Assembly: GCA_027066315.1 (NCBI GenBank)
Contig: JAMONZ010000049.1
Location: forward strand, 1-40,270
Length of the DNA: 40,270 nucleotides
Origin: Hyphomicrobiales bacterium
Lineage (GTDB): Bacteria; Pseudomonadota; Alphaproteobacteria; Rhizobiales; Devosiaceae
Reading direction: 5' to 3'
The translations under genes and the position numbers were made by a program. The notes under the pieces were generated by a model that searched no databases, was not told the DNA's origin, and saw only the letters and a list, made by a program, of their open reading frames with translations. Within the stretch, counting starts at the first letter, position 1; the number at the start of each line of letters is the position of its first letter. Below are positions 1-40,270 of this stretch, piece by piece.

Positions 1-1
1 A

Positions 2-124
2 GAAGCTCCACCAGAAGCAACAGGCATCAAAGGCTTGAAAGCCAAGGTGCAACACGCTGCAAAATCATACCTATCAAGAGGAAATGCAGCAGTTGCAACC
101 GATGATGAATGGGCTGAATTTTAG
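2..124 (+). CDS. C-terminal end of a methyl-accepting chemotaxis protein (partial)
   Basis: An open frame enters from the left edge and stops with TAG at 122-124; the last 40 residues are visible. The fragment is Ala/Lys-rich and ends with GNAAVATDDEWAEF. Many alphaproteobacterial chemoreceptors end in an acidic tail closing with W-(E/A)-E-F, the flexible tail that can recruit the CheR/CheB adaptation enzymes. The call rests only on this tail; no signalling-domain sequence lies inside the window. A strong terminator follows about 40 bases later, so this is the last gene of its transcript. Confidence 0.55.
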   Translation, partial: EAPPEATGIKGLKAKVQHAAKSYLSRGNAAVATDDEWAEF

Positions 125-163
125 AACTAAGCCCTAAGGGCTGACAGTAATCATTATCATTTC

Positions 164-196
164 AAAAAGGCACTTCAAGCGAAGTGCCTTTTTTTA
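164..196. terminator. Bidirectional intrinsic terminator between the chemoreceptor and gltD
   Basis: A GC-rich core stem GGCACTTC/GAAGTGCC with loop AAGC is extended by an A-run on the left and a T-run on the right. The same hairpin therefore reads as stem plus U-tract on both strands. It lies between convergent genes and can end both the chemoreceptor transcript and the gltBD transcript. Confidence 0.85.
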
Positions 197-270
197 TTGC
201 GTGGGTTTTACTACTGAACTAATTATAAAAATTCACTCAAACCCATGAATAAAAAGCTGTAATCTTAAAA

Positions 271-1698
271 TTAAAAAGGCAAGTCTGTTTTTCCCATTAA
301 CTTTAAATCTATCGCACGAGCCGCTTGGCGACCTTCTTTTATTGCCCACACAACTAATGACTGCCCACGCCTCATATCACCCGCACTATAAACGCCACTA
401 ATTGAGGTTTCATAAGTTTTAACATCTGCTTTTAGGTTTTTCCTCGCATCAAGTTCTGCCCCTAATTCTTTTATCATTCCTTCAAAAATTGGGTGGGCAA
501 AACCAATTGCCATAAGCACCAAATCAGCCTGAATATTAAATTCTCCTCCATCTACTGGGGTACGTTTTTCATCAACTTTTGAGCATTTAACATATTGCGC
601 TTGACCATTTTCATTGCCGATAATCTCAAGACTTGCGGCTGAAAATTCTCGTGTTGCTCCTTCTGCCTGTGAAGAAGATGTGCGCATTTTTATTGCCCAA
701 TTTGGCCAAGAGGTTAGTTTGTCCTCGGTTTTTGGAGGCTGTGGGCGAATGTCCATTTGCGTAACAGCAATTGCACCCTGCCTAATAGCAACTCCAACAC
801 AATCAGATGCTGTGTCCCCGCCGCCAATCACCACAACATGTTTTCCTGCTGCACTTATTGGAGTATAATCTATAATGTCTTCATCGCCATTTATACGGTT
901 TTGTAAAATAAGATATGGCATTGCAAAGTGAACCCCATCTAACTCAACTCCATCGCAACCAACCTCGCGTGGCTGCTCAGACCCACCACATAAAAGCACT
1001 GCATCATAATTTTCTTGCAGGTTTTTTAAAGGACGAGTTACGCCGATATTTTCACCATAATGAAAAACTACTCCCTCATCGATTAGATGCTTTATTCGGG
1101 TGTCAATATGGTGTTTTTCCATTTTAAAATCAGGAATTCCATAACGCAAAAGACCGCCAGCCTTTGTTTCTCTCTCAAAAACATGAACTTCATGACCAAC
1201 TCGAGCAAGCTGTTGTGCAGCTGCAAGCCCCGCTGGACCCGAGCCAACAATGGCTATTTTTTTATCTGTTTTTTTATCCGATGGGCGAGCCTTTACCCAG
1301 CCATTTTCTACGGCTCTATCAGCAATTGCTTGCTCAACAGTTTTTATTGCAACGGGAATATCTTCAAGATTAAGCGTGCAAGCCTCCTCGCATGGGGCTG
1401 GGCAAATGCGGCCTGTAAATTCAGGAAAATTATTGGTTGAATAAAGTCTAAGAGCCGCTTCTCGCCATTCTCCTTTATAAACAAGATCGTTCCAATCTGG
1501 AATTTGGTTATTCAGCGGGCAGCCAGTATTGCCATGACAATAAGGAACACCGCAATCCATACAGCGTGCTGCTTGATCTATAATACGTCCCTCTGAAAGA
1601 GGAATAGTAAATTCTTTATGGTGGCGCACCCGATCAGAGGCTGGTTCATAGCGTTTTTGCTCACGATCAATTTCAAGAAAACCTGTAATTTTACCCAT
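271..1698 (-). CDS. gltD: Glutamate synthase (NADPH) small subunit GltD
   Basis: This is the electron-input subunit of NADPH-dependent glutamate synthase. It takes electrons from NADPH through FAD and 4Fe-4S clusters to the large subunit, for glutamate synthesis from glutamine and 2-oxoglutarate. With the start at 1698 it has 475 residues, normal for the family. Cys46, 49, 54 and 60 and Cys99, 103 and 107 form the N-terminal iron-sulfur motifs. [10 protein letters not shown] near residue 152 is the FAD Rossmann loop and GGGDTASDC near 305 belongs to the NADPH-binding domain. An open frame reaches further upstream, but [10 protein letters not shown] at 1698 matches family N-termini. That ATG overlaps the last 8 bases of gltB, indicating translational coupling. 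A bidirectional terminator follows the stop. Confidence 0.96.
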
Positions 1699-4600
1699 GG
1701 TTTGCTTTGCCCCTTTTGTTGAGTTTCTTTTCTTCCATTTGTGCAATCGCACGTGCATATTCTACGGGCATGATTTTTACAAATTTTGTGCGGCTTATTT
1801 CCCAGTCATCTAACATGGCCTTTGCAACGCTTGAGCCAGTGTAATGAAAATGATTTGAAATTAGTTGACGAAGTCGTTCATCATCATGGCGAGATAAATC
1901 GCCCGAAACATCAACTCTTCCGTGCCATTCAAGGTCACCTCCATGATGGTGCATGGAGCGCATCAGGTTTTCTTCTTCTTCTACAGGTTCAAGATCAACC
2001 ATTGCTAAATTGCATCTTTCGCTAAATGTTTTATCTTCATCAAAAACATAAGCAATTCCGCCCGACATGCCTGCTGCAAAATTCCGTCCAGTTTTACCCA
2101 AAACAACAACAATCCCGCCTGTCATATATTCACAACCATGATCGCCCGTGCCTTCAACAACTGCAATTGCGCCAGAGTTGCGCACTCCAAATCTCTCGCC
2201 TGCAAAACCACGGAAATAACACTCGCCAGCAATTGCACCATAAAGAACAGTATTGCCAACAATGATAGATTGCTCAGGAATGATATTTGTATCTTTTGGC
2301 GGGCGAACAACAATCTTGCCGCCCGAAAGGCCTTTGCCAACATAATCATTGGCCTCACCAATTAAATCAAAGCTAATTCCTTTAGCCAAAAACGCACCAA
2401 AACTCTGCCCTGCTGTGCCAGTTAGCTGCACAGAAATTGTGTTTTCATCAAGCCCATCATGTCCATGGGCTTTTGCAACTTCGCCCGATAGCATTGCGCC
2501 CGTTGAGCGGTTTGATGAGCAGATTTTTGTATCAAATGTAATTGGTGTTTTTTCTTTTATTGCCTTCGTAGCTTTTTTAATTAAATCCCTATCAAGAACA
2601 TCATCAATTTCATGGTCTTGAAACTCACTATGGAAAATGCTTTCACCTTTGGCCGGTTTTGGTTTGTAGAATAATTTTTTTAAGTCCAAGCCCTGCGCTT
2701 TCCAATGATCGCTTAACTTATGCTGCTCTAATAGGTCAGAGCGGCCAATTATTTCATTAAGATTTCTAACTCCCATTTGTGCCATTAAATTGCGTAATTC
2801 TTCGGCTACAAAAAAGAAATAATTTATCACATGCTCGGGTGTTCCCTTAAAGCGTTTGCGTAAAACTGGGTCTTGTGTTGCAACGCCAACGGGGCAGGTG
2901 TTGAGGTGGCATTTACGCATCATGATGCAGCCAGCCGCAATTAGTGGCGCAGTTGCAAAGCCAAATTCATCAGCTCCCAAAAGCGCACCCGCCAAAACAT
3001 CACGACCAGTGCGAAGCCCACCATCAACCTGCAAAACTATCCTTGAGCGTAAGCGGTTCAATACTAAAGTTTGGTGCGTTTCAGCTAGGCCTATTTCCCA
3101 AGGCGAGCCAGCATTTTTTATTGAGGTAAGTGGAGAAGCACCCGTGCCACCATCATAACCTGAAATAGTAATGTGATCTGCTTTGGCTTTTGCAACCCCT
3201 GCCGCAACTGTGCCAACCCCGACTTCTGAAACTAATTTAACTGAAATATCAGCACTTGAGTTAACATTTTTAAGATCATAGATAAGCTGTGCTAAATCTT
3301 CTATAGAATAAATATCATGATGGGGAGGCGGAGAAATAAGCCCAACCCCCGGAGTTGAATGGCGAGTTTTTGCTATTACCCAATTTACCTTATGCCCAGG
3401 AAGCTGCCCCCCTTCACCCGGTTTTGCCCCTTGGGCTACTTTAATTTGAATCATATCGGCATTGACCAAATATTGGGTCGTAACGCCAAAACGCCCAGAG
3501 GCTACTTGTTTGATTGCGCTTCGCATTGGGTTAGATGAGCCATCTTTAAGTGGCATAAATCGCTTTGGATCTTCCCCTCCTTCGCCAGTATTTGACTTGC
3601 CGCCCAATTTATTCATCGCAATAGCAAGGGTTGAATGAGCCTCATGTGAAATTGAGCCATATGACATTGCGCCAGTTGCAAAACGTTTGATAATTTCACT
3701 TGCTGGTTCAACTTCTTCAAGTGCAATTGCCTTGCCAAGCGGTTTAATGTTAAATAGCGATCTTATAGATAATGCCCTTGAATTTTTTGAGTTTAGCTCG
3801 CCAGCAAATTCATCATAAAGAGCTTGGGCTTTATCTTTATCACCATCATGATTGCGGACTGCTAATTGCAGATTTGCTACTGCTTCGGGTGACCATGAGT
3901 GAGCTTCTCCTCGCACCCGAAATGAATATTCTCCCCCAATGCCAAGCGCACGTTGCAATACTGCATTATTACCAAATGCAAGCGAATGACGGCGCACGGT
4001 TTCTCTTGCTACTTCTTCCAAGCAAACACCCTCAATTGAAGTTGCAGTGCCAAAGAAAAACTGGTCAACAAATTTTTGACTTAGGCCAACGGCATCAAAA
4101 ATTTGCGCTCCACAATAAGATTGAAAGGTTGAAATGCCCATTTTGGACATGATTTTTAATAAGCCTTTGCCAATAGCTTTTATATATCGCTCGATAACTT
4201 CATACTCATCAACTTCTGCAGGATATTCGCCATTTGCATGTAATGAGGCAAGAGTTTCAAACGCCAAATATGGGTTGATAGCTTCTGCTCCATAGCCAGC
4301 CAGCACTGCAAAATGATGAATTTCACGTGGTTCACCAGATTCAACAACAAGGCCACAAGAGGTGCGCAAGCCTTTCCTAATTAAATGATGATGCACAGCA
4401 GCAGTTGCTAAAAGGGCAGGAATTGCAATTCGATTTGACTGCACTAATCGATCGGAAAGGATAATAATATTATAGCCGTTATTAATTGCTTTTTCGGCCA
4501 AAATGCAAAGCTGTTTAAGAGCTTGTTCCATTCCAGCTTCACCCTTATTTGCATTATAGGTAATGTCTAAGGTTTCAGCTTGGAATTGATTGTCACCAAT

Positions 4601-6358
4601 TTGCGAAATGGTGCGAATTTTTTCTAAATCATCATTGGTTAATATTGGCTGTCTAACTTCAAGCCGCTTAAGGTTTGAAAGGCCTTTAAGGTCAAAAATA
4701 TTTGGACGAGGTCCAATGAATGACATTAAACTCATCACCGATTCTTCACGAATAGGATCAATAGGAGGATTTGTAACCTGTGCAAAATTTTGCTTGAAAT
4801 AGGTATATAGTAATTTTGATTTATGCGAGAGAACCGAGATGGGCGTGTCTGTTCCCATCGAGCCAGTACCCTCTTGCCCAGTTGTTGCCATTGGAGCCAT
4901 TAAAAGCGACAAATCTTCGTTAGTATAAGCAAAAGCCTGCTGCCTATCGAGTAACATTTCAAGAGTTTTTGGAGCTTTTGTTGGCACTTGTGGCAGATCT
5001 TCTAGCGCAATTCTGGTGCGCTCGAGCCATTTGTCATAGGGGTATTTTGTTGCAAGACTTTCTTTAATCTCATCATCAGAAATAATTCGTTGCTCTTTAA
5101 GATCAATGACTAACATTTTCCCAGGTTGCAATCGCCATTTCTCAACAATTTCGCTTTCCTCAATGTCTAAAGTTCCAGCCTCAGATGCTAGGATTAAAAG
5201 ATCATCTTTGGTTCTAAAATATCTCGCAGGTCTAAGGCCATTGCGATCAAGCGTTGATACAATATAGCGACCATCACAAAGTGCCATAGCGGCAGGCCCG
5301 TCCCATGGCTCCATCATAACCGCATGATAGGCAAAAAAGTTGCGCCTTGCTTCGTCCATTAAAACATTATTTTCCCATGCTTCAGGCACAAGCATCATTG
5401 CGGCATGGGGAAGGCTATATCCGCCCCGAACCAAAAACTCTAAGGCATTATCAAAACACGCAGTGTCGGATTGGCCTTCAAAAGAAATTGGCCAAAGTTT
5501 AGTAATATCATCGCCAAAAAGCTCAGATTTAACTGAGGCCTGTCGAGCCGCCATCCAGTTCACATTTCCTCGAATTGTGTTAATTTCACCATTATGAGTT
5601 GTCATGCGATAAGGGTGGGCTAGTTTCCATGAAGGGAAGGTGTTGGTTGAAAATCTTTGATGTACAAGTGCAACCGCTGAGGTGAAATCTTTATCAGCTA
5701 AATCAAGGTAGAATTCACCCAATTGATAGGCTAAAAACATGCCTTTATAAACTATGGTACGGGCGGAGAGAGAAACAATATAAAACCCGCTATCTGAAAA
5801 TGTTTCAGGCAAGGCATCATAAATTGCGTTGGAAACAACTTTGCGAGCAATGAGAAGTTTTCTCTCAAAACTATCGGTATCCATGAGTGAAGGGCGAGCG
5901 ATGAAAATCTGCTCAATATTTGGCTGGCAAGCTATTACATCTTTAGCTAGTCCAGAATTATTAAACGGCACTTTACGAACGCCTAAAATATCTAAACCCT
6001 CATTCTTAAGTTTCTCTTCTAAAATAGCAAAACAGTCATTTCGCAATTTTTCATCACTTGGAAAAAACACCATAGCAATGGCATATTCACCAGATCCAAA
6101 AAGATCAAATTCTGTAACTTTTTCAAAAAACTCATGCGGAATTTGAGTTAATAGACCAGCACCATCACCCATAAGAGGGTCAGCACCAACCGCTCCACGG
6201 TGAGTAAGGTTGACTAAAATCTCCAACCCTTTTTCAACAATATCCCGTGATTTTTCATTTTTAATAGAAGCAATAAAACCAACTCCACAAGCGTCATGTT
6301 CTTTATTTGAGTTATAAAGCCCTTGAGAAGGTATTTTGTTTTTTTGCTTCAAAAACAT
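1691..6358 (-). CDS. gltB: Glutamate synthase (NADPH) large subunit GltB
   Basis: This is the catalytic subunit of glutamate synthase (GOGAT), the assimilatory partner of glutamine synthetase. Its 1555 residues are the usual length. The order is: an N-terminal class II glutamine amidotransferase domain whose nucleophile is Cys24 in [10 protein letters not shown] (the preceding residues are a propeptide in characterised homologues); a central domain; the FMN-binding synthase domain with GGxGASPLTS; the 3Fe-4S cysteines in [16 protein letters not shown] near residues 1140-1155; and a C-terminal GXGXG beta-helix rich in repeated glycines. Ammonia made in the first domain is channelled to the FMN site. 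The ATG at 6358 has an AGGGAAA ribosome site upstream. It is the first gene of a gltB-gltD operon. No truncation or missing catalytic residue was noticed. Confidence 0.97.
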
Positions 6359-6471
6359 GTTATTATTTCCCTATTAGTCATTTTAAAATCTTTATTAGAG
6401 ACAACAATGCTGTCCTATTTCCTGCACAATGCCAGATTTTAAATGCTGGGGCAAGTTTGAAACTAAAAAAA

Positions 6472-6504
6472 TAAAAAAGGCACAAGATAATATCTTATGC
6501 CTTT
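6472..6504 (-). terminator. Intrinsic terminator after the small heat-shock gene
   Basis: Read on the minus strand, AAAGGCATAAGAT and ATCTTGTGCCTTT form a 13-pair stem with one G-U pair and a 3-base loop, followed by TTTTTT. It lies about 45 bases after the stop of the Hsp20 gene and before gltB, separating the two minus-strand units. Confidence 0.8.
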
Positions 6505-6550
6505 GCAGTTTTATTTATGATCTTTAAAAGTAAGTATTTTTTAAAATACT

Positions 6551-7018
6551 TTAATTTATAGCTTTTTTAGCGGGTTTTTTCTTTGTTAAATCAGCATCGC
6601 CGCCAATTGCAATTCTGCGAGTTTTCTTACTCTCAGGCACTTCTCGCTTTAGCTCAATATTTAGTAAGCCATTTACAAGGTCAGCACTTGTTACCTCGAC
6701 ATAATCGCCAAGCTGAAAACGCAAATCAAAGTCACGTTCAGCAATGCCACGATGCAAAAATTCACGCTCATTTTGATTGATAGTGCTAACTTTTGACCCC
6801 TTTATTTTCAAGCTGGTTTCTTTGGTTTCAATTTCAATATCTTTTATTGAAAAACCAGCAACAGCAACAGATACAAGCCAAGTATCTTCGCTTTTTCTCT
6901 CAATATTATAGGGTGGGTAGGGTTTTGTTTCTTGAGAGTTAAGATTGTCAAGATTGTTAAATAATTTATCAAAGCCAACGGTAGAGCGAAGGAATGGTGA
7001 AAAATCTAAAGTTTGCAT
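6551..7018 (-). CDS. Small heat-shock protein, Hsp20/alpha-crystallin family (IbpA-like)
   Basis: This is an ATP-independent holdase chaperone that binds unfolding proteins during heat stress and hands them to DnaK/ClpB. The 155-residue protein starts MQTLDFSPFLRSTVGFDKLF, typical of class A rhizobial/IbpA-like proteins. An alpha-crystallin domain covers roughly residues 35-130, with LVNGLLNIELKREVPE as the conserved beta-8/beta-9 region. A C-terminal I-X-I motif (RIAI) used in oligomer assembly precedes a short Lys-rich tail. The frame is open to 7090, but the ATG at 7018 has AAGGAGAA eight bases upstream and the expected N-terminus. The upstream region carries a heat-shock-type promoter and a folded leader, described separately; together they predict control by both sigma-32 and an RNA thermometer. 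Confidence 0.93.
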   Translation of the reverse strand: MQTLDFSPFLRSTVGFDKLFNNLDNLNSQETKPYPPYNIERKSEDTWLVSVAVAGFSIKDIEIETKETSLKIKGSKVSTINQNEREFLHRGIAERDFDLRFQLGDYVEVTSADLVNGLLNIELKREVPESKKTRRIAIGGDADLTKKKPAKKAIN

Positions 7019-7143
7019 AATTAAAGTTCTCCTTAAATAAAAGTTGTTGAGCAACTTAGTTTCTCGTAACTTTGAGCAATAAAAACCCATACATTATGGC
7101 GAGTTTATTCCTGAGCCACGTTTCCTGAATAATTTCAGCGAAC
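7019..7143 (-). promoter_or_regulatory. ROSE-like RNA thermometer in the hsp20 leader
   Basis: Read on the minus strand, the leader is about 125 nt and contains three hairpins: CUGAA/UUCAG (7125-7138), CCAUA/UAUGG (7087-7099) and one next to the start codon. In the last, AAGUUGCUC (7049-7057) pairs with GAGAACUU (7024-7031) over eight base pairs if a single G is bulged, which occludes part of the AAGGAGAA ribosome site. ROSE elements upstream of rhizobial small heat-shock genes characteristically use a U-U/C-G-C-U strand with a bulged G opposite the Shine-Dalgarno. The position before an Hsp20 gene, the length and the multi-hairpin layout all agree. The pairing is seen in the sequence; thermosensing is inferred. 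Confidence 0.72.
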
Positions 7144-7150
7144 AATTAAA

Positions 7151-7178
7151 ATGTAGGTAGGTATTTTTTTGTTTCAAG
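7151..7178 (-). promoter_or_regulatory. Sigma-32 (RpoH)-type promoter of hsp20
   Basis: On the minus strand CTTGAAAC (7178-7171) is followed after 13 bases by CCTACAT (7157-7151). This resembles the CTTGAAA / CCCCAT-type heat-shock promoter and the relaxed alphaproteobacterial form. The implied transcript start near 7143 gives a leader of about 125 nt, right for a ROSE element. Confidence 0.62.
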
Positions 7179-7255
7179 GGGTAAATTTCACACCATAAAA
7201 TGAACTGGGTATGAATATTACCCTTTGAGAATATTCATATTTACTCTGCTATCAA

Positions 7256-7400
7256 TATTTTGTGCAGACAAAAAAAGGCAATGGTGCTTTTTCTTTTATG
7301 CACCGATGACCAACTAAATGCTGTAACTCCCCCCACTTCAGCATTTAGTAAATATAAAAGACCAGCTTTCCTAAATAAAAAGGAATAGCTGGTCTTTTTT
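7256..7400 (+). ncRNA. Candidate intergenic small RNA with C-rich loop
   Basis: The interval lies between the hsp20 promoter and the alpha/beta hydrolase and has no credible reading frame. It contains three successive hairpins: GGTGC/GCACC (7283-7304); a perfect 10-pair stem CTAAATGCTG/CAGCATTTAG (7314-7348) presenting a 15-base loop with CTCCCCCCAC; and a strong rho-independent terminator (7356-7400). A possible -35 (TTGAGA, 7225-7230) lies upstream, with only a weak -10. Alphaproteobacterial trans-acting small RNAs often expose C-rich loops that can pair with purine-rich ribosome sites. The 5' end given here is a guess. It could instead be the leader of the hydrolase gene. Confidence 0.45.
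7356..7400 (+). terminator. Rho-independent terminator upstream of the alpha/beta hydrolase
   Basis: AAAAGACCAGCT (7356-7367) pairs with AGCTGGTCTTTT (7387-7398), with an inner TTCCT/AGGAA pairing, and is followed by a T-run. It ends about 100 bases before the hydrolase start and no protein gene precedes it on this strand, so it must terminate a non-coding transcript or attenuate the hydrolase leader. Confidence 0.8.
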
Positions 7401-7498
7401 GCTGTGCCTTGGTTGCAACGAGTGCCAAGAGATATTAGATTTAAGAAGTGTTAGATTTAATGTAGATTTGGTTTTCCTTTAAAAAAAAGATTTTCAAG

Positions 7499-8485
7499 AT
7501 GAAAAAAAAGAATATTATTGTTGATCCAACAGGGCCAGAACTTTGCATTACTCCATCAAACCCAATGCCAGAGGGCGGGCGGGTTGCCTATATGCGAACC
7601 AGCGATAATGTCCAGCTTCGTTATGCTCTTTGGCGACCTCGTGGCAGACGAAACAAAGGGACGATTTGCTTGGTGCATGGGCGAACCGAATTTATTGAAA
7701 AATATTTTGAAACCATTAATGACTTTTTAGAGCGAGGGTTTGCTGTAGCTACATTTGACTGGCGAGGGCAGGGCGGATCAGATCGTCTAATAGGCAATAA
7801 AAAACTTGGCTATGTCGATCAATTTTCTGACTATTTTACTGATCTTCAATCATTCCATGCCGATATTTTATTGCCCGACTGCCCACCGCCATATTATTTG
7901 GTTGGTCATTCTATGGGCGGTTTGGTTTCGCTCAAGGCAAGCACATATGATAGAATGATGTTTGATCGAATTTTTCTCTCAGCCCCAATGGTTGAAGTTT
8001 TAGGTCATCCTTTATCTATGGCAGGTATGGCTAGATTTGCTGAAACCCTTTGCTTTTTTGGTCTAGGCCATCTAGCTGCTGCTCCAAATTCAGGCTTTTT
8101 AACCTCAAAGGAGCTTTTCCCCGGTAATACCCTAACTTCAGATTTTGAGCGATATTCTCGCTCAATCGACATTTTTAAAGAGCGTCCAGATTTAGAAATT
8201 CTTGCCCCCTCATTGAGATGGGCAGCAACGGCTTTTCGTGAAATGGCACTAGCAGCAGATCAAGATTTCCCGCAAAAAATGAAAATACCAGTTTTAATGT
8301 TAGCCGCCGCACGAGATGAGGTTGTTTCAAGTGATGCGATTGAGCAATTAGGTTTGCAAATGCGTATTGGCCATCATGCTGTAATTGGTGCAGCTCGGCA
8401 TGAGTTATTTATGGAAAATGATAATATTCGTGGGCAGGTATTTGCAGCTTTTGATGCTTTTGTTACAGATCAATCTGTGGTTTAG
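7499..8485 (+). CDS. Alpha/beta hydrolase, lysophospholipase (PldB)-like
   Basis: A predicted serine hydrolase of the Hydrolase_4/monoglyceride lipase-lysophospholipase group, 328 residues. Substrate unknown; it may release fatty acid from lysophospholipid or monoacylglycerol. The fold is visible from LVHGRTEF near residue 58 (oxyanion loop), FDWRGQGGSDR near 86, and the nucleophile elbow GHSMGG with Ser138. The likely acid is the Asp in LAAARDEVVS and the likely catalytic base the His in GAARHELFME near the C-terminus. There is no signal peptide. The ATG at 7499 lacks a good ribosome site, being preceded by an A-rich stretch, but no better in-frame start is apparent. It converges with the HisN-type gene, only 9 bases separating the two stops. 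Confidence 0.85.
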   Translation: MKKKNIIVDPTGPELCITPSNPMPEGGRVAYMRTSDNVQLRYALWRPRGRRNKGTICLVHGRTEFIEKYFETINDFLERGFAVATFDWRGQGGSDRLIGNKKLGYVDQFSDYFTDLQSFHADILLPDCPPPYYLVGHSMGGLVSLKASTYDRMMFDRIFLSAPMVEVLGHPLSMAGMARFAETLCFFGLGHLAAAPNSGFLTSKELFPGNTLTSDFERYSRSIDIFKERPDLEILAPSLRWAATAFREMALAADQDFPQKMKIPVLMLAAARDEVVSSDAIEQLGLQMRIGHHAVIGAARHELFMENDNIRGQVFAAFDAFVTDQSVV

Positions 8486-8494
8486 TCTTTATTC

Positions 8495-9295
8495 TTATCC
8501 ATAATTACTGTTATTCATTATTTTTTGGGCAGCTTCAAATAATTCAACAGTTGCGCTAGCAATTATATTACCTCCATTTTCAGCCCTCTCGCCATTCCAA
8601 GTAGAAATAACCCCGCCAGCATTTTCAACAATTGCAATTAATGGAGCAACATCACATGGTTTAAGGTCTGGCTCGATGATTAAGTCAATCTGCCCAGCAG
8701 CCAATAAAGAATAGGCATAACAATCCACCCCATAACGTGATAAAAGCACTTTTTCTTCTACTGCTTCAAAGGCCTTTACATGCTCATTTGTTGAGAATAA
8801 TTTTGGCGTAGTGGTGAACATAATTGCCTTGCTTAAATCTTGAGTGTTGCGAACTTTTAACTTGGAAATATTTTTTTGATAAATAAGTTCGACCCCTCCA
8901 TTCACCGCAATATATGTCTCGCCAATATATGGCTGACTCATAAGGCCGGCAATTGCTTTGCCATTTTCTTTTAAGCCAATAAGCGTTCCCCAAACTGGCA
9001 AGCCAGAAATATAGGCACGAGTGCCATCTATTGGATCAATCACCCATTCATAAGGGCTATTAGTAATTTTATCGCTTAACTCCTCCCCAACAATCGAGTG
9101 GTCAGGAAATGCTAAAGAAATGATTTCACGAATGCTTTGTTCGGCTTCTCTGTCTGCTTTTGTAACAGGGTCAAAACCAACTTCATATTTATTCTCGACC
9201 TTTAGGCTTGAGCGAAATAATGGTAAAGTTATTTCTGCAGCAGCTTTTGATGCCCTAAGCATTGTCTCTTTTATTTTTGTGTTGCTTATTTCCAT
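8495..9295 (-). CDS. hisN: Inositol monophosphatase-family phosphatase, probable histidinol-phosphatase HisN
   Basis: A Mg-dependent phosphatase of the inositol monophosphatase superfamily, 266 residues. The metal-site motifs are present: DPVTKADREAE near residues 42-52, GEE near 70, WVIDPIDGTRAYISG near 83-97 and a C-terminal PCDVAPLIAIVENAGG. Length and motif details fit the HisN type, which removes phosphate from L-histidinol phosphate in histidine synthesis in many alphaproteobacteria; inositol- or nucleotide-phosphatase activity cannot be excluded. The frame extends upstream to a TTG at 9355 overlapping the previous gene, but the ATG at 9295 gives the usual family length and has a weak GTGGAAA upstream. 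It follows the N-formylglutamate amidohydrolase gene by 37 bases and is probably co-transcribed. Confidence 0.82.
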   Translation of the reverse strand: MEISNTKIKETMLRASKAAAEITLPLFRSSLKVENKYEVGFDPVTKADREAEQSIREIISLAFPDHSIVGEELSDKITNSPYEWVIDPIDGTRAYISGLPVWGTLIGLKENGKAIAGLMSQPYIGETYIAVNGGVELIYQKNISKLKVRNTQDLSKAIMFTTTPKLFSTNEHVKAFEAVEEKVLLSRYGVDCYAYSLLAAGQIDLIIEPDLKPCDVAPLIAIVENAGGVISTWNGERAENGGNIIASATVELFEAAQKIMNNSNYG

Positions 9296-9332
9296 TAAAA
9301 TTTCCACTGAAATTGGGTTTTTGAAGTTGGGT

Positions 9333-10217
9333 TTATTGTGCAGCTTTTGGCTCAATATTTGTAAATCTGTTAATCTTTAATTCTATTAAAGCCATAATTA
9401 AATTATCTAATATCTTTTTTATAGCAAAAAAATTATCATTTTTTTTAAGGCTGGCCTCATTCATATATAAATGGCGAGAAATTTCAATTTGTAAAACATG
9501 AACATTATTATTTGGCCTGCCGTAAGAGTGAGTAATATATCCGCCAGCATAGGGGTGGTTTCTTATAGTTTTTAATCCCGCTCCTAGAAAAATAGTCTCT
9601 ACCAAGTCAATAATTTGTGGTGAGCAAGATGTGCCATATCTATCCCCAAGAATAATATCTGGTGCTTTATTGTTCCGAGTTTTTTTAAGTGAGGGCATTG
9701 AATGAGCATCAATCAAGATGGCGTGGCCAAAGAGATCAAATGTATTGCTCAATAATTTTTGCAAGGTTAGGTGGTAGGGGCGATAAATCCCCTCAATCCG
9801 CATTTGTGCATCAGCAATATTTAGGGTTTTAGAGTAAATTGGCCTGTTATGTGCCACTATCTTAGCAATTGTTCCAAGCCCAGATTTAACCCTAGGTGAG
9901 CGCAAATTATAATGACTTGGCAGTGTTTCGCTAAACATTTTTTGGTCAAGCTCATAAGGCTCACGATTAACATCAAGATATGCTCGAGGAAAAAGCGCAC
10001 GCAATAATGGCGCACCCATTTTTGGCGCATTTTCATATAATTCATCAACATAGGCATCTTCAGACTGACGAATGGCAAACTTATTAAGCCGACTCATTCC
10101 AATAAAACGTTCAGGATAATCACGCCCTGAATGAGCAGAGTTGAACACAATAGGGGCAATCTGCCTGTTTGGCCTGATAGTTTCAAATGCTATTCTATTG
10201 TGAAAGTCTGAAAGCAT
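9333..10217 (-). CDS. N-formylglutamate amidohydrolase family protein
   Basis: A 294-residue member of the N-formylglutamate amidohydrolase family (PF05013). Characterised members hydrolyse N-formyl-L-glutamate to glutamate and formate in histidine breakdown. The N-terminal NSAHSGRDYPERF is the family's His-containing motif, followed by LDVNREPYELDQKMF and a central LIDAHSMPS, all carrying probable metal ligands. No other hut gene is nearby, so the role may differ from histidine catabolism; the family occurs next to cpdR in many Rhizobiales as a conserved neighbour. The ATG at 10217 has AGGATT just upstream. It is divergent from cpdR across 213 bases in which I see no clear operator. Confidence 0.85.
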   Translation of the reverse strand: MLSDFHNRIAFETIRPNRQIAPIVFNSAHSGRDYPERFIGMSRLNKFAIRQSEDAYVDELYENAPKMGAPLLRALFPRAYLDVNREPYELDQKMFSETLPSHYNLRSPRVKSGLGTIAKIVAHNRPIYSKTLNIADAQMRIEGIYRPYHLTLQKLLSNTFDLFGHAILIDAHSMPSLKKTRNNKAPDIILGDRYGTSCSPQIIDLVETIFLGAGLKTIRNHPYAGGYITHSYGRPNNNVHVLQIEISRHLYMNEASLKKNDNFFAIKKILDNLIMALIELKINRFTNIEPKAAQ

Positions 10218-10430
10218 AAAAATCCTAATCGCTATTGTAATAATAAGAATATCAATTCATAATTGCACTCAACATGATAAAAGTCTAAATTAGATTTTAA
10301 TATATTCAAGCAAATTTTATCTATAAAAAAACTTTAATTTATTATCTTAGTGCAATAATGGTTTGTAAATTGGTTTATTGCTATTATGCTTTAAATTACA
10401 AATTAAAATAACGAATAAGAGGTTAATCAA

Positions 10431-10790
10431 ATGAATCGTATCCTATTAGCTGAAGATGACGATGATATGCGTCAATTTTTAACCCGCGCCCTTAAGGCAG
10501 CTGGTTATGAAGTTACCTCTTTTGACAACGGCAAGTCAGCCTATGAAAAACTACGTGAAGAGCCTTTTACTTTGCTTTTGTCTGATATTGTAATGCCAGA
10601 AATGGACGGAATTGAGCTTGCTCGCCGAGCTACCGAACTTGACCCAGATTTAAAAGTCATGTTCATCACGGGTTTTGCAGCAGTTGCACTAAATCCAGAT
10701 AGCGAAGCTCCAAAAGATGCCTCAGTTCTTTCAAAGCCATTTCATCTAAAAGATTTAGTGAATGAAGTTGAGCGACTTTTAGCGGCTTAA
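10431..10790 (+). CDS. cpdR: Response regulator CpdR
   Basis: A single-domain receiver protein of 119 residues that nearly matches CpdR along its length, including LLAEDDDDMR, DNGKSAYEKLREEPFTLLLSD, the phosphoacceptor Asp52 and the C-terminal SEAPKDASVLSKPFHLKDLV. In Caulobacter and Sinorhizobium, unphosphorylated CpdR is an adaptor that localises and primes the ClpXP protease to degrade cell-cycle substrates; the CckA-ChpT phosphorelay phosphorylates and inactivates it. There is no output domain, as expected. The ATG at 10431 is preceded by AAGAGGTTAATCA, a usable ribosome site. The tRNA-Val gene follows 87 bases later. Confidence 0.96.
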   Translation: MNRILLAEDDDDMRQFLTRALKAAGYEVTSFDNGKSAYEKLREEPFTLLLSDIVMPEMDGIELARRATELDPDLKVMFITGFAAVALNPDSEAPKDASVLSKPFHLKDLVNEVERLLAA

Positions 10791-10877
10791 AGCAATAAAC
10801 GTCTATTGACTTGCGCTTTGACTTTATGGTCTATCGCTTCAAGCAAATCTGATAAATTCTATCGGTTAGGCAAAGAT

Positions 10878-10952
10878 GGGCGTATAGCTCAGCGGGAGAG
10901 CACTACATTGACATTGTAGGGGTCACTGGTTCAATCCCAGTTACGCCCACCA
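10878..10952 (+). tRNA. tRNA-Val (anticodon GAC)
   Basis: Acceptor arms GGGCGTA and TACGCCC pair perfectly. The D arm is GCTC/GAGC, the anticodon stem CTACA/TGTAG holds loop TTGACAT with anticodon GAC at 10910-10912, and the T arm has loop TTCAATC. A discriminator A and a genomically encoded CCA (10950-10952) follow. It decodes GUC/GUU valine codons. Confidence 0.97.
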
Positions 10953-11299
10953 TCTTTTCTTTAGATTTATTTGCGCCCGCCATCTTAGGTTTGTTACAAT
11001 CATTTCACTTCATATATACATTCCTCATCATTGTGGCGAATGCCGCAATCCAGAATGCTAATTGGAAAAATATTTTAACGGCTTACAAATATATTTGAGG
11101 GGAGAATTGCAAATAATTATATCCTTGGTGGGATTACTAGATTGCGTATCAATACACTAGTGTGCAAGTGAGCAATGACTATGAGGGTGGGGATTTAAAA
11201 AACCCAATGTCATGCTGAGCAATGACACAGAAATTGTGTTTGGGACGGCATTGAGAATTCAGCATGACATGGAGGTAATAAGTGCATGTTTCACAAGAC
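10953..11299. other. Gene-free stretch after tRNA-Val
   Basis: No credible coding region is seen in these 347 bases. The only organised sequence is the dispersed palindromic repeat at 11207-11270 with the preceding GGTGGGGAT...AAAACCCAAT, which recurs upstream of the repeat near 20901. No clear terminator for the tRNA was recognised. Confidence 0.6.
11207..11270. repeat. Dispersed palindromic repeat, copy A
   Basis: ATGTCATGCTGA (11207-11218) and TCAGCATGACAT (11259-11270) form a perfect 12-base inverted repeat around a 40-base centre. The arms share the core TGTCATGCTGA with copies near 12345, 20901 and 26811. It lies between tRNA-Val and a convergent regulator gene and could act as a 3'-end structure for both. 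Confidence 0.75.
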
Positions 11300-11830
11300 T
11301 TATAAATTGATAGCTTGGCTGATACACGCTCCAACATTGCTTGCTTGATACAAAGGACGTGGAGGTCTGCTGGCTGGGTCAATTTTGCGCAAAAGCCAAT
11401 CTTTTGCTTCTAGCTGTTTTAGTGATTGTGACAAAGCTCGATCGGTTATGGTCAGCAAATCATTTCTGATGTCAGTGAAATATCTCGGCTTTTGACTTAC
11501 AATAAGAACGGGGATACTCCATGTTCGCCGAAGCAAAAGCTGCTCATTTGGATTGGAAACAGCCTTTTTGATCTTATCAGCAAATATTGCAATCTCCACT
11601 CCCTGCGGTGTTAGTAAAAACTCAGGTCTTAGCGGATGCCCGTGACCGGGATTTCTCTCTATTAGCCCAATATCCACCAAATGGTTTAGGCTTTGATTTA
11701 GTGCTGTTCGTCCTGCACTCGATGCTGAAAGCAGCGAAGATTGTCGCCCCATTGTGCCTGCATGCATTAATGCAAGTATATCTAACGACCAGGCTTTTGA
11801 TGTCACCTTGACAATTGTTTTAATGTCCAT
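11300..11830 (-). CDS. Tandem winged-helix transcriptional regulator (HxlR/MarR-like)
   Basis: A 176-residue protein made of two similar winged-helix halves. SKAWSLDILALMHAG...LNQSLNHLVDIGLIERNPGHGHPLRPEFLLTPQG (about residues 10-80) parallels LRRTWSIPVLIVSQKP...LSQSLKQLEAKDWLLRKIDPASRPPRPLYQ (about 98-168). Each half has a recognition helix and a Pro-rich wing like HxlR regulators. HxlR proteins normally have one such domain and dimerise; here two appear to be fused. The frame is open to 12049, but the ATG at 11830 gives a sensible N-terminus and leaves room for the divergent VOC gene. No Shine-Dalgarno is seen; TATACT lies about six bases upstream, so the transcript may be leaderless. It probably regulates the VOC gene 39 bases away. 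Confidence 0.7.
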   Translation of the reverse strand: MDIKTIVKVTSKAWSLDILALMHAGTMGRQSSLLSASSAGRTALNQSLNHLVDIGLIERNPGHGHPLRPEFLLTPQGVEIAIFADKIKKAVSNPNEQLLLRRTWSIPVLIVSQKPRYFTDIRNDLLTITDRALSQSLKQLEAKDWLLRKIDPASRPPRPLYQASNVGACISQAINL

Positions 11831-11869
11831 AAAGTATAGTATATATATTTTATAACAAAAGGAAACATT

Positions 11870-12247
11870 ATGCCAATAATATCTTTGGAAAACACAATTA
11901 CCTTCGCCATATCTGTGAGTGATCGCCATGCCAGTGCTCAGTGGTATATCGAAAAACTTGGGTTTGAGCTTCTTTGTCATATTGATCAGGCGGGTTGGAG
12001 CGAGTTGCAGACAAAAACCAAAGGCGTTATTTTGGGCTTGGGCGATCAAACTAAACCTGTTCCAGGAAATGCTGTCCCTGTGTTTGGTATTGCAGACATT
12101 GTTGTGGCACGCAAATCTTTGGAAGCGGCGGGTGTCGAATTTGATGGTGAAACTCTTGTTTATGAGGGCATGGTGAGTACGGCAACATTTTATGATCCAG
12201 ATAGAAATGCGCTAATGCTGGCTCAGGATCTATCAGATAAAGGTTAG
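11870..12247 (+). CDS. VOC/glyoxalase-bleomycin resistance family protein
   Basis: A 125-residue single-module vicinal-oxygen-chelate protein. The N-terminal ITFAISVSDRHASAQWYIEKLGFEL is the standard first beta-alpha-beta unit, and ATFYDPDRNALMLAQDL is the closing strand of the second. VOC proteins act as dimers and include glyoxalases, dioxygenases and antibiotic-binding proteins; the substrate cannot be told here. An AAAGGAAACATT ribosome site precedes the ATG. It is transcribed divergently from the tandem winged-helix regulator across a 39-base AT-rich spacer, which suggests it is that regulator's target, perhaps for an aldehyde or toxic electrophile. Confidence 0.8.
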   Translation: MPIISLENTITFAISVSDRHASAQWYIEKLGFELLCHIDQAGWSELQTKTKGVILGLGDQTKPVPGNAVPVFGIADIVVARKSLEAAGVEFDGETLVYEGMVSTATFYDPDRNALMLAQDLSDKG

Positions 12248-12271
12248 TGGATATAGTTGAAGCATCACTGG

Positions 12272-12292
12272 ATTGCGGGTCAAGCCTGCAAT
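12272..12292. repeat. Short hairpin repeat ATTGCGGG/CCTGCAAT
   Basis: An 8-pair stem (one G-U) around loop TCAAG. It resembles the intergenic GATTGC-CGGGTCAAGCCCG-GCAATGAC palindromes scattered in several alphaproteobacterial genomes. It lies just after the VOC gene and could serve as its 3' hairpin, though no T-run follows. Confidence 0.5.
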
Positions 12293-12344
12293 GACGCTGT
12301 GTTATATTTTTGAGAATATAAGATACTTATTCTCATTTCCTCTT

Positions 12345-12400
12345 TGTCATTCTGAACGTAAGTGAAGAGTCTAAGATGCTTTAGCTCCTCAGCATTACAT
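12345..12400. repeat. Dispersed palindromic repeat, copy B
   Basis: Begins TGTCATTCTGAACG, continues with AAGTGAAGAGTCTAAG and ends CAGCATTACA. The ends are imperfectly inverted, and it aligns over most of its length with copy D near 26811. It lies between the convergent VOC and merR genes. Confidence 0.65.
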
Positions 12401-12496
12401 TGGAGTGTTTACTTCGTTTATCATTATATAATATCTACATATGCGAGTTATAACCCAAGAGAGCAGAAAAAAATCATATTCAAGTTGAGTTGAATA

Positions 12497-12889
12497 CTAC
12501 CCAGCCAAGCCACGCTTAGTAAGCTCTTTAAGTTCAGACAACTCACTAATTGTGGTTTTAATATCTTGCATTTGCCCGTTTAGTTTTTCAAGCCGTTGAT
12601 TGACTAATTCATGCAATTTTTCAACCTGCACTTTATTGCCTTTTTCAGCATCATAAAGCGATAAATATTCTTCAATTTCTTTAAGAGAAAAGCCTAATCT
12701 TTTCCCCCGTAAAATAAGAATAAGTCGCGCCCTATCTCCTCGGTAAAATACTCGAGTGCCACCCGCTCTAGCTGGACAAATTAAACCCTTGCTTTCATAA
12801 AAGCGAATAGTGCGGGTTGAGATATTAAATTCTTTGCTCAAGTCAGTGATTGAGTAAATTTCTTGAGTTTTACTGTTTTTTTGATTCAA
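12497..12889 (-). CDS. MerR-family transcriptional regulator of the fatty-acid locus
   Basis: A 130-residue MerR protein: a winged helix-turn-helix from about residue 12 (YSITDLSKEFNISTRTIRFYESKGL), the second helix pair with RARLILILRGKRLGFSLKEIEEYL, then a dimerisation coiled coil and a short C-terminus. The cysteine metal ligands of metal-sensing MerR proteins are absent, suggesting an organic effector such as an acyl-CoA, as for LiuR-type regulators. The start is TTG at 12889, seven bases after the fadD stop; AAGGA inside the end of fadD is a good ribosome site and no in-frame ATG exists near the N-terminus. It is thus the second gene of a fadD-merR operon and probably binds the TTGAC dyads in the fadD/fadE control region. 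Confidence 0.87.
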   Translation of the reverse strand: MNQKNSKTQEIYSITDLSKEFNISTRTIRFYESKGLICPARAGGTRVFYRGDRARLILILRGKRLGFSLKEIEEYLSLYDAEKGNKVQVEKLHELVNQRLEKLNGQMQDIKTTISELSELKELTKRGLAG

Positions 12890-12896
12890 CGCACAA

Positions 12897-14600
12897 CTAT
12901 CCTTTTAGTTGAGCATATTCATCACGTAATTCTTTTTTAGATAGCTTGCCAACCAAAGTTTTTGGCAGTTCATCTTTAAAAATAATCTCACGTGGCATTT
13001 CAATTTTAGAAATATGCTCCTTGAGGAAGGTTTTCATGTCGTCTTCACTAACAGTTTTGCCAGGTAAAAGTTTAATAAATGCAATTGGAGCTTCTCCCCG
13101 ATACTCGTCACTAACCCCAATAACGGTAACTTCATCAACCGCTTCATGTTTCGAAACTGCTTCTTCAATATGGCGTGGATAGACATTAAAGCCTGAACAG
13201 ATTATTAAATCTTTGATGCGATCAACTAAAAAGCAATAGCCATCTTTATCAACATATCCAACATCACCAGTTCTAAACCAGCCATTTACAAAGGCATTTT
13301 TGCTTGCCTCTTCACTATTATAATAGCCAAGCATAACCTGCGCGCCTTTTACGACTAGCTCGCCTTTTTTTCCTACTTCGACAAATTTATTTTCATCTTC
13401 AAGGTCAATAAACCTAACATCTGTACCGGGTAATGGTTGCCCAATTGAAAGAGGTTTTGATGGCTCTAATAATGCCGCACAAGTCACAACGGGCGAACAT
13501 TCAGTTAGTCCATATCCTTCTGCCAAAAGAACATCTGATTTTTTAGCAAATGCTTCACGGGTTTCATTGGGGAGAGCTGCTCCACCAGAAATAACTAGCT
13601 TTAAAGTTGAAAGAGCTTCTTTTGTTGCCTCAGGCGCATTTGCCAAAGCCAAAGTAAGCGTTGGCACGGCAGGTAAAATATCTGGTTTTGTGCGCTTGAG
13701 TAAAGCCACCATCATTTTCATTTCAAACCGTGGCAGCATAATAACACTAGTACCACGAGAAAGCGGCACATTCATGCAAACAGTCATTGCAAAAATATGA
13801 AAGAATGGCAACACGGCAACCAATTTTGCAGGTGGCTCAAACACGCCACAACCCCAAAGCATGATTTGACTAAGGTTGGCGGCGATATTTGCATGAGTTA
13901 GCATTGCACCCTTTGGTACACCAGTTGTACCACCAGTATATTGCTGAACCGCAATGTCTTTTTTTGCGTCAATTTTTACAGGTGTTGGAGAAATATCTAA
14001 GTCTAATAAGTCACTAAATTTAGCAATGTTTTTTGCATTATTTGATGTCTGCCATTTTGAAAGCTCTTTGCCCTTTAGCAGCTTATAAAGGATTTTTTTA
14101 GCTCCACTAAGCGTATCTGGAAAATGCCCAACAATTACTTTTTTAACATCACCACGATTAAGCAATTTGTCAGCTTTTTCAAAAACAACCTCTAAATCAA
14201 CGCTGATAAGTAAATCAGCACCAGAATTGCCAATGATATGGCTCAACTCGTTTACCGTATAAAGCGGGTTGCAATTAACAACTGTACCACCACAAAGTAA
14301 AACAGCATAATATGCAACGGGAAAAAATGGCGTATTTGGTAATAAAATCGCTACCCGTGAGCCTTTTTTAATTCCATATTCGCTTTGCAAAGCTCCAGCC
14401 ATGGCTCGAATTTGCTGCCCAAGACTTTCATAAGTTGTTATTGCACCCAAAAAGTCTAGCGCAATTTTTTGGCCATGTTTGTCGCAAGAAGCAAGAATTG
14501 TTTCATGCACAGGAGTAAGATCAAGAGGAGCGTCCCAAGAAATCCCTTTTGGGTAATTTTCTATCCAAGGCCTATCTTTATTTGTAATTTTGCTAGTCAT
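12897..14600 (-). CDS. fadD: Long-chain fatty acid-CoA ligase FadD
   Basis: Activates fatty acids to acyl-CoA via an acyl-adenylate at the inner membrane, the entry step of beta-oxidation. It has 567 residues, like E. coli FadD (561). The P-loop-like AMP motif YTGGTTGVPKG lies at residues 221-231. GYGLTECSPV is the second adenylate-forming motif and GWFRTGDVGYVDKDGY the hinge-side motif. DRIKDLIICSGFNVYPRHIEE matches the FACS signature, with a C-terminal lysine in KTLVGKLSKKEL. GGGAGCAATA precedes the ATG at 14600. It is divergent from fadE across a control region with repeated TTGAC dyads, and followed directly by the merR gene. Confidence 0.95.
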   Translation of the reverse strand: MTSKITNKDRPWIENYPKGISWDAPLDLTPVHETILASCDKHGQKIALDFLGAITTYESLGQQIRAMAGALQSEYGIKKGSRVAILLPNTPFFPVAYYAVLLCGGTVVNCNPLYTVNELSHIIGNSGADLLISVDLEVVFEKADKLLNRGDVKKVIVGHFPDTLSGAKKILYKLLKGKELSKWQTSNNAKNIAKFSDLLDLDISPTPVKIDAKKDIAVQQYTGGTTGVPKGAMLTHANIAANLSQIMLWGCGVFEPPAKLVAVLPFFHIFAMTVCMNVPLSRGTSVIMLPRFEMKMMVALLKRTKPDILPAVPTLTLALANAPEATKEALSTLKLVISGGAALPNETREAFAKKSDVLLAEGYGLTECSPVVTCAALLEPSKPLSIGQPLPGTDVRFIDLEDENKFVEVGKKGELVVKGAQVMLGYYNSEEASKNAFVNGWFRTGDVGYVDKDGYCFLVDRIKDLIICSGFNVYPRHIEEAVSKHEAVDEVTVIGVSDEYRGEAPIAFIKLLPGKTVSEDDMKTFLKEHISKIEMPREIIFKDELPKTLVGKLSKKELRDEYAQLKG

Positions 14601-14654
14601 TATATTGCTCCCATAATATATTATTATTGATTATTACTAAAGACTATCACATCA

Positions 14655-14672
14655 ATTGACCTAAACGTCAAT
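14655..14672. promoter_or_regulatory. Operator-like dyad 1 in the fadD-fadE control region
   Basis: ATTGACCTAAACGTCAAT, an 18-base near-perfect palindrome with arms ATTGAC/GTCAAT. It lies 54 bases from the fadD start and is the best copy of the motif shared by this region. The dyad size suits a MerR dimer, and a merR gene is the second gene of the fadD operon. Binding is inferred. Confidence 0.6.
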
Positions 14673-14721
14673 TACCTCACCTAGGGTCAATAAAAACTAT
14701 TTGAATTACTTATAAATATAA

Positions 14722-14750
14722 TCTATAAAAAAGTTGACCTAATAGTCAAT
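14722..14750 (-). promoter_or_regulatory. Operator-like dyad 2 overlapping a possible fadD promoter
   Basis: GTTGACCTAATAGTCAAT (14733-14750) repeats the arms TTGAC/GTCAA of dyad 1 at the same 16-base spacing. On the minus strand TTGACT (14749-14744) and TATAGA (14727-14722) are separated by 16 bases, a plausible fadD promoter, so the dyad would cover the -35 and spacer, where MerR-type regulators act. Confidence 0.55.
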
Positions 14751-14753
14751 TAG

Positions 14754-14769
14754 ATAACCTAAGCGTCTA
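14754..14769. promoter_or_regulatory. Degenerate operator-like dyad 3 near fadE
   Basis: ATAACCTAAGCGTCTA matches dyad 1 (TTGACCTAAACGTCAA) at 11 of 16 positions, including the central ACCTAA and CGTC. It lies just upstream of TATACA (14774-14779), a possible fadE -10. It is weaker than the other two sites. Confidence 0.4.
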
Positions 14770-14850
14770 CCACTATACATAAGCACTAAAAATAGGTTAG
14801 AATATAAATAAATGCTAAACATGAGTTTAGCACAATTGGAGGCCAGCAAA

Positions 14851-17484
14851 ATGACTTTTTTAATTTTCATCATCGCAATTGTCGTATTTTTTATTCTAGC
14901 ACTTAGGCAGTCACCACTTTGGCATTGGGCAGTGGCGGTTTTGGTTGTTGGGATTTTATGCATATTTAATGGCGCAGGTTGGTTGTGGGCTTTATTGCCA
15001 GCAATTGTGCTTGGCGCATTATCGCTTAAATCAATCCGAATGAAAATCCTTACAAGCTGGGTTTATGGTCTAACAAAAAAACTACTTCCAAAGGTTTCCT
15101 CCACTGAGCAAGAAGCACTAGATGCTGGCACGGTTGGTTGGGACGCTGATTTATTTTCTGGTCGCCCAAAATGGGATAACCTCCTAAATATTCGCCCCCT
15201 TACTATTTCTGATGAAGAGCAAGCGTTTCTTGATGGCCCGACCGAAGAAGCCTGTAAAATGATTGATGATTGGGACACACGCAATAACCGTGCCGATCTT
15301 TCGCCTGAGTTATGGCAATTCCTAAAAGACAAGGGTTTTTTAGGAATGTTAATTTCTAAAGACCATGGCGGCCTTGGCTTTTCTGCTCAAGCACAATCTA
15401 TGATTGTTTCAAAAATTGCCTCTCGCTCGGTCGCCGCTGGCATTACTGTTATGGTGCCAAATTCATTAGGGCCGGGTGAATTGCTTGAAAAATACGGCAC
15501 AGATTTACAAAAGAAAAAATACCTAAAACGTTTAGCTCAAGGTAAAGAAGTGCCTTGTTTTGCACTAACTGGGCCAACTGCTGGCTCTGATGCAGCGGGA
15601 ATGCCCGATGTTGGCGTGGTGACTTATGGCATGTATAAGGGCAAAAAAACCCTTGGTGTAAGTCTGTCTTGGGATAAGCGTTACATTACTTTAGCACCAG
15701 TTGCGAGTTTGCTTGGTTTGGCGGTAAATCTGTTTGACCCTGATAATCATTTAGGCAAAGGCAAAAATGTCGGCATTACGCTTGCGCTTGTTCCTGCGGA
15801 TTATAAAGGCGTTGAAATTGGCAAACGTCACTATCCATCTCGCTCTGCATTTATGAATGGTCCTACTAAGGGCAAGGATGTTTTTGTACCGATGGAATTT
15901 TTAATCGGTGGCGTAGAATATGCAGGGCAAGGCTGGCGCATGTTGATGGAATGTCTTTCAACTGGGCGGGCAATTTCGCTTCCTGCAATTGGCACAGTTT
16001 CAATTAAACATGCTCTTCGCACAACATCTGCTTATGCAAGAATTCGCCGTCAGTTTAATATTCCAATCGGGGTAATGGAAGGGGTAGCAGATCCGCTTTC
16101 TCGCCTAGTAAAAGACGCATATAAATTTGAATCTTCGCGCAGGTTAACTGCCTCTATGGTTGATGAGGGTGAAAAACCTTCAGTTATTTCTGCCCTTTTA
16201 AAATATCAAACAACCGAGGCAATGCGTGATAGATATAATGATGCGATGGATATTCATGGTGGGCGTGCTATTCAAGATGGCCCAACAAATTATCTTTTCT
16301 CAGGTTATGCCGCAACTCCTGTTGCAATTACGGTTGAGGGTGCAAATATTCTCACTAGAACGCTGATAACTTTTGCACAAGGCTCATTACGAGCGCACCC
16401 ATTCCTTTATTCTGAAATTCAGGCCTTGCAAAATGAAGATAAGGAAGAGGGCTTAAATGATTTTGATAAAGCCTTTGGCGGTCATACCAAATATATGCTT
16501 GGAAATATTGCAGGTTCAATTTTCCACGCAATAACATTTGCCCGTTTTGCTTCAACTCCAGTAGATCACCGTATGGCAAAATGGTATCGTAAATTACATC
16601 GTTATAGCCAAAGTTTTGCACTTGTTGCCGATTGGACAGTGATTTATTTAGGTGGCGCAATTAAACGTAAGCAGATGATTTCTGGCCGTATGGCAGATAT
16701 ATTGTCAGAATTATATTTACTTTCAGCAACCTTAAAACGCTTTGAAGATGATGGGCGGCAAAAAGAAGATGCACCCATTGTTGATGCAATTGCTAAAGAT
16801 TGCATTGCCACAATGGAGAAGAATTTTGTTGAAGTTTTCCGCAATTTTCCAAATATCTTTATGTCTATAATTATGCGCATTTTGGTCTTTCCACTTGGGG
16901 CGCATAGTTTTGCTGCAAGCGATAAAGAGAATGCAAGGCTTGCCCGCTCTGTTCTTAGGCCAAGTGAAATGCGTGATCGTTTAACATCTGGCACTTATTT
17001 TACTGATGATCCAGATGACAGAACAGGCATGCTTGAAGATGCCTTGAAAAAAGTTGTAGCGGCTGAAGAAATTGAAACAAAATTTTTACGAGCAATTAAA
17101 AAAGGTGTAATTTCTCGCAGGCTTGATCGTGATATTTTTGATGATGCGATTGAGGCAGGGGTATTAAACGGCAATGAAGTAGAGATAATGCGTGCTGCCG
17201 ATGAGGTAACAAAAAAAGTTGTTAAAGTTGATGACTTTGAAGCTGGTGTTTTGGGGCAGAATTATACTCCGCCAGCTAAAAGAGTAGCAAAAAAATCTAA
17301 GGCAAAGCCGGTAGCAAAATCTAAGGCGGTTGTAAAAGCAACTAGTCATGCTTTAGCAAAAGTTGCTAAAAACGCCTTGGTAAAAACTAAAACTGCAACT
17401 AAAAAACCAGTTGCAAAAAAAGCACCTGCTAAAAAACCTGCAACTAAAAAAGCAGTTGCTAAAAAGCCAACAACAAAAAAATAA
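14851..17484 (+). CDS. fadE: Membrane-anchored acyl-CoA dehydrogenase FadE with Lys/Ala-rich C-terminal tail
   Basis: First oxidation step of beta-oxidation, acyl-CoA to trans-2-enoyl-CoA with FAD. The ATG at 14851 is chosen over 14812 because GGAGG lies 8 bases upstream, giving 877 residues. Hydrophobic segments at about 2-18, 25-42 and 44-60 form a membrane anchor as in E. coli FadE (814 residues). The dehydrogenase core follows, including CFALTGPTAGSDAAGMPD and a DAMDIHGGRAIQDGP motif, then the FadE-specific C-terminal domain. Unusually, about the last 70 residues (from about 808) are a repetitive Lys/Ala/Pro/Thr tail with 24 lysines, built of units like AKKPA and TKKPV, resembling histone H1-like or AlgP-like tails. 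I know of no FadE function for it. It is first in a fadE-fadJ-fadI operon. Confidence 0.93.
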   Translation: MTFLIFIIAIVVFFILALRQSPLWHWAVAVLVVGILCIFNGAGWLWALLPAIVLGALSLKSIRMKILTSWVYGLTKKLLPKVSSTEQEALDAGTVGWDADLFSGRPKWDNLLNIRPLTISDEEQAFLDGPTEEACKMIDDWDTRNNRADLSPELWQFLKDKGFLGMLISKDHGGLGFSAQAQSMIVSKIASRSVAAGITVMVPNSLGPGELLEKYGTDLQKKKYLKRLAQGKEVPCFALTGPTAGSDAAGMPDVGVVTYGMYKGKKTLGVSLSWDKRYITLAPVASLLGLAVNLFDPDNHLGKGKNVGITLALVPADYKGVEIGKRHYPSRSAFMNGPTKGKDVFVPMEFLIGGVEYAGQGWRMLMECLSTGRAISLPAIGTVSIKHALRTTSAYARIRRQFNIPIGVMEGVADPLSRLVKDAYKFESSRRLTASMVDEGEKPSVISALLKYQTTEAMRDRYNDAMDIHGGRAIQDGPTNYLFSGYAATPVAITVEGANILTRTLITFAQGSLRAHPFLYSEIQALQNEDKEEGLNDFDKAFGGHTKYMLGNIAGSIFHAITFARFASTPVDHRMAKWYRKLHRYSQSFALVADWTVIYLGGAIKRKQMISGRMADILSELYLLSATLKRFEDDGRQKEDAPIVDAIAKDCIATMEKNFVEVFRNFPNIFMSIIMRILVFPLGAHSFAASDKENARLARSVLRPSEMRDRLTSGTYFTDDPDDRTGMLEDALKKVVAAEEIETKFLRAIKKGVISRRLDRDIFDDAIEAGVLNGNEVEIMRAADEVTKKVVKVDDFEAGVLGQNYTPPAKRVAKKSKAKPVAKSKAVVKATSHALAKVAKNALVKTKTATKKPVAKKAPAKKPATKKAVAKKPTTKK

Positions 17485-17514
17485 TATTTGAATTAAAAGA
17501 GGGAATATAATCAG

Positions 17515-19488
17515 ATGGCAAAAACGCCGCAACCAAAGATGCCAAAGACAAAATTTTGGCGTTTCAAAATTGACGTAGAAAAAATCGGCTGGTTAACAAT
17601 CGATACGCCAAAATCACCCGTAAACGTGCTTTCAAGTGCTGCATTAACCGAGCTTGAAAATTTGGTTTCTCGTTTTGAGGACTTAATAGCATCTGATGAA
17701 TTAATAGGTGTGATCTTATTATCAGATAAAGATAGCGGCTTTATTGCTGGTGCTGATATTAGTGAATTTGGCGAAATGATGAAAACCATGCCAACTTCGC
17801 TTGAAAGGGTGCATAAATTATTTGCTCGTATTGAAAGACTAAAAGCCCCATTTGTTTCTGGCGTGCATGGCTTTTGCCTTGGTGGCGGTTTAGAGCTTAT
17901 TCTTGCAACTCACTATCGAGTAGCGGTAAATAATGACAAAACTCGTATTGGTTTTCCTGAAATTAAACTTGGCCTGTTTCCGGGTTTTGGCGGCACAGGT
18001 CGCTCGCTAAGGCAAGCAGGGCCAGTGAATGCAATGAGCATTATGCTATCAGGTAAATATTTACGCGCTGGTGCAGCACGAGGTATGAACTTAGTTGATA
18101 AACTGGTGCAAAATCGTGACCAATTACGTTGGGAATGCCGCAAAGCTGTTATTCAAAAGCGTAAAAGTAAACCAGCCCCTTTCCTAAAGGCTGTGTTAGC
18201 AAAAGCACCACTTCGTGGCTTTGTTGCTAAAAAAATGCGCCAGACGGTTGCAAAAAAAGCTAATAAAAATCACTATCCAGCTCCTTATGCATTAATTGAC
18301 TTGTTCGAAAAACATGGCGATGATTGGCGGGCAATGATTAAGGGCGAGCCTGATGGTTTTTCTCCTTTAATGAGGTCTGATACTTCTGATAATCTACGCC
18401 GGTTATTTTTCCTCTCAGAGGGGCTAAAAAAACAGGGACTAAGCGGCAAAGACAAGCCAAAGTTTGCTCGAGTGCATGTTATTGGTGGTGGAGTGATGGG
18501 CGGCGATATTGCAGCTTGGTGCGCATTTCGTGGCATGGCAGTAACTTTGCAAGATTTGGATCTTGAGCGAATTGAGCCAGCATTAAAGCGGGCAAAAAAA
18601 CTATTTAAAAAACGTCTTAGAAAACCTCAATTAATTTCTGCAGCAATGAGCCGAATTGAAGCAGACGTTGAGGGCAAGGGCATTAAACGTGCCGATGTTG
18701 TAATTGAAGCGGTTGTTGAAAATCTTAAAATTAAGCAAGAAATTTTCAAAGCGGCTGAAAAACAAATGAAGCCAGATGCGATAATGGCAACTAATACTTC
18801 GTCAATAGAGCTTGAGAAAATAGCTAGCGTTTTGAAAGATAAGTCACGCCTTATTGGGTTGCACTTTTTTAACCCTGTGGTGCAATTACCTTTGGTTGAA
18901 ATTATTCAATCAAAATATAACAAAGAAATAGATGTCAAAAAGGGCGCAAGTTTTGCTCTAGCAATTGGCAAGTCACCCGTCATCGTAAAAAGTGCTACTG
19001 GCTTTTTGGTTAATCGGGTGCTTATGCCTTATATGCTTGGTGCGGTAAACAGAGTTGAGGCAGGTGAGAGCAAAGAGCTTATCGATGCTGCCGCAGTTGC
19101 TTTTGGCATGCCAATGGGGCCAATTGAACTTATGGATATGGTCGGATTAGACGTTGGTAAATCTGTTGCTGAGGAAGTCGGTTTTCCAGTAGCTGAAAAT
19201 TCAAAATTTGCTGCATTAGTAAAAGCCAAAAAACTAGGTAAAAAAACAGGCGAAGGCTTTTATGTATGGGAAAAAGGCAAAGCGCAAAAAGGTGAAACAC
19301 CAGAGCATAAAGATTTAGTTGCGCTAGGGCGTGAGCTAGTTAAACCGCTAGTTGATGAAACTGAAAAATGCGTAAAAGAAAAAATTGTAGCCAATGCGGA
19401 TTTAGCAGATATTGGCGTGATATTTGGCACAGGATTTGCGCCATTCTTAGGTGGGCCGCTTAAAGCCCGCAAAGATGGCAAAGCATAA
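17515..19488 (+). CDS. fadJ: Enoyl-CoA hydratase/3-hydroxyacyl-CoA dehydrogenase (FadJ/FadB type)
   Basis: Bifunctional beta-oxidation subunit: hydration of enoyl-CoA, then NAD-dependent oxidation of 3-hydroxyacyl-CoA. It has 657 residues, shorter than E. coli FadB/FadJ (729/714). An N-terminal crotonase domain has the oxyanion region AGADISEF and both catalytic glutamates, Glu127 (CLGGGLEL) and Glu149 (GFPEIKLGLFPGFGG). The dehydrogenase half has the NAD loop VIGGGVMGGDIA near residue 325, the catalytic His in LIGLHFFNPV and the C-terminal dimer domain with GFLVNRVLMPY. GAGGGAATATAATCAG precedes the ATG, 30 bases after fadE. Pairing with a FadI-type thiolase rather than FadA favours the fadJ name, though activity on long chains cannot be judged. 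Confidence 0.93.
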   Translation: MAKTPQPKMPKTKFWRFKIDVEKIGWLTIDTPKSPVNVLSSAALTELENLVSRFEDLIASDELIGVILLSDKDSGFIAGADISEFGEMMKTMPTSLERVHKLFARIERLKAPFVSGVHGFCLGGGLELILATHYRVAVNNDKTRIGFPEIKLGLFPGFGGTGRSLRQAGPVNAMSIMLSGKYLRAGAARGMNLVDKLVQNRDQLRWECRKAVIQKRKSKPAPFLKAVLAKAPLRGFVAKKMRQTVAKKANKNHYPAPYALIDLFEKHGDDWRAMIKGEPDGFSPLMRSDTSDNLRRLFFLSEGLKKQGLSGKDKPKFARVHVIGGGVMGGDIAAWCAFRGMAVTLQDLDLERIEPALKRAKKLFKKRLRKPQLISAAMSRIEADVEGKGIKRADVVIEAVVENLKIKQEIFKAAEKQMKPDAIMATNTSSIELEKIASVLKDKSRLIGLHFFNPVVQLPLVEIIQSKYNKEIDVKKGASFALAIGKSPVIVKSATGFLVNRVLMPYMLGAVNRVEAGESKELIDAAAVAFGMPMGPIELMDMVGLDVGKSVAEEVGFPVAENSKFAALVKAKKLGKKTGEGFYVWEKGKAQKGETPEHKDLVALGRELVKPLVDETEKCVKEKIVANADLADIGVIFGTGFAPFLGGPLKARKDGKA

Positions 19489-19504
19489 GAGGGAATTTTA
19501 TATA

Positions 19505-20803
19505 ATGGTAAAACAAATAAAAGCAAAGCAACTTAGAAGAGTTGCAATAATTGGTGGATCACGCATTCCATTTTGTCGTGCATATACTGGTTATACAAAC
19601 GAAACTAACCTCTCTATGCTATCAACTGCACTTGGCGGGTTGGCAGATAAATATGGTCTTAGGGGCGCAAAAATTGACGAAGTGATGGCAGGTGCTGTTA
19701 TCAATCATTCAAAAGATTTTAACCTTGCACGTGAGGCAACTCTTGACGCTGGTTTTTCTCCCTTCACTCCGGGTACAACAATTCAAATAGCTTGCGGCAC
19801 TTCTCTTCAAGCCGCCCTTACATTGGGAGCAAAAATTGCCTCTGGTGAAATTGAAAGCGGCATTGCAGCAGGTGCAGATTCTATTTCAGATAGCCCCGTT
19901 GTATTTGGTAAAAAATTTGCTCATCGCATGATTAAACTTTCTCGTGCCCGCTCGTTTGGCGAAAAACTCGGCGTGTTCAAAGGATTTTCCTTTGGTGAAC
20001 TAACCCCAAGCGCACCGTCGGTGAACGAGCCACGCACAAAAATGTCTATGGGTCAGCATTGCGAGCTTATGGCTCGTGAATGGGGAATAACTCGAGAGGC
20101 GCAAGATAAACTGGCCTATGAAAGTCATAAAAATGCTTCTGCGGCAATTGATGATGGCTATCATGATGATTTAATTGTGCCATGCGCTGGCATAGTGAAA
20201 GATAATAATGTGCGAGCAGACAGCACGTTAGAAAAAATGGCAAGTATGAAGCCAGCCTTTGATAAAAAATCAGGCTTTGGTACATTAACCGCCGCCAATT
20301 CAACTCCACTTACCGATGGTGCTTCAACTGTGCTTTTGGCAAGCGAAGAATGGGCAAAAGAGCGTGGGCTTCCAGTGCTTGCATATCTTACAATGGGATC
20401 AGTCGGCGCAAATAATTTTGGTGCAGGTGATGGACTGTTAATGGCTCCAACCATCGCAGTATCCGACATGTTAAAACGTGCTGATTTAACTTTTGATGAT
20501 ATTGATTTATTTGAAATTCACGAAGCATTTGCGGCACAAGTTTTATGCACTCTTAAAGCATGGAATGATAAATCATATTGTAAGCAAGTTCTTGGGCGTG
20601 ACAAAGTAATGGGTAAAATTGATCCTAAAAAAATAAACGTAAAAGGCTCGTCTTTGGCCTATGGTCACCCGTTTGCCGCAACTGGCGCACGCATTTTAGC
20701 CAATACTGCAAAGTTGCTTAACACCGAGAATAAAAACCGTGCGCTAATTTCGGTTTGTACCGCAGGAGGAATGGGCGTAGCAGCACTGGTTGAAAAGGCA
20801 TAA
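19505..20803 (+). CDS. fadI: Acetyl-CoA C-acyltransferase (3-ketoacyl-CoA thiolase) FadI
   Basis: Thiolytic last step of the beta-oxidation cycle, releasing acetyl-CoA. It has 432 residues, close to E. coli FadI (436). The nucleophile is Cys97 in TTIQIACGTSLQA. HEAFAAQ and GHPFAATGAR carry the two catalytic histidines, and Cys418 in SVCTAGGMG is the proton-transfer cysteine. The frame is open upstream into fadJ, but the ATG at 19505 has AGAGGGAATTTTATA before it, the same ribosome-site pattern as fadJ, and lies 16 bases after the fadJ stop. It would form a hetero-oligomer with FadJ. It is last in the fadEJI operon; no strong terminator is seen downstream. Confidence 0.94.
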   Translation: MVKQIKAKQLRRVAIIGGSRIPFCRAYTGYTNETNLSMLSTALGGLADKYGLRGAKIDEVMAGAVINHSKDFNLAREATLDAGFSPFTPGTTIQIACGTSLQAALTLGAKIASGEIESGIAAGADSISDSPVVFGKKFAHRMIKLSRARSFGEKLGVFKGFSFGELTPSAPSVNEPRTKMSMGQHCELMAREWGITREAQDKLAYESHKNASAAIDDGYHDDLIVPCAGIVKDNNVRADSTLEKMASMKPAFDKKSGFGTLTAANSTPLTDGASTVLLASEEWAKERGLPVLAYLTMGSVGANNFGAGDGLLMAPTIAVSDMLKRADLTFDDIDLFEIHEAFAAQVLCTLKAWNDKSYCKQVLGRDKVMGKIDPKKINVKGSSLAYGHPFAATGARILANTAKLLNTENKNRALISVCTAGGMGVAALVEKA

Positions 20804-20900
20804 GAAAAACGAGGTGCTGCCAATCTAGCTAATTTTTGGGGGTAGAAGGTGGGGATCAGCTGTTTTTGATAGGGATAAAATATAAAACCCAATATGCTCT

Positions 20901-20930
20901 ATGTCATGCTGAACGAAGAGAAGCATCTAA
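20901..20930. repeat. Dispersed palindromic repeat, copy C
   Basis: ATGTCATGCTGAACGAAGAG followed by AAGCATCTAA. It shares the core with copies A, B and D but is a single arm without the inverted partner, and it lies between genes pointing the same way. Confidence 0.6.
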
Positions 20931-21108
20931 TCAATTGTTAAAGACCTTTTGACAACGCTTGAGGTAGAAATATTTCTTAAGTTCATTTTGTCTAAAACTG
21001 TAAAAAAGTTAAAAATTTAACTTGCAGAGCTAGTCATAATGAGAGATGCAAACCCTCAAGAAGCTAAGAAAAATGTGGTATTTTCTATATATTTAACTCT
21101 AAAAAACT

Positions 21109-21124
21109 TTGACCTAATGGTAAA
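21109..21124. promoter_or_regulatory. fad-type operator-like dyad upstream of oppA
   Basis: TTGACCTAATGGTAAA matches dyad 2 of the fad control region (TTGACCTAATAGTCAA) at 14 of 16 positions. It lies 120 bases before the oppA start. Its presence suggests the MerR protein of the fad locus may also control peptide import. Binding is inferred from sequence likeness only. Confidence 0.45.
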
Positions 21125-21168
21125 TTATCTTGCCAAAAGGTTAATGGAAGTAATAAGGTGAGAATAAG

Positions 21169-21199
21169 GAAATTTAGCTTTCAAAGAAAAGCAAATTTC
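21169..21199 (+). promoter_or_regulatory. Hairpin in the oppA leader
   Basis: GAAATTT, a bulged A and GCTTT pair with AAAGC and AAATTTC around a 6-base loop, 12 pairs in all. A run of seven T lies about 14 bases beyond it, too far for a normal terminator. It may stabilise the oppA mRNA or modulate read-through. Confidence 0.4.
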
Positions 21200-21244
21200 T
21201 TATAAAAATATATTTTTTTGAGTTTTAATTTAGGAGGAATAACA

Positions 21245-22867
21245 ATGAAATCTATTACCAAAATAATGGCAGCTAGTCTGATTGGCTCGACTTTTCTAGT
21301 CGCACCAGTTGTGGCGGCAAATGTGCCAGCAGGTGTTGAGCTAGCAGCAGATCAAACTTTTACCTATCGTGTTTTAGATGAGCATAGTTCGGTTGACCCA
21401 CAAATTGTAGAAGATGTATCAGGCTCAGAGCTTGTTCGTGATCTATTTGAGGGGTTGTTAAATCAAGATGCTGATGGTGTTCTAATTCCGGGTGTAGCTG
21501 AAAGCTGGGAAGCATCAAATGGCAATTTAACATATACTTTTAAACTTCGCTCTGATGCTAAATGGTCAAATGGCGACCCAGTAACTGCTGGTGATTTTGT
21601 TTATTCATGGCAACGTCTAGCTGATCCTAAAACAGCATCTCCTTATGCTTGGTTCATGGAAATCATGTCACTAGAAAATGCTAGTGAAATTGTTGCTGGT
21701 GAAAAAGAACCTAGTGAGCTTGGTGTAAGTGCTCCTGACGATCATACATTAGTAGTAAACCTAACCGCTCCATTGCCATATTTTGCAGCAATGACAACTC
21801 ATGCATCAACCTTCCCTTCACCACAAAAAGTAGTTGAGGAATTTGGAACAGATTGGACAAAACCTGAAAATATTGTTTCAAACGGTGCTTATGTTTTAAC
21901 CGAGCATGTGCCAAGCGAGCGTTCTGTTCGTGAGCGTAACCCAAATTATTGGAATGATAGTGAAACTGTTATCGATAAAGTTGTAGCATTAGTAATCAAT
22001 GATGAAAATATCGCACTAACTCGTTATCTTGCGGGTGAGCTTGATAGAACAGAAGTTCCTGCTGGTCAATATCCTGATCTTAAAAAGAAATATCCAGACC
22101 AAGCCCTTTCATTCCCCAAACTATGTTCTTATTATTATAGCTTTAATGTATCTGATAGTGGGCCAGAAGCATTTAAGGACGTAAGAGTTCGCCAAGCACT
22201 TTCTTATGCACTTGATAGATCTGTTGTAACTGAGCAGGTTCTAAAGGGCGGCCAATTCCCAGCATTTACATTCACTCCGGGTGCTACAGCAAACTTTACA
22301 GTTCCTGATGTTGCTTTTGCCAAAATGAGCCAAGCAGAACGTGATGCAAAAGCTAAAGAACTTATGGAAGCTGCTGGTTATAATGCTGATAACCCACTTA
22401 GCTTTGAACTTCTTTACAATACTTCAGAAGCTCATAAGAAGGTTGCAACTGTTGCCGCTCAAATGTGGAAGCAAAAACTTGGTGCTGAAGTAACTCTAGC
22501 TAATCAGGAATGGAAAGTATTCCTTGAAGTTCGTGGCAAGCAAGACTTTGACCTAGCACGTGGTGGCTGGTGTGGCGATTATAACGAAGCCTCTACCTTC
22601 CTTGATCTGCTAACAACTCCATCTGGTTATAACGATGGCAAATATTCTAATGCCGAAGTTGATAAGCTAATGACAGATGCGAAAACTGCTTCTGATCCAA
22701 GTGATAATTATACAAGAGTTGAAGAAATTCTTGCTAATGAAATGCCACTAATTCCTGTTTATCATTATACTGGGGTATATATGATGGGAGCAGATATTAT
22801 TGGTTCATGGCCAGTTAAAAATGTTGAACAAAACTGGTATAGCCGTGACCTTTATAAGGTTAAATAA
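21245..22867 (+). CDS. oppA: Oligopeptide ABC transporter substrate-binding protein OppA
   Basis: A periplasmic peptide-binding protein of the SBP_bac_5 family that delivers oligopeptides to OppBC. It has 540 residues with a signal peptide (MKSITKIMAASLIGSTFLVA, likely cut after APVVAA near residue 25), so it is a soluble periplasmic protein with no lipobox. Family features include FEGLLNQDADGVLIPGVAESWE and TYTFKLRSDAKWSNGDPVTAGDFVYSWQRL near the N-terminus, and LSYALDRSVV in the middle. The ATG at 21245 is chosen because TAGGAGGAATAACA directly precedes it; the frame is open slightly further up. A hairpin terminator or attenuator follows before oppB, which would keep the binding protein in excess over the permease. 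Confidence 0.94.
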   Translation: MKSITKIMAASLIGSTFLVAPVVAANVPAGVELAADQTFTYRVLDEHSSVDPQIVEDVSGSELVRDLFEGLLNQDADGVLIPGVAESWEASNGNLTYTFKLRSDAKWSNGDPVTAGDFVYSWQRLADPKTASPYAWFMEIMSLENASEIVAGEKEPSELGVSAPDDHTLVVNLTAPLPYFAAMTTHASTFPSPQKVVEEFGTDWTKPENIVSNGAYVLTEHVPSERSVRERNPNYWNDSETVIDKVVALVINDENIALTRYLAGELDRTEVPAGQYPDLKKKYPDQALSFPKLCSYYYSFNVSDSGPEAFKDVRVRQALSYALDRSVVTEQVLKGGQFPAFTFTPGATANFTVPDVAFAKMSQAERDAKAKELMEAAGYNADNPLSFELLYNTSEAHKKVATVAAQMWKQKLGAEVTLANQEWKVFLEVRGKQDFDLARGGWCGDYNEASTFLDLLTTPSGYNDGKYSNAEVDKLMTDAKTASDPSDNYTRVEEILANEMPLIPVYHYTGVYMMGADIIGSWPVKNVEQNWYSRDLYKVK

Positions 22868-22883
22868 TAGATTATAAAAAATC

Positions 22884-22915
22884 AGCCTCGCATCAATTTT
22901 GGTGCGAGGCTTTTT
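22884..22915 (+). terminator. Terminator/attenuator between oppA and oppB
   Basis: AGCCTCGCA (22884-22892) pairs with TGCGAGGCT (22903-22911), followed by TTTT and CTTTG. A 9-pair GC-rich stem with a U-tract inside an operon is the usual arrangement for partial termination after a binding-protein gene. Confidence 0.75.
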
Positions 22916-22933
22916 CTTTGGGGTTTTAACGGC

Positions 22934-23857
22934 ATGTTTATTTTTATTTTGAAGCGAATAGGGATTGCTATCCCTACGTTGCTTGTTTTGATAGTTTTTT
23001 CTTTTGTTATAATGAAATCAGCTCCGGGTGGGCCATTTACTTCTGAGCGTCCATTACCAGCGCAGGTTTTGTTAAATCTTGAAATAAAATATGGTCTGGA
23101 TAAGCCCTATCACGAGCAGTTAATAAATTATGTGGTTGATATTGTAACAAAATTTGATTTTGGACCCTCGTTTAGATATAAAGATAGGTCGGTAAATGAC
23201 ATTATCGCTCAGGGCTTCCCCATTACATTAACATATGGCATTTGGTCGTTTGTTCTTGCGGTTTCGGTGGGCGTTTCGCTTGGCATTGTTGCCGCAATAA
23301 AACATAATAGCTGGATAGATTACACAGCTGTTGGCTTTTCAATTAGCGCACAAGTTTTGCCCAATTTTGTTATGGCACCAATTTTGGTGATAATATTTAC
23401 ACTCACGCTTGGCTGGCTACCAGGCGGAGGCTGGAACGGAGGACAGTGGCAATATCTCGTCATGCCCGTAATAGCACTTTCAACATCATATATGGCAAGC
23501 ATTGCCCGCATCACCCGCTCATCAATGCTAGAAGTATTAAATTCAAATTTCATTCGCACTGCAAAGGCTAAAGGCCTATCGAACACACAAATAATTTTCA
23601 AACATGCGCTAAAGCCAGCTCTTTTACCTGTCATCACTTATTTAGGGCCAGCCTTTGTTGGCATGATAACTGGCTCAGTGGTAATTGATATGTATTTTTC
23701 AACGGGTGGCATTGGGCAGATGTTTGTATCAAGTGCCCTAAATCGAGATTATTCTGTGATTATGGGTATTACCATTTTAATGGGCTTTCTTACAATAATG
23801 TTTAATTTGGTCGTTGATATCCTATATGCTTGGATAGACCCAAAGATAAGATATTAG
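22934..23857 (+). CDS. oppB: Oligopeptide ABC transporter permease OppB
   Basis: An inner-membrane permease, 307 residues, with the N-terminal TM segment IGIAIPTLLVLIVFSFVIMK, a loop with APGGPF and about six TM helices. The EAA-type cytoplasmic loop (FIRTAKAKGLSNTQIIFKHALKPALLP) contacts the ATPases. It pairs with OppC to form the channel. The ATG at 22934 has no strong ribosome site; it comes 66 bases after oppA, beyond the attenuator hairpin. Distinguishing oligopeptide from dipeptide or nickel transport is not possible from this subunit alone; the OppA-type binding protein favours peptides. Confidence 0.92.
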   Translation: MFIFILKRIGIAIPTLLVLIVFSFVIMKSAPGGPFTSERPLPAQVLLNLEIKYGLDKPYHEQLINYVVDIVTKFDFGPSFRYKDRSVNDIIAQGFPITLTYGIWSFVLAVSVGVSLGIVAAIKHNSWIDYTAVGFSISAQVLPNFVMAPILVIIFTLTLGWLPGGGWNGGQWQYLVMPVIALSTSYMASIARITRSSMLEVLNSNFIRTAKAKGLSNTQIIFKHALKPALLPVITYLGPAFVGMITGSVVIDMYFSTGGIGQMFVSSALNRDYSVIMGITILMGFLTIMFNLVVDILYAWIDPKIRY

Positions 23858-23868
23858 GGAGCGATATA

Positions 23869-24798
23869 ATGGTATTTAAATCAAAAAAAATCGCTAAAAT
23901 GGCCGATAATATGGCAGCCCAAGGCATGGGTAAAAGTCATTCGCTTTGGTCAGATGCTAGGCGCAGGTTTTTCAAAAATAAAGCTGCCGTTGTTAGTTTG
24001 ATAATTCTATCTCTAATTATAATTTTTGCCTTTGCTGCTCCTTATTTTACCCCATGGAATAATGAAGAAATTGACTGGGCAATTTTGGGCTCTGTGGCAC
24101 AAGATGGTAAACCATCATTTACAACAAAACATTATTTTGGTGCTGACCCTTTGGGGCGTGATTTATTTGCAAGAGTTGCTCAAGGAAGCCAAATTTCATT
24201 GATGGTTGGAATTATTGGTGCTGGCATTGCGGTAATTGTTGGCACGCTTTATGGCGCAATCGCTGGCTATTTTGGTGGTCGCCTAGATAATATCATGATG
24301 CGCTTGGTCGATATTTTAATGTCTATTCCATATATGTTTGTGCTTATTTTATTATTGGTAGTTTTTGGTCGATCCATTGAAATGTTATTTGTGGGGCTTG
24401 GGCTTATTTCATGGCTTGATATGTCACGTATTGTGCGTGGGCAAACAATGGTTTTGCGAAATAAAGAATTTATTGAAGCCGCAATTGCAGGTGGCCTAAA
24501 TCGTTTTACTATTATCACTCGTCATATCATACCCAATTTGCTTGGCATTGTTATTGTTTATGCCTCGCTATTAGTTCCTTTAATGATTTTAACTGAGAGT
24601 TTTATTTCTTTTTTAGGGCTTGGTGTGCAAGAGCCAAACACCTCATGGGGTGCGCTTATCTCGGAAGGGGCTGGGCAAGTGCTTTATGGCACTTTATGGC
24701 AATTGGGCTTCCCGTTGTTTTTCTTTGTAACAGCCCTTTTTTCATTCTTTTTCATCGGCGATGGTTTGCGTGATGCACTCGATCCAAAAGATCGCTAG
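23869..24798 (+). CDS. oppC: Oligopeptide ABC transporter permease OppC
   Basis: The second permease subunit, 309 residues. It has an N-terminal cytoplasmic stretch with SHSLWSDARRRFFKNKAAV (typical OppC_N), then TM1, a periplasmic loop with HYFGADPLGRDLFARVAQGSQISL, and the conserved EAA loop FIEAAIAGGLNRFTIITRHIIPNLLG, ending FFFIGDGLRDALDPKDR. The start at 23869 is chosen for AGGGAGCGATATA just upstream; it lies 11 bases after the oppB stop. OppD starts 9 bases after the end. Confidence 0.93.
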   Translation: MVFKSKKIAKMADNMAAQGMGKSHSLWSDARRRFFKNKAAVVSLIILSLIIIFAFAAPYFTPWNNEEIDWAILGSVAQDGKPSFTTKHYFGADPLGRDLFARVAQGSQISLMVGIIGAGIAVIVGTLYGAIAGYFGGRLDNIMMRLVDILMSIPYMFVLILLLVVFGRSIEMLFVGLGLISWLDMSRIVRGQTMVLRNKEFIEAAIAGGLNRFTIITRHIIPNLLGIVIVYASLLVPLMILTESFISFLGLGVQEPNTSWGALISEGAGQVLYGTLWQLGFPLFFFVTALFSFFFIGDGLRDALDPKDR

Positions 24799-24807
24799 GA
24801 GAAGCAT

Positions 24808-25791
24808 ATGTCTATTTTTGAAGTAAAGGGTTTAAGCGTTAATTTCACCACCATAAATGGAGAGGTGAAGGCGGTTAATAATGTTAGCTTTAATATTGCT
24901 AAGGGTGAAACAGTAGCAATTGTTGGTGAAAGTGGTTCAGGCAAAAGCCAAACTGTTTTAGCAGCACTTGGCCTACTAGCTGAAAACGGTCATGCAACAG
25001 GTTCTGTTAAATTTGAAGGACAGGAGCTTTTAGGGCTTGAAATAAAAAATTTAAATAAAATCCGTGGTAATAAAATTTCAATGGTGTTCCAAGACCCCAT
25101 GACCTCGCTTAATCCTTTTTTGCGCATTAGCGACCAAATGGTTGAAGTTTTAACCCTCCATAAGGGCATGAATAAAAAGGCAGCAACAGCTGAGGCAATA
25201 AGAATGTTAGATGCGGTGCGTTTGCCTGATGCTTCTCAGGTGATAACTCGCTTTCCACATGAACTATCGGGCGGAATGCGCCAAAGAGTAATGATTGCAA
25301 TTGCGCTTTCATGCGAGCCGCAAATTTTAATTGCTGATGAGCCAACAACCGCACTTGATGTAACGGTGCAGGCGCAGATGCTTGAATTATTCAAAGGTCT
25401 AACAAAAGACTTTGGAACTTCGCTTATTCTCATTACCCATGACTTAGGGGTGGTAGCAGGAATTGCTGATAGAATGATGGTTATGTATGCTGGTAAGATG
25501 GTGGAAAAGGGGAATGTTGATGAAACATTCTATTCACCAAAAAACCCATATACATTTGGATTATTACACTCAACTCCGCATATTGATGACCCAGAAAAAC
25601 GGCTTGAGCCAATTGATGGCCTGCCTCCAAGTTTAGAGAACTTACCAAGTGGTTGTGCCTTTCACCCTCGCTGTGCTTATTCAATGGAGCGGTGTTTGAT
25701 TGAAGAGCCAAAACTTATTGTAGAAAAAAACGGCCGCTCAAATGCTTGTTTTTATAAAGGCAAACTTGGCGATAAGGAGAGTAGCGAATGA
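24808..25791 (+). CDS. oppD: Oligopeptide ABC transporter ATPase OppD
   Basis: An ATP-hydrolysing subunit, 327 residues. Walker A GESGSGKS lies at residues 40-47. The Q-loop is VFQDPMTSLNP, the ABC signature LSGGMRQRV, Walker B ILIADEPTTALD and the switch His follows in ITHDLGVV. The C-terminal oligopeptide-transporter extension has cysteines in SGCAFHPRCAYSMERC, a motif that binds a 4Fe-4S cluster in some characterised homologues. AGGAGAAGCAT precedes the ATG. It overlaps oppF by four bases (ATGA), so the two ATPases are translationally coupled and probably act as a heterodimer. Confidence 0.95.
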   Translation: MSIFEVKGLSVNFTTINGEVKAVNNVSFNIAKGETVAIVGESGSGKSQTVLAALGLLAENGHATGSVKFEGQELLGLEIKNLNKIRGNKISMVFQDPMTSLNPFLRISDQMVEVLTLHKGMNKKAATAEAIRMLDAVRLPDASQVITRFPHELSGGMRQRVMIAIALSCEPQILIADEPTTALDVTVQAQMLELFKGLTKDFGTSLILITHDLGVVAGIADRMMVMYAGKMVEKGNVDETFYSPKNPYTFGLLHSTPHIDDPEKRLEPIDGLPPSLENLPSGCAFHPRCAYSMERCLIEEPKLIVEKNGRSNACFYKGKLGDKESSE

Positions 25792-26768
25792 GCAATATAT
25801 TGCTTGAGGTAAATGACCTTAAAAAAACTTTTCCTATCTCGGGTGGCATGTTTGTAAAAAAACAAACCCTAACCGCAATTGAAGATATTAGCTTTTCTCT
25901 CACAAAAGGAGAAACACTTGGTATTGTAGGTGAAAGCGGTTGTGGCAAATCAACTTTGGGGCGCTGTATTTTACAATTGCTTGAGCCTGACAGTGGGCAG
26001 GTAGTTTGGCTTGGTGATGATTTAACCAAACTTGGCTGGCGCAAAATGCGCCCACATAGAAAAGATTTGCAAATTATTTTTCAAGATCCTTTGGCTTCAT
26101 TAAACCCACGCCTCACAGTTGGTGAGATAATTGCTGACCCTCTTAGATCTTTAATGCCACAGCTAAATCAAGCTCAGCGTCAACAAAAAGTTTTGGCGAT
26201 GATGAAGTCGGTTGGCCTATTGCCCGAAATGATTTCTCGCTTCCCGCATGAATTCTCTGGTGGGCAAGCGCAACGTATTGGCATTGCAAGGGCACTGATT
26301 ACCGAGCCAAAACTGATAATATGTGATGAGCCTGTTTCAGCACTTGATGTTTCGGTGCAGGCGCAAATCTTAAACCTGCTAAGAGATATTAAAGATGAGT
26401 TTGGCCTAACGCTTATTTTCATTAGCCATGATCTAAGCGTGGTGCGTCATGTCTCTGATAGAATAATGGTGTTATATTTAGGACGAATAGCTGAACTTGC
26501 ATCCTCTGGTGATTTGTATGATGAGCCAAAACACCCCTATACAAAAGCCCTGCTAAAAGCAGTGCCAGTACCTGACCCAATAAAAGCACGAGAACGAACG
26601 ATTGAGGGTTTAACAGGCGAAATTCCCTCCCCAATTAACCCACCATCTGGTTGTACCTTTCGCACCCGTTGCCCAATGGCTGACAAAAAATGTGCTAAAG
26701 AGCGTCCACAAATTGATGATATAGGTAGAGGTCGTTTAATTGCCTGCCATCATTGGCGCAAGGGTTGA
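25788..26768 (+). CDS. oppF: Oligopeptide ABC transporter ATPase OppF
   Basis: The second ATPase, 326 residues, with Walker A GESGCGKST at 48-56, IIFQDPLASLNPR, signature FSGGQAQRIGIARAL, Walker B IICDEPVSALD and ISHDLSVVRHVSDR. The C-terminal cysteine cluster SGCTFRTRCPMADKKC parallels that of OppD. It starts within the ATGA overlap with the oppD stop, with GGAGAG upstream. It is the last gene of the opp operon. No T-run terminator is evident; the dispersed repeat D follows within 50 bases. Confidence 0.95.
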   Translation: MSNILLEVNDLKKTFPISGGMFVKKQTLTAIEDISFSLTKGETLGIVGESGCGKSTLGRCILQLLEPDSGQVVWLGDDLTKLGWRKMRPHRKDLQIIFQDPLASLNPRLTVGEIIADPLRSLMPQLNQAQRQQKVLAMMKSVGLLPEMISRFPHEFSGGQAQRIGIARALITEPKLIICDEPVSALDVSVQAQILNLLRDIKDEFGLTLIFISHDLSVVRHVSDRIMVLYLGRIAELASSGDLYDEPKHPYTKALLKAVPVPDPIKARERTIEGLTGEIPSPINPPSGCTFRTRCPMADKKCAKERPQIDDIGRGRLIACHHWRKG

Positions 26769-26810
26769 TGTAAATAAGGATAGTGCTAGATAAACTATTA
26801 ATTTTTCCTC

Positions 26811-26872
26811 CGCATCACCCTGAACGAAAGTGAAGGGTCTAAGCTGCTTCAGCTTCGTTCAGCATGACAAAC
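26811..26872. repeat. Dispersed palindromic repeat, copy D
   Basis: CTGAACGAA (26820-26828) and TTCGTTCAG (26854-26862) are inverted around an inner hairpin AAGCTG/CAGCTT (26841-26855). The right arm continues CATGACA. It aligns with copy B over some 55 bases. It lies between convergent oppF and a receiver-domain gene. Confidence 0.7.
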
Positions 26873-26933
26873 GACAGTGGGTTTCATTTCAAAAAAAGTA
26901 TTTGTCATTGGAAAATATTATTCTAGGCAGCCT

Positions 26934-27491
26934 CTAAAATAGTTCATCAACAAGATCAGCTGCAGTTTTGTTGTTGGTGTCAATAGGATAAACTTCTTCA
27001 ATTTCGCTTTCTCGTCGCTCAATTCCTTTATAAGTTGAGCTATCGTGCCGTCTTCTATCGGGGCCAATATAGCGATCAGTACGGACAAATTGACGTGGTT
27101 TTTCTATTACTTCAACAAGGCGTAAATATAAGTCATTAGCGCAAAGTGGTTTTGATAAAAATTCACTAACACCTGCATCTCGTGCCGCCTCAATTCTCCA
27201 CTTCTCGGTATAGGCTGAAAGCATAATGATTGGCACAAAACGATTTGGACTATCTTCTGCTCCACGTACTAATTCTACTAATTCAACGCCATTAAGTGTT
27301 TCAAGCGCATAGTCAGCAATCACTATATCAATAAGGTGAGTATTTAATTCTTCTAAGGCAATAGCTCCATCACTTGCCTCACGAATATTAGAAATACCAA
27401 AACCTCGCAACATGGCACGAATTATTTTAAGCATATAATTATTACTGTCTGCTACTAAGATGTTTAGGCTAGTCATGTCGATTATACGCAT
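26934..27491 (-). CDS. CheY-like response regulator with basic C-terminal extension
   Basis: A receiver-domain protein of 185 residues with no DNA-binding domain. The receiver spans about 8-130: LNILVADSNNYM, the probable phosphoacceptor Asp60 in DIVIADYALETLNG, the Thr/Ser site in IIMLSAYTEKW, and the conserved Lys in FLSKPL. The first acidic residue is kept (VAD) but the second is Ser, so metal binding may be altered. A C-terminal part has DRYIGPDRRRHDSSTYKGIERRESE, the GPDRR(R/H)...Y.GxERR motif seen after the receiver in a group of alphaproteobacterial regulators of unknown output. The start at 27491 follows AGAGGTAAACTA; an ATG five codons later is possible. No histidine kinase is adjacent. 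Confidence 0.8.
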   Translation of the reverse strand: MRIIDMTSLNILVADSNNYMLKIIRAMLRGFGISNIREASDGAIALEELNTHLIDIVIADYALETLNGVELVELVRGAEDSPNRFVPIIMLSAYTEKWRIEAARDAGVSEFLSKPLCANDLYLRLVEVIEKPRQFVRTDRYIGPDRRRHDSSTYKGIERRESEIEEVYPIDTNNKTAADLVDELF

Positions 27492-27585
27492 TAGTTTACC
27501 TCTAAAAATATGAGGTAATTTTAGCAAAACATGCCTTGTTAGCGGTAAACTAGCTAGTAAGTGGGAATACTTGGCAAACAACATA

Positions 27586-27648
27586 TTGACACAGTCACTT
27601 CAAACCACTAAATAAACGCCAACAACTTGGCTTTTGCCAATAATTTTT
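27586..27648 (+). promoter_or_regulatory. rpmJ: Promoter and leader of rpmJ with alternative hairpins
   Basis: TTGACA (27586-27591) and a weak TAAATA (27609-27614), 17 bases apart, form a possible promoter. Directly after it GCCAA (27618-27622), TTGGC (27627-27631) and GCCAA (27636-27640) form two mutually exclusive 5-pair hairpins sharing the middle element; the second is followed by TAATTTTT. This resembles a small antiterminator/terminator switch, but the stems are short. Confidence 0.4.
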
Positions 27649-27667
27649 GACGATAAGGATATTTAAG

Positions 27668-27793
27668 ATGAAGGTTCGTAATTCTCTAAAAGCACTGATG
27701 GGCCGTCATCGTGATAATAAATTGGTTCGTCGCAGAGGACGTGTTTATATTATTAATAAAGTGAACAAACGCTTTAAAGCACGCCAAGGCTAA
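27668..27793 (+). CDS. rpmJ: 50S ribosomal protein L36 (zinc-free type)
   Basis: A 41-residue reading frame [20 protein letters not shown]... ending [11 protein letters not shown], strongly basic and matching the longer bacterial L36 paralogue. The four metal ligands (Cys-Cys-Cys-His) of the short zinc-ribbon L36 are absent, so this is the C-minus form, which is the common L36 in alphaproteobacteria. L36 binds 23S rRNA in the large subunit. AAGGATATTTAAG precedes the ATG. It is a lone gene between divergent receiver and convergent pyk genes. Confidence 0.95.
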
Positions 27794-27819
27794 GCTAATA
27801 GGCCATTGGCTAAACTAAG

Positions 27820-27840
27820 AGATTAAGGTTTAATCTTTTA
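27820..27840. terminator. Probable terminator between convergent rpmJ and pyk
   Basis: AGATTAA (27820-27826) pairs with TTAATCT (27830-27836) around a 3-base loop, followed by TTTA on the plus strand. The stem is AT-rich and weak, but it lies between convergent genes and just before the pyk stop, so it may serve both. Confidence 0.45.
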
Positions 27841-27842
27841 GA

Positions 27843-29324
27843 TTACTTATCTAGCTTGGCTTTTTTATGACTTTTAACCCGCTTATGTTTTCTAGCGGGT
27901 TTTTTGTTGTCTGCAACAAATGCAATCCGTAGCATATTTGTAGCACCTGGCGTGCCAAGTGGAACGCCAGCCGTGATAGCAATTCTATCACCAAGGCGAG
28001 CAATTCCTTCAAGAAGTGCAATTGAGGTTGCCCGCTCGACCATATTTTCAAGGCTTTTTGCGTCCTCGGTTTGCACACAATGCAAGCCCCAAACTAGTGC
28101 TAAACGTCGTGCAGTACGAAGGTTTGGTGATAGAGCAATAATAGGAGTGGCAGGACGCTCTCGTGCAGCACGAAGCCCAGTTGAGCCAGAAGAAGTATAA
28201 GTAACAATCGCTGCTAGATTAAGAGTTTCGGCAACTTGTCGAGTGGCGGCAGAAATTGCATCAGCGGCTGTTGCTTCAGGTTCGGTTGCTTGGGCTCGAA
28301 TTATTGAGGTGAAATTTTTATCCCCCTCAACCGCAATTGCAACCCTATTCATCATTTCAACCGCTTTTATTGGATAATCCCCAGCGGCACTTTCAGCAGA
28401 TAGCATAACTGCATCTGCCCCCTCAAATACGGCAGTTGAAACATCAGAAACTTCAGCACGAGTTGGCACTGGTGCGCTAATCATTGATTCTAACATTTGG
28501 GTTGCAACAACCACAGGTTTGCCATGTTTTCTTGCTTTGCGAATCATCTGTTTTTGCAACCCAGGGACAGATTCAATTGGCATTTCAACCCCAAGATCAC
28601 CACGAGCAATCATTATGGCATCACTTAATAAAATAATTTCCTCTAGTCGCTCAACTGCTTGGGGTTTTTCAATTTTTGCTAAAATCCCAGCTTTTCCCTT
28701 GACAATTTTTCTTATGTCATAAATATCGTCAGGTCGCTGAACAAAAGAAAGTGCAATCCAATCGGCATCATTTTCAAGTGCTGCATCAAGATCAGCATAA
28801 TCTTTTTTAGTAAGTGCGCCAAGCGACAATAATGTATCAGGCAGACTAACACCTTTTTTATCAGATAATTTACCGCCATGAATAACTTGGCTAGTTATTT
28901 TATTTTTTTCAACTTCTGTCACAATAAGCTGGATTTTACCATCGTCTAGCAAGAGGTTATCACCCTTTGATATTGAGTTAAAAATCTCGGGGTGTGGAAG
29001 ATAGACACGAGAGTGATCGCCATCTTTTTTATCAGTATCAAATATAAAATAATCATTATGTTTGAGCGTGCAAAAACCATTTAAAAATTTACCCACTCGA
29101 AGTTTTGGACCTTGCAAATCAACCAAAATACCAATTGGATGACCAACAGATTTTTCTACTTTTCGAATGAGTTTTACGCTTGCTGCCAAAACCTCATGGC
29201 TAGCATGGCTCATGTTAATACGAAAAACATCAGCACCTGCACGCACTAATTGTTCAAGTGTTTTCTCATCATTTGAAGCGGGGCCAATAGTTGCTAGGAT
29301 TTTTATGCGTCTTTGCCGCTTCAT
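27843..29324 (-). CDS. pyk: Pyruvate kinase
   Basis: Converts phosphoenolpyruvate and ADP to pyruvate and ATP, the last glycolytic step. It has 493 residues. KILATIGPASNDEKTLEQLVRAGADVFRINMSHA at the N-terminus is the classic start. The active-site motif is ILAKIEKPQAVERLEEII with the catalytic Lys, and MIARGDLGVEMP supplies metal ligands. VATQMLESMI and the C-terminal allosteric domain follow. The last about 20 residues are an unusual Lys/Arg/His-rich tail (KHKRVKSHKKAKLDK). The ATG at 29324 has AAGAGAAATC upstream. The DUF1036 gene lies 24 bases upstream on the same strand, so the two are likely co-transcribed. Confidence 0.96.
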   Translation of the reverse strand: MKRQRRIKILATIGPASNDEKTLEQLVRAGADVFRINMSHASHEVLAASVKLIRKVEKSVGHPIGILVDLQGPKLRVGKFLNGFCTLKHNDYFIFDTDKKDGDHSRVYLPHPEIFNSISKGDNLLLDDGKIQLIVTEVEKNKITSQVIHGGKLSDKKGVSLPDTLLSLGALTKKDYADLDAALENDADWIALSFVQRPDDIYDIRKIVKGKAGILAKIEKPQAVERLEEIILLSDAIMIARGDLGVEMPIESVPGLQKQMIRKARKHGKPVVVATQMLESMISAPVPTRAEVSDVSTAVFEGADAVMLSAESAAGDYPIKAVEMMNRVAIAVEGDKNFTSIIRAQATEPEATAADAISAATRQVAETLNLAAIVTYTSSGSTGLRAARERPATPIIALSPNLRTARRLALVWGLHCVQTEDAKSLENMVERATSIALLEGIARLGDRIAITAGVPLGTPGATNMLRIAFVADNKKPARKHKRVKSHKKAKLDK

Positions 29325-29348
29325 GATTTCTCTTACTTTGTTGTTTCT

Positions 29349-29804
29349 TTAATTCTGACTGGTTTTTTCGGTTAACTCAAGTGTCCAGTCGGCTTTATTT
29401 TGCGTATCAACCTCAAAAAATCCAGTACGCTCATATCCACGTGCAAGACAATCCTCAATTCCAAAAATTGTAAAAGTTTTATCTTTTGTACACATGTAAA
29501 TTTTCCCCTCCCATGTTCCACCCCCAATATCGTCAACCGCAAATAAGTAGAAATAGCGTGCATTTAAGTCGCCATTAAAAACAATTGCACAATCATTTGG
29601 TGCAGCCAGCCACCAACCCTCAGATTGCCAGCCCCTTTCAGCTCGATAGCCCAGCGAAATATTAATTGGGTTATTGGTTTTGTTGCAAATTTGCAAATCT
29701 GCAGATGCAGGTGAAGCCATAAACCAAATTGAAAGCGTAAAAATAATTGTGCCTAAAAGGGCTTTTAGAAAAACAGGTAAAAAGGTGATTCGAAAATTTA
29801 TCAT
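29349..29804 (-). CDS. DUF1036 family exported protein
   Basis: A 151-residue secreted protein of unknown function (DUF1036). A signal peptide with hydrophobic core ALLGTIIFTLSIWFMAS and a cleavage site after ASA leads to a mature domain beginning DLQICNKTNNPINISLGYRAERGWQSEGWW. Cysteines in LQICNKT, PNDCAIV, YMCTKD and EDCLARG could form two disulfides in the periplasm. Beside pyk, DUF1036 proteins are a recurring neighbour in Rhizobiales, but no functional link is established. It is divergent from gapR across 183 bases in which I see no clear operator. Confidence 0.87.
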   Translation of the reverse strand: MINFRITFLPVFLKALLGTIIFTLSIWFMASPASADLQICNKTNNPINISLGYRAERGWQSEGWWLAAPNDCAIVFNGDLNARYFYLFAVDDIGGGTWEGKIYMCTKDKTFTIFGIEDCLARGYERTGFFEVDTQNKADWTLELTEKTSQN

Positions 29805-29987
29805 ATATAACTCTTTTGCTCATTCAGTATTACGAAGTCAAACATATCATGATTTATAATAATAATTTATGGCCTAAATTTGTAACAATATTATTATCAC
29901 AGATAAAAAAATAATTTTGAGGAAAAAACTTGAGTTAATGAGCTTTTCTTTTTACTTATGACGTTGATAATTTCCAAGGAGAGAAAA

Positions 29988-30242
29988 ATGTCCGAACAAG
30001 GTGTAGCAGGCGAGCAATTGCGGTCAATTATTGATAGAATTGAAAATTTAGAAGAAGAAAAAAAGACAATTTCTGATGATATTCGTGAAGTATATGCAGA
30101 GGCAAAAGGCAATGGTTTTGATGCAAAAATTTTACGCCAAGTAGTGCGTATCCGTAAAATTGATAAAGCGGATAGAATGGAGCAGGAAGCTATTTTAGAT
30201 TTATATATGCACGCCCTTGGCATGGTGCCTGATGTTGGCTAA
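29988..30242 (+). CDS. gapR: Nucleoid-associated protein GapR (DUF2312)
   Basis: An 84-residue, largely helical protein matching Gap[48 protein letters not shown], followed by [19 protein letters not shown]. In Caulobacter GapR forms a clamp on overtwisted AT-rich DNA, stimulates gyrase and topoisomerase IV and tracks replication forks. The start at 29988 is fixed by CAAGGAGAGAAAA directly upstream and by the usual N-terminus [12 protein letters not shown], although the frame is open 10 codons further. It converges with dxs, 10 bases separating the stops. Confidence 0.95.
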
Positions 30243-30275
30243 ATTATTTAGCCTATAAAATCTGGCTGATTTTAT
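30237..30275. terminator. Twin hairpins over the gapR/dxs convergent stops
   Basis: GGCTAAATTATTTAGCC (30237-30253) is a 17-base palindrome spanning the gapR stop, followed at once by ATAAAATC/GATTTTAT (30255-30275, loop TGGCT) in the last codons of dxs. No long T-run follows either, so termination is only probable. Confidence 0.4.
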
Positions 30276-32169
30276 TTACCTGCCCAATTGACTTGAGTGC
30301 ACTTGCTACAATCCCTTTATGATCTAGACCTGCTGCTTGGTATAAGTCATCAACGCTTGCATGTTCATCAAATCGATCAGGGATCATTAGCGGGCGAAAT
30401 TTTAAATTGCCATCAAGCAAGCCAGATAAAGCTAAAAATGAAGCTACATGCGAGCCAAAACCGCCAATGCTTGCGGTTTCGACACTAAGTAATGTTTCGT
30501 GGTTTTTTGCCAATTGCGTAATCAAATCTGTATCAAGTGGTTTCATAAAGCGTGCATCTGCAACAGTGGTAGAAAGACCAAGTGAAGCAAGAATTTTTGC
30601 AGCTTTTTTACATTCCTCTAATTGCGTTCCATAGCTTAAAATTGCAATTTTTGATCCCTCTTGAACAATATGACCTTTGCCAATTTCAAGTATTTTTCCA
30701 ATAGTTGGAAGTTCAACGCCTATTCCTTCTCCCCGTGGATAACGAAACGCAATAGGCCCTTCATCATAAGCTGCAGCAGTAGCAACCATGTGGCGCAATT
30801 CTGCTTCGTTAGAGGCCGCCATGAGAGCCATGTTAGGAACTGCCCCAAGGAAAGCACTGTCATAATTGCCTGCATGGGTTGGACCATCTGCACCAACAAA
30901 ACCAGCCCTATCAATTGCAAAGCGAACTGGTAATTTTTGAATGGCTACATCATGGACTATTTGGTCATAGCTACGCTGTAAAAAGCTCGAGTAAATTGCA
31001 ACAAATGGTTTAAGTCCTTCACAAGCTAATCCAGCAGCAAAAGTAACGGCGTGCTGTTCAGCAATTCCAACATCAAAACAACGTTTAGGATAAATTTCTT
31101 CAAATTTATCCAAGCCAGTTCCACTTGGCATCGCCGCATGAATACCCACAATTTTATCGTCTTTTTTTGCCTCAGCAATAAGTGATGATGAAAAAACTGA
31201 TGTATAGCTTGGTGCATTGCTTGGGGTTTTATCTTGCGCCCCAGTAACTACATTAAATTTACCAACCCCGTGATATTTATCAAGCGCATTTTCGGCAGGT
31301 TCATAGCCTTTGCCTTTTTTTGTAACAACATGAACGAGTATCGGGCCATTTTTAGCATCACGAACATTGCGTAAGACTGGGAGTAAGTGGTCTAGATTAT
31401 GTCCATTAATTGGCCCAACATAATAAAAGCCCATCTCTTCAAATAAAGTTCCAGCACCTAATAAACCACGGGCAAATTCTTCGGTTTGCTTTGCTCTTTT
31501 ATGAATGGCGTGCGGTAATTTTTCGGTAATGTTTTTTACCCCTTTACGCACAGAGCGATAACCCGGACTTGAAACAAGTCGAGCAAGATAAGAAGACATC
31601 GCCCCAGTTGGCTGAGCAATTGACATATCATTATCATTAAGAATAACGATTAAACGAGCGTCCATCGCTCCAGCATTATTCATCGCCTCATAGGCCATGC
31701 CAGCACTCATTGCGCCATCGCCAATCACTGCAACAACATTGCGTATTTCATTGTTTAATTCTGAACCAACCGCCATGCCCAAGCCTGCTGAAATCGAAGT
31801 AGATGAATGACCAGTGCCGAACGGGTCATATTCACTTTCTTTTCGATTTGTAAAACCACTCAATCCATCTTTTTGGCGTAAACTACGCATTTTGTCTTTT
31901 CGTCCAGTTAATATTTTATGAGGGTAGGATTGATGCCCAACGTCCCAAATTAAACGATCATCTGGAGTATTAAAAACATAATGAAGCGCAACGCTTAATT
32001 CAACCACGCCAAGCCCAGCACCCAAATGACCACCAGTTACAGAAACTGCATCAATCATTTCATTACGTACTTCACTACAGAGGTCGCTCAGCTGCGGCAA
32101 AGAAAAATTGCGCATCTCAGATGGCTTTGATATTTTATCAAGCAATGGTGTGTTGGTTTTTTGGCTCAC
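30253..32169 (-). CDS. dxs: 1-deoxy-D-xylulose-5-phosphate synthase
   Basis: The thiamine-diphosphate enzyme that condenses pyruvate and glyceraldehyde-3-phosphate, the first step of the MEP isoprenoid pathway. It has 638 residues. The N-terminal [34 protein letters not shown] and [16 protein letters not shown] are family hallmarks. [18 protein letters not shown] with ILNDNDMSI forms the ThDP/Mg motif, and [17 protein letters not shown] carries the catalytic Glu. The C-terminal transketolase-like domain is complete. The start codon is GTG at 32169, supported by the family N-terminus; the ribosome site is weak. The gene is 72 bases downstream of the DUF882 gene and on the same strand. Confidence 0.96.
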
Positions 32170-32241
32170 AAAAGTTCAATCATTATTTTCATTGCTGGTT
32201 TTTTATCAGATATTCTAACGCTTGTAACTTAAAAAACTAGC

Positions 32242-33861
32242 TTATCGCAAAGCTATAATTAAAGGAGAAGAAGAAATAAATTTGTTCATTTTTAGACCCG
32301 AACTTGCATCATTATCAAAAGATAATTTTGATCCAAAACGACCTAATTCACTTGCGGGGTTAAAATCAGCTTCATCTGGTTCAAACATTATAGCATAACG
32401 AGAAGAACTTATTTTTGATGGGTCAGTAAATATTTCTCCAACATGGTCAAGGTCTGGTGCGAATATTGCAACTGAACGCTGACTAAAGAATGTTTGTTGG
32501 GTTTTTTCTGGCTTTAATAATTCTATTTTTTGGGGCTGAGATAACCCAGCATTTATTACAGCTCCAAAGCTACTATCGATAATATCTTGGGGTATATCTG
32601 CCAAGGTGCTATTTTGAGATATAATATTAGCTGAGGTTTCTTTTATGTTTCTTTCAATCAAATCTTTAACTGCTTGTTGAGCATCTGGAGTAGAAATCCT
32701 AATTGGCGCATAAGCTGTTAGCTCAGAATTTATCTGCCTATCATCAAGTCTAGAAAGCAATATACGAGGTGTTGGAACATTATTATCCTCATCTATTGAG
32801 GCTGTTTGAATAGCGTCATTTGTTTTCAGTGTGTCTTGAAGTTTTATATCCTGACTTTCAAAAATACTTATAGGGCGCACTGATGGAGTAGGCGCAGTTA
32901 TTTGAGCAAGCTGGATAGAATTTGGTCGACTATGAGGAGTGGGTGCTTTTATTGGTTTGCGAGCAGAAATAATACTTGCTTGAACAGGGGTGGTTCTTGA
33001 AGCAACTGAGATATTTCCCTCTTCGCTTCCCTCATTATCCTCATTGTTAAAGAATAAATCAAACAGATTTTTAGGAGTTCCATCATCTGCTGGGCTATTT
33101 TTTTTCTTATTTGAATTGGCACGAGTATTTATTGTATTTGCAACTCTTGTTGTTGATCTTGGGTTGCAAGGAACAGCGCGGCATTTTTTCCATTCAACCA
33201 ATGCTAATTGATAACCCTTATTAGAAAGCGGAACGCCAGTATTTGGCACATGTAAAGTCTTTCCACTTGGGAAAAGCCTTTGTAGCTGTGCTTTGGTCAT
33301 GCGAGGCCAAGCACGCACATTGCCTGTATCAAGATGTATAAACGGAGAATTTGAAGTGGGGTAATATCCAACTCCGCCAACTTGTTTACGCATGGCAATT
33401 TCTCTTACCTTTGAAACCCTAACCCCTGGAATATAAAAATCAATTGCTTGGCCATGCGTATGGCGAGAGTTTTTTGCAACCCCTTTAGACTTTGTGCGCA
33501 ACATATTATTTGTGGTAGGGGAGCGATAAGCAGAAACAATATGAATTGGGCCGCTTGCTCCACTTTCCTGATAAACTTCCCACAAAAGATCAAATAAAGC
33601 AGGATCCATTTTGGTTGGCTCGTTTCGTCGCCAATCACGTGTCATATGGTTAAGTTCGCTAAGGCCTTTTTTGACATAGCGGCCATTGCGTTTAAAAGTA
33701 ATTTTGGCAGTTTCTTTTGTGTGAGTATAATAAAGGTAAAGCGTGCGATCACCTCTTGCACCATTTGCGCCGACAACAGCAAATGACGAAGAAATCATAA
33801 GCGAGATAATCATCATTATCATCGCTTTAAATATCTTGCTTTTATTAGAAATAATTTTCAC
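32242..33861 (-). CDS. DUF882 / M15-type peptidase with disordered C-terminal extension
   Basis: A 539-residue exported protein. The signal peptide is followed by a DUF882 (peptidase M15_2-like) domain at about 40-215: ELNHMTRDWRRNEPTKMDPALFDLLWEVY, IHIVSAYRSPTTNNML, the zinc motif SRHTHGQAIDFYIPG with His and Asp ligands, and the third ligand in PFIHLDTG. M15 enzymes are D,D- or L,D-carboxypeptidases of peptidoglycan peptides, so a role in wall trimming in the periplasm is likely. The remaining 300 or so residues are low-complexity, rich in Pro, Ser, Asn and Ile, and unrecognised. The gene lies between dxs and an L,D-transpeptidase gene, forming an envelope pair with the latter. Confidence 0.87.
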   Translation of the reverse strand: MKIISNKSKIFKAMIMMIISLMISSSFAVVGANGARGDRTLYLYYTHTKETAKITFKRNGRYVKKGLSELNHMTRDWRRNEPTKMDPALFDLLWEVYQESGASGPIHIVSAYRSPTTNNMLRTKSKGVAKNSRHTHGQAIDFYIPGVRVSKVREIAMRKQVGGVGYYPTSNSPFIHLDTGNVRAWPRMTKAQLQRLFPSGKTLHVPNTGVPLSNKGYQLALVEWKKCRAVPCNPRSTTRVANTINTRANSNKKKNSPADDGTPKNLFDLFFNNEDNEGSEEGNISVASRTTPVQASIISARKPIKAPTPHSRPNSIQLAQITAPTPSVRPISIFESQDIKLQDTLKTNDAIQTASIDEDNNVPTPRILLSRLDDRQINSELTAYAPIRISTPDAQQAVKDLIERNIKETSANIISQNSTLADIPQDIIDSSFGAVINAGLSQPQKIELLKPEKTQQTFFSQRSVAIFAPDLDHVGEIFTDPSKISSSRYAIMFEPDEADFNPASELGRFGSKLSFDNDASSGLKMNKFISSSPLIIALR

Positions 33862-34037
33862 TCTAATGCCCCAGTTAACTCAACCCTAATATAGGGATAT
33901 TATTCCCCTTTTCTAGCATTTAGTGAATTTAGACTTTATTAATGCTAAAAAAATTGTTGCTTTTTATTTCATTTTTTAAATGAATGAAAAACACGGCATA
34001 ACTTGGGCAAAAATACTTAAAGATAAAAATGGACTAT

Positions 34038-35687
34038 TTATATGCCTAATAAAGCCTTAAGGCGTTTATTATGTCCGTAAATATCACTATACGAGTGGAT
34101 ATTTCCTTCATCGTCAATTCTAATAGTAAAATAGGTAAGATGAACAGGCACTGGAGATGATAAATTATTCCATCTCTCTTTTCCACCATCAACTCTTTGA
34201 GATTTGACACTTGCATATCGAAGTTTTGGCTCAACCTGCAAAAGTGCTTGAGCAAACTCCCATGGGTTTTTTACTCTAACGCAGCCATGGCTAAAGGCAC
34301 GAGAGGAGCGAGAAAACAAAGATTTTGATGGAGTATCATGTAGATAAATTGCATGCTTATTTGGGAATAAGAATTTCACACTTCCAAGTGCATTTCTGGG
34401 TCCGGGAAGTTGACGAACTCTATAATTATTCATATTGGCAGTTGACCAGTCAATTTTTGTCGCATCAACAACACCACTTCCTGATAAAAGCTGCATATTA
34501 GAGGCAGCAAGATATGAAGGGTTTTTAAATACTTTGGGAGCAATCTCATTGTTAAGAATAGAGCGAGGAACATTCCAATAGGGATTAACAACCACATGTT
34601 TGATATTGTCAGAAAAAGCAACTGTCTTGAACTTTGTTTTACCTACTACCACACGAGTTGAATGTACAACCTTGTCATTTTTTACTACCTCAAGCCAATA
34701 TTGTGGAATATTAACAAAAACATGAAAATCACCTAAATCACGTGGCATCCAACGCCAAATTTCCATATTGGCAATAATGTCTTCTTTAGAGGCGTTTTTA
34801 TTTCCGTTCATGGCGGCAATTGTTGCAGGGCCAATAATTCCATCAACTTGTAAGCCAGCCGTGCTTTGGAAATTTTCAACTTCAGCTAGAAGCCCTTCAT
34901 CATAAATATCACCACCAACATTTGGTAAGATAATATTAAATCTTTCACGAAGCAAAGGTACGCGGGCATCGGTTTCTCCAACCCTTAGTATTTTGCCGTT
35001 AGGAACAATGAGTACCTCTTCTTGTTTTTCTAAAAGATGAGAGGCTAAAGCGGCTTTAAGTGCAACATATTCCCTTTGTTTTGGTTCAAGTTCAAAAAGA
35101 ATTTTTGTAGGATTATTAGAACTTGCTAACTTAAGAAAAAGATCATTTTCATCAATTTTATTTGGTTTATAATCCAAATTTACAGAAACAGTGCGTGGTT
35201 TGATGCGACCGCCATAAATATCAGAAGCATATTGCATTGTGGCGGCAGAAAAAGCCGTTTCAAAATGGGCTAAGTCAACGGGGTTTGAGCCAATTGTATT
35301 AAGATCAATTGCATCGCTTAGGTAATCATTTGGGTTTAGTCCACTGCTAGCACTATTTTCAAAAACCTTCAAAATTTCGAGTGCTTTTTTAGATAACTCA
35401 GGTTTTCCGCTTGCATCATTTGTAAGCCAAAGTGGCTCGAAATGTCTTGAGCCATAAAAATAATAAAGTTTTTGCTTTGCAAAATATGATTTTGATTCGA
35501 ATTTAGAGGATTTATAGTCTTTATAAAGGCCATCTTTAATAATGAGGGCGATTGGGCTACGTGGCGGGGCAATTATTACTCGTGTGACTTCAACTCCGTC
35601 AATAATAAGGGTCTCTTGTGCAAAAATAGGGCTTGCAAAAATAATAAATAATGCAAAGCTAACAAAACGAGCGTAATAATTTCTCAT
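34038..35687 (-). CDS. L,D-transpeptidase, YcbB/LdtD-like
   Basis: A periplasmic 3-3 peptidoglycan cross-linking enzyme, 549 residues. A signal peptide (FVSFALFIIFASPIFAQ) is followed by an N-terminal scaffold with YYFYGSRHFEPLWL, a peptidoglycan-binding domain (EVENFQSTAGLQVDGIIGPATIAAMN near residues 265-295) and the YkuD catalytic domain. The active-site motif SHGCVRVKNPWEFA has the nucleophile Cys469. The WNVPRSI motif and HDTPSKSLFSRSSRAF upstream are typical of the large YcbB-type rather than the small ErfK type. Rhizobiales rely heavily on L,D-cross-links for polar growth. It is 176 bases upstream of the DUF882 gene on the same strand, in a gap where I see no clear terminator. Confidence 0.92.
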   Translation of the reverse strand: MRNYYARFVSFALFIIFASPIFAQETLIIDGVEVTRVIIAPPRSPIALIIKDGLYKDYKSSKFESKSYFAKQKLYYFYGSRHFEPLWLTNDASGKPELSKKALEILKVFENSASSGLNPNDYLSDAIDLNTIGSNPVDLAHFETAFSAATMQYASDIYGGRIKPRTVSVNLDYKPNKIDENDLFLKLASSNNPTKILFELEPKQREYVALKAALASHLLEKQEEVLIVPNGKILRVGETDARVPLLRERFNIILPNVGGDIYDEGLLAEVENFQSTAGLQVDGIIGPATIAAMNGNKNASKEDIIANMEIWRWMPRDLGDFHVFVNIPQYWLEVVKNDKVVHSTRVVVGKTKFKTVAFSDNIKHVVVNPYWNVPRSILNNEIAPKVFKNPSYLAASNMQLLSGSGVVDATKIDWSTANMNNYRVRQLPGPRNALGSVKFLFPNKHAIYLHDTPSKSLFSRSSRAFSHGCVRVKNPWEFAQALLQVEPKLRYASVKSQRVDGGKERWNNLSSPVPVHLTYFTIRIDDEGNIHSYSDIYGHNKRLKALLGI

Positions 35688-35785
35688 TATTTATATGCCT
35701 AACTATATGAAAAAAATAAAATCATCTATTTCGTTTAGCTCAAACGTTTTGATTATTCAATTAAGATAGCAAAAAAGTGAAGGCT

Positions 35786-37264
35786 TTAAGCAGCATTCTT
35801 ATCAATTGTTTGCTCAAGCCCATATTCTTTTAACTTACGGTATAGGGTTGACCTGCCAATACCAAGTTCTCTAGCAATTTTAGACATTTTACCACTATGG
35901 CGTTTTAGAGCAAAAATTATAAGTTCTTTCTCAAGTTGAGCAATTGGCGTTATGCCACCATTTTCTGTTAAAAACCGATCATTTATTTTAGTAGAAGTTT
36001 CATTTTTATTTAAAACAAGCGGCATGTCATCAATATGAATTGGCGTTCTTTGAATAAATTTGCTTTTGTCATTATTATTAATGGCCTGCTTTATAGTATT
36101 AGTTATTTGTGGAAAGTCCGATAGTTGCAACCATGCATTTTGAGCCAAAGTAACCGATCTAAAAATCGCATTTTCAAATTGCCTGATATTTTCTGGCCAA
36201 TCATAACTTTTTAGCAATTGCATAGCATTGGCTTCAATTCCATGAATTCGCCGTCCTGTTTCAGCACTAAAGCGGTTTATGAAATGCTCAGCCAATGGGG
36301 CAATGTCTTCCATTCTATCACGCAAAGGGGGTATATAAATAGGAAAGACATTGAGCCGATAATAAAGATCTTCTCTAAAGATGCCGTTTTTTGCTAATGT
36401 TAAAAGCCTTTTATTAGTAGCTGAAATAAGCCGGACATCAATTTTTTTTGCCTCCATTGACCCTTCGGGTTTTATCTCACCATTTTGGATAACCTGTAAT
36501 AACTTTTCTTGAGTGTCACTGGGTAGCTCGCCTATTTCATCAAGGAATAACGTGCCACCATGCGCTTCTTCAAATTTTCCTTTATGACTAGTTTTTGCAT
36601 TATTAAAAGCACCTATTACATGTCCAAAAAGAACAGAATCAATTTGCTCTTTTTTAATGCTGGCGCAATTTAAACTAATAAAAGGCTTTGCACTCCTCTC
36701 ACCACCGCCATAAATTGAGCGTGCAATAAGTTCTTTGCCAACCCCATTTTCTCCTTCAAGCAATACAGGAATTGTATTTTTTGCAGCTTTATTAATCAGG
36801 TAGAGAACTCGCTCCATTGCTGGGCTTTTCGTAATAATATCATCGGCATTAAACATGCCGCTTTTTCTAGCTCTTTCGTTTTTCAAACAATTCTCAAGCC
36901 CTTTAATTCTTAGGGCATTTTGCAACGATATTGTTATTCTTTCAGTTGATACAGGCTTAACAATATAGTCTATTGCACCATAGCGCATCGCAGGAATAAT
37001 AGTATCTAAAGATGCCTTGCCTGTTTGAATAATAACAGGAATATTCAAACTCTCATTTCGCATAATATTTAAAACACCCATGCCATCAATTTCAGGCATA
37101 ACTAGGTCTAATATCATTGCTTTTATATTTTGATCTGCCCTAAGAAGTGATAATGCCTCATTGCCACATCTAGCTGTAATTGTAGTAAACCCTGCCTTGA
37201 TTGCTGTTTCTTGGGTTTGGGTAAGATGGCTTGGCTCATCATCAACTATAAGAATTTTATCCAT
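35786..37264 (-). CDS. NtrC-type response regulator with degenerate GAFTGA loop
   Basis: A three-domain regulator of 492 residues. The receiver (1-120) has VDDE, phosphoacceptor Asp53 and Lys103. The AAA+ domain (about 140-370) has Walker A GENGVGKE at 171-178 and Walker B GGTLFLDEIGEL near 236-247, with sensor RLISATN and an Arg finger region REDLYYRLNVFPI. The Fis-type helix-turn-helix at the end is MSKIARELGIGRSTLYRKLKEYGL. The loop that contacts sigma-54 is GAFNNA (218-223) instead of GAFTGA, so classical sigma-54 activation is doubtful; it may repress or work with sigma-70 as NtrX- or TyrR-like proteins do. No kinase gene is adjacent. Target unknown. Confidence 0.9.
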   Translation of the reverse strand: MDKILIVDDEPSHLTQTQETAIKAGFTTITARCGNEALSLLRADQNIKAMILDLVMPEIDGMGVLNIMRNESLNIPVIIQTGKASLDTIIPAMRYGAIDYIVKPVSTERITISLQNALRIKGLENCLKNERARKSGMFNADDIITKSPAMERVLYLINKAAKNTIPVLLEGENGVGKELIARSIYGGGERSAKPFISLNCASIKKEQIDSVLFGHVIGAFNNAKTSHKGKFEEAHGGTLFLDEIGELPSDTQEKLLQVIQNGEIKPEGSMEAKKIDVRLISATNKRLLTLAKNGIFREDLYYRLNVFPIYIPPLRDRMEDIAPLAEHFINRFSAETGRRIHGIEANAMQLLKSYDWPENIRQFENAIFRSVTLAQNAWLQLSDFPQITNTIKQAINNNDKSKFIQRTPIHIDDMPLVLNKNETSTKINDRFLTENGGITPIAQLEKELIIFALKRHSGKMSKIARELGIGRSTLYRKLKEYGLEQTIDKNAA

Positions 37265-37459
37265 TAAATTCCCTAATAACTCTCTTAATAACTATTCTCG
37301 CACATTTAACACGAATCATAATGTATCATTTTGAACCAGAATAACCGCTCACGCTTAACAGGGTTTTAATTATAATTATTAATGGCTTGTTATTGAGTTT
37401 TTATTTGTCCATAAAAGTTGAACCTAGCTATTTTTGCATTACTTTTTTGAAAGATTATA

Positions 37460-39250
37460 ATGAATAACCAATTTGGCAATTTACCTCAATGGGATCTAAG
37501 CGACCTCTATCCTTCACCCAATTCAAAAGAATTTGAAACAGACCTAAAGAAAGCTCAAGCTGATGCAAAACTCTTTGAGGAAAAATATAAGGGTAATCTA
37601 GCAAATATTACTCAACAAAATAAATTAATTGAGGTAATTGCCCTTTTTGAAAAACTTAGCGACTTAATAGGACGTATTGGCTCTTTTGCATATTTGAACT
37701 ATGTGCTTAACACTGCCGACCCAGAGCGGGTAAAATTTTTGGGTGACACTCAAGAAGCATTAACTAGCCTTTCATCTCACACAATATTCTTTTCATTAGA
37801 ATTAAATCAAATCAAAGAAAAAACCCTGCTAGAGGCTTTTGCAAATGATAAGGCCTTGGCACGATATAAGCCTTGGTTTGATGAATTAAGAAAAGCAAAA
37901 CCCTATCAGCTTGAAGAGCGGGTTGAAGAATTATTTATTGATAAATCACTTACGGGCAGAGGGGCATGGAATCGTTTATTTGACGAAACAATGGCCTCGC
38001 TAAAATTTAATGTTGCAGAGCAAGACTTAGGTCTAGAGATGACCTTGACGCTTTTAACAGACAAAAAAGAAGAAAATCGCAAAAACGCCTTTGAAGCAAT
38101 TGTAAAAACTTTAAAAGAAAATCAGCGACTTTTTACTCACATTTCAAACGTGTTAGCAAAAGACAAAGAAATTTCAGATCGCTGGCGCAAGTTTGAAGAT
38201 GTTGCTGACAGTCGCCATTTGGCAAATTCGGTTGAAAGAGAAGTTGTTGATGCGCTGCAAACTGCGGTGCAAAAAGCCTATCCAAAACTCTCACATCGAT
38301 ATTATGCAATGAAGGCAAAATGGCTTGGGAAAGACAAGCTAAACGCATGGGATAGAAATGCCCCACTGCCAACTTCAAGTGATACAATATATGAATGGGG
38401 TGAGGCGAAAAAAATTATACTTGAGGCTTATGGTAATTTTTCACCAAAATTAGCAAAAATTGCTGAACCTTTTTTTGATAGCGGCTGGATTGATGCGCCA
38501 GTTGTTCAAGGCAAAGCACCAGGGGCTTTTGCCCACCCAACTGTTCCATCTGCTCACCCATATTTAATGTTAAATTATTTGGGCAAGGCACGTGATGTAA
38601 TGACACTTGCACATGAATTAGGTCATGGTGTGCATCAAGTTTTGGCCGCCCCTCAAGGTGCATTAATGGCCTCAACCCCATTAACACTAGCCGAAACAGC
38701 CTCGGTATTTGGTGAAATGCTAACCTTTCGCTCATTGCTTGATGGTGCAAAAACTCCAAAAGCTCGGTTTGCACTTTTAAGTCAAAAAGTTGAAGACATG
38801 CTCAACACAGTTGTGCGCCAGATTGCCTTTTATACTTTTGAGAGAGAATTGCACAATGCCAGACGAAAGGGCGAATTAAAGACAGAGGAAATCAACCAGA
38901 TTTGGTTAGATGTTTCAAAAGAAAGCCTTGGTGATGCAGTTGAATTAAACGATGGATATGAGATTTTTTGGTCTTATATCCCCCATTTCATTCATTCACC
39001 TTTTTATGTTTATGCCTATGCTTTTGGTGACTGTCTGGTCAATTCGCTTTATGCAAAATATCAAGAAGAGCCAGAAGGTTTTGAGCAAAAATATTTTGAC
39101 CTATTAAAAGCAGGTGGATCAAAACATCATTCACAATTATTAAAACCTTTTGGCCTTGATGCCAAAGATAAAGACTTCTGGTCGCTTGGCCTATCAATGA
39201 TTGAAGGTATGATTGATGAATTAGAAATTTTGCAACAAGAAATAAGCTAA
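37460..39250 (+). CDS. pepF: M3 family oligoendopeptidase (PepF/M3B type)
   Basis: A cytoplasmic zinc metallopeptidase that cuts short peptides, 596 residues, the normal length for oligoendopeptidase F. The N-terminal WDLSDLYPSPNSKEFETDLKKA opens the M3 helical domain. The zinc site HELGH is at His385-Glu386-His389 within TLAHELGHGVHQ, and the third ligand Glu lies downstream in TLAETASVFGEML. C-terminal conserved blocks include FYVYAYAFGDCLVNSLYAKY. It would break down peptides, including any imported by the Opp system 11 kb away. The ATG at 37460 has GAAAGATTATA upstream, a weak site. It is divergent from the response-regulator gene; the 195-base gap shows no clear operator. Confidence 0.94.
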   Translation: MNNQFGNLPQWDLSDLYPSPNSKEFETDLKKAQADAKLFEEKYKGNLANITQQNKLIEVIALFEKLSDLIGRIGSFAYLNYVLNTADPERVKFLGDTQEALTSLSSHTIFFSLELNQIKEKTLLEAFANDKALARYKPWFDELRKAKPYQLEERVEELFIDKSLTGRGAWNRLFDETMASLKFNVAEQDLGLEMTLTLLTDKKEENRKNAFEAIVKTLKENQRLFTHISNVLAKDKEISDRWRKFEDVADSRHLANSVEREVVDALQTAVQKAYPKLSHRYYAMKAKWLGKDKLNAWDRNAPLPTSSDTIYEWGEAKKIILEAYGNFSPKLAKIAEPFFDSGWIDAPVVQGKAPGAFAHPTVPSAHPYLMLNYLGKARDVMTLAHELGHGVHQVLAAPQGALMASTPLTLAETASVFGEMLTFRSLLDGAKTPKARFALLSQKVEDMLNTVVRQIAFYTFERELHNARRKGELKTEEINQIWLDVSKESLGDAVELNDGYEIFWSYIPHFIHSPFYVYAYAFGDCLVNSLYAKYQEEPEGFEQKYFDLLKAGGSKHHSQLLKPFGLDAKDKDFWSLGLSMIEGMIDELEILQQEIS

Positions 39251-39306
39251 AATATTTCTTAAAAAAGTTGATAGATAAGTTTTAGTAGTTTTAAATAGTA
39301 AAATTG

Positions 39307-39340
39307 TTGACAAAAATCCTTATATTAGTATTTACTAATA
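39307..39340 (+). promoter_or_regulatory. Promoter and palindromic operator candidate of pntAA
   Basis: A consensus -35 TTGACA (39307-39312) is followed after 16 bases by TATTTA (39329-39334). The perfect dyad TATTAGTA-TT-TACTAATA (39323-39340) covers the -10, where a dimeric repressor would block transcription. The regulator is unknown. Confidence 0.45.
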
Positions 39341-39364
39341 AAAAAGAATAAATGGAAGATAATG

Positions 39365-40270
39365 ATGAAAATTGCAATTTTATCTGAGCATGGACAAAGC
39401 GAAACAAGAGTAGCTGCAACTCCAGAAACAGTTGAAAAATTCAAAACTCTTGGCGCAAGCATTAGTATTGAAAAAAATGCAGGCGCAAAAGCAAAGTTTT
39501 TAGACAAGGCTTATAAGGCCGCAGGTGCAACTATTGCGGCTACTAGTGCGGCAACGGTAAAAGGCGCAGATGTTGTGCTTTGTGTTCGTCGCCCAAAAGC
39601 TGCAGCATTAAAGGGCGTAAACAAGGGTGCGCTGGTTATCGCCATTATGGATCCTTATGGCAACGAGGCTGAAATTTTAGCTTTGGCTAAAACTGGCGTA
39701 AGCGCAATCGCAATGGAATTTATGCCACGCATAACCCGAGCGCAGGTAATGGACGTTTTATCTTCACAAGCAAATCTAGCGGGCTATCAAGCAGCAATTG
39801 ATGCCGCAGTTGAATTTGATCGTGCCATACCAATGATGATGACAGCCGCCGGCACAATTCGCCCCGCAAAAGCCTTTATTATTGGGGCAGGGGTTGCTGG
39901 CCTGCAAGCCATTGCAACTGCAAGACGTTTGGGGGCAATGGTTAGCGCAACTGATGTGCGCCCAGCTTCAAAAGAACAAGTAGCCTCGCTTGGTGCAAAA
40001 TTTATAGCGGTTGAGGACGAGGAATTTAAACAAGCAGAAACAGCTAGTGGTTATGCCAAGCCAATGAGTGCTGCTTATCAAAAAAAGCAGGCTGAATTAA
40101 CCGCATCTCACATTGCAAAACAAGATATTGTTATCACCACGGCCCTTATACCGGGGCGGCCAGCACCAAAACTCATTAGCAAAAAAATGGTAGAATCGAT
40201 GGCCGCTGGCTCAATCATTGTTGATTTAGCAACTGAACGTGGCGGCAATTGTGAATTAAGCAAGCCAGAT
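39365..40270 (+). CDS. pntA: NAD(P) transhydrogenase subunit alpha part 1 (PntAA), cut by the window edge
   Basis: The NAD(H)-binding subunit of proton-translocating transhydrogenase, which uses the proton gradient to reduce NADP+ with NADH. At least 302 residues are visible and the frame runs off the right edge. MKIAILSEHGQSETRVAATPETVEKFKTLGA is the alanine dehydrogenase/PNT N-terminus, MPRITRAQVMDVLSSQANLAGYQAA the signature region, and FIIGAGVAGLQAIATARRLGA the NAD Rossmann loop, followed by TDVRPASKEQV. Two ATG codons lie in tandem (39362, 39365); GGAAG is better spaced for 39365. In alphaproteobacteria the subunit is usually split, with the membrane part (pntAB) and pntB following, which would lie beyond this window. 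Confidence 0.95.
   Translation, partial: MKIAILSEHGQSETRVAATPETVEKFKTLGASISIEKNAGAKAKFLDKAYKAAGATIAATSAATVKGADVVLCVRRPKAAALKGVNKGALVIAIMDPYGNEAEILALAKTGVSAIAMEFMPRITRAQVMDVLSSQANLAGYQAAIDAAVEFDRAIPMMMTAAGTIRPAKAFIIGAGVAGLQAIATARRLGAMVSATDVRPASKEQVASLGAKFIAVEDEEFKQAETASGYAKPMSAAYQKKQAELTASHIAKQDIVITTALIPGRPAPKLISKKMVESMAAGSIIVDLATERGGNCELSKPD

Follow-up and report, generated by a model that had tools for sequence, protein, structure and literature searches.

ROSE-like RNA thermometers are defined by a U(U/C)GCU motif that pairs with the Shine-Dalgarno (SD) sequence across a bulged G (PMC3669281; PMC11342760), and the role of the hairpins upstream of this pairing has been described as not understood (PMC3669281). 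Among the closest described systems, the rhizobial ROSE element of small heat-shock genes (Rfam RF00435) resembles the leader studied here in its place before Hsp20 in the same order, in the UUGCU and single bulged G of its SD hairpin, and in two stable upstream hairpins. The Pseudomonas ibpA ROSE-like elements (PMC3669281) and gammaproteobacterial ROSE_2 (RF01832) likewise precede a small heat-shock gene and use U(U/C)GCU-SD pairing, although the Pseudomonas ibpA elements have two hairpins rather than three (PMC3669281). UUGCU and one bulged G are also found in the ROSE-like element of Providencia stuartii oppF (PMC11342760). Unlike our hsp20 leader, however, the oppF element (PMC11342760) and ROSE-G (PMC12857270) lie before ABC transporter genes, and ROSE-G combines CUGCU with opposing bulged Gs, neither of which was seen here. 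A literature search found no Devosia paper with an RNA thermometer. In this study, we compared these systems with the hsp20 leader in a 40,270-nt stretch of DNA, referred to as the window, and we conclude that this leader is very probably a real, conserved ROSE-like RNA thermometer.

The gene downstream of the leader is the sole Hsp20 match in its own genome (1.99 Mb, 98.7% complete), and the closest NCBIfam family to its protein is IbpA, with a score under the NCBIfam cut-off. The earlier note had placed a heat-shock promoter, CTTGAAAC-N13-CCTACAT, before this gene, and its coordinates are right. Read as CTTGAA-N15-CCTACAT (7178-7151), the promoter sequence has one mismatch to the S. meliloti RpoH1 consensus, CTTGAA-N15-16-CCTATAT, as quoted in PMC4843759. 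The pattern was found just twice genome-wide (the reversed control pattern gave one match), and the same genome carries an rpoH gene (361 bits). Nearly all orthologous hsp20 leaders are preceded by the same promoter, with a spacing of 13-14 nt. By its match to the consensus, this putative promoter is of the RpoH (sigma-32) type. If transcription starts 6-7 nt past the -10 element, the leader would be ~126 nt long, against the ~125 nt originally proposed. The features of the locus are collected in Table 1. In the intergenic region that separates the Hsp20 gene from a divergently oriented hydrolase gene, we also noted two strong, terminator-like inverted repeats within 7315-7400 on the minus strand, AAAGACCAGCTATTCC..GGAAAGCTGGTCTTT and TAAATGCTG..CAGCATTTA.

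Table 1. Features of the hsp20 locus in window coordinates.
Feature	Position	Strand	Basis
-35 element CTTGAAAC, putative RpoH-type heat-shock promoter	7171..7178	minus	likeness to RpoH1 consensus
-10 element CCTACAT	7151..7157	minus	13-nt spacer to CTTGAAAC
5' untranslated leader, probable ROSE-like element, ~126 nt	7019..7144	minus	start inferred 6-7 nt after -10; R1 match
Hairpin I, GUUC-[G]-CUGAA..UUCAG-GAA(A)C, bulged G7139	7120..7143	minus	predicted fold; homologous hairpin of relatives with invariant bulged G
Hairpin II, a long stem with its apex at C-[G]-CCAUA..UAUGG-G (7103-7086)	7065..7120	minus	fold predicted at -17 kcal/mol (37 C)
Anti-SD arm of hairpin III, AAGUUGCUC, ROSE motif UUGCU (7054-7050), bulged G7052	7049..7057	minus	invariant block in genus; G in 35/35 leaders
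SD and 3' arm of hairpin III, AAGGAGAACUU	7024..7034	minus	complementary to 7057-7049; compensatory changes among 47 leaders
Window-specific rival pairings, AAGUUG/CAACUU (3' arm 7046-7041) and UUAAGG-AGAA-CUUUAA (7036-7021)	7021..7046	minus	local minimum-energy fold
Hsp20 gene (IbpA/HspA-type small heat-shock protein), 155 aa	6551..7018	minus	ATG at 7018; PF00011, 53.9 bits

The central claim about this leader was that the SD is held in an eight-pair helix with one bulged G, and the arms, coordinates and pairs were exactly as described. The strands AAGUU(G)CUC and GAGAACUU (7031-7024, minus strand) of hairpin III can form eight Watson-Crick pairs around G7052, a pairing that lies over the hsp20 SD, AAGGAGAA (7034-7027). 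The exact bulged-G Watson-Crick helix appeared in 0 of 3000 dinucleotide shuffles of the leader, but once G-U pairs were permitted and any 8-bp helix carrying a single 1-nt bulge was counted, 30% of the shuffles had one. Because these looser helices are common in shuffles of an AT-rich leader, pairing within a single sequence is weak evidence, and it is the relatives that decide. Measured against the literature on ROSE-like elements, which describes three to four hairpins in a small heat-shock 5' UTR, the leader has three, before a PF00011 gene. Its 3'-most hairpin pairs U(U/C)GCU with the SD, although this pairing is not the minimum free energy (MFE) fold of the window, and a single bulged G, G7052, stands opposite the SD.

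Comparison with Rfam, whose thresholds are 45 bits for RF00435 and 65 bits for ROSE_2, gave a different picture. A scan of the window and 20 loci at the gathering score returned no ROSE. RF00435 matched neither the window, at E values up to 10, nor the window's genus, and RF01832 gave nothing at the leader; the weak best match of RF01832 in the window (39177-39236) falls inside a long ORF and was rejected as chance. Thus, the Rfam ROSE covariance models, which the earlier note had set in advance as a test able to refute its reading, did not match the window leader even at permissive thresholds. In genomes of other genera, RF00435 gave sub-threshold matches of 17-36 bits, most of them on orthologous leaders directly before Hsp20. 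In the reverse direction, our own covariance model R1, described below, recovered 12/12 of the RF00435-positive loci tested, nine at E < 0.1 and three only at E 0.15-0.43. As the leader has the features given in the literature and falls under the Rfam score, we class it as ROSE-like but outside RF00435. Beyond the score, it differs from RF00435 in being AT-rich with a 17-nt loop and in having the SD GGAGAA rather than GGAGGA. With this SD, both U residues at the start of UUGCU have an A as partner, so there is no U-G wobble such as that reported in several ROSE elements (PMC12857270). The unpaired G after the outer stem of hairpin I is shared with the Rfam consensus, whereas the bulged G in the family's hairpin II is absent from it.

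The orthologous leaders cover four genomes of the window's genus, further genera of its family, and additional families within the order. R1 was built on an alignment (A1) of 19 other-genus leaders, with the window's genus held out, and R2 is its sequence-only version. Searched against the 40-kb window, R1 gave a single match at 7150-7016 on the minus strand (42.2 bits, E 5.8e-9), which was also the single match in the window's whole genome (E 2.9e-7). R2 scored the window leader at 16.8 bits, indicating that ~25 bits were contributed by structure. Across the family, R1 matched in 124/136 genomes in a scan whose strict filters missed the window's own genome, which a thorough scan recovers; in every case with a mapped ortholog, the best matches end where Hsp20 starts. 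One genus genome, G003, had no R1 match in the whole-genome scan and scored 33 bits when its locus alone was searched. Second weak R1 matches in G002 and G001, which lie inside genes or away from genes, were rejected as chance. By these searches, almost all genomes of the family, in which Rfam is nearly silent, would carry a ROSE-type thermometer. Because the family's elements are mostly missed by Rfam, thermometer counts based on Rfam are probably too low for the order.

Compensatory changes in relatives, which had been named as a check, were found in all three hairpins. With U(U/C)GCU and the SD as the sole anchors, 47 leaders had U-A (32), C-G (11), or U-G (4) at the hairpin III pair preceding the bulge and U-A (20), C-G (13), or A-U (4) at the second outer pair; both patterns beat all 2000 shuffles, which ignore kinship. 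Beside the bulge, U-A and C-G were swapped, giving UUGCU/GAGAA in some of these leaders and UCGCU/GAGGA in others. In the A3 alignment, 96.4% of cells were paired and both sides had changed in 16/23 pairs, spread over all helices. Double-sided changes in A3 numbered 65 cells vs 12.7 in shuffles, the slid-partner controls collapsed, and A2 gave the same result, both alignments being fitted to the structure and so biased towards it. The two further upstream hairpins that had been proposed are predicted in the window as hairpins I and II, and their homologs covary in relatives, where the counterpart of hairpin II reads CUC-[G]-CC..GG-GAG with compensatory changes. The homology of the three hairpins is family-wide. 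Leaders of the genus are 53-63% identical, yet AAGUUGCUCAA is an unbroken identical block. The bulged G of hairpin III, the signature by which the SD pairing had been recognized as ROSE, was present in 35/35 aligned leaders, and an unpaired 5'-arm G followed by a paired C occurred in 33/33 leaders for hairpin I and 33/34 for hairpin II. Together, the comparative evidence, the reciprocal weak Rfam ROSE matches, and the RpoH1 consensus match support the proposal of a ROSE-like thermometer behind a heat-shock promoter.

Some leaders departed from this pattern. Leader L011 is without the UUGCU motif, and in five family leaders, four of them from one genus, the outer pairs were not kept in the common register. 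In the four (L019, L024, L025, and L026), hairpin III has UUCUUGCUU in place of ACGUUGCUC, and the usual outer pairs seem to be replaced by a shifted register that has GUG/CAC on the outside. We also observed that the 3' arm of hairpin II (A3 columns 64-91; 7103-7086 in the window) is usually GGGAG, an SD-like sequence paired with CUC across a bulged G in the manner of hairpin III. This arm could represent a decoy, or a module that was duplicated.

The conservation of hairpins I and II, which equals that of hairpin III and extends to the same bulged G in each, would also be expected if the leader structure were kept for some other reason, such as mRNA stability, ribosome standby, or a site for a small RNA or a protein, with only RpoH sensing temperature. 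We consider this highly improbable, as functional ROSE-like thermometers are recognized in the literature by just such a conserved UUGCU/SD pairing with a bulged G, located ahead of a small heat-shock gene (PMC3669281; PMC11342760). A bolder extension of the ROSE-like reading, which we regard as rather unlikely, is that these leaders form a separate ROSE branch missed by Rfam. Such a branch would have the same 5'-arm bulged-G module in all three hairpins, the SD GGAGAA, upstream hairpins that are not just inert scaffolds, and, in the genus, a sensor hairpin that is perhaps a two-state switch. The large set of covarying leaders offers material for testing the unexplained upstream hairpins and the conserved bulged Gs.

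Folding energies were less favorable to the window copy. Its hairpin III loop of ~17 nt is the longest in the family, tied with L030, compared with 3-6 nt in most relatives. The SD helix, at -3.5 kcal/mol vs -5.3 kcal/mol for the local MFE (37 C), is not the minimum-energy fold, and its pair probability in the whole window leader with coding sequence was 0.00-0.02. The SD helix is the local MFE of three genus relatives, and it reaches a probability of 0.9-1 in most relatives with a tight loop, although exceptions exist. The long loop, the weakness of the helix against local rival hairpins, and a genome without a second Hsp20 could indicate that the window carries a decaying ROSE, inherited but with a sensor hairpin that loop growth and AT drift have weakened, leaving hsp20 mainly under RpoH control. 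This seems distinctly unlikely to us, given that both arms are perfectly preserved across the genus despite differences at 37-47% of leader sites, that the SD helix is the local MFE in sister species, and that hairpins I and II are preserved.

The rival pairings themselves suggest another scenario, in which the SD in the cold would be held either by the ancestral ROSE helix or by the AAGUUG/CAACUU and UUAAGG/CUUUAA hairpins, two mutually exclusive states that both partly occlude it. The rival pair is the local MFE, and its second small hairpin covers the AAGG of the SD. However, the CAACUU arm is absent from all genus relatives compared, such hairpins often arise by chance in AT-rich sequence, and the first small hairpin has a low probability in the full leader, making a two-state variant very unlikely. 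With the loop enlarged and nearest-neighbour folding favoring the rival hairpins, the case for a switch in the window comes from conservation and not from energy. Such folding omits non-canonical contacts and co-transcriptional folding, so the unfavorable energies lower the standing of the ROSE-like reading but do not overturn it.

Temperature was approached in the same way. Computed SD exposure between 20 and 50 C was nearly flat for most leaders, and we dropped the melting simulation as proof of thermometry, as most leaders were without a clear transition. With exposure this flat, folding is silent on thermometry, and we infer occlusion of the SD in the cell and its melting on warming from known ROSE elements. 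On that analogy, heat shock would lead RpoH to transcribe hsp20 from CTTGAA-N15-CCTACAT, and hairpins I and II would fold as stable scaffolds in the ~126-nt leader. In hairpin III, the UUGCU strand would pair with the SD across the single bulged G and exclude ribosomes at growth temperature; on warming, this hairpin would melt first, the SD would be exposed, and Hsp20 would be made. The SD helix reaches dG=0 at 58 C in the window vs a family median of ~65 C, and helix stability tracks G+C across the family (rho 0.51, p 0.003, kinship uncorrected). Since stability follows base composition, the lower melting point is no sign of a cooler host, and the suggestion that the AT-rich last hairpin may suit a cooler-living host found no support.

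Finally, one family genome carries a further Hsp20 copy with a full RF00435 match of 71 bits (L037, 1501-1595). The presence of a full Rfam ROSE at this further Hsp20 copy suggests that two ROSE subtypes coexist in one genome.
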